Assembly: GCF_012027495.1 (NCBI RefSeq)
Contig: NZ_SNUK01000004.1
Coordinates: 62,001-126,000, forward strand
DNA length: 64,000 nucleotides
Source of the DNA: Thermococcus sp. JdF3
GTDB lineage: Archaea > Methanobacteriota_B > Thermococci > Thermococcales > Thermococcaceae
Direction: 5' to 3'
Positions 1 through 64,000 of this stretch are shown here, in pieces; positions within the stretch are counted from its first letter, which is position 1; every line of letters begins with the position of its first letter. The notes under the pieces are model-generated. The model made no database searches, was not told the origin of the DNA, and saw nothing but the letters and a program-made list of their open reading frames with translations. Made by a program: the position numbers and the translations under genes.

Positions 1-454
<454 letters not shown>

Positions 455-467
455 ACATCACACCTCC

Positions 468-1643
468 CTACTCCCTTTTCGGTCTCAGGGGGAGATTCAT
501 TGCCAGTTTGACCATTCCGGTTCCGACTGGAACCGGCTGCCCTATCAGCACGTTCTCCACGACACCGTTGAGGGGATCCTCGTCACCCCTCTCAGCGGCC
601 TCGAAGAGGTGCTGGGTGGTTATCTCGAAGGCGGCCCTGGCAAGCACGCTGGCCTTCTCCCCAACTATACCGTGCCTGCCTATGGGCAGTATGACGCCAT
701 CGAGCGTCATCATGTCGGCGACGAGCATGATGTGCCTGACGTCAACCTCAAGACCCTGCTCGCGCATCGTGTTCACTATTTCCTCTATGATGGCGTTCCT
801 TGCCGCCTCAATGCCGAGCACGTCGGCGATCTCCCAGATGTTGTTCGTCCTGGTTCTCGTGGGGTCAACGCCCGGAACCTTCAGCACCTGCTTGAAGTTC
901 GAGCCCTCGGTGTAGATGACGTACTCGTCGCCTTCCTTTCTTATGATGGTCTTCCCGACGCCCGACAGGCCTTTAAGGCGGTGCTTTTTAACCTTTTCGG
1001 CAAGTCTTCTGAGGTCGGAGAGCTTTCCGACCTTCTTGGGCCTCATAATGAGCGTGTATCCATCAACCTCGAACTCGGCGCTCTTGAAAGAGCCCTCGAG
1101 CTTCCTCTGGACCTTCTCCATGTCCAGACCGGCCTTCTCAAGCCTCTCCAGGTCTATGTCAACGACGAACTCGTAGTTGAGTATGTCGATGCTCATCTCG
1201 CGGGCGAGGTTTTCCAGGGTGGTGCCTTCGATCCTCCTCGCGACCTCGAGGGCCTTCTCCCTGTCGTAGCGGTGCTTCTCGTCGAGGTAAACGGTCATGA
1301 TCGGGGTGGACGGGTTCTTCCTCGCGTCGACAATCTCGATGATTCTCGGCAGACCGAGGGTGACGTTGATCTCCGCGACACCCGCGTAGTGGAAAGTGTT
1401 GAGGGTCATCTGCGTTGAGGGCTCACCTATGGACTGTGCGGCAACGGTCCCTATGGCCTCTCCCGGCTCGACGAGGGCGTTCTGGTACTCGCGGACGGTC
1501 TCCTCGATGATGGCCTCTATCTCCGCCTTCTTGAGCTTGTACTTCTTATTGTACTCGACCAGCTTGTTGTAGAGCTCCTCCCTGAGGTTCTCCGGGAGGT
1601 CCGCCTTGTCCACCAGGCTCTTGATGGTCTTCGCTGCGACCAT
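468..1643 (-). CDS. rpoA2: DNA-directed RNA polymerase subunit A''
   Basis: This 391-residue subunit is the C-terminal part of the archaeal largest RNA polymerase subunit, encoded separately. Residues about 60-90 hold the trigger-loop region, including AQSIGEPSTQMTLNTFHYAG, which closes over the incoming NTP. I chose the ATG at 1643 because GGAGGTGA lies 5 bases upstream; an in-frame GTG at 1652 would overlap rpoA1 and lacks its own site. With this start, one base separates it from the rpoA1 stop, so translation is probably coupled. The C-terminus ends in a basic PKRE-type tail. Confidence 0.97.
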   Translation of the reverse strand: MVAAKTIKSLVDKADLPENLREELYNKLVEYNKKYKLKKAEIEAIIEETVREYQNALVEPGEAIGTVAAQSIGEPSTQMTLNTFHYAGVAEINVTLGLPRIIEIVDARKNPSTPIMTVYLDEKHRYDREKALEVARRIEGTTLENLAREMSIDILNYEFVVDIDLERLEKAGLDMEKVQRKLEGSFKSAEFEVDGYTLIMRPKKVGKLSDLRRLAEKVKKHRLKGLSGVGKTIIRKEGDEYVIYTEGSNFKQVLKVPGVDPTRTRTNNIWEIADVLGIEAARNAIIEEIVNTMREQGLEVDVRHIMLVADMMTLDGVILPIGRHGIVGEKASVLARAAFEITTQHLFEAAERGDEDPLNGVVENVLIGQPVPVGTGMVKLAMNLPLRPKRE

Positions 1644-1644
1644 T

Positions 1645-4362
1645 TCACTCACCTCCCCTCATCTTGACGAGGGTTCTAAGGATGACCCTGTCAACATCAA
1701 CGGTCCTGCCCTGCCAGCTCTTCATCGGGTCGATGCCGTCCTCACCGTACTTGAACTGGACGATGATTCCGGTCGGGTCTCTGACCGTTCCGTCGTAGTC
1801 CACCTTGAGGTCCTGGAGGGCGTTGATGAGCCTGCGCTGCATGTAACCGCTCTGGGCGGTTCTAACGGCCGTGTCAACCAGTCCCTCACGTCCACCCATT
1901 GCGTGGAAGAAGTACTCCTGCGGGGTAAGGCCGCTCTTGTAGGAGTTGGTGACGAATCCCTTCGCCCTCGCGCCGAGGTCTTCCGGCTTGAAGTGCGTGA
2001 GAACCCTTCCGCGGTAGCCGCGGTAGAGACGCTTTCCACGGATGGACTGCTGACCGAGCATAGCGGCCATCTGGGTGATGTTGAGCATCTTACCCCTTGC
2101 TCCGGTCTTGGCCATGATGACCGCGTGGTTGCCCATACCGAGGTAGCGCTCGGCGACCTTACCGGCGTTGTCACGAGCCTCGGCGAGGACAGCCATGATG
2201 TTGCTCTCGAGGGTCTCCTCAAGGGTCTTACCCGGCAGCGGCTCAAGCTCACCGTTCTTGTAGGCCTCTATGAGCCTGTTGACCCTCTCCTCCGCCTCGC
2301 GGATTATCTCGTGAATCCTGTCGAGGGCCTCGCTCGGAAGGTCCTCATCGTCTATGGCGGTGGTGAAGCCCTTGTGGGTGATGGTCCAGATGGCCAGCTT
2401 GGTGACCTGGTCGAGGAACTGCCTCGCCCTGTCAACGCCGTACTCCCTCACTATGAGGTCGAGAAGCCTTCCGTCCTCCCTTCCGTAGGCCTTCTTGTCT
2501 ATGGCACCGCTGAGGAGCTTTCCGTTCTGTATGTAGACAAAGCCGTCGTAGGCGAGCTCTCTAACTTCCTCCGGGTCGGGGACGAGCTTCTCCTCGATGA
2601 GCTTTTCGAGTGCCTCACAGCGCTCCGGCTCGTCGCAGAGCTTGTTGCGGTACCAGATTGTGAGATCCTCCGGCAGGACGAGCGAGAAGATGGTCTTTCC
2701 GCTCCAGAGTTCAACGCCGTTCTCCACCTTGTCCGGTGCCGGGAGCTCACGGATGTCGATTCCCGCGAACATGAGCATCTGCTCGACCTCTGAGCGGGTG
2801 AAGTAGGCACCCTCACGGGTGAGCAGGTAGCCGCCGGAGATGTGGTCCTGGATTCCAGCGATGAGCGGGCCTCCGTACCTCGGCGAGATGATGTGGTTCT
2901 GGACCTCCATGAGTATCCTTGCCTCAGCCTGCGCCTCCTCGGTCTGCGGTACGTGGAGGTTCATCTCGTCACCGTCGAAGTCAGCGTTGTACGGCGGGCA
3001 GACCGAGAGGTTGAGGCGGAAGGTTCTGTACGGCATCACCCTGACGCGGTGGGCCATGATGGACATCCTGTGCAGCGACGGCTGCCTGTTGAATAGCACT
3101 ATGTCGCCGTCCATGAGGTGCCTCTCGACCGTCCAGCCGAGGTCGAGCCTCTCGGCGATGATCTCGAGGTTGTTCTCCATGAGGCGTATCCTTCTTCCCT
3201 CCGGGTCTATGACGTAGTTGGCGCCGGGGTACTTCTCGGGCCCGTTGAGGACCATCTTCCTGAGCTTCTCGAAGTTGAACTCTGTGACCTTCTCCGGGAC
3301 TGTGAGCTCCATGGCGACGGCCATCGGCACGCCGACCTCGTTGATGCTTATCATCGGGTCGGGGCTGATGACCGTACGGGCCGAGAAGTTGACACGCTTA
3401 CCGCTGAGGTTTCCACGGAAGCGGCCCTCCTTGCCCTTCAAACGCTGGGAGAGGGTCTTGAGGGGCCTTCCGCTCTTGTGCTTGGCCGGCGGAATGCCTG
3501 AGGTCTCGTTGTTGATGTAGGTGGTAACGTGGTACTGGAGGAGGTCCCAGAGGTCCTCGATGATGAGCTGCGGCGCACCGGCCTCTATGTTGGACTTGAG
3601 GCGGTTGTTGATACGGATTATGTCAACGAGCTTGTGTGTGAGGTCGTCCTCGGCACGGATGCCGCTCTCGAGGGTGATGGACGGTCTCATGGTAACCGGT
3701 GGAACGGGCAGGACCGTCAGTATCATCCACTCGGGCCTGGCCTTATCGGGGTGAAGTCCGAGGAGAGGTAAGTCCTTGTCCGGTATCTTCTCGAGCCTGT
3801 CCCTGACCTCGCTCGGCATCATCCTGTGCCTGTACTCGTTACCCTCCTCGTCCTTCCTGAGCTCCCAGTAGATGGTCGGTCTCTCGAACTTGATCGGGAA
3901 CTGCGGCGCTCCACAGTGCGGGCAGACCATTCTCTCCTTGGCCTTCTTGTGGATCTCCTTGATGAGCCTGTCCTTGGCCTTCTTCCTGTCTCCCATGACC
4001 TCGAACTTGTGGGTGTACTCCTCTATCTCCTCGTCGGTGAGCTTTATCCTTCCGCACTCGCGGCAGGTGCTCTCGAGGACCCTGTGGATGGTCTTGGCGA
4101 ATCCGACGTGGACTATCGGCCTGGCAAGCTCAACGTGGCCGAAGTGGCCCGGACAGTCGCCGGCCCTTGCCCCACAGGTCTCACAGCGAAGTCCCGGGTC
4201 AACAACACCCAGTCTTTTGTCCATGAGGCCGCCTTCTATTGGGTAGCCGTCGTCGTCATAGGTGTCGGGGACGGTAATCTCGGCCGCGCTCATCTTTCTG
4301 ATTTCCTGGGGTGAGAGGATACCGAATTCAATACTTCCGATGATCTTCTTCATCGACTGCAT
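1645..4362 (-). CDS. rpoA1: DNA-directed RNA polymerase subunit A'
   Basis: A 905-residue catalytic subunit. Near the N-terminus a zinc site CETCGARAGDCPGHFGH is followed by a second cysteine pair (CPHC). The catalytic magnesium loop NADFDGDEMN is present near residue 460, in the expected context PPYNADFDGDEMNLHVPQ. The bridge-helix region ends the protein, and the remaining clamp and trigger-loop portion is supplied by A''. The start ATG follows GGGTGTGAT and lies 4 bases after the rpoB stop. The length is normal for Thermococcales. Confidence 0.98.
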   Translation of the reverse strand: MQSMKKIIGSIEFGILSPQEIRKMSAAEITVPDTYDDDGYPIEGGLMDKRLGVVDPGLRCETCGARAGDCPGHFGHVELARPIVHVGFAKTIHRVLESTCRECGRIKLTDEEIEEYTHKFEVMGDRKKAKDRLIKEIHKKAKERMVCPHCGAPQFPIKFERPTIYWELRKDEEGNEYRHRMMPSEVRDRLEKIPDKDLPLLGLHPDKARPEWMILTVLPVPPVTMRPSITLESGIRAEDDLTHKLVDIIRINNRLKSNIEAGAPQLIIEDLWDLLQYHVTTYINNETSGIPPAKHKSGRPLKTLSQRLKGKEGRFRGNLSGKRVNFSARTVISPDPMISINEVGVPMAVAMELTVPEKVTEFNFEKLRKMVLNGPEKYPGANYVIDPEGRRIRLMENNLEIIAERLDLGWTVERHLMDGDIVLFNRQPSLHRMSIMAHRVRVMPYRTFRLNLSVCPPYNADFDGDEMNLHVPQTEEAQAEARILMEVQNHIISPRYGGPLIAGIQDHISGGYLLTREGAYFTRSEVEQMLMFAGIDIRELPAPDKVENGVELWSGKTIFSLVLPEDLTIWYRNKLCDEPERCEALEKLIEEKLVPDPEEVRELAYDGFVYIQNGKLLSGAIDKKAYGREDGRLLDLIVREYGVDRARQFLDQVTKLAIWTITHKGFTTAIDDEDLPSEALDRIHEIIREAEERVNRLIEAYKNGELEPLPGKTLEETLESNIMAVLAEARDNAGKVAERYLGMGNHAVIMAKTGARGKMLNITQMAAMLGQQSIRGKRLYRGYRGRVLTHFKPEDLGARAKGFVTNSYKSGLTPQEYFFHAMGGREGLVDTAVRTAQSGYMQRRLINALQDLKVDYDGTVRDPTGIIVQFKYGEDGIDPMKSWQGRTVDVDRVILRTLVKMRGGE

Positions 4363-4366
4363 GCTA

Positions 4367-7300
4367 TCACACCCTATCCGTTATCTTGAGGGACGGCCTT
4401 ATTCCCATAGCCTTCAGCTCGTCGAGCAGCAGCTTGAAGGCGTAGCTCATCTCCACCCTGCTGATTCTCTCTTCCTCTCCACAGACCGGGCAGTAGACCT
4501 TTCCTCTGCGCTTGTCCTCGAGTGCCAGGTGTCCGCAGCTCTCACAGACCCATACCTCGGTCTTGTCGCTCTCCTCAAGGAGCCTCTCTATGAGCAGCAT
4601 CGCGGCGCCGTGTCCGATGAGGACGTCACGCTCCATCTCACCGAACCTGAGACCACCTTCCCTGGCCCTTCCCTCGGTCGGCTGCTTGGTGAGAACCTGC
4701 ACCGGACCCCTGCTCCTCGCGTGCATCTTGTCGGCGACCATGTGGTGGAGCCTCTGGTAGTATATGACACCGACGAATATGTCCGCCTCAAGGCGCCTTC
4801 CGGTTATGCCGTCGTACATGACCTCCCTGCCGCTGTGTTTGAATCCAAGCTCCTCCAGCTCCTTCCTGAGCTTCTCCTCGGGCTCGCCAATGAACGCGGT
4901 TCCATCGACCCTCCTTCCGGTGAGGGCGGCGACCTTTCCGCCGATGGCCTCGATGAGCTGTCCGACGGTCATACGGCTCGGGATACCGTGCGGGTTGACT
5001 ATGAGGTCAGGAACGATTCCGCTCTCGGTCCAGGGCATGTCCTCCTGCGGAACGATGAGACCCACGACACCCTTCTGTCCGTGCCTCGATGCGAACTTGT
5101 CTCCGAACTCCGGGATGCGGAGGTCCCTGGTGGTCACCTTGACGAGTTTGGTTCCGTCGCCGGTCTCGGTGATGATAACCTTGTCAACTATACCCCTCTC
5201 GCTCGGCCTAACGGTGACGCTCGTCTCCCTTCTCTCCTGGAGGATTATGCCTCCGAGGCCGCTCTGCTCCTCGAGGAACCTCGGCGGTGAAGTTCTGCCG
5301 ACGAGAACGTCCTTACCCGTGACCTTTGACTCCGGGAAGATTATACCGTCCTCGTCCAGGTGCCTGTAGTACTTCTCGCCGAGATAGCCCTGTATGGTCG
5401 GGTCGGGAACCTCAAAGCGGTCGGTCTGACCGCCGAGGTAGCGCTTCTCCTCGGCCTCGTATGTTCTGAAGAAAGTGCTCCTTCCAAGGCCGCGTTCGAT
5501 GGAGGCCTTGTTCATAATGATTGCGTCCTCCATGTTGTAGCCGCCGTAGCTGAGGACCGCGACCACGAAGTTCTGACCGGCCGGCCTCTCCTCGAAACCG
5601 ACGGCCTTCATGATGCGTGAGTTGACGAGCGGAACCTGCGGGTAGTGCATGAGATGTCCGCGCGTGTCCACCCTTATCCTGAAGTTGGCGGCACCAAAGC
5701 CGAGGCTCTGCTTGGCCATACCCGCTCCGTAGGTGTTACGCGGGGCGGCGTTGTGCTCCGGGTACGGAACGAGCGAAGCCGGGATACCGAGTATCGCGGC
5801 CGGCATGAGCTCGAGGTGGGTGTGCTCCTCCGTGACCTCCCAGGGCCATGTGGCGACGAGGGCGTTCTCCTCCTCTTCCGCGTCGAGGTACTCTATGACG
5901 CCCATCTTTACCAGATCGTTCCAGGTCAGCGTTCCGTTCTTTATTCCCTCGACGTGCTCCTTGGTGAGCTTCGGCTGCCCGTTCTCGACGATGATGAGCG
6001 GCCTCCTGACGCGGCCGTCATCGCTGTTGACGTATACCTCCCGAACCTCCTCGTCCTGGTATATCGCCACGTTGATGACATCGCTTATCTTTCCGCTTCT
6101 CCTGTCGCCCCTTATCCTGCGGGCGAGGGACTCCCCATCCTCTATGGTCCCGATGAGGACTCCGTTGAGGTAGAGGCGCCAGAGTTCTGGGCTCGGGCGG
6201 CGTTCTTCGATGGAGACAACGCCAAGCTTCTTTAGATACTCTCTAACTTCCTCCTCCGGGATGCCGGTGGTTATCTGGGACATCAGGGAGAGGTTCTTAA
6301 CTAGACCACAGTTCGGACCTTCCGGCGTCTCTGTCGGACAGATCCTTCCCCAGTGGGTTCCGTGAAGATCACGCGCCTCGAAGTGGGGCTGATCCCTGCT
6401 GAGCGGGGAAGTGACACGCCTGAGGTGAGAAAGGGTTGACATGTAGTTGGTCCTGTCGAGAAGCTGGCTCACACCGGTCCTTCCGCCGGGCCAGGCACCG
6501 GTCGCGAGAGCGTGCTCGATCCTCTCGCTGAGGACATCGGGTCTTATCGAGTTCCTCACAAACCTCTGGATGTTCTCGAAGGTGTAGCGCTCGCCCTTCC
6601 TCTGGTAGGTCTTGGTCATCTGGTACTGCATGTCCTTGACGAGCTGGCCGAAGGCGACGCGGAAGAGGTCCCTGAGGAGGTCTCCCGCCAACTTGAGCCT
6701 CTTGTTGGCGTAGTGGTCCTTGTCGTCCTCACCGCGGAGGCCGAGCGAAAGCTCGAGAACCTTGAGGGCCATCATGCCGAGGTAGTAGGCCTTGGCTTTT
6801 CTCCTCTCGGGCTCGACGCCCATGTGTGGGAGGAGGTTGTTGTCTATGATGTGCTCCGCCCTCCTGAGCCTGTACTCCTTCGGCTGGCCGGGCAGGGAGA
6901 GCTTTCCGATGTAGTCGAGCGCGTCCTCCTGGTTCATCACGTCGCTGGCGTCCTCGAGGTTGTCGAAGAGAACCTGCTGTATCCTCGGGTCGTCGCTCAC
7001 CGCCTCGACGATCTCCTTATCGCTCAGAAGGCCGAGGGCGCGCATGACGTAGACGAACTTAACCGGCCTGGGGACGTTCGGTATGTTCACGTAGAGAATT
7101 CCGTCCTTTCTCCTCTCTACCGTTATCAGCGCCCTGTAGCCGTGCCTGTATGAGAAGACCTTTGCGATTATCCTGTTCTGCCTCTCGTCGCGCTCAACGA
7201 GGGTCTTGTTCGGGGCGAGGTCCTCAATGGAGACTATAACCCTCTCCGAGCCGTTTATGATGAAATATCCTCCCGGATCCTTTGGATCCTCACCGAGCTT

Positions 7301-7735
7301 GATGAGCTCCTCGTCGCTGAGGCCGTAAAGCCTGCAGGCCTTGGACTTGAGCATTATCGGGAGCTCTCCAATGCGGACCTCGACGGCCTCCTGCTCGATG
7401 CCCTTGATGACCGGGATGAGCTCGAGGTAGAGCGGTGCGGAGTACGTGAGGTTCCTTATCCTGGCGTCCATCGGGTAGAGCGGCTTCCTCTGTCCCTGGG
7501 CCTCCTGGAACTCGGGTTCGCCCAGGCGTATTTTACCGAACTTAACCTCGAAGTCCGGAATATCCGGCTTCAGTCCGCCGAACTCGTATATGACCTGCTG
7601 CATTCCACTGTCAATGAAAGCGTTGTAAGAATCAAGGTGCTGTCTTACAAGTCCCCTCTCCTTCCAGTAGGCGTCCATAACGAGCCAGAGGTCGTCAGGA
7701 GTAACATCCACAACGGTTGGTCCTCTCGATGCCAT
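4367..7735 (-). CDS. rpoB: DNA-directed RNA polymerase subunit B (undivided)
   Basis: A 1122-residue second-largest subunit in one piece; many methanogens and haloarchaea split it into B' and B''. Recognisable blocks are the fork and lobe region, the hybrid-binding segment with [12 protein letters not shown], and the C-terminal clamp zinc ribbon, [19 protein letters not shown] plus CPVCGEE. The ATG follows GAGGTGAG. The gene lies 17 bases after rpoH and 4 bases before rpoA1, within the polymerase operon. Confidence 0.98.
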
Positions 7736-7752
7736 AATCTCACCTCGCAGAA

Positions 7753-8001
7753 TCAGTCCTCCACCACAAGGCGGTAGTAGTGGTAGTAGCCCGCCGTTGG
7801 GCTTTTCCTTTTGATCTCAAGGATATCGCCCGGCTTTGCCCCAAGGGCCACGACAGCAGGGTCCGAAGCCTTGATCTGCGGAAGCTGGGAGATCCTGATC
7901 CTGTACTTCCTGAGGAGCTCCTCCTTCTCCTCTTCGCTCAGTATTCTGTGTTCGGGAACCAGCTCATGCGTGAATATATCAAACTCTTTTTTCGTCGCCA
8001 C
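7753..8001 (-). CDS. rpoH: DNA-directed RNA polymerase subunit H (Rpb5 C-terminal homologue)
   Basis: An 82-residue protein corresponding to the conserved C-terminal assembly domain of eukaryotic Rpb5. The [12 protein letters not shown] segment, followed by [19 protein letters not shown] and a [10 protein letters not shown] end, is diagnostic. The likely start is GTG at 8001, reached about 8 bases after GGGGG. It is the first gene of the RNA polymerase operon; a BRE/TATA promoter lies about 70 bases upstream. Confidence 0.97.
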
Positions 8002-8066
8002 CGAGAATTGCCCCCTTTAACATTTTTTAAGAACGATTATCACTACCTCACACCTGCGGGTTTCGG

Positions 8067-8081
8067 TATATAAGCTTTTCG
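8067..8081 (-). promoter_or_regulatory. BRE/TATA promoter of the RNA polymerase operon
   Basis: On the minus strand CGAAAAG (BRE) is followed directly by CTTATATA (TATA), a strong Thermococcales promoter. Transcription should start near 8040, giving a leader of roughly 40 bases before the rpoH GTG. Sequence inference only. Confidence 0.7.
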
Positions 8082-8588
8082 AGTGGTATCTGGCCAGTAG
8101 GGGTTTATATCGGTTGCGTAAAGTTTAAGAACCGTTTTCCATGCCGAAAATCTACTCTGATGCACTTCTATGTCCATCATTATGGGGAAAGGCTTATAAA
8201 TGTTTGTCGTCGGTTCGATGTTTGAACTTTCTAAAAAACTGCCTGATGCCCGAGATCTGCTGTAATTTTGACTTTATTTATACCAGAATGATGGCATAAT
8301 GTGGCTGATTAACGGGTTCATCTGTCATATCTGGCCAAAATACGGGTAAAATGTGGTCAGTTTTTTGTGCGAAACAGTGGTCACTGGTGCTTTTAAATGT
8401 CCAATATAGCTTTAAAAGGCCTTGTATTGTGGATCAGAATGTTTTTCACCGCTCACAGTACGAACCCGCTTGAAAAACCGGTGTTTTGTTTGTGAGGGAA
8501 ACTTTTGAGAAAGGAGCTACGAACTTTGATTAAACTCTGCGGGACTGTCGTTCCCTGCGTCAGGCAAAGCCCGACGCCACGCAGCCGA
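8082..8588. other. AT-rich non-coding region upstream of the polymerase operon
   Basis: About 500 bases with no convincing gene. It holds several TATA-like sequences on both strands. The strongest is GGGGAAAGGCTTATAAATG near 8183-8201, readable as a plus-strand promoter for an unknown transcript or, reversed, as a distal promoter for rpoH. ATCTGGCCA occurs at about 8087 and again near 8326. From about 8490 the sequence starts to resemble the right arm of the tRNA-linked palindromes: the stretch GAGCTACGAACTTT recurs near 9714. Confidence 0.5.
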
Positions 8589-8766
8589 ACAAACTTTGCA
8601 GAGCAAAGTTTGACCAAAGAACACCCTTCTCAAAGAAAGGCAAAAATTAGTCGTGCACTAAAGAACTGGATAATTTTAAGCGGGATTTAACATAAAAGGA
8701 AGCTTTTCAGAGCAGTTTCAACTTACCATTGGCGCCTTTCGGGCGCCTTCTCAAAGAGAAACACTC
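8589..8766. repeat. Truncated copy of the tRNA-linked palindromic element
   Basis: The copy begins with a perfect 10-bp hairpin, CAAACTTTGC, loop AGA, then its complement (8589-8611), followed by GACCAAAG. GTGCAC lies 64 bases from the left end, as in the full elements (63-65). The central GC-rich hairpin GGCGCC, loop TTTCG, GGCGCC is at 8731-8747. The right arm stops after about 20 bases, where the next complete element begins, so half of this copy has been lost or replaced. Confidence 0.65.
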
Positions 8767-8772
8767 ACCAAG

Positions 8773-9070
8773 CAAGCTTTGCTTGGCAAAGCTTGACCAA
8801 AAATGTTTTGCTGGTTAAAAGCCTGAAAAAACTTCGTGCACTTTAAAACGGACGATTCTGTTGGGATTTACTCTTCTAATTGCCCTCTTGCGAGTGTTTC
8901 ACTCTTCAAACGGCGTCCGGACGCCACTAACAAGGTTAAAACTGCTTGATAGAAGATTATCCGAGAGCCAAACCCTGTTGAGACATGGAGTTAAAATATC
9001 GCACGACCTCAAGGGCACGGCACCAAACACAGTCAGAACTTTTTGATGAAACTTGCTTGCGCAAAGTTTC
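8773..9070. repeat. Complete palindromic element abutting tRNA-Ile2/Met
   Basis: An imperfect palindrome of about 298 bp centred on the 14-bp perfect palindrome GGCGTCCGGACGCC at 8912-8925. Both ends carry small hairpins: CAAGCTTTGC, loop TTG, complement at 8773-8795, and GAAACTTGC...GCAAAGTTTC at 9048-9070. Outer arms match when reversed; CGTGC at 8835 pairs with GCACG at 9001, and paired coordinates sum to about 17,840 throughout. Read on the minus strand, it begins 2 bases after the tRNA CCA at 9073. Confidence 0.75.
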
Positions 9071-9072
9071 AA

Positions 9073-9150
9073 TGGTGGGCCCGGGGGGCTTTGAACCCCC
9101 GACCACGCGGTTATGAGCCGCGCGCTCTGACCAGGCTGAGCTACGGGCCC
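9073..9150 (-). tRNA. tRNA with CAT anticodon, probably tRNA-Ile2
   Basis: A 78-base cloverleaf on the minus strand with 7-bp acceptor GGGCCCG/CGGGCCC, discriminator A and encoded CCA. The anticodon loop is CTCATAA, anticodon CAT. It is not the initiator, because it lacks the A1-U72 pair. Archaeal Ile2 tRNAs that receive agmatidine commonly have a GGGCCCG acceptor, so Ile2 is preferred over elongator Met. It lies 6 bases after tRNA-Asn and must be co-transcribed with it. Confidence 0.93.
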
Positions 9151-9156
9151 ACGGGA

Positions 9157-9232
9157 TGGCGCCGCCGCCCGGACTCGAACCGGGGACCGCCGGATTAACA
9201 GTCCGGCGCTCTACCGACTAAGCTACGGCGGC
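9157..9232 (-). tRNA. tRNA-Asn (GTT)
   Basis: A 76-base cloverleaf on the minus strand. Acceptor GCCGCCG pairs with CGGCGGC, the discriminator is G, and CCA is encoded. The anticodon loop is CTGTTAA, giving GTT. It is the first gene of a two-tRNA transcript with the CAT tRNA. A TATA element lies about 30 bases upstream. Confidence 0.97.
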
Positions 9233-9260
9233 ACGACCCAATGTAGGGAATATGGAGGGG

Positions 9261-9275
9261 ATTTATAAATCTTAC
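9261..9275 (-). promoter_or_regulatory. TATA promoter of the tRNA-Asn/tRNA-Ile2 transcript
   Basis: On the minus strand GTAAGATTTATAAAT places a TATA core about 29 bases before the tRNA-Asn 5' end, the expected distance for initiation at or just before the mature end. Confidence 0.7.
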
Positions 9276-9333
9276 GGTGCTCCCCAATGAAGGATGTCGG
9301 TCATTTTTGTGGAACATGGCGCGAGAACCGGCT

Positions 9334-9350
9334 GCGAAAACTTTATATTT
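9334..9350 (+). promoter_or_regulatory. BRE/TATA promoter of tRNA-Thr(TGT)
   Basis: GCGAAAACTTTATATTT is a textbook BRE plus TATA. The tRNA starts at 9374, about 30 bases downstream of the TATA core. Confidence 0.75.
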
Positions 9351-9373
9351 TCCCCGGGGAGTCTTTAAACCGT

Positions 9374-9450
9374 GCCCCGGTAGCCTAGCCTGGCGGGGCG
9401 GCGGACTTGTAATCCGCCGGTCGCGGGTTCAAATCCCGCCCGGGGCTCCA
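9374..9450 (+). tRNA. tRNA-Thr (TGT)
   Basis: A 77-base cloverleaf with acceptor GCCCCGG/CCGGGGC, discriminator T (usual for archaeal threonine tRNAs) and encoded CCA. The anticodon loop is CTTGTAA, anticodon TGT. It diverges from the Asn/Ile2 pair. Six bases after the CCA a perfect 9-bp hairpin opens the palindromic element that follows. Confidence 0.97.
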
Positions 9451-9456
9451 TTCTAA

Positions 9457-9752
9457 CAAACTTCGTCTTCGCGAAGTTTGATCAAGGTTCGTAGCCCCTT
9501 CTGGAAGTGTTAATTTTCAAGTGGTTTCTCATTATCGGAGCGTTTAACACGGAGAACAACTCTAAAATACTCCCGTACAAGGGGTTTGCTTTTTTGACGC
9601 CCTTCGGGCGTCTTTTGGAGTTAAACCCCTTCAACAGGAACACCAAAATGGTTCTCACCTGAAACGTTGGCCTTGAGTTGAGAAACCACCTTTCCAAAGT
9701 GCAACTTGGAGAAGAGCTACGAACTTTTCGTGAAACTTTTGGAAACGCTTTT
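9457..9752. repeat. Complete palindromic element abutting tRNA-Thr(TGT)
   Basis: About 296 bp. The left end is CAAACTTCG, a 6-base loop and its complement (9457-9480), then ATCAA. The centre is GACGCCC, loop TTC, GGGCGTC (9596-9612). Nested arms pair exactly: AAGGGGTTT 9579 with AAACCCCTT 9623; GTGGTTTCTCA 9521 with TGAGAAACCAC 9679; GTTCGTAGC 9487 with GCTACGAAC 9716. Paired coordinates sum to 19,210 or 19,211 except the innermost hairpin at 19,208. The right end near 9752 is weaker. No ORF or transposase is present. Confidence 0.8.
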
Positions 9753-9826
9753 TGACCAAAATTCGTCGGATAAGTTGCTCGCTTAAAACCTCTGTGTATT
9801 GTGTTGGGGGTGAGGAGGCATGAACC

Positions 9827-10120
9827 TCAGCTCGTCGTGAAGATGGTCCGGCTCTGGTAGTCAGCTTCTATGAGAACCTCTATTACGTCCTCTTCACCGT
9901 AGCGTATCTCCCTCACCGTTATCTCCTTCTTGACACGGCCTTGTACAACGGCCTGGTGAACCTCTTTGGGGAGCTCCTCGGTTACCGGGATTATTCCGCC
10001 CTTCACGTATATTCCCGCTAGCTTGCCCCTCTGGAGGAGGAACCCCCTCACTGGGACAACGTACTCATCAAATCCAACCTCATATCCGGTGTTCTCAACA
10101 CGTCCGACCCCAACTGTCAT
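9827..10120 (-). CDS. Conserved small protein of unknown function
   Basis: A 97-residue soluble protein starting MTVGVGRVENTGYEVGFDEY. It is rich in beta-type alternation, with charged segments such as KKEITVREIRYGEEDVIEV, and has no signal peptide, membrane helix or cysteine motif. I do not recognise the family. I chose the ATG at 10120 because GGTGAT lies 5 bases upstream; the in-frame GTG at 10129 lies within that site. Its own promoter (GAAAGATTTTTAAAGG near 10167-10182, minus strand) makes it a monocistronic gene between a palindromic element and gcvPB. Confidence 0.75.
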   Translation of the reverse strand: MTVGVGRVENTGYEVGFDEYVVPVRGFLLQRGKLAGIYVKGGIIPVTEELPKEVHQAVVQGRVKKEITVREIRYGEEDVIEVLIEADYQSRTIFTTS

Positions 10121-10166
10121 ATGAATCACCCATGTGTAAGTTTTCTATTACATATTTGTGCCCTTC

Positions 10167-10182
10167 CTTTAAAAATCTTTCT
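10167..10182 (-). promoter_or_regulatory. BRE/TATA promoter of the small conserved gene
   Basis: Minus strand GAAAGATTTTTAAAGG, with a predicted start about 25 bases downstream and a leader of about 25-30 bases before the ATG at 10120. Confidence 0.6.
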
Positions 10183-10218
10183 GGACAACATCGGGGATAA
10201 GGAAATAGAAAAGGCACC

Positions 10219-11727
10219 TCAGTAATCAATCTCGCCTTTCTCCCTCAGCTGGAGGTACATTCTCCAGCTTAAGATGGGCTTTTTGGCCGCCAGAACGTCG
10301 TCCACCCTTCCAACGGCTGCGTTGTGGGGGGCCCCTTTGACGGCCTCTGGATTGGTGTAGGCTTCCTCGCTGATGCGTTTGAGAGCCTCGATGTATGCGT
10401 CCAGTTCCTCTTTGCTGGTCGTTTCGGTGGGCTCTATCATCAGGGCCTCGTGGACTATCAACGGGAAGTATATCGTCGGTGCGTGCATTCCGAAGTCAAG
10501 GAGCCTCTTGGCGACGTCGAGGGCCTTAACGCCCGCCTCCTTCTTCATGGGCTCGGCGCTGAACACCACCTCGTGCTTCCTGAGCTCCTTGTGGGGCAGC
10601 TCGTAGCCCCTCGTTCCCTTCAGTTTCCGGGTGAGGTAGTTGGCGTTGAGAACCGCTATCTCGCTGACCTCCCTGAGGCCTTCCCTGCCCATTATCTTGA
10701 GGTAGGTCAGGGCCCTGACCATCACCGCGAAGTTGCCGTAGAGCTCCTTCACCTTGCCTATGCTCTTCGGCACGTCGTAGTCGAGGTAGTAGCGATCGTT
10801 CTCTTCATCGTAGCCCACGAGCGGAACCGGCAGGTAGTCCTTGAGGAAGTCCTTGACGCCGACCGGCCCGCTTCCCGGTCCACCGCCGCCGTGCGGGGTT
10901 GAGAACGTCTTGTGGAGGTTGAGGTGGACTATGTCGAAGCCCATGTCGCCGGGTCTGATCTTTCCTAGCACCGCGTTGAGGTTTGCACCGTCGTAGTAGA
11001 GCAGGCCACCGGCTTTGTGGACTATCTTCGCTATCTCGAGTATCTCGTCCTCGAAGATGCCGAGGGTGTTGGGGTTCGTGAGCATCAATCCGGCCGTTCT
11101 CTCGCTCACCGCGCTCTCAAGGGCCTCCAGATCCATCGTTCCCTCCTCGGTCGAGGGAATTTCGATGACCTTGAAACCGGCCATGGCGGCACTGGCTGGA
11201 TTGGTTCCGTGGGCCGAGTCAGCAACGAGCATCTCGTCCCTCTGTGGCTCGCCGTTGTCGAGGTGGTAGGCTCTTATTATCGAAACGCCCGTGAACTCGC
11301 CGTTCGCCCCAGCCGCCGGCTGAAGGGTGAAGCGGTCCATTCCGGTTATCTCCTTGAGCCACTGCTCCAGCTCCCACATTACCCTTAGAGCGCCCTGGAC
11401 GGTTCTCTCGTCCTGGTAGGGGTGAACGTATGCAACCCCCGGGTGTGAAGCTATCTCCTCGTTTATCTTTGGGTTGTACTTCATGGTGCACGAGCCGAGC
11501 GGGTAGATGCCGGAATCAACGCCGTAGTTCATCTCGCTCAGGCGGGTGTAGTGCTTTACAACCTCCGGCTCGCTCAGCTCCGGAAGGTCCAGCGGGCTTT
11601 TTCTTTTGAGCTTCTCGGGAATCTCAACCTCCACATCCTCGATGGGGGCCGGCATCGTGTAGCCAACCCTTCCCGGCCGTGATAGCTCGAAGATGAGCGG
11701 TTCGTCCCATTTAGCCTGGCGGAACAT
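10219..11727 (-). CDS. gcvPB: Glycine dehydrogenase (decarboxylating) subunit 2
   Basis: A 502-residue PLP subunit of the glycine cleavage system P-protein, which decarboxylates glycine and passes aminomethyl to the H-protein. The PLP lysine lies in [19 protein letters not shown] around residue 275. The N-terminus has [13 protein letters not shown], typical of GcvPB. It is the second gene of a two-gene P-protein, with the start abutting the gcvPA stop (11727/11728). No gcvT or gcvH lies in the window. Confidence 0.97.
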
Positions 11728-13068
11728 TCAGGCCACCTCCTTGAGGGCATCTATAAGGGCATCGACCCATTCCTTTCTTGTCGTCTCGGTCGCGGCGAAG
11801 AGGACTCCCTCACCCAGCTCGGGGAAGTGGGGTTTGATGTAGTAACCACCGTGAATGTTCCTCTCAAGCAGCTTCTCATGTATCCCGTCGTAGGGCTTCT
11901 CGAACTTGACCAGGATATCTTTGAAGTTGATTCCCTCGAACGGAATCTCAGCGACCTCTGAAAGCCTCTTCTTAAGGTAGGCGGTGTTCTTGAGGATGAC
12001 CTCTCCGAGCTCCATCAGGCCCCTTGGACCGAGGCTCGCGAGGTGTATTGCCGCGGCAACCGCCACCAGGGCCTCGTTTGAGCATATGTTTGAGGTCGCC
12101 TTGGCGCGCCTTATGTGCTGCTCCCTGGTCTGGAGCGTCATCACAAAGGCCCTCCTTCCGTCCGCGTCTCTGCTCATTCCGATGATCCTTCCGGGCATCT
12201 GGCGGATGAGCTTTTTGTCATTCCTGACCGCGAAGATTCCCGCCCTTGGACCTCCGAAGTTCATCGGGTTTCCAAAGTAAGCGGCCTCACCGACGACGAT
12301 ATCCGCCCCGAGCTCTCCCGGCGCCTCCACTACGCCGAGGATCGTTGGGTCGGCGCCGACTACGAAGAGCGCCCCTGCCTCGTGAGCTATTTCGCCGATT
12401 TCCCTGAGGTTCTCCTCAATCAGTCCGAAGAAGTTGGGTACCTCAACGTAAACACCTGCCGCACCGTCGGCGGCTTCCTTGAGCTTCTCCATATCAACCT
12501 GTCCCCTCCCGTCCCAGGGCACCTCGGCTATCTCCATACCCGGGCCCGCGGTATAGGTTCTGAGAACGGCCTTCTTCTCGGGGCTTAGGGCTTTGGGGAT
12601 GACGAACTTCTTCCTTCTGGTAACGCGGGCGCTCATCAGCGCCGCCTCTGCCATCGCCGTGCCCCAGTCGTACATCGATGAATTGACTATGGGGAGACCC
12701 ACGAGCTCGGCTATCATGCTCTGGTACTCGAAGAGGGCCTGGAGCATCCCCTGGCTTACCTCCGGCTGATAGGGGGTGTAAGCGGTTAGGAACTCGCTCC
12801 TTTCGATGAGGTACTTCACGTGCGCGGGAACGTAGTGGAAGTACGTCCCGGCTCCGAGAAAGCTGGGCATCTCAAGGGCGGTCCTGTTCTGACCCAGGAC
12901 TTCGTTAAGCTCCCTGAAGACCTCATACTCGCTCTTTCCCTCGGGCAGGTTGAACTTCTGGACCATGCCCTTCGGGACGTCGGAGAAGAGGTCCTCGATC
13001 GACGTGAATCCGATCTCTTTCAGCATTTCATCCCTGTGCGCCAGGTTTGGAAGGTAGTGCCTCCCCAT
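11728..13068 (-). CDS. gcvPA: Glycine dehydrogenase (decarboxylating) subunit 1
   Basis: A 446-residue partner of GcvPB. The start [20 protein letters not shown] is the normal GcvPA start, and the ATG at 13068 has AGGTGAT 6 bases upstream; an upstream extension to 13173 reads through promoter-like sequence. The characteristic [15 protein letters not shown] and [11 protein letters not shown] segments are present. A TATA-like CATATATTC on the minus strand near 13117-13127 could drive the operon. It forms the heterodimeric pair with gcvPB directly downstream. Confidence 0.96.
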
Positions 13069-13187
13069 GCCTATCACCTTCTGAGCTTTAAGATGCTCGT
13101 TGAAAGTTGGGCAGGGGGAATATATGTTTTGTGCCCAAGAGCTGGGGAGAACAGGATGGACGTGCATGAACAATAAAATGGAAAAGA

Positions 13188-14483
13188 TCAGCTGGTAACG
13201 CCGACGTCCTCAAAGAACTTCTCCATGAGTCCGGCTATGGCCCTTATGTCGTACTGCATGGTCTCGTAGACCGCCCACTGGACGAGGCTGTACTCCCTGC
13301 CGTCGAGGGTCTTGAAGCCACTCGGGGCGTTCACGTCAAAGTTGGCGTGGAGCTCGATGTTCCTTATGGCCCAGCCGTCCACGTCGTCGTCGAGCCAGTC
13401 GTCCTTGCTCACGTAGGTGTAGATGTAGACGGTGTCACCCGGAACGGTGACGCTGGTATCGACGAGCGGGTTCGGGTCCTGGGCGTAGCGGGCTATGAGG
13501 TTCCAGTTCTTGTCGTAGATCTCGACGTAGCCGAGGGTCTTGAAGTAGGCGTTCTGCATGTCGATGTCCTTGAAGACGATGGTTATCGAGCTGGCGCCCT
13601 TGAACTCGAGCTTGAGGACGCTCCAGTCGCCCTTCTTGAGGGTCCTGGTCCAGAAGTAGCTTCCGAGGTGGCCGCGCTCGCTCCAGAGGTTGATGTCCTT
13701 GCCGGTCGAGTAGAGCATGTATCTCCAGGAGTTGTGGGCGATGAGGTCGGCGTAGGCCCAGGCGACGCCGTTGGCGAGGCTCATGTGGCCGTTCTCGTTG
13801 TCGGCTATGTAGATGTCGTAGCCGGAGATGAACCGCTGCTTCTCCTGCGGAATCTGCCACCACTTTATCGGCGTGAGGTCGAGGGGAACGCGGTCGTTGA
13901 GTATGTCGTCGGCGACGGTGGGGGAGATGTCATTCTCAACGAAGTCGTGGGCGTTCTCTATGTACTTGAACTGCTCGAGGTCCTCGAAGAGGGCGGGGGT
14001 GGTGTGTGCCACCAGCATGCTCATGTCCTCGAGTATGTGAACCGCCCTGCCGAGGTAGAGCATGGCCTCCTCCCTGTTGCCCTGCTTCCAGAGCTGAACC
14101 GCCTGCTCGTAGAGCTTCTGGGCCATGTCGGCTCCGGAGCTGTCACGGTCGCCGAAGAGGTCAACGGTGATTAGCTCCGAGTGATCCATAGGGTCGTGGA
14201 AGTGGTACTGGCTCTGGAGGGTGTAGGTCTTCCCGTTGAACTCTATGCTCCCGCCGCGCCAGTCCTCGTCGTAGGCTCCGTAGAGGAGCTGGTCCTGGTA
14301 CTGCATGAGGATCGAACCGAGGGTTGGGTTGTTCCTGTAAACCGCCTGTATGGCCTTGTAGGTCAGCTTCTGGTGGACGTTCATGGGGTTGTCGAGGGTC
14401 GGTCCGTCGGTCGGCCAGGCGCTCACGAGGCCCAGCCCACCGAGGACGAGGAGAACCAGAAAGACGGCCCCTACCTTCCTCAT
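13188..14483 (-). CDS. Secreted zinc-dependent phospholipase C-like protein
   Basis: A 431-residue exported protein. Residues 1-22 form a signal peptide ending SAW, so the mature protein probably starts at Trp, the N-terminal zinc ligand of the phospholipase C / P1 nuclease fold. Further likely ligands are the histidine in [19 protein letters not shown], and [15 protein letters not shown], then H/D in [11 protein letters not shown]. The C-terminal third looks like a beta-sandwich accessory domain. GGGTGAT precedes the ATG. The substrate is inferred from fold; bacterial homologues hydrolyse phospholipids. Confidence 0.85.
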
Positions 14484-14685
14484 TTTATCACCCTTTTGTT
14501 TTTAGATTCTATTGGAAGTGGACATGCAGCACTATGGGAGAATTAAAATTTAAAACTTTTTTGAGTTACGTGGGTTATACCCTGGGAATTTTCTGTATCT
14601 TATCGTGCTGTTGCAACCGTATAATATTTCCGTTGTTTGGGGCAACGCTTAAATTTGGCTTCCCCTTCGGGGTATGGGGGTAGCC

Positions 14686-15357
14686 ATGATAATAGCCTTC
14701 GACTTCGATGGAACGCTGGCTGACACCTACACCTGCATCGAAGAGGCGTTCAGGCGGGCCCTGGAGAGGCGCTACCGATGGCTCCCGGGGAAGGCACTGT
14801 GGGCCAAGCTGCTGACTAAAATCGAACTCCAGTTTGAGAGGCCTGCCTTCGGGAAGCACAAGAAAAAATCCAAACCCCCGTTCTTCCTGCGCACGAAGTT
14901 CTTCGAGACCTGGTTTGAGGAGAGGGCCGAGCTCACGAAGCCCATTGACGACTCCATCGAACTGCTGAAGAAGCTCAGGGAGGATGGCCACGTGGTCCTC
15001 TCCTTCTCGGCGGAGGATTTCATCGATGGCATGAAGGTCAGACGGCTGAAGCGGATGGGCATTTACGACCTCTTTGACGACGTCGTAGTCTTTGGCCACG
15101 ACATGACAATAGATGAGGCCTTTAAGCTGGTTCGCGAGAAGTACGGGGATGACGTTTTCATCTGGGTGGACGACAAGCCCTGGCGCTTCATCGGTCACGG
15201 CGATGAGAACACCGAGTACGTCTGGTACTACTTCCCGTTCACAGCGAGGTTCGTGGAGAAGAACCCCGAAAAACTGGCCCTGATACCCCACCTCCACGTC
15301 ATAAGGGACCTGTGGAGCATATTCGACGTCATTGAGAACGTTAAAACAAAACGCTGA
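14686..15357 (+). CDS. HAD-superfamily hydrolase
   Basis: A 223-residue protein beginning MIIAFDFDGTLADT, the HAD motif I with nucleophile and acid/base aspartates. Motif II is LSFSAEDF and motif III/IV is VFIWVDDKPWRF, with the paired aspartates replacing the usual DD. The cap is small and helical. The ATG at 14686 follows GGGGG by 5 bases, and the TATA (CTTAAATTT near 14649) predicts transcription from about 14677, so an earlier in-frame ATG at 14674 is unlikely. The substrate is unknown. It is divergent from the phospholipase gene. Confidence 0.85.
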   Translation: MIIAFDFDGTLADTYTCIEEAFRRALERRYRWLPGKALWAKLLTKIELQFERPAFGKHKKKSKPPFFLRTKFFETWFEERAELTKPIDDSIELLKKLREDGHVVLSFSAEDFIDGMKVRRLKRMGIYDLFDDVVVFGHDMTIDEAFKLVREKYGDDVFIWVDDKPWRFIGHGDENTEYVWYYFPFTARFVEKNPEKLALIPHLHVIRDLWSIFDVIENVKTKR

Positions 15358-15411
15358 TATGCCCGGAAACTTTTTTAGTTTGAATGTGGAATATTAAGGG
15401 TGATGAGGGTT

Positions 15412-15981
15412 ATGCGGAATAAGGTGGTAATCGGACTGCTGGTGATTTTTGCGGTCATGGTCATCCTAGGTGTTGGGCCGTGGTGGGATAACATTATCGG
15501 AGACGTCAGCCCACCGCCCCCGAATGTTAGTGCGATTTATCTGGGGGTCAAAAATCCCGATGTCCAGAAGGGCTGGCAGTTCGTCGTGGAAGACTCTATT
15601 CTGACGGACTGCATGGTGGCGTACGTATATTCCTTTGACCACCTTGGAAAGCTCACGGTATATGAGCTGGACGGGGGAACGTTGAATTCACTCGGGCTGG
15701 ATTTTGAAGTCCAGAACTGCACCAACGTCCGGAGGTACGGAGTTCTTGCCGTTAATTTCACGGAACGCCCGGACGTCCTCTCGATCGAAATATGGGTCAG
15801 CAAAAGTTCTACTGAGGGAAACGACGTTTACTTCCAGCAACTCGGCAACTGGCGCTTTGTCAACGGCTCTTACATAGGATTCACCGCACCCCCGATGAAC
15901 GATGATTATGCCCTGATGGACATAGAAAAAGTGCGGGAGCTAATGAATGCCACTGGGATTCGCTACATCAATCGCCGCTGA
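15412..15981 (+). CDS. Membrane-anchored or secreted protein of unknown function
   Basis: A 189-residue protein with one N-terminal hydrophobic segment (VVIGLLVIFAVMVILGVG) followed by an extracytoplasmic domain with several N-x-S/T sites (NVSA, NCTN, NFTE, NGSY). No family is recognised. The start at 15412 is chosen because GGTGAT ends 7 bases before it; in-frame GTG 15400 and ATG 15403 overlap that site. Its last 14 bases overlap the convergent gene at 15968-16246. Confidence 0.7.
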   Translation: MRNKVVIGLLVIFAVMVILGVGPWWDNIIGDVSPPPPNVSAIYLGVKNPDVQKGWQFVVEDSILTDCMVAYVYSFDHLGKLTVYELDGGTLNSLGLDFEVQNCTNVRRYGVLAVNFTERPDVLSIEIWVSKSSTEGNDVYFQQLGNWRFVNGSYIGFTAPPMNDDYALMDIEKVRELMNATGIRYINRR

Positions 15982-16246
15982 GGTATTCGAGGGTATCCTC
16001 CACAAAACCGTCCCAATCGTCGTCGTTAACCTCTTCGAGTCTAATGGTGAAAGCATCCCCGATGTTCCACCTGATGGCTATCGCTCCCCTTTCGGTTTCC
16101 ACTACAACAAGCCCGAATGGGGCATCCCCCATCCAGTGATGTTTTGAGAACCCTATTCTAAAACCGCGCTTTCTCAGTTCATCCATGATCAGTTCGTAGG
16201 TTTTGGCCGGTCCGTACGGACTCCTTGCAAACCCAATATAGGGCAT
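15968..16246 (-). CDS. Small conserved protein of unknown function
   Basis: A 92-residue acidic soluble protein, MPYIGFARSPYGPAKTYELI at the N-terminus, with a central GLVVVETERGAIAIRWNIGD strand pair and a DDDWDGFVEDTLEYL tail. It has no known motif. Codon use matches its neighbours. It ends tail-to-tail inside the preceding gene by 14 bases, a compact convergent arrangement. A TATA-like TTTTAAATC lies upstream on the minus strand near 16276. Confidence 0.65.
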   Translation of the reverse strand: MPYIGFARSPYGPAKTYELIMDELRKRGFRIGFSKHHWMGDAPFGLVVVETERGAIAIRWNIGDAFTIRLEEVNDDDWDGFVEDTLEYLSGD

Positions 16247-16406
16247 TTCTACTCACCAATGTTCCATTGGTGGACGGATTTAAAACCTTTTCGGTTCCCT
16301 CAACAAAATTTGGGCTGCGAAGAAGAAACCTCACTGACACCGGAACCCCCAGGGAGGCGATGCTAACCTTTTAATACCCCGTGGGGGAGTTATCTCGGGT
16401 GATGGA

Positions 16407-17174
16407 ATGAGGAAGCTTTACACTGGTCTGTTCATTGTTCTGGTGGTCTTTGCCGCGGGCTGCATCTCCGGGGGCGGGACGACCCCTGCTCCAACCACGA
16501 CCACGACGACCGCCGCGAACCTTCCTTTTACCCCCGATGATATGGAAAACGCCATAAAATCCCTTAAGAGCTACGAGTACACCATGCACGTGGACAGCTA
16601 CAACGGAACAAAACTCGTGGCCCAGCTCTCGAACGAGGGTGCGATTGACTTTGAGAGGAAGCTCAAATCCGTCTCCACCTTCTCGAATAGCTCCGTAGGC
16701 GGCGGCTCGTATTATAGGAGCTATTACTACACCACCTCCAGCGGCTACGCAAGCTATTTCGACCGGAACGGCACCGTGACCTGGGAGGCATCGTGCTACG
16801 GACCGGGTGAAGGGCCGGATTTCAACTCCACGATCCTCGGCGGGCTCTGGGAGGTCCTTAACATCGATAACGTCAGGGTCATCGAGGATGGAGATTACTA
16901 TGTTATCTACGCCAATGAGACCGGCGGCACCGCGATTGGGCCCAACGTTACGAACGCATACCGGACCAGAATCGAAGTCAGGCTCACCCGGGACCTGATT
17001 CCGGTTGAGATAAAGAAAACCGTCTATTACGAGAAGGATGGCGCCAAGTGGGTTGACGTGATCACGATAGACGTCAGGAACCCCAACGCCGCCGTGGTTG
17101 AGCCGCCCGAGGAGCTCGTCGAGTACCTCAAGGCACAGGGTATCGACCTGACGGACTTCCTGAGTGGATGCTAA
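16407..17174 (+). CDS. Lipoprotein of unknown function
   Basis: A 255-residue lipoprotein. The signal peptide MRKLYTGLFIVLVVFAAGC ends in a lipobox (FAAGC), so Cys19 should carry the lipid. A Thr/Pro-rich linker (about residues 25-37) leads to a beta-rich globular domain with tyrosine clusters (YYRSYYYTT) and many N-x-S/T sites. GGGTGATGGA precedes the ATG, and CCTTTTAATACC at about 16366 is a candidate TATA. The fold resembles short archaeal surface lipoproteins of unknown ligand; no function is assigned. Confidence 0.8.
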   Translation: MRKLYTGLFIVLVVFAAGCISGGGTTPAPTTTTTTAANLPFTPDDMENAIKSLKSYEYTMHVDSYNGTKLVAQLSNEGAIDFERKLKSVSTFSNSSVGGGSYYRSYYYTTSSGYASYFDRNGTVTWEASCYGPGEGPDFNSTILGGLWEVLNIDNVRVIEDGDYYVIYANETGGTAIGPNVTNAYRTRIEVRLTRDLIPVEIKKTVYYEKDGAKWVDVITIDVRNPNAAVVEPPEELVEYLKAQGIDLTDFLSGC

Positions 17175-17217
17175 ACCTTTAAATCCCCTTCCCCCATTTT
17201 CTTTTGGTGGATCTGCG

Positions 17218-17925
17218 GTGGATGCGTTCAGCGGTCTGGTGTTCTTTGCGTACGGACCGGCACTGGCGATACTCTGGTACTTCTATCACGCCGACAGGTA
17301 CGAGCCCGAGCCGAGGAGGTACGTCCTGGGCACGTTCATCCTGGGAGGAACGCTCTCGGTTGGGATAGCGTTCATTCTGGAGAGCTTTCTGACCCTCGGT
17401 GGAGCCATTCAGCCTCTCCTGCCCGCGTCTGCATTCTACGTCGCCCTCGTGGCTGGAATAGTGGAAGAACCCGCCAAGGCGCTGGCTATACGCTGGCCAT
17501 TCAAGGCGGGGCAGATGGATGGGATAATGGACGGCCTCGTCTACGGCGTGGCTGCGGGCCTTGGTTTCGCCGCGACGGAGAACTTCCTCTACGGCCTCGG
17601 CTGGGGTCTTGGAGTAACCGTGATGCGCGCGTTCCTCACCCCCCTCGCCCATGCCACGTGGAGTGCCGTGATAGGAGTGGCCTACGGCATGAAGGCGGAG
17701 GGCAAAATGACCTCCACGGCCTCGTACTTCCTGCTGGCAATGTTTCTGCACTTCATCTGGGACTACTACGCGTTCATGAGTGCTGGCGTCCCCGCGTACA
17801 ACATCCTGCTGATATTCTTCATAATCCTGAACCTTGCCCTGCTCCGCTACTTCCTCCTCCTGGGACAGGCGGAGGACAGGAGCAGGCTGTGGTACTACTG
17901 GTTCAAGAGGAGGGACGGACTGTGA
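17218..17925 (+). CDS. PrsW-family intramembrane protease homologue
   Basis: A 235-residue protein with about 7-8 membrane helices. It carries the PrsW/CPBP-like motifs in order: VEEPAKA (Glu83, Glu84), ATENFLYG (Glu121), LAHATWS (His145) and FLHFIWDYY (His178). Bacterial PrsW cleaves an anti-sigma factor; the archaeal substrate is unknown. The GTG at 17218 is chosen because a TATA (CTTTAAATCC at about 17177) and GGTGGATC lie just upstream; an ATG at 17164 lies before the promoter. It is followed by a 4-base overlap with the next gene. Confidence 0.85.
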   Translation: MDAFSGLVFFAYGPALAILWYFYHADRYEPEPRRYVLGTFILGGTLSVGIAFILESFLTLGGAIQPLLPASAFYVALVAGIVEEPAKALAIRWPFKAGQMDGIMDGLVYGVAAGLGFAATENFLYGLGWGLGVTVMRAFLTPLAHATWSAVIGVAYGMKAEGKMTSTASYFLLAMFLHFIWDYYAFMSAGVPAYNILLIFFIILNLALLRYFLLLGQAEDRSRLWYYWFKRRDGL

Positions 17926-18125
17926 ATGAGCTAGAGGAGGCTCTATTTGAAGCCAGACCTTACGTGGAGTATTATGATCGGCTGGAGAATCTGGTAAAGC
18001 GCCTCTGGGAGGAGGCCACCGATAGAGAGAACTTCCTCCAGTTTCTGAACGAGGAGATTGAGCGGGCCGAGGAACCCTTCAGGACGGACCTCAGGATATT
18101 CCTGCAGAAGTTTGAGGCGCTGTGA
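17922..18125 (+). CDS. Small acidic helical protein coupled to the PrsW homologue
   Basis: A 67-residue protein starting with GTG that overlaps the PrsW stop (GTGA). AGGAGG lies about 9 bases upstream, inside the PrsW gene, which is good evidence for translation. The sequence, VNELEEALFEARPYVEYYDR then a Glu/Arg-rich helix, is predicted fully alpha-helical with no membrane segment. The overlap suggests it acts with, or on, the protease. It has no recognised family. Confidence 0.7.
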   Translation: MNELEEALFEARPYVEYYDRLENLVKRLWEEATDRENFLQFLNEEIERAEEPFRTDLRIFLQKFEAL

Positions 18126-18185
18126 GATTCCATCTCTGGATGGTAACCTTTATAGCCCTCCGTTTTCAAACTTTTTTCGGGGGGT

Positions 18186-18460
18186 GTGACGAGAAAAACG
18201 GCGGTTGTGGCCGCGGTGGCTGTTCTCGTAGTGCTGGCAGTCTGGGTCGTGGTGAAGGCCATCTGTGGGGGACGTCCTCGCTTGCCGACAATCTCACTGA
18301 GAAGGAAATCTTCGCCTGCGTGAGCTATGAAAATCAAAGCGCCTTCTGGGGGGTGACCCTCCACGGGACCGTTGCCCTCTCGAACATCAACGAGCCCGTT
18401 AGAATCGAGGCCCCCAAGGGAATTGAGCGCGCGGGGGACTTCGAGGAAATATTCTGGTGA
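18186..18460 (+). pseudogene. Small secreted or membrane-anchored protein, apparently frameshifted
   Basis: From GTG at 18186 a signal-anchor reads VTRKTAVVAAVAVLVVLAVW and then runs into an early stop. One base lost in the five-G run at 18267-18271 would join it to the downstream frame, which continues GTSSLADNLTEKEIFACVSY to a stop at 18460. The joined product would have about 90 residues. CCTTTATAG near 18150 is a fitting TATA. It is either a real one-base deletion, a sequencing error in the G run, or a programmed shift. It ends 5 bases from the convergent DUF1667 gene. Confidence 0.6.
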
Positions 18461-18465
18461 GGGGG

Positions 18466-18816
18466 CTAAGCCCCCCTCGTAGCCACTATTTTTATTCCGT
18501 TCCACTCGGCAACGACTTCCCCAATCTCCACAGGTGCCTCGAGCTTCAACTCCGCCAGGAATTTCATCAGCTCCGGAATCAGCTCCTTCGGTACCGGCTC
18601 CGCGGTTTTAACGCTCACCGTTGGCAGTGCGCCATCCCTGACCCTAACCACGCTCATGACGACCCTCTTGGGGTTGGTGGCCTCTTCCACTGCCCATTCC
18701 TGCCCCCTGGGGCAGGTGTGCCCGGTGACGCCTATGACCTTTCCGTCTTCAATCCTTACCTCAATGGAGCACCCAAGGGGGCAGACGATGCACGTGAAGC
18801 GGTACGTCTTCGTCAT
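18466..18816 (-). CDS. DUF1667 cysteine-rich protein, flavoprotein partner
   Basis: A 116-residue protein with paired cysteines CIVCPLGC near residue 9 and CPRG near residue 35. DUF1667 proteins are usually encoded beside GlpA-like and NADH-oxidase-like flavoproteins, as here, and probably bind an iron-sulfur cluster or mediate electron transfer. The start overlaps the upstream flavoprotein stop (18813-18816, ATGA), so translation is coupled. The role is inferred from context. Confidence 0.85.
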   Translation of the reverse strand: MTKTYRFTCIVCPLGCSIEVRIEDGKVIGVTGHTCPRGQEWAVEEATNPKRVVMSVVRVRDGALPTVSVKTAEPVPKELIPELMKFLAELKLEAPVEIGEVVAEWNGIKIVATRGA

Positions 18817-20069
18817 TCTCTCACCACCTCGACGGTAAGCTTCTCTGCATCCCTGATCTCCTCCGCCTTCAGCTTCACCCTGAGCATCTCGGCCGGCGTT
18901 GCCAGGGAGAGCTTTACGCGCTTCCCGACCTCGGGGATCCTGAGTTCGACGTCCTCCATCGGCCTCGCGACCCTGAGGTAGAGGTAAACGTCGCGCTCCC
19001 CGCTGAGGCGGTGTGGGGCGAGGAGGCGGACGTTTTCTCCCTTCTCAACCTTAACCCACTTCCTGCTCCCTATTCCGCCATTCTCGACGAACTCCTTCGC
19101 CCCTTCGGCCGCCAGCTCTCCCTGCTCTGCAACGTAATCGACGAGGTCGTTGATGAGGAGTGCGTTTCCAGCCACGAAAACCCCTGGAACGCTCGTCTCG
19201 AGCCTGTCGTTCACAACCGGCCCACCGGTGGAGGGGTCGATCTCAACGCCTATGGCCGTCAGCTTCTTGACGCTCGGCACTAATCCAGCGGAAACAATCA
19301 GTGTGTCTGCCTCAATCCAGAACTCGCTCCCCGGGATTTCCCTGAGGTTCTCGTCCACCTTTACGACCTTTACCCTCTCGACCCTTCCCCTGCCGCGAAC
19401 TTCTACAACCTTGTGGCTCAGGTAGAGCGGAATATCGAAGTCCCTCAGGATCATGACGTTTCTGGCCAATCCACCGGGGTAGGGCATCAGCTCGATGACG
19501 GCCTTCACCTTTGCCCCCTCAAGGGCGAAGCGGCGCGCCATTATCAGGCCGACGTCGCCGGAACCGACTATCACAACCTCCCTGCCCGGCATTACCCCGT
19601 AGATGTCCATCAGCGTCTGGGCCTCTCCGGCGGTGTAGATTCCGGCAACTCTATCGCCGACTATTCCTATCTCGAAGGCGTGCCTCTCCCTCGCCCCGGC
19701 GGCGTAGATAACGGCCCTGGCCCAGACCTGGTAGGCACCGCTCGGTGATGTGAAGATGACCACCTTCTCAAGGTCGGAGTAGTTTTTGATTTCGAGCACC
19801 CTCGCGGCCGTTTTATACTCCACCCCGAGCTCCACCATCTTTCTGGCCAGCCTCGCCGCGAACTCCGGGCCGGTCAGCTCCTCCCTGAAGTAGTGCAATC
19901 CGAAGCCGGGGTGTATGCACTGGGGGAGTATCCCTCCCAGGTAGTCGTTCTCATCCAGGAGGAGAACGTTCAGCCCCAGCTCCTTGGCCCTTACCGCGGC
20001 CGCCATGCCGGCGGGTCCGCCGCCGATGACCACAACATCGTAGTTCAGCATCGGAATCCCCGGGAACAT
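18813..20069 (-). CDS. NAD(P)/FAD-dependent oxidoreductase
   Basis: A 418-residue pyridine-nucleotide disulfide oxidoreductase-type flavoprotein. The FAD fingerprint YDVVVIGGGPAGMAAAVRA is near residue 10, the NAD(P) fingerprint VVIVGSGDVGLIMARR near residue 165, and the FAD-closing GVFVAGNAL near residue 290. It lacks a redox CxxC next to the FAD site. It lies between DUF1667 and the GlpA-like gene with a one-base junction, so all three probably form one electron-transfer complex for glycerol 3-phosphate oxidation. Confidence 0.88.
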   Translation of the reverse strand: MFPGIPMLNYDVVVIGGGPAGMAAAVRAKELGLNVLLLDENDYLGGILPQCIHPGFGLHYFREELTGPEFAARLARKMVELGVEYKTAARVLEIKNYSDLEKVVIFTSPSGAYQVWARAVIYAAGARERHAFEIGIVGDRVAGIYTAGEAQTLMDIYGVMPGREVVIVGSGDVGLIMARRFALEGAKVKAVIELMPYPGGLARNVMILRDFDIPLYLSHKVVEVRGRGRVERVKVVKVDENLREIPGSEFWIEADTLIVSAGLVPSVKKLTAIGVEIDPSTGGPVVNDRLETSVPGVFVAGNALLINDLVDYVAEQGELAAEGAKEFVENGGIGSRKWVKVEKGENVRLLAPHRLSGERDVYLYLRVARPMEDVELRIPEVGKRVKLSLATPAEMLRVKLKAEEIRDAEKLTVEVVRE

Positions 20070-21556
20070 CAGGCATCACCCCTGAGGAGGGCCTTGACGT
20101 CGCCCACTCCAATCTCGCTTCCCTTACCTTTCAGGGTAACCTTCCACGGCTCAACGCCGTACTCCCTCGCGAGGAGCATGACTATCTTCGGCCTGCAGAA
20201 GCTCCCCTGGCATGTCCCGGTGGTTGCCTTCGTCCTGAACTTCACGGAATCCACGCTCGGCGTTTTAACGCCTATGAACTTCATCCTCTCGATGGCTTCA
20301 AGCACGTCCCCCTCGCTCACGTTGTTGCACCTGCAGACGACCTTTCCGTAGGAGGGGTTTCTCTTTACGGCCTCGTTGACCTGCTCCGGGCTCATCATGA
20401 AGAGGTGGCTTATCTCCCTCCTGTAGGGGTTCCACTTGGACTTCTCGACCAGTTTTATCCCGAGGTCGCGCCCGATTATCTCGGCAACCTCGTAGGCTAT
20501 CGCTGGAGCGCTCGTCAGTCCCGGCGAACGGATTCCGGCGACGTTGATGAAGCCCCAGACCTCTTTCTCCGCTTTGATTATGAAGTCTCCCCCGCTGGGC
20601 TCTGGCCTTAATCCGGCAAAGGTTCTGATGACCTTGCTCTTCGGCGGGAGCTGGGGCCAGAGCTTCTTTGCCCCTTCCCAGACTTCTTCAAGCCCCTCCC
20701 TGGTGGTGGCGAGATCCTCTTTCTCCTCGGGGGGCAGATCCTGGGCGTTTGGCCCTATCATCAGATGGCCGGATATCTCGGTTGTTACTACGATTCCCTT
20801 GCTTATCGGGGTTGGGGTCGGGAAGAGGATCCTCCTCGGTCCGGGGATTCCCTCGTCGAAGAGCCAGTATTCTCCCTTCCTCGGGCGTATCTCGAAGTAA
20901 TCTATGCCCGCCATTCTCGCTACCCTGTCGGCGTAGAGGCCTGCGGCGTTGATCACCATATCCGCCTCGATGAAGCCGTTGTTAGTCTCAACCCCCTTAA
21001 CCTCGCCGTTCTCGACCTTTATGCCGGTGACCTCTGTCTCGAGGTGAGTTTTTACGCCGTTCGCCACCGCGTTCTCGGTTATCGCTATGACCGCTGGAAT
21101 CGGCCCAATCTGCCCTACTATTGGGACCCATAGCGCCCCGATGGCTTCCCGCGTGAGACCGGGCTCGAGGTGGAAGAGCTCTTCCTTATCTACAATCCTC
21201 ATCTCGGGGACGCCGTTCCTCCTTCCACGCTCCAGAAGTCTCTCAAGCTCGTCAAAGTCCTCCTCCCTGGTTGCGACTATCAGGGCCCCGTTCCAGACGT
21301 GGGGGATCTCAAGCTCCTTGACCCACTGGTGCCAGAGCCTGTTTCCCTTTATACACAGCTTCGCCCTCGTCGGATACTTCTCCGGGTCATCGTCGTAACC
21401 CCCGTGGATCAAAGCCGTGTTCGCCTTGCTGACGCCCCAGCCAACGTCCGGGGCCTTCTCTATCAGGTGAACCTCGAGGTTCTCGTACCGGCTCAGGACG
21501 CGCGCTATACTGGCCCCACTAATCCCCGCGCCTATTATGGCAACTTTCGTTTTCAT
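20069..21556 (-). CDS. GlpA-like FAD-dependent oxidoreductase with [2Fe-2S] domain
   Basis: A 495-residue protein. The N-terminal FAD-binding domain begins KVAIIGAGISGASIARVLSR and has NTALIHGGYDDDP, as in glycerol-3-phosphate dehydrogenases. The C-terminal 90 residues form a BFD-like domain with CRCNN...TGTCQGSFC cysteines for a [2Fe-2S] cluster. It probably oxidises glycerol 3-phosphate to dihydroxyacetone phosphate. The ATG at 21556 has GGGTGA 6 bases upstream; an earlier in-frame start at 21565 lacks one. The glpK remnant lies next upstream on the same strand. Confidence 0.88.
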   Translation of the reverse strand: MKTKVAIIGAGISGASIARVLSRYENLEVHLIEKAPDVGWGVSKANTALIHGGYDDDPEKYPTRAKLCIKGNRLWHQWVKELEIPHVWNGALIVATREEDFDELERLLERGRRNGVPEMRIVDKEELFHLEPGLTREAIGALWVPIVGQIGPIPAVIAITENAVANGVKTHLETEVTGIKVENGEVKGVETNNGFIEADMVINAAGLYADRVARMAGIDYFEIRPRKGEYWLFDEGIPGPRRILFPTPTPISKGIVVTTEISGHLMIGPNAQDLPPEEKEDLATTREGLEEVWEGAKKLWPQLPPKSKVIRTFAGLRPEPSGGDFIIKAEKEVWGFINVAGIRSPGLTSAPAIAYEVAEIIGRDLGIKLVEKSKWNPYRREISHLFMMSPEQVNEAVKRNPSYGKVVCRCNNVSEGDVLEAIERMKFIGVKTPSVDSVKFRTKATTGTCQGSFCRPKIVMLLAREYGVEPWKVTLKGKGSEIGVGDVKALLRGDA

Positions 21557-21596
21557 GCTCTTCACCCCGATTTAACTTGAGAAAGGATTTTCACCG

Positions 21597-21610
21597 TTTT
21601 AAAGCTTTCC
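21597..21610 (-). promoter_or_regulatory. BRE/TATA promoter of the flavoprotein operon
   Basis: Minus-strand GGAAAGCTTTAAAA is a strong BRE/TATA about 40 bases before the GlpA-like start. It shows this operon has its own promoter, separate from glpK. Confidence 0.7.
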
Positions 21611-21774
21611 TTAACCTTAAGTTTGGCTGAAAAGGGAAGAGAGAACAGCTCTGGGCATGAGGGGGAAGGACATGGGTGGACACTCATCAAATGAACAGAT
21701 ATGGCGTCTGCCCTGCCAGTAACTTCAGTTTTGCATGTACGTCAAAAAAGAAGGAGACCGGAGCCGTGCGTTCG

Positions 21775-23254
<1,480 letters not shown>

Positions 23255-23320
23255 GATTATCACCAAAATAAAAAGTTCCTTGAGGGTATTAACGGTTTCG
23301 CCGGAAAAGTGGGAAACGGA

Positions 23321-24067
23321 TTACCTCAATCCCAGTTCCCGGAGGTAGCTGATCATCCTCTCGACGTCGTTTGCTATGACGACCTCGAAGAGGCCCCTAA
23401 GCCTCGCGAGGTTGTCGTCGGCGTAGAAAAGTCCGTCGTTCTCTGTCCAGAGAACCACTTTAAGGCCGAGGGAACGCGCCCAGTGAAGGGCCTGCACCGT
23501 CTTCTCGAAACCGAGGAGGGCTATCGCCTCCATGGGCACGTTTATTGACCATAGGTTTAGCTCCTCCCTCAGCTTCGGAATCAGAGGGATCACTTCCTCC
23601 CTGTCTATGAGAAGCCCCATCGTGGTTTCCCCGTCGTGCTTCCGGTATTCCCTGAGGGCATCAATCTCGAAGGACGATATCATGACCCTCTCAGGGTCGT
23701 TCTCCGCCACTGCGGAGGCAACTTCTTCCGCGGCCTCAGGATCCTTCAGCTCTATGTTCACGAGTGCGTCCTTTGGGAGGGCATCGAAGACCTCCTCCAG
23801 CGTTGGAATCCTCTCGCCCATCCCTATGTCCGCCTTCCTGAGCTCCTCAAGCGTCATGTCCTTCTGTCTGCCCTTCATGTCGCTCGTCCTATCTATGGTC
23901 TCGTCGTGCATGACTATAACTTTCCCGTCCCCCGTCAGCCAGACGTCAAGCTCGATTCCATCGGCGCCCGATTCGACCGCCTTTCGGAAGGCCAGGAGAC
24001 TGTTCTCGGGGAACCTGCTCATGTAGCCCCTGTGGCCGAGCACTATAACCTTATCCATTTCCCACAT
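23321..24067 (-). CDS. Glycerophosphodiester phosphodiesterase
   Basis: A 248-residue TIM-barrel enzyme cleaving glycerophosphodiesters to glycerol 3-phosphate and an alcohol. All family motifs are present: [46 protein letters not shown], and NIELKD with the metal-binding Glu. It lacks a signal peptide, so it acts in the cytoplasm. The start could also be the ATG at 24058 (MDKVIVLG); with 24067 it overlaps the upstream paralogue by 17 bases. It lies 66 bases before glpK, matching its product to the next step. Confidence 0.93.
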
Positions 24068-24794
24068 TGGAATCGCCCCAGGAAAATACTCCCTTCCCGT
24101 AAAAACCTTTCCTCAACCTGGCAGGGTCGTCCGAGATGACGGCATCCACGAGGGGGAGAAGCCTGGGCACCCAGTGGAGTTCGTCCATCCCGTGGTTCCA
24201 GAGGTAGATTCTAAGTCCGCGTTTTCTGAAGGTTTGGAGAAGGCTCCTGAACGCCCCGTACCCAACGTACGAAACGGCATCTATTGGCACGTGGAGGGAG
24301 TAGATGCCCTTCAACCGTGGAACCCATATGGGGGAGGAGTAGCCCACTATGGAAAAACCCACCCCGCAGTCGGGGCATGCCTTCAGAATGGTCTCCACTA
24401 TCTCCGGCCTCTCGGAGGAAAAGACGGTTCTCTCGAGGGCCCCGTACCGTTCCGCCTCCCTTAGCAGGGGTTCAACGGCCCCGGCTTCTTTAACGTCGGC
24501 GTTGAATACCGCACCGTGAAGTCGTGTGAAGACGTCCTCCACCCGTGGTATCATCCGCCCCATTGGGTGCAGCCTTCTCATCTCGACGAAGGTTAGATTT
24601 TTGAGGGGGTAGAAAGCTCCGTTGGAGTAAAAGCCCCCGTCGTGGTGGGTTACGAGCTTTCCATCGCGGGTCAGCCTCACATCGAACTCCACTCCATCCG
24701 CGTATTTAAGCGCCCTCTCGAAGGATGGCAACGTGTTCTCGAGCCTTCCCCTGGCCCCTCTGTGTCCAAGGATGAGAGGTCTCTCACTGTCCAT
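24051..24794 (-). CDS. Divergent glycerophosphodiesterase-family protein
   Basis: A 247-residue paralogue of the downstream enzyme. It keeps [17 protein letters not shown] and [18 protein letters not shown], but the R-T-x-G substrate motif is replaced by [14 protein letters not shown], and the metal-binding NxE[LIV]K motif reads NADVK, with Asp in place of Glu. It may therefore have another substrate or reduced activity. The ATG at 24794 has GGTGA 6 bases upstream. It is first in an operon with the canonical enzyme, behind a BRE/TATA (GAAACTTTTAAGA near 24833-24848). Confidence 0.85.
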
Positions 24795-24889
24795 AGTTGT
24801 CACCCCTCCAACCGCTCAAAAATGAGCTCACAAGTCTTAAAAGTTTCATCCGTGTATTCTTTTCCTGTTAATTAAAACCCTGCCAATAG

Positions 24890-26227
24890 ATGGGGGTGTA
24901 CGGATTGGAGTTTAAGTACAGTAGGATATTCATACTCGGCTTTGGATTTTTCGGAATAAGCATTATCTGGGCCCTCTACAACGCCTACATACCGATATTC
25001 CTGCAGGACACGTTCCATCTCAGCAAAACGGTGACCGGCTTCATCATGACCATCGACAACCTCTTCGCGGTTCTCCTGCTCCCGTTCCTGGGCGCGCTCA
25101 GCGACATGACGAGAACGCGGATCGGGCGGCGTAAGCCGTACATACTGCTGGGCGCACCGTCGGCGGCTCTGATGTTCGCGCTCATCCCGGTAGCGAGGAC
25201 CCACGAAAGTCTGGCCCTCTTCATGGGAACGATTATCCTGATGAACTTCTTTATGGCGCTGTTCCGCTCCCCGGTCGTTGCGTTCATGCCGGATATAACG
25301 CCGAGCGAAAAGAGGAGCCAGGCCAACGGAATAATCAACTTCATGGGAGGTCTCGGCGCCCTGCTGGCGTACTTCGGAGGCAAAGCCCTCTATGACATGA
25401 ACTACGCCTACCCCTTCTACTTCGGTGCCGCGATAATGCTCCTCGCCAACGTACTCGTTGTTCTCGTCGTCCCCGAGCCCGAGGAGTACCGCGTCCCTGG
25501 GAAGAAGATAAGCGTGAGGAAGCTTCTCTCCGAGACATCCCACAGGAGCTTCGGTGAGCTGAAGGACAACCTCAAGGACGTGTTCACGAGTCACGAGAGG
25601 AGCCTCCTGGCCGTCCTCCTCGCGATATTCCTCTGGTTCATAGCCTTCAACTCGTTGGAGACCTTCTTCACCAGCTACGCCAAGTACTACCTTGGAATAG
25701 AGGAGAGCACGGGGGCATTCATGCTCGGCGTCTTCAGCCTGAGCTTCATGCTCTTCGCAATCCCCGCCGGGTTCATCGGAGGCCGCTTCGGAAGGAGGAG
25801 GACGATAACCCTGGGTCTTATAATAGTCATTGGAATAATGCTTGCCGCGTACCTCGTCGGCGAGGGCTCGAAACCGGAGTCCAGCTCCCTGAGCGACCCC
25901 GTCGTCATGACGTTCATGGGCCTCTTCTTCGTAGGCGGTATGGGATGGGCCATGATCAACGTCAATTCCCTGCCGATGGTCGTGGACATGACGACCGAGG
26001 AGAAGCTTGGAGGGTACACGGGTCTCTACTACTTCTTCAGCCAGGCGGCAAACCTCGTTGCCCCGCCCTTTGCGGGGGCGTTCCTCGACGTTATCGGCTA
26101 CAGGACCCTCCTGCCCTTCGCGACGCTCTTCTTCATACTCGCGGCCCTGGCGATGCAGTTCGTCCGGAGGGGCGACATCGTTCGGAGGAAGGGCGACGCC
26201 CTCGACTACGTCCCAGATATGGATTGA
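24890..26227 (+). CDS. MFS transporter, sucrose/GPH-type
   Basis: A 445-residue protein with about 12 membrane helices. Motif A reads GALSDMTRTRIGRRKPYI, the D-R-GRR-[KR]-P form typical of sucrose/SLC45 and glycoside-cation symporter relatives; the second half has GGRFGRRRT. The start is uncertain: ATG 24890, GTG 24896 or TTG 24905, the last having GGGGGTG at good spacing. It is divergent from the glycerophosphodiesterase operon, so the substrate may be a sugar or a glycerol derivative. A short linker separates it from a second MFS gene. Confidence 0.85.
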   Translation: MGVYGLEFKYSRIFILGFGFFGISIIWALYNAYIPIFLQDTFHLSKTVTGFIMTIDNLFAVLLLPFLGALSDMTRTRIGRRKPYILLGAPSAALMFALIPVARTHESLALFMGTIILMNFFMALFRSPVVAFMPDITPSEKRSQANGIINFMGGLGALLAYFGGKALYDMNYAYPFYFGAAIMLLANVLVVLVVPEPEEYRVPGKKISVRKLLSETSHRSFGELKDNLKDVFTSHERSLLAVLLAIFLWFIAFNSLETFFTSYAKYYLGIEESTGAFMLGVFSLSFMLFAIPAGFIGGRFGRRRTITLGLIIVIGIMLAAYLVGEGSKPESSSLSDPVVMTFMGLFFVGGMGWAMINVNSLPMVVDMTTEEKLGGYTGLYYFFSQAANLVAPPFAGAFLDVIGYRTLLPFATLFFILAALAMQFVRRGDIVRRKGDALDYVPDMD

Positions 26228-26301
26228 GTTCAATTTCCCCATCTATTTAATTGTTGAAATCCAGATCGTCATAGATTGCTTGAGAATAAGGGGGTGATAC
26301 C

Positions 26302-27558
26302 ATGGAACGAAAGGGCTTCAATTGGGGTGTTGTTCTCGGTCTGGCTCTCCTGGGATTCAGCAGGAGCATGGGATGGGCCCTCAACAAGGGGTTCTCTTTC
26401 CCCCTGCTCTCCGACTACACCGGTTCCGCCTTTGTGAAGGGAAGCATTCTGGCACTTGAGGGGTTTATAGGCTTAATAATCCCGCCGCTCCTCGGATATT
26501 ACAGCGATACCCTCAAGTCAAGGCACGGGAGGAGGAGACCCTTCATATTCATAGGGGGCATCCTCGCGGCGCTGGCGACGCTCATGATATGGGCCGCCTA
26601 CAGGATGGGCGCTCCCCTCTGGGCCTTTGCCCTCACGCTGGGCTTCCTGTACTTCTCACTCCACCTCTACACCGCCCAGTTCAGGGCTTTAATGCCGGAC
26701 ACGGTTGAGAGCGGCCAGCGAGGAAAGGCGAGCGGAGTTATAACGCTCCTCGAGTGGGCCGGCAACCTCTTCCTCTTTGGCCTTGGGGGTTTCCTGGTTG
26801 CGAAGTATGGGAAGGACTACATCGGTCCGTTCGGGCTCACTGCACTCTTCCTCTTCATCGCGGCGGCTTTTGTCTACCACAAGGTCAGGGAGCCGGAGAC
26901 CCCTGAGATAAAGGAAAACGAGAGTCTCTCGGGATACGTGAGGAGCATATTTGCCACGAAGGACTTCCTGAAGTTCTACACGGCCCAGATCCTCTGGTGG
27001 ATGAGCTTCGAGTTCATAGCCATATTCCTGTACGGTATCATAGCGTTCATACTCAAGGGCAATGCGACACCTGAGACCATCGATGCAGTGACCTCGATGG
27101 GCCTCTACCTGATGGCGCTCTTCAACGTTGCAGTGCTCATTGGTTCCCTCCCCGGCGGCTACGTCTACGATAGGGTGGGAAGGAGGCTCAGTATAATCAT
27201 AGGAGGCCTCATCTTCGCCCTGCCGCTCCTGTGGGGGTGGTTCATCCACACGGAGGCCCAGATTTACATGGCACTGTTCATGGCCGGAATCGGGTGGGGG
27301 GCGCTCATAGCGGCATCCTACCCCGTGGTCGGAGACCTCCTCACCAGGTTCGAGAAGGAGGCCTTCACGGGGCGCTACTACGGTGTCTACGAGGCCACCA
27401 AGTCAATCCCGGTACTGCTCGCGGGCACCATAGGTGGGGCCATCGTTGACCTGGCGGGTGGTAACTACCGCATTCTCTTCCCGATAGGGGCCATCCTGGT
27501 GTTCCTCGCGATGCCCCTTATATGGAGCATGAAGGAGCTCGAGGTGAGGAGGGAATGA
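26302..27558 (+). CDS. Second MFS transporter, sucrose/GPH-type
   Basis: A 418-residue, 12-helix paralogue of the preceding transporter. Motif A is YYSDTLKSRHGRRRPFI, and the second-half copy is YDRVGRRLS. GGGGGTGAT sits 4 bases before the ATG. The 74-base gap between the transporters contains TTTAATTG-like sequence that could act as a promoter. Its stop overlaps the hydrolase start (ATGA), linking transport to the hydrolase. The substrate is unknown. Confidence 0.85.
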   Translation: MERKGFNWGVVLGLALLGFSRSMGWALNKGFSFPLLSDYTGSAFVKGSILALEGFIGLIIPPLLGYYSDTLKSRHGRRRPFIFIGGILAALATLMIWAAYRMGAPLWAFALTLGFLYFSLHLYTAQFRALMPDTVESGQRGKASGVITLLEWAGNLFLFGLGGFLVAKYGKDYIGPFGLTALFLFIAAAFVYHKVREPETPEIKENESLSGYVRSIFATKDFLKFYTAQILWWMSFEFIAIFLYGIIAFILKGNATPETIDAVTSMGLYLMALFNVAVLIGSLPGGYVYDRVGRRLSIIIGGLIFALPLLWGWFIHTEAQIYMALFMAGIGWGALIAASYPVVGDLLTRFEKEAFTGRYYGVYEATKSIPVLLAGTIGGAIVDLAGGNYRILFPIGAILVFLAMPLIWSMKELEVRRE

Positions 27559-28421
27559 TGGCCTGGCTTGTTCTCTTCCTCTTCTTGCTCTTTCTGGCCT
27601 TTTCGGCCTTCGTGGGTTACAAAATGGTGAAACCGCCGCGCCTCATTGGGGACTGGACGCCCAAGGAGCTGGGCTTCGACTACGAGGATGTCACCATCGA
27701 AACGGAGGACGGGATTAAGCTGAGCGGCTGGTGGATTCCGAACGGGAGCGACAAAACGGTCGTTCCGCTACACGGCTACACGGCGAGCCGGTGGAACGAC
27801 CTCTACATAAAGCCCACGATCGAGTTCCTTCTCGGGGAGGGCTACAACGTCCTTGCCTTTGACTTCAGAGCCCATGGAAAGAGCGAAGGGAAGTACACGA
27901 CGGTCGGCGATAGGGAGATAGCCGACGTGAGGGCCGCCGTAAGGTGGCTGAGGGAGAAGCACCCTGAGAGTAGCAATAGAATCGGATTAATAGGCTTCTC
28001 GATGGGTGCCATGCTGACCATACGCTCGCTCGCCGAGATTCAGGAGGTCTGCTGCGGCGTCGCCGATTCACCGCCGATGGACCTCGATAAGACAGGCGCG
28101 AGGGGGCTGAAATATTTCGCCAAACTGCCCGAGTGGCTTCACATCTTTGTCCGGCCCTTCACGAAGCTCTTCAGCGGTGGGAGAGAGGTTCACCCCATAG
28201 AGTACGCCGATGACGTCAGAAAGCCGCTCCTCCTCATAGCCGGTGAAAAAGACCCCCTGGTCACGGTTGAGGAAATCAGGGAGTTCTACGAGAGGAACAG
28301 GGCTGTGAACGCCGGTGTTGAACTCTGGGTTACCGACGCCCCCCACGTGAGGACGCTCAAGTTCCATCCCGATGAATGGAAAGCCCGGGTCGGTGAGTTT
28401 CTGAGAAATGTCATGGGTTAG
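27555..28421 (+). CDS. Membrane-anchored alpha/beta hydrolase
   Basis: A 288-residue protein. An N-terminal hydrophobic helix ([18 protein letters not shown]) anchors it; the catalytic domain follows. The oxyanion region is VPLHGYTASRW, the nucleophile elbow GFSMGA, and the acid and base likely fall in AGEKDPLVT and DAPHVRT. Two start ATGs in tandem (27555, 27558) follow GGAGGGA; the first overlaps the MFS stop. Probably an esterase or peptidase of the BAAT/DUF1749-like group; the substrate is not predictable. Confidence 0.85.
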   Translation: MMAWLVLFLFLLFLAFSAFVGYKMVKPPRLIGDWTPKELGFDYEDVTIETEDGIKLSGWWIPNGSDKTVVPLHGYTASRWNDLYIKPTIEFLLGEGYNVLAFDFRAHGKSEGKYTTVGDREIADVRAAVRWLREKHPESSNRIGLIGFSMGAMLTIRSLAEIQEVCCGVADSPPMDLDKTGARGLKYFAKLPEWLHIFVRPFTKLFSGGREVHPIEYADDVRKPLLLIAGEKDPLVTVEEIREFYERNRAVNAGVELWVTDAPHVRTLKFHPDEWKARVGEFLRNVMG

Positions 28422-28459
28422 GCTTTTAGCCCCGGGTTTCCATTTTTTCCCGTGGGAGC

Positions 28460-29176
28460 ATGAAAGCGGAAATCTCGACCATGGTCATCATCGTCCTCGT
28501 CTTCGCGGCGTCGTCCTCCATATCCGCGCCCGCCTACATCCACCGGTTCGGGGACTTTGCCATTCTCATACACGACGTCAGCCCGGGATACTTCGAGCAG
28601 CTGAGGGAGGTAACCGCCCTTATAGATGAATACTCCCTCCAGAACGCGACTTACCTCTTCGTGATTCCGAACCACGGCGGGGGAATGCCTCTTGAGGATT
28701 ACCCCGCTTTCGTGGCTTTCCTCGGGAGGCTGGAGGCGGAGGGCTACCACATCGAGCTTCATGGCTACACCCACATCGGGGACGAGTTTAACTGCGGCGC
28801 GAACTTGGCCGCGGAGAAGCTTGAACTCGGCCTTGAGGCACTCGCCCCGCTCAACGCATCGCCCGCGTACTTCATAGCCCCACGATACTCCCTCTCGGAA
28901 GATGCACTGGCGGTTCTCCTGTCCCGCAACATAACCATCATCGGGGAGGATTTCGTGTACTTCCCCAACGGAACCATTGAGCCGATATACAATAGGGAGT
29001 ACACGTGGTACCTTCCCAGCCCCCTCCTGGACTACCAGCTGGCGAGCGCCAGGGCCTCGTACGCCCACACCAGGGGAACTTTCCTCCTGTCCATCCACCC
29101 TGGTGCGGTCAACAGCGGTGATGGAATGGAATTTCTGAAAAGGTTCCTGAATGTTGTGGTTTCAATGAAAAAATAG
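28460..29176 (+). CDS. Exported DUF2334 polysaccharide-deacetylase-like protein
   Basis: A 238-residue protein with a signal peptide (about residues 1-23). The NodB-like barrel shows LIHDVSPGYF, IELHGYTHIG and a closing LLSIHPGAV, positions that bind metal and supply catalytic groups in carbohydrate deacetylases. Archaeal DUF2334 proteins have no settled substrate. GTGGGAGC precedes the ATG. It stands alone after the hydrolase and converges on the ABC exporter genes, 2 bases apart. Confidence 0.82.
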   Translation: MKAEISTMVIIVLVFAASSSISAPAYIHRFGDFAILIHDVSPGYFEQLREVTALIDEYSLQNATYLFVIPNHGGGMPLEDYPAFVAFLGRLEAEGYHIELHGYTHIGDEFNCGANLAAEKLELGLEALAPLNASPAYFIAPRYSLSEDALAVLLSRNITIIGEDFVYFPNGTIEPIYNREYTWYLPSPLLDYQLASARASYAHTRGTFLLSIHPGAVNSGDGMEFLKRFLNVVVSMKK

Positions 29177-29178
29177 AA

Positions 29179-30408
29179 TTACTGGAGCCTCCTGACTGCC
29201 CAGTTGTAGAGGAGTATCGCCACCAGCAGCATGCCAAAGCTGCTCACGGCCACCCACGCAACGTCCGGCAGAACCTCACTCGCCGGCCTGTGGTAGAGCT
29301 CCAGGAGGCGGAGACTTTTAAGGGCCGTCCCGAGGGGGAAGTAGTCCGCTATGGGCCTTGCCCACTCCGGGAGTACGCTCGCCGGGATGACGATGCCTGC
29401 CAGGAAAAGCAGGGGCATTGAGATGAGGTTGACTATGGCGTTCGTGGCCTTTATGCTCCTCGTGCCCATAGCTATGGCCAGCCCCAGGCTCATCGAGAAG
29501 ACTGCGGCGAGGAATATTATCACCCATCCGAGGGGACCCGGAAAGATCGTTTCCCCGAAGACCAGTCTCGCGTAGGCTATGCCTATGAGTATGCTCACCG
29601 TTATGATGATGAACGTGGAGAGCATCTTTCCGACCAGGAAGTCCCAGGCGGTGGCCGGCGAGGCAGCTATGCGCCTTAGTGTGCCGTGCTCTATCTCCTC
29701 AAGCGTTCCAGAGCCTATCATGAGCATTGTTGCAAAGAGGAACTGTATCCCTATGAAGCTCGTGACGTAGAATTGAACGGCCGAGGGGGCTTCTCCCCTA
29801 ACTTCCTTCTCCTCCAGTTCGAGGGGATTCGTAAGCCCGAGCATGTATCCCCTGACGTCGTCCATCGTGAGGTTCCCCGCCCCTTCATCTGGGATGTACC
29901 TCTCCATGTAGCCCAGGGTGATGTTCAGCCTCCTCTCGACCATCCTCTTCTCGAACTCCGAGAAGAAGCCCTTTATAACCCCGCTGACTATCTGGTAGTT
30001 CTGTGGGTCGCTCCTGTCGAAGTAGGTGTAAATCCTGCCCTGAAGACCACACGAAACGTTCTTTCCAAAACCATCCGGAAAGACCAGGAGAACGTCGACC
30101 CTTCCGGTCCTGACGGCGTCTATCCCTGCGCTCTCGTTGGGGTAGGTTTTGACTCTGAAGACGTGAATCCCTTCCATCGTCACGTTCTCCATTACGTTCA
30201 CGACGTCGGTCGCGCTGAACTGGGCGCTCTCGTTGGAGTAGACGACGCCGACGTCTATACTTATCGGCGGGTTGTGGCCACCCCATATCCCTCCGAGCAG
30301 GGTGATCCACATCAGCGGAAAGACGAATATCCAGAAGAGCGCCATCTTCTCCCGTCGGGTCTCCCTCAGATCCTTGCCGAGTATAGCCCTGATGGCCCTG
30401 CTCTTCAT
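29179..30408 (-). CDS. ABC-2 type transporter permease
   Basis: A 409-residue permease with one N-terminal helix, a large extracytoplasmic domain of about 190 residues with N-x-S/T sites, and five C-terminal helices, the usual ABC-2 layout. The segment GTLEEIEHGTLRRIAASPAT is the ABC-2 coupling region. The start overlaps the ATPase stop by 4 bases (ATGA). It is probably an exporter; whether of drug, lipid or polysaccharide is unknown. Confidence 0.9.
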   Translation of the reverse strand: MKSRAIRAILGKDLRETRREKMALFWIFVFPLMWITLLGGIWGGHNPPISIDVGVVYSNESAQFSATDVVNVMENVTMEGIHVFRVKTYPNESAGIDAVRTGRVDVLLVFPDGFGKNVSCGLQGRIYTYFDRSDPQNYQIVSGVIKGFFSEFEKRMVERRLNITLGYMERYIPDEGAGNLTMDDVRGYMLGLTNPLELEEKEVRGEAPSAVQFYVTSFIGIQFLFATMLMIGSGTLEEIEHGTLRRIAASPATAWDFLVGKMLSTFIIITVSILIGIAYARLVFGETIFPGPLGWVIIFLAAVFSMSLGLAIAMGTRSIKATNAIVNLISMPLLFLAGIVIPASVLPEWARPIADYFPLGTALKSLRLLELYHRPASEVLPDVAWVAVSSFGMLLVAILLYNWAVRRLQ

Positions 30409-31295
30409 TCCAGCCCCCTCCCGGTGAGCTTTAAGAAAACGTCCTCAAGTGTCGGCTCCTCAACCCTTATCGTCCGTATCTCGCTCCCCGCCCCCACGAG
30501 GAGTTCCACAATCCTCGGCAGGGCGGTTTTTGAATCTTCTACGGAAATCCTGAGTGCCCCTTCACGCTCTATCGTCCTCGAGAACTCCTCTTTCACGAGC
30601 TCCGTGCCCCTCAGGATGCCCTCGACGTGTATCACACTTTCCTCCCCCGCGAGGGACTTCAGTTCGTCGGGGGTTCCGACGGCTATCACAGTCCCCTCGT
30701 TCATTATCGCCACCCTGTCGGCGAGGGCCTCCGCTTCCTCCATGTAGTGGGTCGCCAGGAGTATCGTTTTTCCCCCTTCGCGGAGCATTCCTATGACCTC
30801 CCAGAGTTCCCTCCGCGAGGGCACATCCAGCCCCGCCGACGGCTCATCGAGGATCAGAAGTTCCGGCTCGTAGAGTAGTGCTATCGCCAGATTGAGGCGC
30901 CTCTTGAAGCCGCCGCTCAGCTCCCTGGCCTTTTTCTTTGCCGGGAGGGAGAACTCCAAGATAAGCTCCCTCACGCGCTCCCTGGGTGCATCGTAGAGGT
31001 CGGCGTAGAAGTGCAGGTTCTCCTCCACGGTCAGGAGGCCGTAGGCCACACTCTCCTGGGGAGCGTAGCCTATCAGTCTGGCGGTCTTCTTTGAGAGGGG
31101 CTCGCCGAAGACCAGTATCTCGCCGGAATCGTAGCCCAGCCCTTCTGCCAGAATCCGTATCAACGTGGTCTTTCCGGCCCCGTTCGGACCGAGGAGCGCG
31201 AAGACCTCCCCTTTTTCAGCTTCGAGGTCTATCCCCTTCAGGGCGAGGAAATCACCGTAGCTTTTCCTCAGCCCCCTGATCTCAAGAGCTTTCAT
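30405..31295 (-). CDS. ABC transporter ATP-binding protein
   Basis: A 296-residue ATPase with Walker A GPNGAGKTT, Q-loop YAPQES, signature LSGGFKRRL, Walker B LLILDEPSAGLD and switch His in LLATHYMEEAE. The C-terminal 80 residues form the regulatory extension common to ABC-2 exporters. The start at 31295 has GGGTGA 5 bases upstream; the in-frame ATG at 31307 lacks one. It pairs with the downstream permease. TTTTATATTC on the minus strand near 31330 is a candidate promoter. Confidence 0.94.
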   Translation of the reverse strand: MKALEIRGLRKSYGDFLALKGIDLEAEKGEVFALLGPNGAGKTTLIRILAEGLGYDSGEILVFGEPLSKKTARLIGYAPQESVAYGLLTVEENLHFYADLYDAPRERVRELILEFSLPAKKKARELSGGFKRRLNLAIALLYEPELLILDEPSAGLDVPSRRELWEVIGMLREGGKTILLATHYMEEAEALADRVAIMNEGTVIAVGTPDELKSLAGEESVIHVEGILRGTELVKEEFSRTIEREGALRISVEDSKTALPRIVELLVGAGSEIRTIRVEEPTLEDVFLKLTGRGLE

Positions 31296-31535
31296 AGGTT
31301 CACCCATTCTCTAGTTGGGTGTCATTGAATATAAAACCCCGGGAAGTTCTGAAATTCAGAATGGCCTCGGCTAACCCTCTTCTCCTCACCGCTCAGCGTG
31401 GCTAACGCTCGTCATCGGCCGGGAGAATTTCGGGGGAACCTTTTAAAAAGCAACCGCCGAGAAGGGAAGGGGGATGAAGAGCGTTTACCGGTCTGATTCG
31501 CTACCGGATGAAGAGACTGGCACTGGCAGACCCCA

Positions 31536-32153
31536 TCACTTCTTGAAGAGCTCGTGCTCCACGAGCGCGACTATGTCGTTGTGGATGTCCTCAACGCTCG
31601 CAAGGGCGTTGACTATCCTCATCTCCGGGAAGCGCTCCGCGAGCTTGAGGTAGTTCTCGCGAACCTTCTTCTGGAGCTCCGCTATCTTGTCGAACTCGGT
31701 CTTTATGCTCCGCCCGTTTATGCGCTTCATGCTCTCCTTCACCGGCAGATCGAGGAGTATCACGAGGTCGGGCCTCACGGCGAATCTGTTGAGGTCAATG
31801 AGCCACTCAAGGTCGAGCCCTCTCGCCCACTGGTATGCGAGGGAGGAGTAGAAGTAGCGGTCGGATATGACGATTTTACCGGCTTCTATTGAGGGTTTTA
31901 TCAGCTTGCTGACGTGCTCTGCCCTGTCTGCGGCGAACAGGAGTGCTTCCGCTTCGTGGCTTATCCTCGCGCCGTCTATGATGCCCTCCTTTCCGCCGGT
32001 GAGCACGAGCTTCCTGATGAGCTTTCCGAAAGCCGTGTCTGTAGGCTCCTTTGTGAGAACGACCTCGTGACCCTTCTCCTCAAACCACTCCGCCAGAAGT
32101 TTTGTCTGAGTTGATTTTCCCGCACCATCGATGCCTTCGATAACAATGAACAT
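31536..32153 (-). CDS. tmk: Thymidylate kinase
   Basis: A 205-residue enzyme phosphorylating dTMP to dTDP. The P-loop [10 protein letters not shown] is at the N-terminus, the DRY-type motif is [13 protein letters not shown], and LVILLDLPV is followed by the lid. A normal archaeal Tmk. The ATG at 32153 gives the usual MFIVIEG start, though GTG at 32159 is better spaced from GGGGGTGA, so two extra residues are possible. It is monocistronic. Confidence 0.95.
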
Positions 32154-32260
32154 TCCCACACAGGTCACCCCCAAAATGGACGGAGAATTATAACGGCGCG
32201 GGCCTTTTTAACGCTTTTCCGTGAAAATTTTTGAAAAGGATTTAAAAAGAGCCCAAAAAT

Positions 32261-32974
32261 TCAAAGGTTCTTTTTCATGTGGTCGAGCAGCTTCCATATG
32301 CTGCCGAACTCCAGCTCCTCCCCGTCCCTGTAGAACTCGACAACCCCCTCGGGCCTGAAGCGCAGTCCAAAGTCGTAGTCACCCTTCCCGAGCTTGTGGA
32401 GGAAGACCTCTTTGGGCTTCGGGGGAAGGTAGCTGGTCATCATATCGTTGATCAGCTCAATCTCGAAGCCGAAGTGGTCGCTCATGCGCGGGAAGAAGAG
32501 CACCGCGGGGGTGTTCATGGCATCGACGAGGGCCTTTCCATCGATGCGGAAGTTGTAGTGCTTGAAGACCTCGTGGAGGAAGTCGTCGAGGGCGTTGGGA
32601 TAATAGACCGTCGCCCCGATGTCGTTGGGGTGGGCCTCTATGAAGCTCCTGCTCTCCAGTATGGCCCCTATTTCGTCGCCATCGAGGCCGCTGACGTAAA
32701 CGCGGACGCCGCCGTAGTAGTACACGTAGGCCAGGGGCAGGCCCTTCCTCATGGCGAAGTCCTTGAGGGCTATGAGGGGAATGAGTCTGACGTCCATGAT
32801 GGTTGAGCCTGTACTGACGATTCCGACCACCATGGCGCGCTTCCCGTACCTTGAGATGGCCCTTCCGTCCCTTCCGACTATTATCGTGCCGTGGGATATC
32901 GTTCCTATTGCCCTTCCGAGAAGGGCGAGCTCCTCAGGGTTGAACCTGGGGGAATAGTACACCTCCACTTTCAT
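32261..32974 (-). CDS. Phosphohexomutase-like protein lacking the catalytic serine loop
   Basis: A 237-residue protein, about half the length of phosphomannomutase. The first 100 residues follow the phosphohexomutase N-terminal domain: TIIVGRDGRAISRYGKRAM, then GIVSTGSTIMDVRLIPLIAL. The expected catalytic TASHNP loop is absent, replaced by LAYVYYYGGVRVYVSG. It is therefore probably not a mutase; it may be a regulatory or structural partner. It directly follows the NDP-sugar pyrophosphorylase, whose stop lies 5 bases before this ATG, so the two are translationally coupled. Confidence 0.75.
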   Translation of the reverse strand: MKVEVYYSPRFNPEELALLGRAIGTISHGTIIVGRDGRAISRYGKRAMVVGIVSTGSTIMDVRLIPLIALKDFAMRKGLPLAYVYYYGGVRVYVSGLDGDEIGAILESRSFIEAHPNDIGATVYYPNALDDFLHEVFKHYNFRIDGKALVDAMNTPAVLFFPRMSDHFGFEIELINDMMTSYLPPKPKEVFLHKLGKGDYDFGLRFRPEGVVEFYRDGEELEFGSIWKLLDHMKKNL

Positions 32975-32978
32975 CACC

Positions 32979-34064
32979 TCAATCAGGCAGTATTATACTC
33001 TCCTTTCCAATCCGGGACTCCACCCAGATCTTGACGTTGGAGCCAATCTTGCTGAAGTCTTCGATGAGCGTGTTGTCGCCGATTACGCTTCCGGGCTGTA
33101 TCACAACGCCCTTCCCAATGTGGACGTTTTCGCCTATTATGGCCTCCCGAATCTCGGCACCATCCTCTATGACGGCACCTGAAAATATCACCGAACGCTC
33201 TATTTTAACGTTTCTGCCAACTTCAACGTCGTCTCCGAGCACCGCGAACCCCCTTATCCCGGGCCTCCTCAGCACGCACCGCCTTCCCGTGACGAGTGCC
33301 CCTCCGTGTTCGAGGTTCCCCTTGAGGCCCTCCGTCCGCAGCTCGGGCAGCAGGAGCCGCCCATGGAAGACGTCTTCCGTTGCCTGGAGGTAGCTGGAGG
33401 GTCTGCCCACGTCGTTCCAGTATTCATTGAACGGGAAACCGTACAGGGCGAGATCGTTCTCCAGCATTCGGGGGAAGAGATCCTTTGAGAAGTCGAAGTT
33501 CATTTCCGTAGGGACGAGATCGAACGCCTCCGGCTCGAAGACGTAGATGCCGGCGTTGACGAGGTTGCTGAACGTCTCCTCCGGCTTCGGCTTCTCCTTG
33601 AAGCGAAGTATCCTGCCATCGTCGTTGATCACCGCTATGCCGTACTGGGTGGGATCCTCAACCCTTGATAGGGCTATCGTGGCGAGGGCTTTTTTTCTGC
33701 GGTGGTACTCGTAGAGCGCCTTAAGGTCAAGGTTCGTCAGCACGTCGCTGGAGACGACGAAAAACGTTTCGTCCATGTTCTTTACCACCTTCTTCGTCGC
33801 CCCTGCTGTTCCGAGCTTGATGTTGTCGCCGTTGGAATACCGCATCCTGACGCCCCAACTGCTTCCGTCCCCGAAGTAGTCAATTATGCGCTCTTTGAGG
33901 TACCCGACCAGGACGTATATCTCATCCACGCCCGCCTTCACCAGGTTTTGAACGGCGTACTCCATAAGCGGCCGGTTGAAGAATGGAATCATCGGCTTTG
34001 GCCGGTACACCGTTAGTGGAAGCAACCTCGTGCCCCTACCTCCGGCCAGAATCACGGCTTTCAT
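32979..34064 (-). CDS. NDP-sugar pyrophosphorylase (mannose-1-P guanylyltransferase-like)
   Basis: A 361-residue nucleotidyltransferase with KAVILAGGRGTRLLPLT, the nucleotide-binding loop, and KPMIPFFNRPLMEY. Catalytic positions include the Asp in VVSSDVLTN and the Lys in FKEKPKPEET. The C-terminal 100 residues are a left-handed beta-helix of hexapeptide repeats (NVHIGKGVVIQPGSVIGDNT). The ATG at 34064 follows GGTG by 6 bases. It probably makes GDP-mannose or a related nucleotide sugar for glycosylation; the exact base and sugar are not determined. Confidence 0.87.
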   Translation of the reverse strand: MKAVILAGGRGTRLLPLTVYRPKPMIPFFNRPLMEYAVQNLVKAGVDEIYVLVGYLKERIIDYFGDGSSWGVRMRYSNGDNIKLGTAGATKKVVKNMDETFFVVSSDVLTNLDLKALYEYHRRKKALATIALSRVEDPTQYGIAVINDDGRILRFKEKPKPEETFSNLVNAGIYVFEPEAFDLVPTEMNFDFSKDLFPRMLENDLALYGFPFNEYWNDVGRPSSYLQATEDVFHGRLLLPELRTEGLKGNLEHGGALVTGRRCVLRRPGIRGFAVLGDDVEVGRNVKIERSVIFSGAVIEDGAEIREAIIGENVHIGKGVVIQPGSVIGDNTLIEDFSKIGSNVKIWVESRIGKESIILPD

Positions 34065-34242
34065 TACAAGCACCGATAGTCTATATCACCGCGAGTTAAT
34101 ATACTTTGCGCCGATGCAGTGAGATGAACACCGGTCGATAAATATGGGCATCTGGTACCTGTCGTTGTGACAAGCTGTCCTCCCTTTTCTGGATAATAAC
34201 CAAAATACGGCCTGGAATTGCCCCATGTGCTGGTCATAACGA

Positions 34243-34257
34243 CGAAGAATTTTTAAG
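34243..34257 (+). promoter_or_regulatory. Promoter of pckG
   Basis: CGAAGAATTTTTAAG combines a BRE-like GAAGAA with a TTTTTAAG TATA, about 32-45 bases before the pckG ATG. TATCAC at 34085 upstream has only a poor right half-site, so a glycolytic-motif operator is not supported. Confidence 0.6.
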
Positions 34258-34288
34258 CCCGAATCCAACTCCCAACGGAGGCGATATT

Positions 34289-36169
34289 ATGAACGCCATT
34301 GAGAAGCTTGAAAAGCTCCTCGATAGAGAGCAGTTTGAGAAAATCAAGGCCCTGAACAACCCGGAACTCCACGAGTTTCTGGCGGAGTGGATTGAGTGGC
34401 TCGAGCCTGATAAGGTCTTCGTCTGCACGGACAGTCCTGAGGACGAGGCCTACGTCAAATGGAAGGCCCTCTACTACGGCGAGGAAAAGATGCTTGAGAC
34501 CCCGAATCACACGGTTCACTACGATAATTACTACGACCAGGCCCGCGACAAGGCCAACACGAAGCTCCTCGTTCCGGGTGGGAAGGCGATTCCCTTCCTC
34601 AACACCAAGGACAGGGACGAGGGTTTGAGGGAGATACGCGAGCTCATGAAGGGCGTTATGAAGGGCAAGGAGCTCTTCGTCTGCTTCTTCGTCCTTGGGC
34701 CCAGGAACTCGGTCTTCACGATTCCTGCCGTTCAGCTCACCGATTCAGCCTACGTCGCCCACTCGGAGTTCATCCTCTACAGGAAGGGCTACGAGGAGTT
34801 CAAGCGCTTGGGTAGAAACGCTCGCTTCTTCCGCTTTGTTCACAGTGAGGGTGAGCTCGACGATAGGAAGACCAGCAAAAACCTCGACAGGAGGAGGATT
34901 TACATCGATCTTCTCGACGAGACCGTTTATTCAGTCAACACCCAGTACGGAGGAAACACCATCGGCTTGAAGAAGCTCGCCTTCAGGCTCACCATCCAGC
35001 GTGCGGTCAGGGAGGGCTGGCTCAGCGAGCACATGTTCCTGATGCGCGTCAACGGCCCCGACGGAAGGAAGACCTACTTCACCGGCGCCTACCCGAGCAT
35101 GTGCGGAAAGACCTCCACCGCCATGATCAGCTGGGAGAACATCGTGGGTGATGACCTCAGCTTTATAGTGCCCGTCAACGGCGTTGCTAGGGGAGCCAAC
35201 GTTGAAAAGGGAGTCTTCGGCATCATCCAGGGCGTCAATCCCGAGGACGACCCGATAATCTGGGAGATACTGCATTCACCGGTCGAGATAATATTCTCCA
35301 ACGTGCTCGTCAAGGACGGCAAGCCCTACTGGAACGAGATGGGGGTTCCGATTCCCGACGAGGGTGAGAACCACAGCGGAAAGTGGTGGCGCGGAAAGAA
35401 GGACGCAGAAGGAAACGAGATACCTCCGAGCCACAAGAACGCCCGCTTCACGGTCTCACTGGAGCACTTCCCGAACGTTGACCTGGAGGCCCTGGAGAAC
35501 CCATGCGGCGTTGAGGTCGGTGGAATGATATTCGGCGGCCGCGACAAGGACACCTGGCCGCCGGTCAGGGAGGCCTTCAACTGGAGGCACGGCATCGTTA
35601 CGATGGGCGCCGCCCTCGAGAGCGAGACCACCGCGGCGACCCTCGGCAAGGAAGGCGTCAGGGCCTTCAACCCGATGGCCATACTTGACTTCATGAGCGT
35701 CCCGCTCGGGGAATACCTCAGGAACTACCTTGACTTTGAGAAGAAGCTCAGAAAGGCCCCCAAGATATTCGCGGTGAACTACTTCCTCCGCGATGAAAAC
35801 GGGAACTGGCTTAACCACAAGCTCGACAAGGGCGTCTGGCTCAAGTGGATGGAGCTGAGGGTTCACGGGGACGTCGGGGCGATAGAGACCCCCATAGGCT
35901 ACATACCGAAGTACGCGGACCTCGCCAGGCTCTTTAAGGAGGTCCTGGACAGGGAGTACACCAGGGAGGAGTACGAGAAACAGTTCACCATCCGCGTTCC
36001 GGAGTTGCTCGCCAAGATAGAGCGCATCGAGACCATCTACCGCGAGAAGGTTGGGGAAGTCCCGGAGGAGCTCTTCCAGGTTCTCGAGGAGGAAAGGAAG
36101 AGGCTCCTTGAGGCCAGGGAGCGGTACGGGGACTACATCAGCCCCTTCGCCCTTGAAGAAAAACTTTAA
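34289..36169 (+). CDS. pckG: Phosphoenolpyruvate carboxykinase (GTP)
   Basis: A 626-residue GTP-dependent enzyme interconverting oxaloacetate and phosphoenolpyruvate in gluconeogenesis or C4 metabolism. The active-site Cys/P-loop is TGAYPSMCGKTSTAM (about residues 270-285), the guanine and metal region includes NPCGVEVGGMIFGGRD, and NYFLRDENGNW closes the substrate site. GGAGGCGAT precedes the ATG. The length is normal. It is monocistronic, with AT-rich sequence at its end that serves as the next gene's promoter. Confidence 0.97.
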   Translation: MNAIEKLEKLLDREQFEKIKALNNPELHEFLAEWIEWLEPDKVFVCTDSPEDEAYVKWKALYYGEEKMLETPNHTVHYDNYYDQARDKANTKLLVPGGKAIPFLNTKDRDEGLREIRELMKGVMKGKELFVCFFVLGPRNSVFTIPAVQLTDSAYVAHSEFILYRKGYEEFKRLGRNARFFRFVHSEGELDDRKTSKNLDRRRIYIDLLDETVYSVNTQYGGNTIGLKKLAFRLTIQRAVREGWLSEHMFLMRVNGPDGRKTYFTGAYPSMCGKTSTAMISWENIVGDDLSFIVPVNGVARGANVEKGVFGIIQGVNPEDDPIIWEILHSPVEIIFSNVLVKDGKPYWNEMGVPIPDEGENHSGKWWRGKKDAEGNEIPPSHKNARFTVSLEHFPNVDLEALENPCGVEVGGMIFGGRDKDTWPPVREAFNWRHGIVTMGAALESETTAATLGKEGVRAFNPMAILDFMSVPLGEYLRNYLDFEKKLRKAPKIFAVNYFLRDENGNWLNHKLDKGVWLKWMELRVHGDVGAIETPIGYIPKYADLARLFKEVLDREYTREEYEKQFTIRVPELLAKIERIETIYREKVGEVPEELFQVLEEERKRLLEARERYGDYISPFALEEKL

Positions 36170-36196
36170 ATTTTAACTTTTTTTCACTTTCTCTGA

Positions 36197-37576
36197 ATGA
36201 AGGTTGGGGAACTTCACGGATATCCAATTTCGATTGAGGTTCTCCTTAGAGATAGGAGGCTCGTTATGAGGCCCTCAGTCTACACCCACGAAAGGGGCTG
36301 GGTGAGGTTCGAGGGTGTTCAGGGAACGGCGCTCCTTGAGTGGCTTCTCCTCCTGCCGGTCGGGCATTACTGGGGTGGCTATGTTCCACCGGTTCCACTG
36401 AGATGGAAGTTCCGGACGGCCGATGACTACGTTTGCATAGCGGATGGGTGCATGGACTGGAAGCGTCTCCTAAAAGAATCGCTGGTTATGACGTATCGGT
36501 TCCTAAGGGACCACGCCGGAAAGATAAACCGCCTCCTGCTGGAGAGGGAGCAAAAGCCCATCAACTACTCAAGCCTCGGCAAAGCGTACAGAAAGGCTGT
36601 GGAACTCCACCGCGAGAGGTACGGGGAGCCTTGGTTCCTCCTGCGCCCGAAGTTCAGGGGCAGGGTGCTTGAGTTCTGGATTGACCTTTCAACGTACGAC
36701 TCCTGCGACATCGAATACGCATGGGGAGAGCTGAAGGTTATGGACGTTCCCCTCGGGAGCTGGTGCATCGAAAATGAGGAAGGTGCGTGTGTGGGCTTCT
36801 ATGGCTTCGTGCAGGAGCTCCTCCACGTTGCACACTCCATAGTCACGGGACACAACAAACTCCACGTGTACAACCTCGAGGATGCCCTGGATGAAAATCT
36901 GCCCGTTAGAAAGGATTCACTAATCATACGGACATCCCTCTTCTTCCAGTTCCTCGACTTCTACTTCGAGGTGCCCCGTGGGGGGAAGGTAGTTAGGATA
37001 CACCGCGTGAACGAAATGGGTGACTGGTTCCCAAAGATTAAGATAGTTGAGGTGCCCCTAGGAGATTTCCTCCACGACGTCATCGCGCTTGGGAGGTGGT
37101 ACTTCGAGAATTTCGGGGTCTTCTGGAAAATTGAGGAAACGATATCCAAGGTTTCCAAAAGGGACTACTACGCGAGCATAATGAACGTGTATCTCTCAGC
37201 ACTCGGCGCGATGAAAAAGAAGAAGGGAAAGGAACGGGTTCCAACTCCCCTGTCAAAGAGATACCGTGCGTGGACGCTTTGGTGCAAGGACGACGAGCTC
37301 CCCGTGGAAGTCAGCGGGCGCCTGTTCAAGCTCCGGGAACTGACATCCGAACCTTTCGGGCTGGTGGACGAAATAGAACGAGAGCTCACAAAGATATACG
37401 GCAGGTACCGGAACCCGTTTTCGGAAATGGGCGACACCTTTGAAATCCGGCTCAAAGCTTCCCCCAAAGACCTCCCCGGTTCGGAGCTCGTTCTGACATT
37501 GAAGAGACACTGGAAGGGGAAGTATCAGCTCGTAAAAATCCGCGTCCTGCGGACTTCGTCAAACGTCGAGCGGTAA
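36197..37576 (+). CDS. Protein of unknown function, 459 residues
   Basis: No family is recognised. The sequence is soluble, aromatic-rich and basic at the C-terminus (residues about 330-459: KKKKGKERVPTPLSKRYRAW). Cysteines at CIADGC (residues about 78-83) and SWC may form a disulfide or bind metal. Secondary structure looks like alternating long helices and strands. The ATG lies about 27 bases after a TATA (AACTTTAAATTTTAAC) in the end of pckG and lacks a ribosome-binding site, so it is probably leaderless. Codon use is like its neighbours. Confidence 0.75.
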   Translation: MKVGELHGYPISIEVLLRDRRLVMRPSVYTHERGWVRFEGVQGTALLEWLLLLPVGHYWGGYVPPVPLRWKFRTADDYVCIADGCMDWKRLLKESLVMTYRFLRDHAGKINRLLLEREQKPINYSSLGKAYRKAVELHRERYGEPWFLLRPKFRGRVLEFWIDLSTYDSCDIEYAWGELKVMDVPLGSWCIENEEGACVGFYGFVQELLHVAHSIVTGHNKLHVYNLEDALDENLPVRKDSLIIRTSLFFQFLDFYFEVPRGGKVVRIHRVNEMGDWFPKIKIVEVPLGDFLHDVIALGRWYFENFGVFWKIEETISKVSKRDYYASIMNVYLSALGAMKKKKGKERVPTPLSKRYRAWTLWCKDDELPVEVSGRLFKLRELTSEPFGLVDEIERELTKIYGRYRNPFSEMGDTFEIRLKASPKDLPGSELVLTLKRHWKGKYQLVKIRVLRTSSNVER

Positions 37577-37588
37577 GGCTTTTTAAGG
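37575..37588 (+). promoter_or_regulatory. TATA promoter of malP
   Basis: AAGGCTTTTTAAGG lies about 20-30 bases before the operator described next and 47-60 bases before the ATG. Transcription is predicted to start near 37610, inside the operator. Confidence 0.6.
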
Positions 37589-37603
37589 ACATCGATAACT
37601 AAG

Positions 37604-37620
37604 TATCACCCAGGATGATA
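37604..37620 (+). promoter_or_regulatory. Thermococcales glycolytic motif (TGM)-like operator at malP
   Basis: TATCAC, 5 bases, ATGATA. The consensus TGM, bound by the TrmB-type regulator Tgr/TrmBL1, is TATCAC-N5-GTGATA, so 11 of 12 defined positions match. It lies downstream of the TATA, overlapping the predicted transcription start, which in this family is the repressing arrangement used for sugar-degrading genes. Confidence 0.7.
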
Positions 37621-37634
37621 TACGGGTGGTTGCC

Positions 37635-40136
37635 ATGGCAGAGCTCGATACGTGCACATGTGATACAATCAGGGAGAAGCTTCCCCATCCGCTTAAGGGC
37701 CTGGCCGACCTGGCCTACAACTACTGGTGGAGCTGGAACAGGCGTGCCACCAAGCTCTGGGAACGAATAGACCCGGAACTCTGGCGCGAGCACAAGAACC
37801 CCGTTAAGCTCCTGCTGGACACACCTGAAGACCGCTTCAAGGAGCTCCTCCGCGACGATGATTTCATGAACCTCTACGAGCTGGTGATGGACCAGTTTGA
37901 GGCTTACATGAATCCCGAGAGCACCTGGTTCTCGACCAACTATCCCAAGTGGGACAAACCTATAGTGTACCTCTGCATGGAGTACGGTATAAGCAGGAGC
38001 CTGCCCATCTATTCCGGTGGTCTGGGAATTCTCGCTGGCGACCACGTGAAGACCGCGAGCGACCTCGGGCTTCCGTTCATAGCGGTTGGCCTTCTCTACA
38101 AGCACGGCTACTTTAGGCAGGAGATAGACAGGGACGGCCAGCAGAGGGAGATATTTCCCGAGTACCGGCCGGAAGAGATGCCGATCACGCCAGTTCTCGG
38201 TAGCGATGGAAAACCGCTCCTGGTCGAGGTTCCGATTGGAGATGGCATCGTCCACGCGAGGGCCTTTGAGGTGAGGGTCGGCAGGGTCAGGATATACCTC
38301 CTCGACACGGATGTGCCCGAGAACAGCGCCGACGACAGAAAGATATGTGACTACCTCTACAACGCCGAGATAGACAAGCGCATAAAGCAGGAAATACTTC
38401 TTGGAATCGGTGGGATGAGGCTCCTGAAAGCCCTTGGGATAGAACCCGGTGTCGTTCACCTCAACGAGGGGCACCCGGCCTTTGCGAACCTCCAGAGGAT
38501 GGCCTGGTACATGGAGGAGGGCCTTACCTTCACAGAGGCGCTCAGCATAGTTAGGGGCACGACGGTTTTCACCACGCACACCCCGGTTCCGGCCGGCCAC
38601 GACAGGTTTCCGATAGAGGAAGTCAGGAAGAGGCTGGCGAGGTTCCTTGGGGGCAGGGAAGAGCTTCTGGAGCTTGGCAGAGAAGGCGACCAGCTTAACA
38701 TGACCCTCCTGGCCATAAGGACGTCGAGCTACGTCAACGGCGTGAGCCAGCTTCACGCGGAGGTCAGCAAGCGCATGTGGAAGGACCTCTGGCCGGACGT
38801 CCCGATAGACGAGATACCGATAGAGGGCATCACGAACGGAATCCACACCATGACGTGGGTTCACAACGAGATGAGGAAGCTCTTCGACCGCTACATTGGA
38901 AGGGTCTGGCGTGAACACACGAACCTGGAGGGAATCTGGTACGCCGTTGAGAGGATCCCTGACGAGGAGCTCTGGGAGGCGCACCTCGAAGCCAAGAGAC
39001 AGTTCCTCGCCCTTCTGAGGAGGAAGATCATGCGGCGGAACCAGCGCCTCGGTACGGACGACCCTCTCCCGAGCATCGACGAGAACGCTCTCATAATTGG
39101 CTTCGCCAGGCGCTTTGCAACCTACAAGCGGGCGACGCTCCTGTTCATGGACCTTGAGCGGCTGAAGAGGATCCTCAACAACCCCGAGCGGCCGGTGTAC
39201 CTGGTCTTCGGTGGAAAGGCCCACCCGATGGATGAAGCGGGGAAGGAATTCCTTAAGCGCGTTTACGAGGTCAGCCAGATGCCCGAGTTCCGGGGCAAGA
39301 TATTCGTGATGGAGAACTACGATATGGGCAGCGCCAGGCTCATGGTTGCGGGAGTCGATGTCTGGCTCAACAACCCGCGCAGACCGCTGGAGGCGAGCGG
39401 AACGAGCGGCATGAAAGCTGGATTGAACGGCGTCCTCAACGCGAGCATCTACGACGGCTGGTGGGTCGAGGGCTACAACGGAAAGAACGGCTGGGTGATC
39501 GGCGAGGAGAGCACGGAGCCGGAGACGGATGCCGACGACGTCAAGGATGCCGTGGCCCTCTACGAACTCCTTGAGAGGGAGATAATCCCGACCTACTACG
39601 ACAACCGCGAGCGCTGGGTTTACATGATGAAGGAGAGCATCAAGGGCATCGCCCCGCGCTTCAGCACCCACCGCATGGTCAAGGAGTACATGGACAGGTT
39701 CTACTCGAGGGCCATGAGCAACCACATCTGGCTCACCCGCGACGGGTACCGCGGTGCGAAGGACATTGCCGCGTGGAAGGACCGCGTCACCGCCTCGTGG
39801 GACGAAGTGCGGCTCTGTGATCCGAAGGTTCGCGAAGACGGAACCGGTCTGGAGGTGGAGGTCGTCCTGGACGGACTGAAGCCCGAAGACGTCCGCGTGG
39901 AGCTCTACTACGGGGTTAAGGCCGAGGGCTACAACGTCGAGAGGGCCCACATAATAGAGCTCAGGCATCCGAAGAAGCTCGAAGGCGGCAGGTGGCTCTA
40001 CACCTACGAGGGCAACGCTCTCAGACATCTGGGCGACCCCTGCTGGCACTACGCGCTCCGCGTTTATCCGCACCACGAGAAGCTGCCCCACAGGTTCCTC
40101 CTCGGTCTGGTGAAGTGGAGGAGCATTGATACCTAA
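37635..40136 (+). CDS. malP: Alpha-glucan phosphorylase (maltodextrin/glycogen phosphorylase)
   Basis: An 833-residue GT35-type phosphorylase that releases glucose 1-phosphate from alpha-1,4-glucans. The archaeal and short-form start HPLKGLADLAYNYWWSWNRR is clear. The PLP-lysine lies in NPRRPLEASGTSGMKAGLNG (near residue 600); ARRFATYKRA and GGLGILAGDH are further family blocks. GGGTGG lies 5 bases before the ATG at 37635. It is followed by a T-rich stretch that probably terminates transcription. The TGM operator implies repression when sugars are absent. Confidence 0.96.
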   Translation: MAELDTCTCDTIREKLPHPLKGLADLAYNYWWSWNRRATKLWERIDPELWREHKNPVKLLLDTPEDRFKELLRDDDFMNLYELVMDQFEAYMNPESTWFSTNYPKWDKPIVYLCMEYGISRSLPIYSGGLGILAGDHVKTASDLGLPFIAVGLLYKHGYFRQEIDRDGQQREIFPEYRPEEMPITPVLGSDGKPLLVEVPIGDGIVHARAFEVRVGRVRIYLLDTDVPENSADDRKICDYLYNAEIDKRIKQEILLGIGGMRLLKALGIEPGVVHLNEGHPAFANLQRMAWYMEEGLTFTEALSIVRGTTVFTTHTPVPAGHDRFPIEEVRKRLARFLGGREELLELGREGDQLNMTLLAIRTSSYVNGVSQLHAEVSKRMWKDLWPDVPIDEIPIEGITNGIHTMTWVHNEMRKLFDRYIGRVWREHTNLEGIWYAVERIPDEELWEAHLEAKRQFLALLRRKIMRRNQRLGTDDPLPSIDENALIIGFARRFATYKRATLLFMDLERLKRILNNPERPVYLVFGGKAHPMDEAGKEFLKRVYEVSQMPEFRGKIFVMENYDMGSARLMVAGVDVWLNNPRRPLEASGTSGMKAGLNGVLNASIYDGWWVEGYNGKNGWVIGEESTEPETDADDVKDAVALYELLEREIIPTYYDNRERWVYMMKESIKGIAPRFSTHRMVKEYMDRFYSRAMSNHIWLTRDGYRGAKDIAAWKDRVTASWDEVRLCDPKVREDGTGLEVEVVLDGLKPEDVRVELYYGVKAEGYNVERAHIIELRHPKKLEGGRWLYTYEGNALRHLGDPCWHYALRVYPHHEKLPHRFLLGLVKWRSIDT

Positions 40137-40137
40137 C

Positions 40138-40154
40138 CTTTCCTTTTTGTTTCA
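40138..40154 (+). terminator. T-rich terminator after malP
   Basis: CTTTCCTTTTTGTTTC follows the malP stop by two bases. Thermococcales terminate at T-rich tracts without needing a hairpin. Confidence 0.45.
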
Positions 40155-40276
40155 TCTCTGTGCGGTACCGTGTCCTGGAATGCCAGTTGAAACTTTTAGA
40201 CTTTCTTGATGGTGGGACATATTTTTAACCGGAAGCGTTCATTGTAAAAGCCGGACAACCGACAGGGGGTGAAATC

Positions 40277-41569
40277 ATGGATGAGGTGAAGAAGTGGACT
40301 CTGTACCTTACGTTCCTGGTTGCGGGATTTGCCACGGGCATCGGTAGCATAGGCCTGTTCCCCCAGTTCTGGCTCCAGTACGGCATCACAGGAATGGCTG
40401 TGTACATTGTCTTCCTTGCCGTGTTTACGTACATCGCCATACTTGAGGCAGAGACTGTCATGAAGTCCGGCTACTACTTCGTCGAGCTTTACAACAAGGT
40501 TTCCAGGCGGCCGGCGATGGTGCTGTCCATATTTGTCGTTATAGCGGTGTTCCTTTCGTACTACGCGGCCAACACCATGCTGACGGTGCTCTCGCCCGTC
40601 CTCGGCACGGGGACCGTTGCCAGGCTGATAGCGAAGGTGCTGATGTTCACCGTGGTCTTTCTGATACTCACCAGGGCCAAGGAGAAGACGTTCTCCATCA
40701 TGGCCTTTGGTTCGATAATCTTCGTCGTCGCGGTGGCCGTGACCGCCGTTGCCTTCAAGGTTCAGATACCTGAGAACGCGGCGTTTCTGGGGCTGGCCAA
40801 GCACATGATGGTTGCCAGGCATGGACTAAGCCTCGCCATGATAAAGGCTGCCGCCGAAAGGGCCCTTTACGGTGTCGGCCTGGGAATGGCTTTCTACCTC
40901 ATGCTCGGCAGCTTCATAAACGAGCGCTTTAACGCCAGGGTCATCATCGGGACAGGAATATTCATCCAGCTCCTCATAGGCGTCCTCTCCACGGTAACCG
41001 TGGTTTACGCCATTGCCCCCACAACGCCGGAAAGACTCCTTCAGTACGTCTACGGCGGTGAAGAGGGCGCCATTCAGATGATGGCCGACCTTCCCACGAT
41101 ACTCGCGGATTACCCCATGCTCCTGGCGTTAATAGGCCTTTCTACGTTCTTCGCCGGTGTGACCAGCCTGCTCCCAACCGCGGAGGTTGGCCTTCAGATC
41201 ATCGAATCGATGCTGGGTACCGGAAGAAACAGGGCCGCGACGTACCTAATAGGGACCTCCCTCCTGATAGGTATCTTTGACTCTCCCCCGTTGATAGCCG
41301 ACATGGTCCTCAAGGCGGTTGTTCTTGCCACGTTCTTCACGGCAATGTACGAGCTCTACCCGGTGGTTTCGTCCGGAAAGAAGCTCTCAATGGCCGCTAT
41401 GGCGGTGGTTGCAGTAGGCTCTCTCGCGTTCGTGGTTGGGGGTCTCTACGCCTTCTTCGGCGTGTTCAGGGCCGGCGGGCTCTACTTAGTCTCGGGTGTC
41501 CTGGCGGCCATCGTGCTGCTCTTCAGCCTCTTTGGCGACAGGCTGGTCGCCCAGAAAACGGCCGTATGA
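40277..41569 (+). CDS. NSS-family sodium-dependent transporter homologue
   Basis: A 430-residue protein with about 11-12 helices. The first helix contains FATGIGSIGLFPQFW, matching the conserved unwound NSS/SNF helix 1 that binds sodium and substrate. Bacterial members import amino acids or related amines. A TATA (ACATATTTTTAACC near 40216) and GGGGGTGAA precede the ATG. It stands alone; the substrate is unknown. Confidence 0.87.
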   Translation: MDEVKKWTLYLTFLVAGFATGIGSIGLFPQFWLQYGITGMAVYIVFLAVFTYIAILEAETVMKSGYYFVELYNKVSRRPAMVLSIFVVIAVFLSYYAANTMLTVLSPVLGTGTVARLIAKVLMFTVVFLILTRAKEKTFSIMAFGSIIFVVAVAVTAVAFKVQIPENAAFLGLAKHMMVARHGLSLAMIKAAAERALYGVGLGMAFYLMLGSFINERFNARVIIGTGIFIQLLIGVLSTVTVVYAIAPTTPERLLQYVYGGEEGAIQMMADLPTILADYPMLLALIGLSTFFAGVTSLLPTAEVGLQIIESMLGTGRNRAATYLIGTSLLIGIFDSPPLIADMVLKAVVLATFFTAMYELYPVVSSGKKLSMAAMAVVAVGSLAFVVGGLYAFFGVFRAGGLYLVSGVLAAIVLLFSLFGDRLVAQKTAV

Positions 41570-41622
41570 TGCCCTCTTTTTATTTTCATCTTGAAAATGG
41601 ATAAGAAAAGGTAGCAGCGGCG

Positions 41623-43344
41623 TTACCTGTGGGCAAATATCGCCACGACCTTCTCGGGCGTTACCTCGTCTATTCTAACAAAGCCAAAGCGTTCGAACTG
41701 AACCACATCGTCCACACTGACCTTGGCATCGCTCTCCAGGAGGCCCTTCCTCACCACGAGTTCGTCCCCCTCAGGAACAAGGACCTCACAGGGCTTCCCC
41801 TCTGTGATCCAGTGCACCATCCTCCAGCGGTTCTCCCTGGCGACTTCGTAGTCGACGCTGTGGAACCTCGCTTTTAGGCCCCCCTCTGAGACTTCAACTA
41901 TCTCGACGTTGAAGAGGTCCTTCAGGCGGACGAAACTGCCCGGTTTAAAGAGCTCCATGTCGTCCTTTGAGACGTATACCGGCTTTCCTGGAACGAACTT
42001 GAGCCTCCTGACACCGCGCTCCGGGTGGTCCGGGTGGAGCGGTACCTCCGCCGTGAACTCCTCATCGTAGCCCTCTATCTGCATCGGAATGGGATCGGCG
42101 ACGAAGAAGTACCTGTTGGCCACGGGCTCGATTATCCTCCGGTTTATCGCCGCCAGGTTGTCCCAGCTCACAGTCGTGTCGCTTCTCTTGAGGCCGACGT
42201 CGATGATGAGCTCCCTTATTGCCTCCGGCCTTATGCCGCGCCTCCTGAGGGCCCTTATGGTACCAAGCCTGGGGTCGTCCCAACCGAGGTATTTACCCTC
42301 CTCTATTCCCTTCCTGGTTTTGGACTTGCTGAGGATGACCCCCTCAATGCTGAGCCTCCCGTGGTGAACCGTCTGCGGGTATTCCCAGCCGAAGTAGTCG
42401 TAGAGGTAGCGCTGTCTCGTCTCGTTCTCCGCGTGCTCCTGTCCGCGGAAGATGTGGGTGACGCCGAGCTCGTGGTCGTCTATGGCCGAGGCGAAGTTGT
42501 AGAGCGGCCAGACGCGGTACTTGTCGCCAACGCGCGGGTGGTCCGCGTTGTCGATTATCCTCAGCGCCGGCCAGTCGCGGACGGCAGGGTTGGGGTGCTT
42601 GAGGTCAGTCTTTATCCTGACGACGGCCTCTCCCTCTCTGTACTCTCCGTTCAGCATCTTCCTCCAGCGCTCGAGCTGGACCTCCGGCGGCTCCTCCCTG
42701 TGCGGGCAGGCGATGCCCTTGTCCCTAAGCTCGCGGAACTTCTCCGGTGGGCAGGTGCAGACGTAGGCCTTTCCGCCCTTTATGAGCTCCTCCGCGTACC
42801 TGTAGTATATCTCCAGCCTGTCGCTGGCGATGTGAACTTCATCGACCTTGAAGCCAAGCCACTCAAGGTCCTCCTTGATCCACTCGTAGAACCTGGGTTC
42901 AGGCCTCTTGACCTTCGGGTCGGTGTCGTCGAAGCGGAGTATAAACCTGCCGCCGTAGAGCCTCGCGTACTCGTGGCTCAAAATAGCGGCCCTCGCGTTT
43001 CCGAGGTGGAACGCGCCGTCCGGATTGGGAGCGAAGCGGGTAACGACCTTCCCCTTTTCGGCCTTCGGCAGGGGCGGGAGGCCTTTTTTCTCCTCCTTTT
43101 TCTCCTTCTTTGCCTCAAAGAACTCGGGATAAATCTCCCTGAGCCTGGCCCCCTGCTCCTCGATGCTCATGCCGTTGACCTTTTCCACGATTTCGTTCAC
43201 CAGGGGAATCACTTCCCTGGCCTTCGGTCTCAGCTCAGGGTTCTCGCCGAGAACCTTTCCTATAACCGCCTTTGGGTTTGCCTTCCCCTTGTGGGTGTAA
43301 GCGTTGATGAGCGCGTACTTCAGTATGAGCTCCTCCACGTTCAT
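41623..43344 (-). CDS. gltX: Glutamyl-tRNA synthetase
   Basis: A 573-residue archaeal class I synthetase. The HIGH motif appears as HLGN in RFAPNPDGAFHLGNARA, and KMSKS as ILSKSKTRKG. The C-terminal anticodon-binding part is the beta-barrel type shared with archaeal and eukaryotic GluRS/GlnRS. In archaea the enzyme glutamylates both tRNA-Glu and tRNA-Gln. The start at 43344 (MNVEELILKYALINAY) has GGTGAGGAG; the longer reading to 43425 runs through promoter-like sequence. It is transcribed in the same direction as dnaG. Confidence 0.96.
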   Translation of the reverse strand: MNVEELILKYALINAYTHKGKANPKAVIGKVLGENPELRPKAREVIPLVNEIVEKVNGMSIEEQGARLREIYPEFFEAKKEKKEEKKGLPPLPKAEKGKVVTRFAPNPDGAFHLGNARAAILSHEYARLYGGRFILRFDDTDPKVKRPEPRFYEWIKEDLEWLGFKVDEVHIASDRLEIYYRYAEELIKGGKAYVCTCPPEKFRELRDKGIACPHREEPPEVQLERWRKMLNGEYREGEAVVRIKTDLKHPNPAVRDWPALRIIDNADHPRVGDKYRVWPLYNFASAIDDHELGVTHIFRGQEHAENETRQRYLYDYFGWEYPQTVHHGRLSIEGVILSKSKTRKGIEEGKYLGWDDPRLGTIRALRRRGIRPEAIRELIIDVGLKRSDTTVSWDNLAAINRRIIEPVANRYFFVADPIPMQIEGYDEEFTAEVPLHPDHPERGVRRLKFVPGKPVYVSKDDMELFKPGSFVRLKDLFNVEIVEVSEGGLKARFHSVDYEVARENRWRMVHWITEGKPCEVLVPEGDELVVRKGLLESDAKVSVDDVVQFERFGFVRIDEVTPEKVVAIFAHR

Positions 43345-43421
43345 TCTCCTCACCGGGGGGAGAAAGGCGGGAGTGGTTATAAAGTTAGTCCTCGGAAATT
43401 GGGAGAAAAGGGGTGCGGAGC

Positions 43422-44750
43422 TCACTCCGCGAAGGTGACTATCTTGAGGTTTATCGGGCGCCTGACGACGTTGTACTTCCTCGCGCCGACGAGGTACTTG
43501 ACGCCGCTCTCGCTCACCGTGTCGATGAGCCTCTGGGTAATGACGCCGTTAAAGACGACGGCGTAGACGTCCTTGCGCTCCCTGAGCCGCCCGGTCATCT
43601 CCCTGACGGGTATCTCCGCGAGGACGTTTTTGTCCTTGTCGAGGAGGAGCGCCATCGACTCCTTGGAGGCCTTGACCTTCTCTATGAGCTCGCCGAACTC
43701 GTCGAGCTCGCTTGGCTTCGGCTGCTGGATGGGTTTTATTATCCTCTCCTCCCTCTTGGGCTCGGGCCTCTCGGGCTTTTCCGGCTTCCGCTCCACCGGG
43801 CCCCTCTGCACCTGGCTGGGAGAGTGGGCAGCGGGTTTCCGCTCCTCCTTCCTCTCTTCCCTTGCCTTTGCCTTCTCCTTTTCCTTGATGACGTCGTAGA
43901 AGTTCCTGCCCTTGTAGAATATCTCGGTTATGACCTGCTCCGCCGGGACCTTGCTCCTGAGGGACTTGACTATCTCCTTCTTGGTGAGCTCTTCAACTTC
44001 CTTGCCCTCCGGCGCGCGGGCCACATAGTCCACATCGGCAACCTGGAGGAGCTCCTTGAGGATGAGCTCGCCGCCGCGGTCGCCGTCGGTGAAGGCGGTA
44101 ACAATGCGCTCCTTGCTGAGCTTGGTTATCGTCTCGGGAACCGAAGTGCCCTCCACCGCTATGGCGTTCTTTATGCCGTGCTTGAGCAGGTTGAGGACGT
44201 CGGCCCTTCCCTCAACGACGATAATTGAGTCTGAGAACGGAACGTGCGGTCCAGCCGGGAGCTTCTCGGGTCCGTACTCGATGAGCTCCTTGGCGCGAAC
44301 GGCCTTCTTGACCTCCTCGGTCAGCTCCTGGGTCTCGGGAATCTCCTGTTCCATGAGTCCCTCGAGTATCTCCTTGGCCCTCTCTATGATGTACTTCCTC
44401 TTGGTGGCACGAACGTCCTCGATGCGGAGGACCTTTATGTTGGCCTCCGCCGGGCCAACGCGGTCAATGGTCTCCAAGGCGGCCGCCAGAATCGCGGTCT
44501 CAACCCTGTCGAGGCTCGAGGGAACGGTTATCGTTCCGTAGGTCTTTCCGGCCTTGGTGTGAACTTCAACCCTTATCCTTCCAATCCTTCCGGTCTTCTG
44601 GAGTTCCCTGAGGTCAAGATCGTCACCGAGAAGACCCTCAGTCTGTCCAAAAATAGCACCAACAACGTCCGGCCTTTCAACAATTCCGCTTGCTTCAAAC
44701 TCCGCGTATATTACATACTTGGTCGTTCCGAATTCGTCCTTGGCTGACAT
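43422..44750 (-). CDS. dnaG: DnaG-type primase / exosome subunit
   Basis: A 442-residue archaeal DnaG with central Toprim domain: VEGRADVLNLLKHG and FTDGDRGGELI hold the catalytic Glu and Asp pair. Archaeal DnaG associates with the RNA-degrading exosome and can bind poly(A). A Lys/Glu/Pro-rich linker (about residues 290-350) separates the C-terminal domain. The start at 44750 follows GGGTGATGGT; in-frame ATG 44828 would add 26 basic residues and overlaps the upstream stop (see findings). Confidence 0.95.
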   Translation of the reverse strand: MSAKDEFGTTKYVIYAEFEASGIVERPDVVGAIFGQTEGLLGDDLDLRELQKTGRIGRIRVEVHTKAGKTYGTITVPSSLDRVETAILAAALETIDRVGPAEANIKVLRIEDVRATKRKYIIERAKEILEGLMEQEIPETQELTEEVKKAVRAKELIEYGPEKLPAGPHVPFSDSIIVVEGRADVLNLLKHGIKNAIAVEGTSVPETITKLSKERIVTAFTDGDRGGELILKELLQVADVDYVARAPEGKEVEELTKKEIVKSLRSKVPAEQVITEIFYKGRNFYDVIKEKEKAKAREERKEERKPAAHSPSQVQRGPVERKPEKPERPEPKREERIIKPIQQPKPSELDEFGELIEKVKASKESMALLLDKDKNVLAEIPVREMTGRLRERKDVYAVVFNGVITQRLIDTVSESGVKYLVGARKYNVVRRPINLKIVTFAE

Positions 44751-44824
44751 ACCATCACCCTCTTTCCGTTTTTCAAACTTCTGCTTTTCAGCCAAAATGT
44801 GGTGAAGCACTGTCTTCTTCCTCT

Positions 44825-45226
44825 TCATCGAATCCCCTCCGGATGGGGGTCAGAAACGGAGACGACCTTGAGGTAAAGGCCGTAGAGATCCTCGATACCT
44901 TTAATGTCCTTCTTTGCGATTCTTCTGAGCTCCCTGCGCGTCTCTGCATCGACCCTGCAGGGATAGCCCTCCAGGTACCGGAGGAGCTTCCTTGCGAGTT
45001 CTTCGCCCTTTCTGTCGAAGTCCGTAAGTATCATGACCTCCTTATACGATGAGGCGATGAGCGCAACTTCCGTTAAAGGCAGGCGGGAGAGCCTTATTAT
45101 CTCCGCCCTGACCCCCAGATTCCTCAGAGCCACCTCGTCTCGCAGGCCCTCAACTATGAGGGCTCCCTCAAACTCTCGCAGTTTATCTATAAGCTCCAGG
45201 AATCTTTTATAGTTTTCGGCGTACAT
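44825..45226 (-). CDS. Small Toprim-domain protein (UPF0292-like)
   Basis: A 133-residue stand-alone Toprim domain with ALIVEGLRDEVALRNLG carrying the catalytic Glu and VMILTDFDRKGEELARK carrying DxD. Such small Toprim proteins are thought to act in nucleic-acid metabolism and are commonly adjacent to dnaG in Thermococcales. A TATA on the minus strand (AAGCTTATAACC near 45256) fits. Its stop overlaps a possible upstream start of dnaG (ATGA). Confidence 0.87.
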   Translation of the reverse strand: MYAENYKRFLELIDKLREFEGALIVEGLRDEVALRNLGVRAEIIRLSRLPLTEVALIASSYKEVMILTDFDRKGEELARKLLRYLEGYPCRVDAETRRELRRIAKKDIKGIEDLYGLYLKVVSVSDPHPEGIR

Positions 45227-45305
45227 TTCGCCGTCGGTTGGATAACGAAAGAATGGGGTTATAAGCTTATTGGGTGGCTCTTTGACACGTTCATGTCCAT
45301 AGTAA

Positions 45306-46580
45306 TCAGCAGACGTTCCTGACGGGCACCGTGTGGCTCATCGGCTCCTCGTAGAACTCGTCCATGAGCTTCTGGAGCCGTCTGGAGAGTTCAATCTGGT
45401 TGCCCCACGAACCCTCTATCTTCCCCTTAGCTGCCATCCTCCCCAGGAACTTTCTCATCTCCTCGCTCAGAGGGCTCGGCTTGCAGCGCGCCCAGGGCGT
45501 TCCGGGGAGTGGCATGAAGTAGTGGGCCCTTACCTTCCCGCCCCTTGCCATCACCCACTCCATCAGCTCGATGCTTTTACGCTGGCTCTCCTCGCTCTCG
45601 TTCGGCAGGCCCACGATGAAATCAACGACCGGTTCAAAGCCGTACTCAAGCATGTACTCAACCGCCCTCTGGACGTGCTCCACCCGGTGGATTCTGTGCA
45701 TGGCTTTGAGCATCGCATCGTCACCGCTCTGGGCACCTATGGCCAACCTCCTGTTGTCTGCATAGTCGATGAGGAGCTCCAGCGTCTCCGGGATGACGAA
45801 CTCCGGACGAACCTCGCTTGGAAACGTTCCGTAGTAGAGCCTCCTGCCCTCTTTCCGGAGGGGTTGAAGTGCCTTGAGAAGGGCCTCAAGCTTGTTAAGC
45901 TTTAGTATTGCCCCCGGTGAGCCGTAAGCAAAGGCGTTGGGGGTTATGTAACGCATGTCCCTCATCCTGCGGGAGTACTTCACGATCTGGTCTATCGGCC
46001 GGTGTCTCATTCTGAGCCCCTTGATGTACGGCGTCTGACAGTAGTAGCAGCCGAAGGGGCAGCCGCGTGTTATCTCTATCGGGGATATGAGACGGACGCT
46101 CTCGGGATACGGCGGGAAGCGCCAGAAGTCCTCAACCCTTGCGAAGCCTGTGAAGACGAACTCGCCGTTGATGTAGAACGCCAGCCCCCTGATGTCGAGG
46201 AGCTCCTTTGTGATCCGGTACCCGGTCTTTTTCAGCACGGTGAGGAGCCGGTAGAGAACCTCCTCCCCTTCGCCTATAACCGTGATGTCAAAACCGAGCT
46301 GGCTCAGGGTGTGCTTCGGCATGGCTATCGCGTGGTAGCCTCCGGCAACGAGGAGGGCCCCTTTCTCCTTCAGAAGGCGTACCTCCTCGGGCAGGGGGCC
46401 CCATATCTCCTCGGTGAAGAAGGAGTAGAGAACAACCTTCGGTCTGGCTTTCAGTATCTCTCTGAAATCCTTGGTTATTATCAGCTCACTGAGGTCAAAT
46501 CCCTGGCTCTCCAGGGCTCCGAGGAGATGGACGAAGGCGTTGTGATTGCGCTTTGTCATTCTTACCGCTATCTCTGGCAT
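45306..46580 (-). CDS. B12-binding-domain radical SAM protein (TIGR04013-like)
   Basis: A 424-residue protein. Residues 1-140 form a B12-binding-type Rossmann domain (LLVAGGYHAIAMPKHTL). The radical SAM cluster motif is CPFGCYYCQ near residue 175, followed by the SAM-binding VDFIVGLPNESEE. It belongs to a family found in methanogens and Thermococci with unknown reaction. The ATG has no ribosome-binding site but lies about 25 bases after TTTTAAG on the minus strand, so it is probably leaderless. Confidence 0.85.
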   Translation of the reverse strand: MPEIAVRMTKRNHNAFVHLLGALESQGFDLSELIITKDFREILKARPKVVLYSFFTEEIWGPLPEEVRLLKEKGALLVAGGYHAIAMPKHTLSQLGFDITVIGEGEEVLYRLLTVLKKTGYRITKELLDIRGLAFYINGEFVFTGFARVEDFWRFPPYPESVRLISPIEITRGCPFGCYYCQTPYIKGLRMRHRPIDQIVKYSRRMRDMRYITPNAFAYGSPGAILKLNKLEALLKALQPLRKEGRRLYYGTFPSEVRPEFVIPETLELLIDYADNRRLAIGAQSGDDAMLKAMHRIHRVEHVQRAVEYMLEYGFEPVVDFIVGLPNESEESQRKSIELMEWVMARGGKVRAHYFMPLPGTPWARCKPSPLSEEMRKFLGRMAAKGKIEGSWGNQIELSRRLQKLMDEFYEEPMSHTVPVRNVC

Positions 46581-46653
46581 GTTTGAAGCCTGGAGAAGAG
46601 GCTTAAAACGCTAACGGTTGGGAAAGGGGAAGTAAAAGAAGCCAGAAAGGCCT

Positions 46654-46857
46654 TCAGGCCTTGATGGCAAGCTTGATGTCCTCGGCCTTGACGGTCTTCC
46701 TGCCGGCGTGCCTGGCAAAGTCGGCGGACTTCCTGGCAAGCTCGATGGCGTACTCCTCGAGGTACTCGGCGAGAACCTTGGCAGCGTCCTCACTGACCCT
46801 CTCAGCGCCGGCCTTCCTTATAAGCCTGTCAATCGGGGCAATCGGAAGCTCGGCCAT
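46654..46857 (-). CDS. Archaeal histone
   Basis: A 67-residue histone-fold protein starting [20 protein letters not shown]. It has the three helices and the conserved [14 protein letters not shown] end of archaeal HMf-type histones, and wraps DNA as dimers and multimers. The start at 46857 has GGAGGTG 8 bases upstream. It is monocistronic behind a strong promoter at 46907-46922. Confidence 0.97.
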
Positions 46858-46906
46858 TCGCAACACCTCCTTAACGGGTTCTTCGGTATTCTTTAGGGAA
46901 TTGGAG

Positions 46907-46922
46907 ATATATAAACCTTTCG
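46907..46922 (-). promoter_or_regulatory. BRE/TATA promoter of the histone gene
   Basis: Minus-strand CGAAAG then GTTTATATAT, a near-consensus strong promoter for an abundant protein. The predicted start is near 46882, with a leader of about 25 bases. Confidence 0.75.
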
Positions 46923-47194
46923 GTAAAAGGAGGCATTTCCGCCGGTTTAACGCCAGATGCACCCTTGAATAAATTTAACTTGGCCAGTTGGGTGTTCATG
47001 GACACCTGCTTTCCTTCCGGTTCTGCCGTCATGACACTACGGCCCATTGGAGGGTCCACCCAGGTGGAGCCTTTTAACGGCCGTGGGCACGATTGAAAAA
47101 AAGCACTGGTCGATACTGCTAACGGCACCGGAAAATTATTCAAACGTGAGCGGCGGGAGGGAGAAGAAGGGGGAAAACCCTCATCCGAGGGAAA
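46923..47194. other. Non-coding gap between histone and dcd
   Basis: About 270 bases between divergent-to-tail neighbours. I see no gene. There is a short inverted repeat, TCCACC, CA, GGTGGA, at 47055-47068, and CCTTTTAACGG just beyond, which could be a TATA. None of the palindromic-element motifs occur here. Confidence 0.4.
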
Positions 47195-47662
47195 TCACTT
47201 CTTTCTCTTTGAGAGCGCCAGATGCTGGCTCCCCTGATAGTTTCCGCGGTAGGGGCTTTTGGCCGGTCCCTCCAGCCTTATGAAGGCTATCTGTACGAAG
47301 CGCTCTCCGTAGGAGAGCTCGACCGGTTCATCGGAGGCGTTGTAGATTCCAAGGGTAAGGTTGCCGTCCCAGCCGGGGTCAACCCACGCAAACGAGCCAA
47401 GGAGACCCTCCCTGGCGAGGCTGCTCCTGAGCTTCATGTCACCCATGACGTCGTCCGGGAGCCCAATCCTCTCGAGGGTAAGGATGAGGGCGTATGTCTT
47501 TGGGGGAATTACCACTTTCCCGGCCTCTTCAACGTCTATCAGTTCTCCGTTCATGTACGCCTCCCGTCCAACCCTCAGGTCGTAGCCCGCCGGCTGGAGG
47601 GACTTCTCGTTGAAGGGCTCGATTAGAATTTCCTTCCTGATTTTCCAGTCAGGGAGCATCAT
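47195..47662 (-). CDS. dcd: dCTP deaminase
   Basis: A 155-residue enzyme, possibly bifunctional dCTP deaminase/dUTPase, converting dCTP to dUTP/dUMP for dTMP synthesis. The start MMLPDWKIRKEILIEPF matches the family; KLRSSLAREGLLG and VDPGWDGNLTLGIYNAS hold the nucleotide-binding and catalytic region. The ATG at 47662 has GGTGG 8 bases upstream; a second ATG follows directly. Its promoter (GTGTTTTAAG, minus strand, near 47695) overlaps that of the divergent tRNA-Arg. Confidence 0.94.
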   Translation of the reverse strand: MMLPDWKIRKEILIEPFNEKSLQPAGYDLRVGREAYMNGELIDVEEAGKVVIPPKTYALILTLERIGLPDDVMGDMKLRSSLAREGLLGSFAWVDPGWDGNLTLGIYNASDEPVELSYGERFVQIAFIRLEGPAKSPYRGNYQGSQHLALSKRKK

Positions 47663-47671
47663 CAGTGACCA

Positions 47672-47708
47672 CCGCAAGCTTTATTTTTGGGCAACTTAAA
47701 ACACTTGC
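47672..47708. promoter_or_regulatory. Overlapping divergent promoters of tRNA-Arg and dcd
   Basis: Plus strand CGCAAGCTTTATTTTTGG at 47673 is about 30 bases before the tRNA-Arg 5' end. Minus strand GCAAGTGTTTTAAG at 47695-47708 is about 40 bases before the dcd ATG. Each initiation region covers the other's TATA, so the two may compete. Confidence 0.6.
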
Positions 47709-47710
47709 GA

Positions 47711-47787
<77 letters not shown>

Positions 47788-47788
47788 A

Positions 47789-48089
47789 GAAACTTTGCCT
47801 TCGCAAAGTTTCACCAAAGCTTGTTATTGCTTTTCAAAGTATCTTCTTTTAGAGTGCACATTATTAAAAGGCTGATTCTAGTTGGATTTCCTTGTTTTTA
47901 ATAAGTTTTCACCGAGTCCCTCAAATACGACGCCCTACGGGCGTCAAAAAGAAAAATGGACTCAAAGTTTAGCGACAAATTTCAAGTGAAATCACTCTCT
48001 AAATGCTAAATTTGAATGTGCACCATTTAAACGGCCGATTCAAATAGCAATCACAAACTTTGGTCAAGCTTTGCAAGAACAAAGGTTGC
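47789..48089. repeat. Complete palindromic element abutting tRNA-Arg
   Basis: About 301 bp. The left end is a perfect 10-bp hairpin GAAACTTTGC, loop CTTC, complement (47789-47812), followed by ACCAAAG. The centre is GACGCCC, loop TAC, GGGCGTC (47929-47945). Arms pair symmetrically: GAGTCC 47914 with GGACTC 47958; GTGCACATT 47854 with AATGTGCAC 48015; GCAAAG 47803 with CTTTGC 48069. These paired coordinates all sum to 95,877. There is no ORF of note. Confidence 0.8.
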
Positions 48090-48167
48090 TGTACTCCCAA
48101 ACCCCCGATGAGGGGTTTCACCCCGCACCCCTAAAACTCCGGGGGGCTAACGCCCCCACACCCCCAG
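48090..48167. repeat. G-rich linker between two palindromic copies
   Basis: It contains a hairpin GGGGGC, TAAC, GCCCCC (48142-48157) followed by a C-rich run, then a GAAACTT start of the next copy. The same arrangement, with loop TACC, recurs at 60384-60409. Confidence 0.5.
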
Positions 48168-48545
48168 AAACTTGCTTCGCATGTCGAGACTTTCTTCTCA
48201 ACACGTCGGAAGCTTGTTTTTGGTCAAGCTTTGCTAAATCCTGCTCTGTGTTCTTAGATCCCAGAAGCGAATTTTCTGCAAAAGTTTGATCAAAAGGTCG
48301 TGATTCCTTTTCAACGTTAGTTTCTTGAGAACGATTTTAGGTTTAAACCCGCCGTTTGAATTCACACTGCGCTCCAAAGGAGCGCTAAAAATCTGAACCC
48401 TTCTCAAACGAACTACAAGAAACAGAATCCCGTTGACCGGTAAGGGTAATAGTGCTTGTTTCGGGAGTTGTTCTTCCCAGGCGGACATGTGTTGAGAAGG
48501 ACTCCAAAGAAAAGTGGTTGGGTGTCCGCCCAAAGGCGGACAAAG
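48168..48545. repeat. Longer, degraded palindromic element before rpl12
   Basis: It starts GAAACTTGCTTCGC, has the central hairpin GCGCTCC, AAA, GGAGCGC (48369-48385), and ends near an 8-bp hairpin TGTCCGCC, CAAA, complement (48523-48542), 14 bases after the rpl12 stop on the other strand. The 39-mer at 48276-48314 matches 60087-60125 at 36 of 39 positions. Arm pairing is weak, so this is a decayed or rearranged copy. Confidence 0.5.
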
Positions 48546-48556
48546 GGAAAGAGAGT

Positions 48557-48874
48557 TCAGCCGAAGAGGGCACCGAGACCGGCGAGGGCCTCCTCCTCGC
48601 TGGCCTCCTCTTCCTCTTCCTCCTCTTCCTCAGCGGCGGCCTCAGCCGGGGCCTCGGCAGCCGGAGCAGCGGCAACGGCAACCGGGGCGGCAACCGGCAT
48701 GGCGGCCTTCTCGATGACCTCGTCGATGTTGACGCCCTCGAGGGCGGCAACGAGGGCCTTTATCCTGGCCTCGTCCGGGCTGACACCAGCGGCCTCAAGG
48801 ATGGCCTTGAGGTTCTCCTCGGTTATCTCCTTACCAGCGGCGTGGAGCAGCAGAGCGGCATACACGTACTCCAT
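48557..48874 (-). CDS. rpl12: Ribosomal protein L12 (P1-type)
   Basis: A 105-residue acidic stalk protein, [18 protein letters not shown] at the N-terminus for dimerisation and P0 binding, an alanine/proline-rich hinge, a run of glutamates and the conserved [11 protein letters not shown] tail that recruits translation GTPases. The ATG at 48874 follows GGAGGTG. It is last in the ftsZ-to-rpl12 cluster, 79 bases after rpl10. Confidence 0.97.
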
Positions 48875-48952
48875 TTTTCGCACCTCCAATCATCTTCATT
48901 TTTTCATTCATTTCACACGGATTTGTTCAGGGATACGAGGGAAATGGAAAGT

Positions 48953-49972
48953 TCAGCCGAAGAGCGCGCCCAGTCCGGCGAGCGCGTCCTCCTCTGAGGC
49001 TTCCTCTTCTTCCTCCTCTTCTTCCTCAGCCTCCTCAACCTTCTCCTCCTGAGGCTGAGCGGCAACGGCTATTTGTGCCTGTTGGTTTAAAAGCTCTTTG
49101 GTCTTCTCGTCGAGCAGGTCCTCAGGCAGCTCCTGTGCTATGAGCAGGACTGCACGCAGAGCCCTGCCAAAGATGTCCTCGACGGTCTCTGGGGTGACGT
49201 AGCCAGCCTCCACAGCGACGTTCTTCGCGCCGAGGAAGGCCTTCTGGATGATTGCCTCGATGGTCTGGCCCGTCGGGTAGGCGGTGTTGACGGACAGGTT
49301 GAACGCGTGCATGTAGGCCTGCTGGAGCAGGTTGATGTACTCCTCCTCGTCGATCGCCAGGACGTCCGGGGTGTAGACGATTCCGTCCTCGTAGGCCGCG
49401 AGCAGGTTGAGACCGACCTCGAGCGGCTCTATGCCGAGCGCGTTGAGGATTCTCGCGAGCTGGTCGGTTATGACCTCACCGGCCTTGAGGACGGTGTAGT
49501 CCTTCTGGATGCTGACCTTACCCTTCTCGATCCTCGCCGGAATGCCGATGCTCTGCATCTCACCGACGAGCGGACCCGGCGAGATCGACGTCGGACCGGC
49601 AGGTATGACGACGTCCCTGGGAACCACCGCTCCCGGCTTGGCCGGGGCAGGGGTCTTGCTCTCCTCGAGGAGCTTGTAGAGCTTGAACGGGTTCATCTCG
49701 GTGGCGAGGATTCCGGCTCCGCCCTGGATGTGGTCGATGAGCTTCTCGAGGTCCGGGTTGTTGAGCTCCTGGGCGGCCCTCTTTATGGCGAGCTCTATGA
49801 GGGTGTTCCTGCTGACCCTGAGGAGCGCCTTGCCCCTGAGCTTCTCACGCATCTTGCTGAGCGGGTAAGCCGGGACGTTGGCGACGTCAACGAGCGCTAT
49901 CACTGGGTGGCTCTTGATGATGTTGGCGAGCTCTTCAACTTCCTTCTTCTTCCACTCGGCAACGTGGGCCAT
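48953..49972 (-). CDS. rpl10: Ribosomal protein L10 (P0)
   Basis: A 339-residue stalk base protein: [20 protein letters not shown], an rRNA-binding globular domain, a helical spine that holds L12 dimers, and a C-terminus [11 protein letters not shown] identical in kind to that of L12. The start at 49972 has GGTGAGG. The 3' end of rpl1 overlaps the upstream side of its start region, so the two are coupled. Confidence 0.97.
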
Positions 49973-49977
49973 CTTCC

Positions 49978-50628
49978 TCACCTCTCCACCTTAACTGCCG
50001 GTCCCATGGTGGTTTTGACGTACACTGACTTCACTTGGTTCTCGCCGCGCTCCAGCTTGTTGATGATGGCGTTGAGAACGGCCTCTGCGTTCTCTGCCAG
50101 CTTCTCGTCGTCCATGTCCTCGGTGCCTATCCTGGCGTGAACGACGGGGTTGTTCTTGAGCTGTATCCTGACGGTCCTCTTGAGCCTGGCAACTATCGGT
50201 TCAAGGTTGGTCATGGTCGGCGGGACTACCTGCGGCATCTTGTTCCTCGGACCGAGGTACCTACCGAGGTACCTACCGATCTTCGGCATCAGCGGAGCCG
50301 CCGCCAGGAAGAAGTCGTAGTTCTTCGCCAGCTTTCTGGCTTCCCTTGGGCTCTTGGCAAGTTCCTCAAGCTGCTCTCCACTAATCACATCAAGCCCGAG
50401 CTTTTTAGCCGCCTCGGCAACGGCACCATCAGCGATGACCGCGATTTTGGGCTCCTTCCCACGACCGTGGGGCAGCACAACCTCAAGCTTAAACCTGTTC
50501 TCCGGCTTGCGGAGGTCTATATCCTTGAGGTTGACTGCCATTTCGACGGTCTGTGTGAAGTTGCGCGGCTTAGCCCGGGCCTTCGCCTCCTTCACCGCTT
50601 CCACGAATTTCTGCCTGTCAAAGGCCAT
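49978..50628 (-). CDS. rpl1: Ribosomal protein L1
   Basis: A 216-residue protein of the L1 stalk. The conserved [13 protein letters not shown] loop contacts 23S r[21 protein letters not shown] is the normal start. In archaea L1 can also repress its own operon by binding mRNA; I did not identify a mimic site. Six bases separate it from the rpl10 ATG. Confidence 0.97.
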
Positions 50629-50707
50629 TTACAGCCCTCCTTTCGGTTTTGATTTAAGCAACGAAAAGTCAAAAATGCGTAAAAAGAGGGATTTTTAAAC
50701 TTTTCCC

Positions 50708-51199
50708 TCACTCCCCGGCGTTGGCGAAAATCTCGTCGTAAACGCCTTCGTCAATCTCCCTCTGAACTTCCCTGGGATCCTTGCCTTCGATGGTGACGCC
50801 CATGCTGAGGGCGGTACCGATGACCTCCTTCGCCGCGGCCTTGAGGTCGGCCGCGAGCATCTGCTCCTGCTTGGCCTTCGCTATTCTGATGACCTGTTCC
50901 ATCGTGAGGTTCCCGACCGGGCTGTGGCCAGCCTCGCTGGAGCCCTTCGGGGCGCCAATCTCCTTCTTGATGAGCTGGCTGACCGGCGGGACACCGACCT
51001 CTATCTCGAAGGTCTTTTTCTTGGGGTCGGTGACGATGATCTTGACGGGAACCTGCATTCCCTCAAAGTCCTTGGTGGCCTTGTTTATCTCGTCAACGAC
51101 CTGCTTGACGTTGAGTCCGAGCGGACCGATGGCGGGACCGAGCGGGGGTCCGGGTGAAGCCTTTCCTCCCTCAACGAGCACCTCAACAACCTGTGCCAT
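50708..51199 (-). CDS. rpl11: Ribosomal protein L11
   Basis: A 163-residue protein of the GTPase-associated centre. [20 protein letters not shown] is the conserved start, with [18 protein letters not shown] and the C-terminal rRNA-binding domain [18 protein letters not shown]. The ATG at 51199 is chosen over 51229 because of the conserved N-terminus and GAGGTGAG upstream. It lies 26 bases downstream of spt5. Confidence 0.97.
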
Positions 51200-51225
51200 T
51201 TTTCTCACCTCTGTCTTTTGACCGT

Positions 51226-51684
51226 TCACTCCTTCTGGCGTTTGCTTATAAGTCTAACGTATTCGCCCCTCACCGTGACCGGAATCGGGACGATCGAGCC
51301 TATGAGCTCGACTACTATCTCGTCCTTGGCCTCATCGACCCTGACGACCTTGGCCTTCTCGCCCTTGAACGGGCCGGAGATTAGCTCAACGATGTCGCCG
51401 GGCTCGAAGCCGCTCACAGCGGGCTTCTCCTCGAGGAAGTGTTCTATCTCCTCGAACTTAACCTCCCCCGGCAGGGTGCCCTTGGCGTGGCGTATGCCCT
51501 TTATTGCCTCGTCAACGGCGCTTTTGCTCGGTGCCTCTATGAAAATGTAGCCCTTAACCTTCGATGGCGCCAGTATGGCGTACACTGGAAGGTTGTACGT
51601 CTTAATCTTGCTGTATATCAGCTTGGCGGTGGTCTCTTCCTGCCCCACCGTGACACGCACTGTGAATATCTTGCCGTCGCTCAT
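51226..51684 (-). CDS. spt5: Transcription elongation factor Spt5 (NusG)
   Basis: A 152-residue protein. The NGN domain (about residues 5-85) binds the polymerase clamp, and the KOW domain [20 protein letters not shown] follows (about residues 95-150). It promotes processivity and couples polymerase to ribosomes. The start at 51684 ([17 protein letters not shown]) has GGTGAG. It lies 23 bases after secE. Confidence 0.96.
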
Positions 51685-51707
51685 CCTTCTCACCCACTGC
51701 CGCTGGT

Positions 51708-51893
51708 TCAGGCTCCGGTGATGAGGTAACCTATCAGACGGAGTATAAGACCAATGGTACCTATCAGGAGCATTCCAATGCCGGTTATCTTCGCTGCCAT
51801 CTTAAATTCCTTCATTCCCGGCTTTTTTGTGACCATCAAAACCCTCCGCGACTCCGCGAAGAAGCTTTTAAGCTTTTCCGTGGTCGTTGCCAC
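51708..51893 (-). CDS. secE: Preprotein translocase subunit SecE
   Basis: A 61-residue protein with a short cytoplasmic helix ([20 protein letters not shown]) and one C-terminal membrane helix ([20 protein letters not shown]), the minimal archaeal SecE/Sec61-gamma. The GTG at 51893 follows GAGGTGA by 5 bases; the longer reading to 51980 would extend into ftsZ. It stabilises SecY in the translocon. Confidence 0.93.
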
Positions 51894-51930
51894 TCCCGTC
51901 ACCTCGCCAAATTTTGAAAATGAAAGGTCG

Positions 51931-53052
51931 TCAAAGCTCCTCAAGGTCGAGCTTAATAACTTTTCTCTCCTGCTCCTCACCGTAGTAACCCGGCTCCTCC
52001 TCAGCCACCGCGTAGGGTGAGCTGACGCCGGTGACCACGATGAGGATGCGGATCATCTTCTCCAGCTCCTCGTCGAGCTGGATTCCCCAGATAACCTGGG
52101 CCTCGGGGTCGAGCTTGCTGGTGACCAGCTCGATTATCTGCTGGGCCTCCTCGAGCTTGACGTCGCTTCCGCTGATGCTTATTAAAGCGCCCTTGGCACC
52201 GCTTATATCTACGTCGAGGAGCGGGCTGTTGAGTGCCTGCTGGGCGGCCTCCAAAGCCCTCTTCTCGCTGTCGCTCTCACCGATACCTATCATGGCGACG
52301 CCGCCGTCCTTCATGACGGCCCTGACGTCGTTGAAGTCGAGGTTCACGAGACCCGGCTTGGTGATGAGCTCGGTGATGCCCTTAACGGCCTGGACGAGTA
52401 TCTCGTCGGCGACCTTGAATGCCATGTGGATCGGCAGGTTCGGGGCAACCTCCATGAGCTTGTCGTTCGGGATGACTATGACGGTGTCGCTGTTCTTCCT
52501 GAGCCTCTCCAGGCCGTACTCGGCGTTCTTTATCCTCCTGATGCCCTCAACCGTGAACGGGAGGGTGACGACGGAGACCGTGAGGGCGCCCATCTTCTTG
52601 GCTATCTCGGCAACGACCGGGGCAGCACCGGTGCCGGTACCTCCACCGAGACCGCAGGTGATGAAGACCATGTCCGCTCCTTCGAGGGCCTCCCTGATGT
52701 CCCTCTCGCTCTCTTTGGCAGCCTCTTCTCCCATCTTGGGGTTGTTCCCGGCTCCGAGGCCGCGGGTGAGTTCCTTACCGATGAGTATCTTCCTGTGAGC
52801 GCGAACCTTGAGGAGGTCCTGGGCGTCCGTGTTTATTGCGACAACCTTCGCGCCCTCAATACCAACCTGCATCATCCTGTTAATGGTGTTACAGCCGGCA
52901 CCGCCGACACCAACGACATTAATCTTAGCCTGAATCTGCTCAAGAATCCTCTTGAGCTCCTCATCAATGTCAGTCTGGGGGGCCTGGGCCTCCGGCACCT
53001 TGTTGAGGCCGGCGGAGGTTCTTTCAATGGCATCTTCAATCAGCTTCAGCAT
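51931..53052 (-). CDS. ftsZ: Cell division GTPase FtsZ
   Basis: A 373-residue tubulin-like GTPase. The GTP-binding loop is [15 protein letters not shown] and the N-terminal [18 protein letters not shown] is typical. The synergy loop includes [13 protein letters not shown]. The ATG at 53052 has GGAGGGTGA upstream. It is first in the cluster with secE, spt5 and ribosomal genes, an order common in Thermococcales. Confidence 0.97.
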
Positions 53053-53173
53053 CTTTTCACCCTCCGGGCAATTTAACATCTGTTCCACTTTGTACGCAGG
53101 TAGTATATAAATTTAGCTAAGGACGAGTGTTGATTTTTAAATCCCGCTCAACATCTTTAAAGATTTCGATTGT

Positions 53174-53992
53174 TCAGTCACGTATGAACTCCAAGCCCAG
53201 TTCCTCGGCCAGGCTCCTAGCCAGCTGCCTGGTTTCTCCCCTGCTGCCCTTCCAGTCAACGTAAATGGCATCGACTTCTCCATGTGTTCTTTCGATGGCC
53301 CTGAGGAGAAGCTCCTCCTTAACGGGGTGGGCGTACTTAGGGGCTATGTGGCTGAACGCTATGTCCGTCTCGAGTGCCCTCTTGGTCTGTTTTGGGGCGT
53401 AGTGCCCGCCGCCTATGCCGATGGCAACCGGGAACCTGGCCGTCTTGTAATGTTCAAGCACATGAATTATCGTCTCGGCTATTATCTCCCCCGCCCTGTC
53501 GTTGACCCACTCCTCCTCACTCGAGCCTATCTCAATAAACAGGCTCGGCACGTTGAGCTCGCTGGGGCCGTGGTGCGTTGCCTCGTAGCAGACGGTCCAT
53601 CCGAGGTCGTTGAGCTCGTCCATTTTCATGAGGGCAAGCTTCATGGCCGCGGGCTGGGCTACGGCGAGGCTCTCGTCTTTCCCCCCGTACATCGCGTTTC
53701 CCCAGTTCCCGGTGACGTGGGTGGTAAGTGCGGGAAGCTTCTGCTTGCTGGAGTGGCGCGAGGCGAATACTATTATCTCTGGGTGAATCCCCAGCTGACT
53801 GTTTATAGCCCCATCGAGTCCGTCGTAGTATATCATCTCATCGTTCGTCGTGAGGATAAGGGTGTCGTCCTTTGAATAGACGGGATTGCCGTCAAACTCT
53901 TTCCCCGTCTCCCTGAAGCCGAAGTTCTCGATGAGTTTTCTCATTATGTTCATGGATGCCGGATCAACCCTGGTGGTCATTATAACCTTCAT
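53174..53992 (-). CDS. dtdA: D-aminoacyl-tRNA deacylase, archaeal type
   Basis: A 272-residue zinc-dependent enzyme (DtdA/GEK1 family) that removes D-amino acids from mischarged tRNA. Conserved blocks are [38 protein letters not shown], and [13 protein letters not shown], which carry the metal and catalytic histidines. GGGGGTTG precedes the ATG. A TATA (AGCCTTTTAATCAG, minus strand, near 54020) is its promoter. Confidence 0.95.
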
Positions 53993-54044
53993 TTTACAAC
54001 CCCCACGGGGGATTCCCGTTCTGATTAAAAGGCTTTGCCCGGGT

Positions 54045-54076
54045 TCGATATTCTACCTTTGTATAGCTCATATCGA
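54045..54076. promoter_or_regulatory. Inverted repeat between dtdA and the TRAP transporter
   Basis: TCGATAT, 18 bases, ATATCGA. It lies between the divergent promoters, about 55 bases upstream of the TRAP TATA, and could be a regulator site. The half-sites are short, so chance cannot be excluded. Confidence 0.35.
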
Positions 54077-54125
54077 GGTTCTTACGTTTCGTGTTGGCAT
54101 CCAATGAAAGATTTACGAAAATGTA

Positions 54126-54140
54126 ACGCAAACTATATAA
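54126..54140 (+). promoter_or_regulatory. TATA promoter of the TRAP transporter operon
   Basis: ACGCAAACTATATAA, with a predicted transcription start near 54160, about 55 bases before the ATG. Confidence 0.6.
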
Positions 54141-54163
54141 CATAAGATGTACTTCAATATCCT

Positions 54164-54193
54164 AATGTGGTCGTTAGGCCATAAACGAACATT
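54164..54193 (+). promoter_or_regulatory. Leader hairpin or operator of the TRAP operon
   Basis: AATGT, GG bulge, TCGTT, 8-base loop, AACGA, ACATT: a 10-bp dyad at the predicted transcription start. It could be a repressor site or an RNA hairpin at the 5' end of the message. Confidence 0.45.
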
Positions 54194-54215
54194 ATAGTTT
54201 GGAGGTGTTCAGGAC

Positions 54216-55247
54216 ATGAGAAAGTTTGTCTCAATCGGATTGGTTGCCGCTTTGCTTTTTGCGGTTGTTATGGCCGGATGTATAAGCCCTGGAGGAGAAA
54301 CCAGCTCCACCACCGGCCCGACTGAAAGCTACTCTGTGGAGATATACACCGGAGGAACCAGCGGTGTTTACTACCCGCTCGGCTCGGCCTACGCCAACAT
54401 CCTCAACCAGTACAGCAAAGATGAAACCGGAATAAAGATTGAGGCCAGGGCCGTCACCAGCGGCGCCAGCGTCGCCAACGCCCAGGCCATAGGCGATGGT
54501 AGGGCCCAGGCGGCCATAATGCAGAACGATGTCGCTTACTACGCCTTCCACGGCACCACCCTCGAGGCGTTCCAGGGCAAGGCAGTCACCAAGATCCGCG
54601 GTGTCGCTGCCCTCTATCCAGAGACCATCCAGTTCGTTGTTAAGGCCGACAGCAACATAAAGACCCTCGAGGATCTCAAGGGCAAGAAGGTTGCGGTTGG
54701 AGCTGCGGGAAGCGGTACCGCGGTGGCCGCCCAGCAGATACTTGAGGCTGCAGGCGTCTGGGATGATGTTGACAAGGTCTACCTCAAGTTCAGTGAGGCC
54801 GCCCAGCAGCTCAAGCTCGGCCAGATCGACGCCGCGGTCATAGTCTCGGGCGCCCCAACCCCTGCCATCGACCAGATAGCAGTCCAGACTCCAGTCAGGG
54901 TTCTCCCGATAGGTGAGGACATCCTCAAGGAACTCAAGAACCAAGGGTACATATTCTACGTCAGCCAGACCCTTCCAAAGGACACCTACAAGGGCATGAC
55001 TGAAGACACGCCAACCCTCGCCGTCAAGGCCGTTCTCGTGGTCAGTGCCGACGTCCCGGATGATGTCGTGTACGCCATGACCAGGCTCCTCTTCCTCCAC
55101 GTTGACGAGCTCAGACAGGTTCACGCCAAGGCGCAGTACATAAGCTTCGACACGGCCCTCGATGGTATGAGCATCCCGCTCCACCCCGGGGCAGTCAAGT
55201 ACTATGAGGAGAAGGGCAAGACCGTCCCCGATGAACTAAAGCCGTGA
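54216..55247 (+). CDS. TAXI-family TRAP transporter substrate-binding lipoprotein
   Basis: A 343-residue lipoprotein. The lipobox FAVVMAGC puts the lipid on about Cys22. The TAXI hallmark IYTGGTSGVYYPLGSAYANI follows the linker, and QAAIMQNDVAYYAF is a second block. These proteins deliver carboxylates or amino acids to a fused 4TM permease, with sodium coupling. GGAGGTG lies 10 bases before the ATG. First of three genes; the substrate is unknown (relatives bind glutamate or 2-oxoglutarate). Confidence 0.93.
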   Translation: MRKFVSIGLVAALLFAVVMAGCISPGGETSSTTGPTESYSVEIYTGGTSGVYYPLGSAYANILNQYSKDETGIKIEARAVTSGASVANAQAIGDGRAQAAIMQNDVAYYAFHGTTLEAFQGKAVTKIRGVAALYPETIQFVVKADSNIKTLEDLKGKKVAVGAAGSGTAVAAQQILEAAGVWDDVDKVYLKFSEAAQQLKLGQIDAAVIVSGAPTPAIDQIAVQTPVRVLPIGEDILKELKNQGYIFYVSQTLPKDTYKGMTEDTPTLAVKAVLVVSADVPDDVVYAMTRLLFLHVDELRQVHAKAQYISFDTALDGMSIPLHPGAVKYYEEKGKTVPDELKP

Positions 55248-55258
55248 GGAGGGTCTCT

Positions 55259-55717
55259 TTGAGCCGGAAAACTCTTTCTTTTTTTGCAATCATCCTTGTA
55301 TTCATTCTGCCCTTTCTTCCGGTTAAAGCGGTTGAGATAACCGTCGGTGATGAATCCCACTTCTATCCCCTCGGCTCCGCGATCGAGATATCCTACATCC
55401 ACAGCGTTGAGCGGAGCAGGGTGGTGGAGGTGCTCGTTGCCAACGACAGCGGTTTTTACGCCGTCGAGATGAGGTGGAAGGACTTCGGGGCGGGTCTCCC
55501 CGAGGACATCCAGAACCTGACGGACGGCTTTTACGTGAAGAAGACCCGCGATTACCTCGGGAGGGAATTCCGCTACTGGTTCATCCCGATAAACCACGCG
55601 AACATCACCGTGGACGGCTCTCCCGTCATTGTGGACTCTGACGGTGGGAGGCAGGTCATCGTGGATTTCCGCATCAGGCGTGTTCCGCTCATAATGAAAC
55701 TCATTGGGAGGTGGTAA
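55259..55717 (+). CDS. DUF1850 protein of the TAXI TRAP operon
   Basis: A 152-residue exported protein with signal peptide (LSFFAIILVFILPFLPVKA) and the family core YPLGSAIEISYIHSVERSRV. DUF1850 proteins lie between TAXI binding protein and permease genes. TTG at 55259 is preferred because AGGAGGG lies 5 bases upstream; a GTG at 55244 would overlap the previous stop. The role in transport is unknown. Confidence 0.87.
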   Translation: MSRKTLSFFAIILVFILPFLPVKAVEITVGDESHFYPLGSAIEISYIHSVERSRVVEVLVANDSGFYAVEMRWKDFGAGLPEDIQNLTDGFYVKKTRDYLGREFRYWFIPINHANITVDGSPVIVDSDGGRQVIVDFRIRRVPLIMKLIGRW

Positions 55718-55718
55718 A

Positions 55719-58034
55719 GTGGCAGAAGAACCCAGTGTGGATGTTGTTGAGATGGAGGAGGTCGTGATAGAGAGGACGAGAACCCTGCCCCCGAGGCTGG
55801 AATTCGTGGTTAAGGTGGCGGCGGTGCTCATCGGCCTGTACGAAATCCTGTTCATCTTCAACTTCAACTACACGCTCTACGACCTATTCCAGCGCCTCGG
55901 TGTGGAGCTGGAGTTCCTGAGGATAACGTTCCAGCCCAAGCAGGGCGAGGCCTTCGTTATGGCAATGCTGATGGTGATAACCTTCCTCCTCTACCCGATA
56001 CGCAAGAGGGAGAAGTACTTCCGGAAGGTTTTCTCCTACGACTACATCATGGGCGCCGCAGGAGTGGTTTCAATGCTCTACCTGTTCGCGGTCTATGAGC
56101 GCTACATACTGACGTCATCCCTGAACCAGACCGATGTGATCTTTGGCCTGCTGGCCATAATAATGGTCATCGAGGCAACAAGGCGCGTCCTCGGCTGGGT
56201 TCTGCCCATGATAGTCGTCCTTTTCCTTCTCTACGGAATCTACGCCATCAACTACGACTGGACCCGCTTCGTCCAGCAGCTCTACTTCGACGAGGGAATC
56301 TTCGGAATCCCGTTCTTCGTCATGACGATATACGTCTTCGCCTTCATATTCTTCGGTGCCTTCCTGCTGAGGATAGGCGTCAGCGACTACATCACCGAGT
56401 TCATGATAAGCCTCTTTGGAAAGAGGCCCGGCGGCCCGGCTAAGTCTGCGGTCATCTCAAGCGCCCTCATGGGAACGGTCAGCGGTTCAAGCGTTGCCAA
56501 CGTCCTCACCACGGGAACCTTCACGATTCCCCTCATGAAGAAGGCCGGCTACCCGCCGGAGATAGCCGGAGCCGTCGAGCCGGTCGCATCAACCGGCGGC
56601 CAGCTGATGCCGCCGATAATGGGTGCGGCAGCCTTCATCATGGCCGAGTTCCTCAACCTGCCCTATAACAAAATCATTATCGCCGCCGTTCTGCCTGCCC
56701 TGGTCTACTATGGAGGAGTTTACCTCTTCATAGACCTCGAGACCAAGAGGCTCGGCCTGAAGGGCATGGCCGCCGAGGCATTCAAGACGATGGCCTACTT
56801 CCTGCGCAAGCTCTACATCCTCCTGCCGATAGTCGTCATCACAGTTGCCCTCGTGTGGGGAATAGCGCCCCAGATAGCCGCCATATCGTCGCTCGGAGTT
56901 GCAATATGGGTTGCATGGATATCAAGGGATGAAATATACGGGAACGAGAAGCTCTACGTCGCCTTTGCACTGCTGGCAACGCTGCTGATGTTCCTGAGCA
57001 AGGACGTTGGAAAGCAGACTTCCATGGTTCTCCTGGCCATGTTTCTCCTGCTGGCCGCACTTGGGGTCATGAAGAAGGGTGTTGCATTCAACGAGAAGTT
57101 CTACATAACCTCGCTCTTCCTGCTGTTCATAGCCCTGACCAAGTACCTCGGAATGGGCAAGGAGCAGATAGTTCTCATGACCGGCGTCTTTGGGATAGTC
57201 TTCTCAATCCTCGTCGGCTACCGTTCGGCACTCGACAGCGGCAAGATGATGTACCGTGCGACCTACGAGGCCATGATAGACGCCGGCAAAACCAGCGTCA
57301 GCGTCATGCTCGCGGCCGCCAGTGCGGGCCTCATTCAGGGTGTTCTCACGATGACCGGTGAGCTTACAAACATCGGCTACCGCCTCATCAGCCTTACCCA
57401 CGGAAACCTCTGGCTGCTCCTCCTGCTCACGATGGTCTTCAGCCTCATACTTGGAATGGGTGTCCCCACGACCGCCAACTATATCATCACCTCGCTCGTC
57501 GCCGCCCCGGCAATCTACATGCTGGTCAGGAACATCGAACCCTACAACCAGCCGGTTCCCGGCTACACCGTCCTCATAGCCATGCTCGCGGCCCACTTCT
57601 TCGTGTTCTACTTCGGAATCCTTGCGGACGTCACCCCGCCGGTGGCCCTCGCCAGCTACGCGGGCTCCGCAATCGCGGGTGGGGACTTCTGGAAGACGGC
57701 CATAAACGCGGTGAAGTACGCGCTGGCGGGCTACATAGGGCCGTACATATACTTCACCCACCCCGAGATGTTCCTCATAACCGTCTCGGAGTGGACCCCG
57801 GCGATGATCATCCGGGTGCTCTACTACCTGGTGGCAACGCTCTTCGTCATGTACCTCCTGGCGATAGCGCTGACCGGCTTCTACAGCACGAAGCTCAAGT
57901 CCTGGATGCGCGGGGTAATCGGCGTCCTCGGCCTGGCCGGTGTGACCCTGAACCCCATCGTCATAGGGGCAGGAGTCGTGGCGTGGCTTGGCCTGAAGTT
58001 CTACGGGGCGAGGTTCGAGAAGAGCGCCGCTTAG
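55719..58034 (+). CDS. TRAP transporter fused small-large permease (4TM/12TM)
   Basis: A 771-residue membrane protein. The first 180 residues hold the four helices of the small Q-type subunit, then the M-type subunit follows with VISSALMGTVSGSSVANVLT and LILGMGVPTTANYI, the paired hairpin motifs of DctM/TAXI permeases that bind sodium. GTG at 55719 has GGAGGTGG upstream. The last gene of the three-gene operon. A terminator T-stretch follows at about 58040. Confidence 0.95.
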   Translation: MAEEPSVDVVEMEEVVIERTRTLPPRLEFVVKVAAVLIGLYEILFIFNFNYTLYDLFQRLGVELEFLRITFQPKQGEAFVMAMLMVITFLLYPIRKREKYFRKVFSYDYIMGAAGVVSMLYLFAVYERYILTSSLNQTDVIFGLLAIIMVIEATRRVLGWVLPMIVVLFLLYGIYAINYDWTRFVQQLYFDEGIFGIPFFVMTIYVFAFIFFGAFLLRIGVSDYITEFMISLFGKRPGGPAKSAVISSALMGTVSGSSVANVLTTGTFTIPLMKKAGYPPEIAGAVEPVASTGGQLMPPIMGAAAFIMAEFLNLPYNKIIIAAVLPALVYYGGVYLFIDLETKRLGLKGMAAEAFKTMAYFLRKLYILLPIVVITVALVWGIAPQIAAISSLGVAIWVAWISRDEIYGNEKLYVAFALLATLLMFLSKDVGKQTSMVLLAMFLLLAALGVMKKGVAFNEKFYITSLFLLFIALTKYLGMGKEQIVLMTGVFGIVFSILVGYRSALDSGKMMYRATYEAMIDAGKTSVSVMLAAASAGLIQGVLTMTGELTNIGYRLISLTHGNLWLLLLLTMVFSLILGMGVPTTANYIITSLVAAPAIYMLVRNIEPYNQPVPGYTVLIAMLAAHFFVFYFGILADVTPPVALASYAGSAIAGGDFWKTAINAVKYALAGYIGPYIYFTHPEMFLITVSEWTPAMIIRVLYYLVATLFVMYLLAIALTGFYSTKLKSWMRGVIGVLGLAGVTLNPIVIGAGVVAWLGLKFYGARFEKSAA

Positions 58035-58097
58035 CCCTTCGTTTTTACTTTTCCATTTGCTGTCCTGTTCTGGAAAAGTTTGGAAATTGGAAAAAGC

Positions 58098-59306
58098 TCA
58101 GTAGAGCATGACCTCGAAGCCCAGCTCGCTAAGCAGATCCGCGAGCTCCTCGCTGTCCACGTAGACCAGCAGGTGATGGTTTCCGAGGGTACCGTCTATG
58201 AAGTCCATTGCGTCCTCTATGCGGAGTTTCATCTGGGTTCTGCATCTAAAGTTGCTGTGCTCCTGGCCGACCACCTCGACGCCGGCAACAACAGCCTTCC
58301 TTCCGCGTATCTTCAGGAGGCTGGCCTTCCCTTTGGGCAGCTGGACGTCGACGCCGACGCCCATGCCGCTCTCAAAGTGCGACCTGATGATGTACTTTCC
58401 GATGAGCGGTGCGGTGCAGTGGGCGAGGATTATGTGGCTTTCCCCGTAGTCGGCAATGTTGCCCATGAACGCCGGCTTGTCGAAGAAGCGCCTCGCTATC
58501 ATCATACCTATGAGCGCGTTCAGCTCGCCCTCGCAGGCGGCCGGAATTCCCTCCGCGTTGAGCATCGCCAGGGCCAGGCAGGGCGTCGCCTTAAGCTTGC
58601 CTATCAGGTCGAAGCAGCCGATGGTAAAGCCGTCGAGCCTGTAGTCCTCCAGTATTCTCTTTATTGCGATGTATATCCTTCCAGCCTTCACCAGGTCCTC
58701 CCTGCCGGGCTCCTTTATCTCGATGGCCTTTCCGACGATTTCCTCCACGACCTTCCAGCCTTCCGCCTCGGTGGTGGCCTCGTAGTACTCGTAGAACTTC
58801 TTGAGGCTGATGCTGGTGTAGGGAAGCTCGAACTTCTCGTTGATGAGCCAGGGTGAGACCCTGCCGATTATGCCGATGCGCATCTTGAGGAACTTATCCA
58901 GAACCTCCTTCATGTCCTCGTATCCCAGAAGCGCCGCCTTCAGCTCGTTGAAGTCCTTCACCAGGGTGGACGGCACGAGCCTGTCCCTGAAGTACTCCCT
59001 GAGCTCGATTCCAGCGGCGAGGGAGTTGTTGAACGGGTCGCCGTAGATGACTATCGGCCGCCTGTAAACGAAGAACTCCTTCAGCGGGCCTTCTGTGCCA
59101 CCGGTCAGCGGGTAGAGGACTATGGCATCAACCTCGTTGAAGTTGACCTCCTCCCTGGCCTCCTTGAAATCCCTCTTCGTGGAGATGAAGAACCCTCCAA
59201 CAACCTCAAACTCCTTTGCGAGGCCTGTTATGAACTCCGAGGCTTTCTTCTCAAAGGCCTTCGGGTTCGCAAGCTCGCTGACTCCAAAAACGACTCCGAC
59301 CTTCAT
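58098..59306 (-). CDS. L-fucose/arabinose isomerase-like protein
   Basis: A 402-residue protein with the two N-terminal Rossmann-like domains and C-terminal domain of fucose/arabinose isomerases (MKVGVVFGVSELANPKAFEK). Segments LALAMLNAEGIPAACEGELN and HIILAHCTAPL match the family's metal and substrate region, with Glu and His that could bind metal. Thermococcales are not known to use fucose, so the substrate may be another sugar. The ATG at 59306 has AGGTGAAAG; upstream reading into the HARP gene is rejected. Confidence 0.8.
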   Translation of the reverse strand: MKVGVVFGVSELANPKAFEKKASEFITGLAKEFEVVGGFFISTKRDFKEAREEVNFNEVDAIVLYPLTGGTEGPLKEFFVYRRPIVIYGDPFNNSLAAGIELREYFRDRLVPSTLVKDFNELKAALLGYEDMKEVLDKFLKMRIGIIGRVSPWLINEKFELPYTSISLKKFYEYYEATTEAEGWKVVEEIVGKAIEIKEPGREDLVKAGRIYIAIKRILEDYRLDGFTIGCFDLIGKLKATPCLALAMLNAEGIPAACEGELNALIGMMIARRFFDKPAFMGNIADYGESHIILAHCTAPLIGKYIIRSHFESGMGVGVDVQLPKGKASLLKIRGRKAVVAGVEVVGQEHSNFRCRTQMKLRIEDAMDFIDGTLGNHHLLVYVDSEELADLLSELGFEVMLY

Positions 59307-59320
59307 GCTTTCACCTAACC

Positions 59321-59346
59321 GTTTTAAACTTCCGCGCTTAAATAAG
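59321..59346. promoter_or_regulatory. Divergent promoters of the isomerase-like and HARP genes
   Basis: Minus-strand GAAGTTTAAAAC near 59321-59332 lies about 20 bases before the isomerase-like ATG; plus-strand GCGCTTAAATAAG at 59334-59346 lies 15-25 bases before the HARP start. The two TATA elements almost touch. Confidence 0.55.
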
Positions 59347-59360
59347 CTTGTGGTGGTAGC

Positions 59361-59966
59361 GTGGCAATGCGGTTCGTCCTCGACACGAGCATCTTCGTCA
59401 ACCCCGAGATACGGGGAAAGTTCGGTGACAGTCCAACCGAGGCGATGCGGGCTTTTCTGGACTATGCCGAGAAGCTCTTCGGTAAAATAGAGTTCTACAT
59501 GCCCCCGGGCATCTACAGGGAGGTTATGCATTTCGTCGATGAGGAGGAGCTCCTTCCCGAGGTCGAGCTGTACATAATCAAAAAGCCCCCGAACGTTCAC
59601 GACATCAAAATCCCTGCCTTCGTCGTCTATGAGCTGATAGACGACATCCGGCGCAGGATCGACAAGGGACTCCGCGTCGCCGAGAAGGCCGTTCGTGAGG
59701 GTGTAATTGAGACGGACAACGTGGACAGGATAATTCAGAAACTCCGCAGAAACTACCGCAAAGCCCTCCGTGAGGGCATCGTGGACAGCAAGGAGGACTT
59801 TGAGCTGATTCTTCTCGCAAAGGAGCTCGACGCCACGATAGTCTCCGCCGACGTCGGCATACTCACCTGGGCGCAGAAGATGGGCATTAAATGGATAGAC
59901 GCGGCCAACTTCAGGGAGGTCCTTGAGGGCTTGGTGGACAAACTGGGGGAAGGGAAAAATTTATAA
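59361..59966 (+). CDS. HARP-type protein-only RNase P (RNA ligase partner family)
   Basis: A 201-residue PIN-like nuclease of the family once called RNA ligase partner protein (TIGR03875) and later shown to include the Aquifex Aq_880 minimal RNase P (HARP). The PIN core begins FVLDTSIFVNPEIRGKF with the metal-binding Asp, and further acids lie in ILLAKELDATIVSADVGIL. A Lys/Arg-rich helical insertion (about residues 90-150) is the oligomerisation spike. GTG at 59361 follows GGTGG; ATG 59367 is an alternative. It ends 26 bases before tRNA-Thr(GGT). Confidence 0.9.
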   Translation: MAMRFVLDTSIFVNPEIRGKFGDSPTEAMRAFLDYAEKLFGKIEFYMPPGIYREVMHFVDEEELLPEVELYIIKKPPNVHDIKIPAFVVYELIDDIRRRIDKGLRVAEKAVREGVIETDNVDRIIQKLRRNYRKALREGIVDSKEDFELILLAKELDATIVSADVGILTWAQKMGIKWIDAANFREVLEGLVDKLGEGKNL

Positions 59967-59968
59967 AG
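59952..59968 (+). promoter_or_regulatory. tRNA-Thr(GGT) promoter overlapping the HARP stop codon
   Basis: GGGAAAAATTTATAAAG: the TATA contains the HARP stop TAA (59964-59966). The tRNA begins at 59993, about 30 bases downstream. Confidence 0.7.
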
Positions 59969-59992
59969 CCTCGACTGCATCGTATCATCGAC

Positions 59993-60069
59993 GCCCCGGT
60001 GGCTCAGCCTGGTGGAGCGGCCGCTTGGTAAGCGGCAGGCCGCGGGTTCAAACCCCGCCCGGGGCTCCA
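59993..60069 (+). tRNA. tRNA-Thr (GGT)
   Basis: A 77-base cloverleaf with acceptor GCCCCGG/CCGGGGC, discriminator T and encoded CCA. The anticodon loop is TTGGTAA, anticodon GGT. A palindromic element starts 5 bases after the CCA. Confidence 0.96.
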
Positions 60070-60074
60070 TTCTA

Positions 60075-60382
60075 CAAACTTTTGCTCTGCAAAAGTTTGA
60101 TCAAAAGTTTGTGATTCCTTTTGAAAAAAGCGTGCTTTGAGTGGATTTCTCTGAGGACTGCTTTTTGGGCGGAATTGATTCATTCCAAGGGGGTGTTCCA
60201 GGAGGGTTCAAGCGTTTTTGGCGCTCCTTCGGAGCGCGGTTCAAGTGAAACCCGCGTGAAAAAGTTTTATTTTCGATGACTCAACCTTCTAAAGGCCAAG
60301 TTTGGACTTGAAATCCCATCTGCAAATGAGCCTTAAAGGGAATCACAGACTTTTGGTCAAGCTTTGCGCAAGCAAAGGTTGC
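60075..60382. repeat. Complete palindromic element abutting tRNA-Thr(GGT)
   Basis: About 308 bp. The left end is a perfect 11-bp hairpin CAAACTTTTGC, loop TCT, complement (60075-60099), then ATCAAAAG. The centre is GCGCTCC, TTC, GGAGCGC (60221-60237). Arms pair at constant sum about 120,457: GTGATTCC 60111 with GGAATCAC 60339; GCAAAA 60089 with CTTTGC 60362. The right end aligns with that of the 47789 copy over about 43 bases with few differences. Confidence 0.8.
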
Positions 60383-60383
60383 C

Positions 60384-60409
60384 GGGGGGCTACCGCCCCC
60401 ACGCCCCCT
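60384..60409. repeat. G-rich linker between two palindromic copies
   Basis: A hairpin GGGGGC, TACC, GCCCCC (60385-60400) plus a C-rich run, the same kind as at 48142-48167. Confidence 0.5.
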
Positions 60410-60758
60410 GAAACTTTGCCCTGCAAAGTTTCACCAGCAAGCTTTAAGAAAGTTTGAGAAAGCTTGACTAAGAGGGTACCCTTTCCCGCATTTTTGAGAT
60501 GTTAGCCGTGCATGATTTGACTGTAGTTTTAACGAGGTTTAACTGTTGAACAGGGCCTCTTTAATGGTTCACTTCATTTTTAGCGTCCGAAGGACGCCTT
60601 GTGGAGAGTGGAACACTGCAAACTGTCAGTTGAGAACAAACCCCGTGAAAAACAAGCAACTTTCGGGATTGCACGCACTCTTCCGCCAGCGCTTCGTAGG
60701 AAGCGAAGCTTCCCGACGTGTTGAGGCAAAGCCTCAACATGCGGAGCAAAGGGCTGTT
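60410..60758. repeat. Longer palindromic element before tRNA-Pro
   Basis: It starts with a perfect 10-bp hairpin GAAACTTTGC, CCT, complement (60410-60432), has the centre GCGTCC, GAA, GGACGC (60583-60597), and ends near GTTGAGGC, AAA, GCCTCAAC (60720-60738), within 22 bases of the tRNA-Pro CCA on the opposite strand. Arm pairing is partial, e.g. ACGAGGTTT near 60532 with the reversed complement around 60640. So this copy lies between two tRNA 3' ends. Confidence 0.65.
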
Positions 60759-60759
60759 A

Positions 60760-60837
60760 TGGTGGGGCCGCCGGGATTCGAACCCGGGTCACGGGCTCCC
60801 AAAGCCCGCAGGATGGACCAGGCTACCCTACGGCCCC
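60760..60837 (-). tRNA. tRNA-Pro (TGG)
   Basis: A 78-base cloverleaf on the minus strand with acceptor GGGGCCG/CGGCCCC, discriminator A and encoded CCA. The anticodon loop is TTTGGGA, anticodon TGG. Confidence 0.96.
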
Positions 60838-60860
60838 CCGCGGTAGTGCATTGAGAGGTT

Positions 60861-60877
60861 CCTTATTAAGCTTTTCG
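60861..60877 (-). promoter_or_regulatory. BRE/TATA promoter of tRNA-Pro
   Basis: Minus strand CGAAAAGCTTAATAAGG, about 25-30 bases before the tRNA 5' end; the core closely resembles the rpoH promoter. Confidence 0.7.
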
Positions 60878-60904
60878 ATGGCGCCTCTCCTGAAAGCCCG
60901 CTCC

Positions 60905-60921
60905 GCAGGATTTTTATAATC
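60905..60921 (+). promoter_or_regulatory. Promoter of topA
   Basis: GCAGGATTTTTATAATC places a TATA about 30 bases before the ATG at 60950; GGTGTC follows as ribosome-binding site. Confidence 0.6.
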
Positions 60922-60949
60922 CACCTGCCTATCGCCTCAAGGTGTCGTC

Positions 60950-63900
60950 ATGGTCACGCTCATCATAGCGGAAAAGCCCAACGTTGCCCGTAAAATCGCC
61001 TATGCGTTAGCGGAAGGCAAACCCGTAAGAAAAACGATAGGGAAGGTAGGTTACTACGAGTTCACCCGCGACGGGAAGAGGATAATAGTCGCCCCTGCCG
61101 TGGGCCACCTCTTCTCCCTCGCCCCCAAGGTGAAGACCTACGGTTACCCCATCTTCGACATCGAGTGGGTACCGGTCTATGTCGCTGAAAAGGGCAAGAG
61201 CTACGCGAAGGACTACATCAAAGCCCTGGCCGCGGTTGCCAAACAGGCGGATGAGTTCGTGGTGGCCTGCGACTACGACACGGAGGGTGAGGTCATCGGC
61301 TACACGGCTCTCAAGTACGCCTGCGGCGTTGACCCCGCCAGGGCGAAGAGAATGAAGTTCTCGGCCCTGACGAAGAAGGACCTCCTCAAGGCCTGGTACA
61401 ACCTCGAACCGACGATAAACTTCGGAATGGCGGACGCCGGAATAGCGCGCCACGTCCTCGACTGGTACTGGGGAGTCAATCTCTCCCGCGCCCTCACCTC
61501 GGCCATAAAGCGCGCCAGCGGCAAGTGGCAGGTTCTCTCCACCGGCCGCGTCCAGGGTCCGACCCTCAAGTTCCTCGTTGACAGGGAGAAGGAGATTCAG
61601 AACTTCAAGCCCACACCGTACTGGGTAATAAAGATGCTCCTCGAGAAGAACGGGGAGCAATACACCGCCGTCTATGAGAAGGAGCGCATACTCGATGAAA
61701 ACGAGGCGAAGCGCATCGTTGAAGAGGCTAAAAAGGGGCCGGCCTTCGTCGAGAAGGTTGAGGTGAAGCAGCAGAAGAGGAATCCGCCGGTACCCTTCGA
61801 CCTTGGAACCCTGCAGAGGGAGGCCTACTCCGCCTTCGGTTACTCCCCGAAGAAGACCCTGGAGATTGCTCAGAAGCTGTATGAGAAAGGCTACTGCCTG
61901 CATCCGGACTCCCTCATTCCAACCCCGGGTGGAGTGAAGAAAATCAAAGAGTTGCCCAAGGAGGGTGAGGTGTTTGCCCTTGACTTTGATTTGAAGTTAT
62001 CAAGGGCCAGGTACAGGCTCCTTGAAAGGGATGCGAATGAGCCCATGTACAAAGTTACCCTCAGCGACAGAACGGAGCTTTATCTTACGGGAGACCATCC
62101 CGTTCTGGTTTACAGGAATGATAGGCTCATATTCGTGCCTGCGGAGGAGCTCAGAAATGATGATCAGGTGGTCCTTCTCATAAACCGTAAGGATTTCCCT
62201 GATGGAAATAAAACCCCAACACTGTTTGATTTCGTCCTCAAAAACGCCTCGTCAATGAAGGACTATGTTCTCTACGAACCTTCCTTTGGAACGGTCTTGA
62301 GGGAAAGAATAAAGAACGCCGAATTGAAGGTGGAGATCCTATGGAAGTTTAAAATCAGAGAACCGACGTACCACAAATACCTTCGGGGCAAAATGCCGGT
62401 TCCGATTTTCAGGTTCCTCATGGGGAGGGGAATAATCTCGGAGAAGGAGGCCAGAAAGATTTTCAGAGGGTTTTCATACGGTACCTCATTAGCATCGGTT
62501 TCGTTCGACTTCAACGAGGACTTCTGGTATCTGTTCGGCTTCGTCGTTGGGGACGGCCATCTAGATAGAGAGAGCCAAATAACGATTTCGGCCAAGGAGA
62601 GGACGGGGGAGACAGTAAAAGCGCTCCGGGAAGTTGCGGAGTCCCTCGGCGTTCCCTTTGCGTACGATGGAAAATACAAGCTGATAATCCTGCGTAGCAA
62701 GTCCCTTACGAGGCTGTTTGAGCTCCTTGGCTGTCCCTATGGGAACAAAACCGAAATATTCGAGATTCCCGGTGAGATAATGGCAAAGTCCCAATGGATG
62801 GCCTCTTTCCTGGCTGGCTACTACGATGCGGACAGCCACATTGGGACGAAACCAACCGGTGGCGGGAAATCCATGTCCCCGCAAATCGTTCTGACGTCCA
62901 AGAACAGGGGGGCAATATACACCGTCAAGCTCATGTGGCAGCTCCTCGGCGTTGGCACGTACCTGTGGGAGAAAAAGGACAGTCGGGGCAATTTAGTGGC
63001 GTACGAACTTAAGGTTTACTCCCGCGATGCACTCAGGTTCTACAAGGTCATGAAGGATTACCTGAAAGTGAAGAGTCGGGACCTGGAGAAGGTTCGGAAG
63101 GTTGCGATTAGGAGGAGAAAGGTGTATTCCCATCATTACAGCGTTCTCAGAGTTGGGGACTGGAGCGGGAAGTTAAGAACCGACAACGCTCTCTGGAAAA
63201 AGTTTGACATGTCCAACCAAACTGCTCACGGAAGTGGAATAAGCCTCGACAAGCTCGAAAGAATCAGGGATTACCTGACCGATGACGACCTCCGCAGGAT
63301 TGCCACAGGAGACGTTTACGTGCTTGGGATAAAGTCCATCGAGAAGTTCCACTACCGCGGCAAGGTCTACGACCTCGTTGTTGAGGAGTATCACAACTTC
63401 ATTGCCAACGGTGTCGTCGTTCACAACTGTTCCTACCCCCGCACCTCCTCGCAGAAGCTCCCCAAGAACCTCAACTTCCGCCCCATTCTCCAGAACCTCG
63501 CCAAGCTGCCTGAGTACAAGCCCTTCGCCCACGAGCTCCTGGGCAAGGAGCGGCTCAAGCCCGTCGAGGGCAAGAAGGACGACCCCGCCCACCCGGCGAT
63601 CTATCCCACCGGCGAGCTTCCAAAGCCGGGTGACCTCACGAAGGATGAGCGGAACATCTACGACCTCGTGGTCAGGCGCTTCCTGGCCCTCTTCATGGAG
63701 CCGGCCGTCAGAGAGATAATGAAGGTGGTCATAAACTCCAACTCCAACCGCTTCATCCTGGGTGGAGCGAGGACCGTGAAGGAGGGCTGGCTGAAAGTTT
63801 ACGGTAAGTACGTCAAGTTCGACGAGGTGATCCTCCCGGCGTTCAAGGAGGGCGAGCCGGTCAAGGTCATCCAGATTAAGCGCGAGAAGAAGAAGACGAA

Positions 63901-64000
63901 GCCCCCCGCGCGCTATTCCCCCGCGGCGGTTATCAAGAGGATGGAGGATCTCGGGATTGGTACCAAAGCCACGCGCGCCCAGATTCTGGAGACCCTTTAC
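60950..64000 (+). CDS. topA: DNA topoisomerase I (type IA), intein-containing, 3' end outside window
   Basis: An open frame of 1017 codons runs to the window edge without a stop. The N-terminal Toprim domain starts TLIIAEKPNVARKIAYAL and has CDYDTEGEV with D108, D110 and E112. After STGRVQGPTLKFLVDREKEI the coding is interrupted by an intein (codons 316-826); the extein resumes CSYPRTSSQKLPKNL, where the Tyr (318 in the spliced protein) forms the DNA link. The C-terminal zinc region lies beyond 64000. Relaxes negative supercoils; monocistronic behind its own promoter. Confidence 0.96.
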   Translation, partial: MVTLIIAEKPNVARKIAYALAEGKPVRKTIGKVGYYEFTRDGKRIIVAPAVGHLFSLAPKVKTYGYPIFDIEWVPVYVAEKGKSYAKDYIKALAAVAKQADEFVVACDYDTEGEVIGYTALKYACGVDPARAKRMKFSALTKKDLLKAWYNLEPTINFGMADAGIARHVLDWYWGVNLSRALTSAIKRASGKWQVLSTGRVQGPTLKFLVDREKEIQNFKPTPYWVIKMLLEKNGEQYTAVYEKERILDENEAKRIVEEAKKGPAFVEKVEVKQQKRNPPVPFDLGTLQREAYSAFGYSPKKTLEIAQKLYEKGYCLHPDSLIPTPGGVKKIKELPKEGEVFALDFDLKLSRARYRLLERDANEPMYKVTLSDRTELYLTGDHPVLVYRNDRLIFVPAEELRNDDQVVLLINRKDFPDGNKTPTLFDFVLKNASSMKDYVLYEPSFGTVLRERIKNAELKVEILWKFKIREPTYHKYLRGKMPVPIFRFLMGRGIISEKEARKIFRGFSYGTSLASVSFDFNEDFWYLFGFVVGDGHLDRESQITISAKERTGETVKALREVAESLGVPFAYDGKYKLIILRSKSLTRLFELLGCPYGNKTEIFEIPGEIMAKSQWMASFLAGYYDADSHIGTKPTGGGKSMSPQIVLTSKNRGAIYTVKLMWQLLGVGTYLWEKKDSRGNLVAYELKVYSRDALRFYKVMKDYLKVKSRDLEKVRKVAIRRRKVYSHHYSVLRVGDWSGKLRTDNALWKKFDMSNQTAHGSGISLDKLERIRDYLTDDDLRRIATGDVYVLGIKSIEKFHYRGKVYDLVVEEYHNFIANGVVVHNCSYPRTSSQKLPKNLNFRPILQNLAKLPEYKPFAHELLGKERLKPVEGKKDDPAHPAIYPTGELPKPGDLTKDERNIYDLVVRRFLALFMEPAVREIMKVVINSNSNRFILGGARTVKEGWLKVYGKYVKFDEVILPAFKEGEPVKVIQIKREKKKTKPPARYSPAAVIKRMEDLGIGTKATRAQILETLY
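61895..63427 (+). mobile_element. TopA intein with LAGLIDADG homing endonuclease (511 residues)
   Basis: Starts with Cys in CLHPDSLIPTPGGVKKI (block A) and ends VVVHN before +1 Cys (blocks F/G: HNFIANGVVVHN). Block B is LTGDHPVLV. Two endonuclease helices are FGFVVGDGHLD and FLAGYYDADSHIG, with acidic catalytic positions intact, so homing may be functional. The insertion point is two residues before the catalytic Tyr. The middle is lower in GC than the extein. TopA inteins are known in Thermococcales as far as I recall. Confidence 0.95.

What the first reader, a model, noticed from the sequence alone, without database searches (positions are those of the whole stretch)
47789..48089. A family of about 300-bp imperfect palindromes with fixed internal plan
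Seen directly: four full copies (8773-9070, 9457-9752, 47789-48089, 60075-60382) share terminal hairpin AAACTTTGC/GCAAAGTTT followed by AYCAA, arms that pair at constant coordinate sum, a GTGCAC-type box about 65 bases from one end in three copies, and a central GC-rich hairpin. In this copy GTGCACATT/AATGTGCAC, GAGTCC/GGACTC and GCAAAG/CTTTGC pairs all sum to 95,877. No ORF is carried. I do not recognise the family. Inference: a structured non-coding RNA, a MITE-like mobile element, or a DNA-structure or chromatin element.
Basis: partly seen in the sequence, partly recalled or inferred. Interest (0 to 1): 0.85.

Follow-up and report, generated by a model that had tools for sequence, protein, structure and literature searches.

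The report
Palindromes that cap archaeal tRNA genes
A family of about 300-base DNA palindromes sits directly behind the last tRNA (or other small stable RNA) gene of many transcription units across the heat-loving archaeal family Thermococcaceae, apparently hopping or being copied from one such gene end to another, which makes it a previously unrecognised repeat family that may help explain why these chromosomes break and flip at tRNA genes.

Summary
The palindromes are real, and four is an undercount. Each starts 3-7 nt after the CCA end of a tRNA gene, always in the same orientation. At least 16 of the 44 tRNA genes of the source genome carry one. A diagnostic end motif occurs in 57 of 61 species of the genus, and in some other genera of the family. 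Elements also follow C/D-box sRNAs and H/ACA-like RNAs. They follow the last RNA of a transcription unit (99 of 100 sampled). There are three left-end types (A, B, C) plus modular hairpins. At one tRNA-Arg site with conserved flanking genes, different species carry different types or a solo hairpin. Near-identical copies (86-92%) occur behind unlike tRNAs. The arms covary over 270 bp, but G-T and A-C mismatches are equally frequent and central-loop orientation is symmetric, so pairing looks DNA-level, not RNA-selected. No ORF, no Rfam match, no linked transposase found; no description in the open literature searched. Best reading: a transposase-less, MITE/REP-BIME-like inverted-repeat family aimed at 3' ends of stable-RNA genes, whose tRNA-facing hairpin plus pyrimidine tract may replace the terminator. 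A neighbouring tRNA-Pro gene is inverted between species exactly where such elements lie.

The parts
47711..47786 (+). tRNA-Arg(TCG), the gene capped by the element
   Evidence: ARAGORN; Rfam RF00005
47789..48089 (+). A-type palindromic element, full copy named in the finding
   Evidence: sequence; palindrome scan; DNA fold z -4.9, RNA fold z -6.4
47789..47812 (+). tRNA-facing terminal hairpin GAAACTTTGC-CTTC-GCAAAGTTTC
   Evidence: G-C to C-G swap of the outermost stem pair among 42 copies (24 CG, 17 GC, 1 TC)
47929..47945 (.). central GC-rich hairpin GACGCCC-TAC-GGGCGTC
   Evidence: covarying in the family, helix 4
9374..9450 (+). tRNA-Thr(TGT)
9457..9752 (+). A-type palindromic element behind tRNA-Thr(TGT)
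9073..9150 (-). tRNA-Met
8766..9071 (-). A-type element behind tRNA-Met, degenerate (weakest palindrome of the four)
59993..60069 (+). tRNA-Thr(GGT)
60075..60382 (+). A-type palindromic element behind tRNA-Thr(GGT)
60760..60837 (-). tRNA-Pro(TGG), convergent with tRNA-Thr(GGT); on the opposite strand in other species
60411..60756 (-). B-type element (CAGCCC...GCGCTGGCGGAAG left end with extra hairpins, A-like right end) behind tRNA-Pro(TGG)
   Evidence: sequence; classification
48281..48434 (+). decayed A-type copy (GTGATTCC / GCGCTCC subfamily) in the same convergent gap before ribosomal protein genes
   Evidence: direct repeat D6; weak palindrome

Best explanation
It is a genus-wide family of non-coding inverted-repeat DNA elements that target the 3' end of the last stable-RNA gene (tRNA, C/D or H/ACA sRNA) of a transcription unit. 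SHOWN: location 3-7 nt after CCA, fixed orientation, modular end types, matched ends, turnover at one orthologous site, similar copies behind unlike tRNAs, strand-symmetric (DNA-like) pairing. INFERRED: the element is copied from site to site by a trans-acting recombinase or by recombination between tRNA/element sequences; its tRNA-facing hairpin and following pyrimidine tract replace the displaced tRNA terminator, which is why insertion there is tolerated; the inverted copies then promote local flips of tRNA genes.
For: Distance to CCA 3-7 nt in 70 of 74 A-type and 3 nt in 15 of 21 B-type cases. Unbiased samples chosen by tRNA, not by element: own genome 16 of 44 tRNAs; tRNA-Arg(TCG) 27 of 30 species, tRNA-Thr(GGT) 20 of 30. 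The end motif hits 57 of 61 species, reversed-pattern control 0. Elements follow terminal RNAs 99:1, against 41:14 for element-less tRNAs; at tRNA-Thr(GGT) none of 9 species with a same-strand tRNA next has one, 20 of 21 others do (Fisher p = 7e-7). C/D sRNA upstream in L095 and L083. Turnover at the syntenic Arg locus. Copies 86-92% alike over about 300 nt behind different tRNAs, divergence setting in at the right-hand hairpin. Matched ends AGC/GCT, GAT/ATC, GGT/ACC 270 bp apart, with 16-19 both-side changes per pair and nearly no one-sided intermediates. Left hairpin is AAAC-type in 42 of 42 while right ends are AAGC-type in 30 of 42, so orientation is fixed. Pyrimidine tract sits 30-45 nt into A elements but 0-15 nt behind element-less tRNAs.
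Against: No transposase, no flanking target duplication and no clean empty-versus-filled junction was found. Identity between copies is mosaic (one half 100%, other half about 85-88%), which gene conversion explains as well as transposition. Some sites are plainly inherited vertically (tRNA-Val(TAC) 98% between species). Terminator activity is inferred from base composition only.
Confidence: 0.58

Rival explanations
1. Host-owned bidirectional terminator cassettes: not mobile, kept because they end stable-RNA transcription and separate convergent units, and homogenised by gene conversion between tRNA 3' flanks.
For: Almost always behind the last RNA of a unit; hairpin plus pyrimidine tract facing the gene, T-rich left arm and A-rich right arm so both entering strands read T-rich; half-element identity tracts, one of them reaching into the tRNA.
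Against: Different end types (A, B, C) replace one another at one site; most of the 300-bp body is not needed for termination; many tRNAs do without; a related genus (g3, 9 genomes) has none of the end motif.
Confidence: 0.25
2. A structured non-coding RNA co-transcribed with the tRNA.
For: RNA fold z -5.8 to -7.3 for three copies; long-range covariation.
Against: G-T equals A-C mismatches; central loop orientation symmetric; both strands fold beyond shuffles to a similar degree; no Rfam match.
Confidence: 0.08
3. Debris of tyrosine-recombinase integrations into tRNA genes (attachment-site remnants).
For: Integrases use tRNA genes as attachment sites (PMC8371274); one copy lies beside an integrase gene and a tRNA-His 3' fragment (L035).
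Against: Elements also follow C/D and H/ACA-like RNAs; no attachment-core duplication seen; the family keeps a defined 300-bp plan; in L035 the element is most simply read as having stayed with the original tRNA 3' end.
Confidence: 0.05

Closest known systems
MITEs (non-autonomous transposon derivatives with terminal inverted repeats)
   Same: Short, ORF-less, dispersed, matched inverted ends, copies at unrelated sites
   Different: No parent transposase or target duplication found; orientation-fixed position behind stable-RNA genes; whole length palindromic with hairpins at the ends
REP / BIME / REPIN elements of bacteria
   Same: Intergenic, at 3' ends of transcription units, hairpins combined as mosaics, inverted pairs
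   Different: REP units are 20-40 bp (PMC3733652); here a 300-bp unit locked to tRNA/sRNA ends; the Y1 transposase family that moves REPs is in only 15 of 61 genomes and its loci lack these ends
Archaeal T-rich transcription terminators
   Same: Pyrimidine/T tract shortly after the RNA
   Different: Far longer, palindromic, repeated family with subfamilies
tRNA-gene integration sites and IntpTN3-linked inversions in Thermococcus (PMC5495485)
   Same: tRNA loci as recombination points; that paper maps large inversion borders to oppositely oriented tRNA pairs
   Different: The word palindrome does not occur in that paper; its integrase did not recombine the unlike Leu/Thr pair in vitro

Membership tests
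MITE | Terminal inverted repeats matched within a copy | tested here: met
   three matched end variants
MITE | No coding capacity | tested here: met
MITE | Parent transposase sharing the ends | tested here: inconclusive
   Only Y1 transposases tested, their loci lack the ends; other transposase families not tested
MITE | Target-site duplication or clean empty site | tested here: inconclusive
   No obvious duplication in pairwise alignments; syntenic loci too diverged for exact junctions
REP/BIME | 20-40 bp unit moved by a Y1 (RAYT) transposase | tested here: not met
   Unit about 300 bp; Y1 in 15 of 61 genomes against elements in 57 of 61
REP/BIME | Mosaic of hairpin modules at 3' ends of transcription units | tested here: met
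Structured non-coding RNA | Pairing kept with G-U tolerated over A-C on the transcribed strand | tested here: not met
   196 v 176; 75 v 71
Structured non-coding RNA | Stable transcript | not testable with these tools
   No RNA-seq available
Intrinsic terminator | T or pyrimidine tract behind the gene | tested here: met
   30-45 nt bin
Intrinsic terminator | Transcripts end there | not testable with these tools
   needs Term-seq

The most novel reading that the evidence does not exclude
The first transposable-element-like family known to aim at the 3' ends of stable-RNA transcription units in archaea, abundant in a genus described as nearly free of transposable elements, and the inverted homology that lets unlike tRNA loci recombine, flipping single tRNA genes and perhaps whole chromosome arms.
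Probability: 0.3. Interest if true: 0.82.

Novelty: new variant of a known kind. Interest (0 to 1): 0.68.

Why it matters
Thermococcus is described as having few or no transposable elements, yet its chromosomes rearrange fast with borders at tRNA gene pairs (PMC5495485, PMC8371274). A 300-bp inverted-repeat family capping over a third of the tRNA genes in the source genome supplies repeated homology at such borders, and makes the question testable in the genetically tractable T. kodakarensis. It also poses a clear targeting puzzle: what recognises the end of a stable-RNA gene.

Tried and rejected
Rfam search of window and loci: only tRNAs, C/D sRNAs and sub-threshold hits. Y1 transposase as mover: wrong distribution and no shared ends. 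Plasmid carriage: no match. Viral contigs: one match inside what reads as coding sequence of a contig with no tRNA, judged chance. Named-genome scan returned only two contigs of one Thermococcales MAG, so species names are not available. RNA selection by G-U excess: rejected. Literature for palindromes or repeats behind tRNAs in Thermococcus: nothing in the open library; subscription papers are not covered. Labels of a few loci (L069-L073) were shifted by one genome in the nearest-copy script; the conclusions do not depend on them.

Full report
OBSERVATION. The four copies exist at the stated places and pair at a constant coordinate sum. A Watson-Crick-only gapped palindrome scan scores them 28, 25, 24 and 16; 240 shuffled chunks of 2.8 kb gave mostly 9-13 and at most 16. 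Three copies fold far better than dinucleotide shuffles (z about -6 to -7), the fourth weakly (-2.6). The fourth is nevertheless a family member by its end sequence and position.

Every copy abuts a tRNA 3' end. Fetching the flanks of all 44 tRNA genes of the source genome showed 12 A-type and 4 B-type left ends directly behind tRNAs. The source assembly also has one copy behind an H/ACA-like RNA (L042; identified by eye from its hairpins and ACA end, Rfam silent) and one behind a tRNA-His 3' fragment next to a tyrosine recombinase (L035).

DISTRIBUTION. A left-end motif with one mismatch allowed is found in 57 of 61 genomes of the genus, up to 34 per genome, while the reversed control finds none. 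With two mismatches it occurs in 4 of 6 genera of the order, not in g3 (9 genomes) or g6 (1 genome). Type A and C left ends also lie behind tRNA-Arg genes of g5, and type A behind tRNA-His of g2.

POSITION AND ORIENTATION. A-type elements begin 3-7 nt after CCA in 70 of 74 cases; B-type 3 nt after in 15 of 21. In three genomes sampled by motif rather than by tRNA, 21 of 58 motif hits lie right behind a tRNA on the same strand; many of the rest are the opposite ends or tandem copies. C/D-box sRNAs precede copies in L095 (E = 2.6e-5) and L083 (E = 0.004). Elements follow the last RNA of a unit: 99 to 1. At tRNA-Thr(GGT), nine species have a tRNA-Pro next on the same strand and none of these has an element behind tRNA-Thr, whereas in six of those nine the element follows the tRNA-Pro; 20 of the other 21 species have one behind tRNA-Thr. 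The tRNA-facing hairpin is always the AAAC type (42 of 42), though the distal hairpin is the AAGC type in 30 of 42, so insertion or retention is orientation-specific.

ANATOMY. Left hairpin, then ATCAA, then GTRRYTCC, a pyrimidine tract, a body, a GC-rich central hairpin, and the mirror image. Ends come in matched versions (GTAGCTCC/GGAGCTAC, GTGATTCC/GGAATCAC, GTGGTTCC/GGAACCAC) with 16-19 both-side changes at each of three pairs 270 bp apart and almost no intermediates. The chosen structure pairs 82.5% of cells against 35-44% when slid by 1-3 columns. This control is favourable to a structure drawn from the same sequences, but the both-side changes are not explained by that. Relatedness within subfamilies inflates counts; three independent end states is the safe reading.

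DNA OR RNA. On the transcribed strand G-T and A-C mismatches are equally common (196 v 176; 75 v 71), and central loops read TTC/GAA 14/11 and AAA/TTT 8/7. RNA selection would favour G-U over A-C. I therefore read the pairing as inverted-repeat identity at the DNA level. Weakness: part of the arms align poorly, which dilutes the first test towards equality; the second, on fixed columns, gives the same answer.

MOBILITY OR EXCHANGE. At tRNA-Arg(TCG), nine species share the flanking genes on both sides, yet the gap holds a solo hairpin (L130), a truncated copy (L128), A (L115, L131), B (L118), C plus fragments (L116, L129) or mixtures. Copies 86-92% identical over about 300 nt sit behind different tRNAs, with identity ending at the right hairpin. 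Identity is often mosaic by half, so gene conversion contributes. No mover was found.

tRNA FLIP. In G027, G028 and G017 tRNA-Pro(TGG) lies 27-28 nt behind tRNA-Thr on the same strand; in the window genome it is inverted, with the same sequence downstream in the same orientation (80% identity), and the gap is filled by an A and a B element. This is a local inversion of one tRNA gene at an element-filled gap; cause and direction are not shown. It fits published inversion borders at oppositely oriented tRNA pairs (PMC5495485).

TERMINATION. Element-less tRNAs have a pyrimidine tract within 15 nt; A-type elements have it 30-45 nt in, after the hairpin. That suggests, but does not prove, that the element supplies the terminator it displaced.

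VERDICT. Real, genus-wide and, in the open literature I could search, undescribed. Closest kinds are MITEs and REP/BIMEs; membership in either is not established.

Noticed in passing
window 60760-60837 (tRNA-Pro) and loci L174, L184, L189, L201: tRNA-Pro(TGG) is on opposite strands in different species between conserved neighbours, a local inversion of one tRNA gene.
   Followed up: partly
window 48100-48166, L116, L129, L177, L191: A third, GC-rich module (CAACGAAAGACAAGGGGGC...CCCCC, and GGGGGGCTAACGCCCCCACACCCCC) occurs directly behind tRNAs or between elements.
   Followed up: no
window 8513-8765: Remnants of one or two further elements (right end GGAGCTACGAACTTTGATTAAAC and a left hairpin near 8590-8612) beside the 8766-9071 copy.
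   Followed up: no
L035:134-1057 and 1100-1160: Tyrosine recombinase gene next to a tRNA-His 3' fragment followed by element sequence: probably an old integration.
   Followed up: partly
L101:748-830: An element follows what looks like a tRNA 3' half that ARAGORN does not call, possibly another integration remnant.
   Followed up: no
L075, L086, L196 and window 60690-60756: Left hairpins with extra GC-rich hairpins inserted in the loop (CGTCGAGC...GCTCGACG, GGGACG...GTCCC), as if hairpins can be nested.
   Followed up: no
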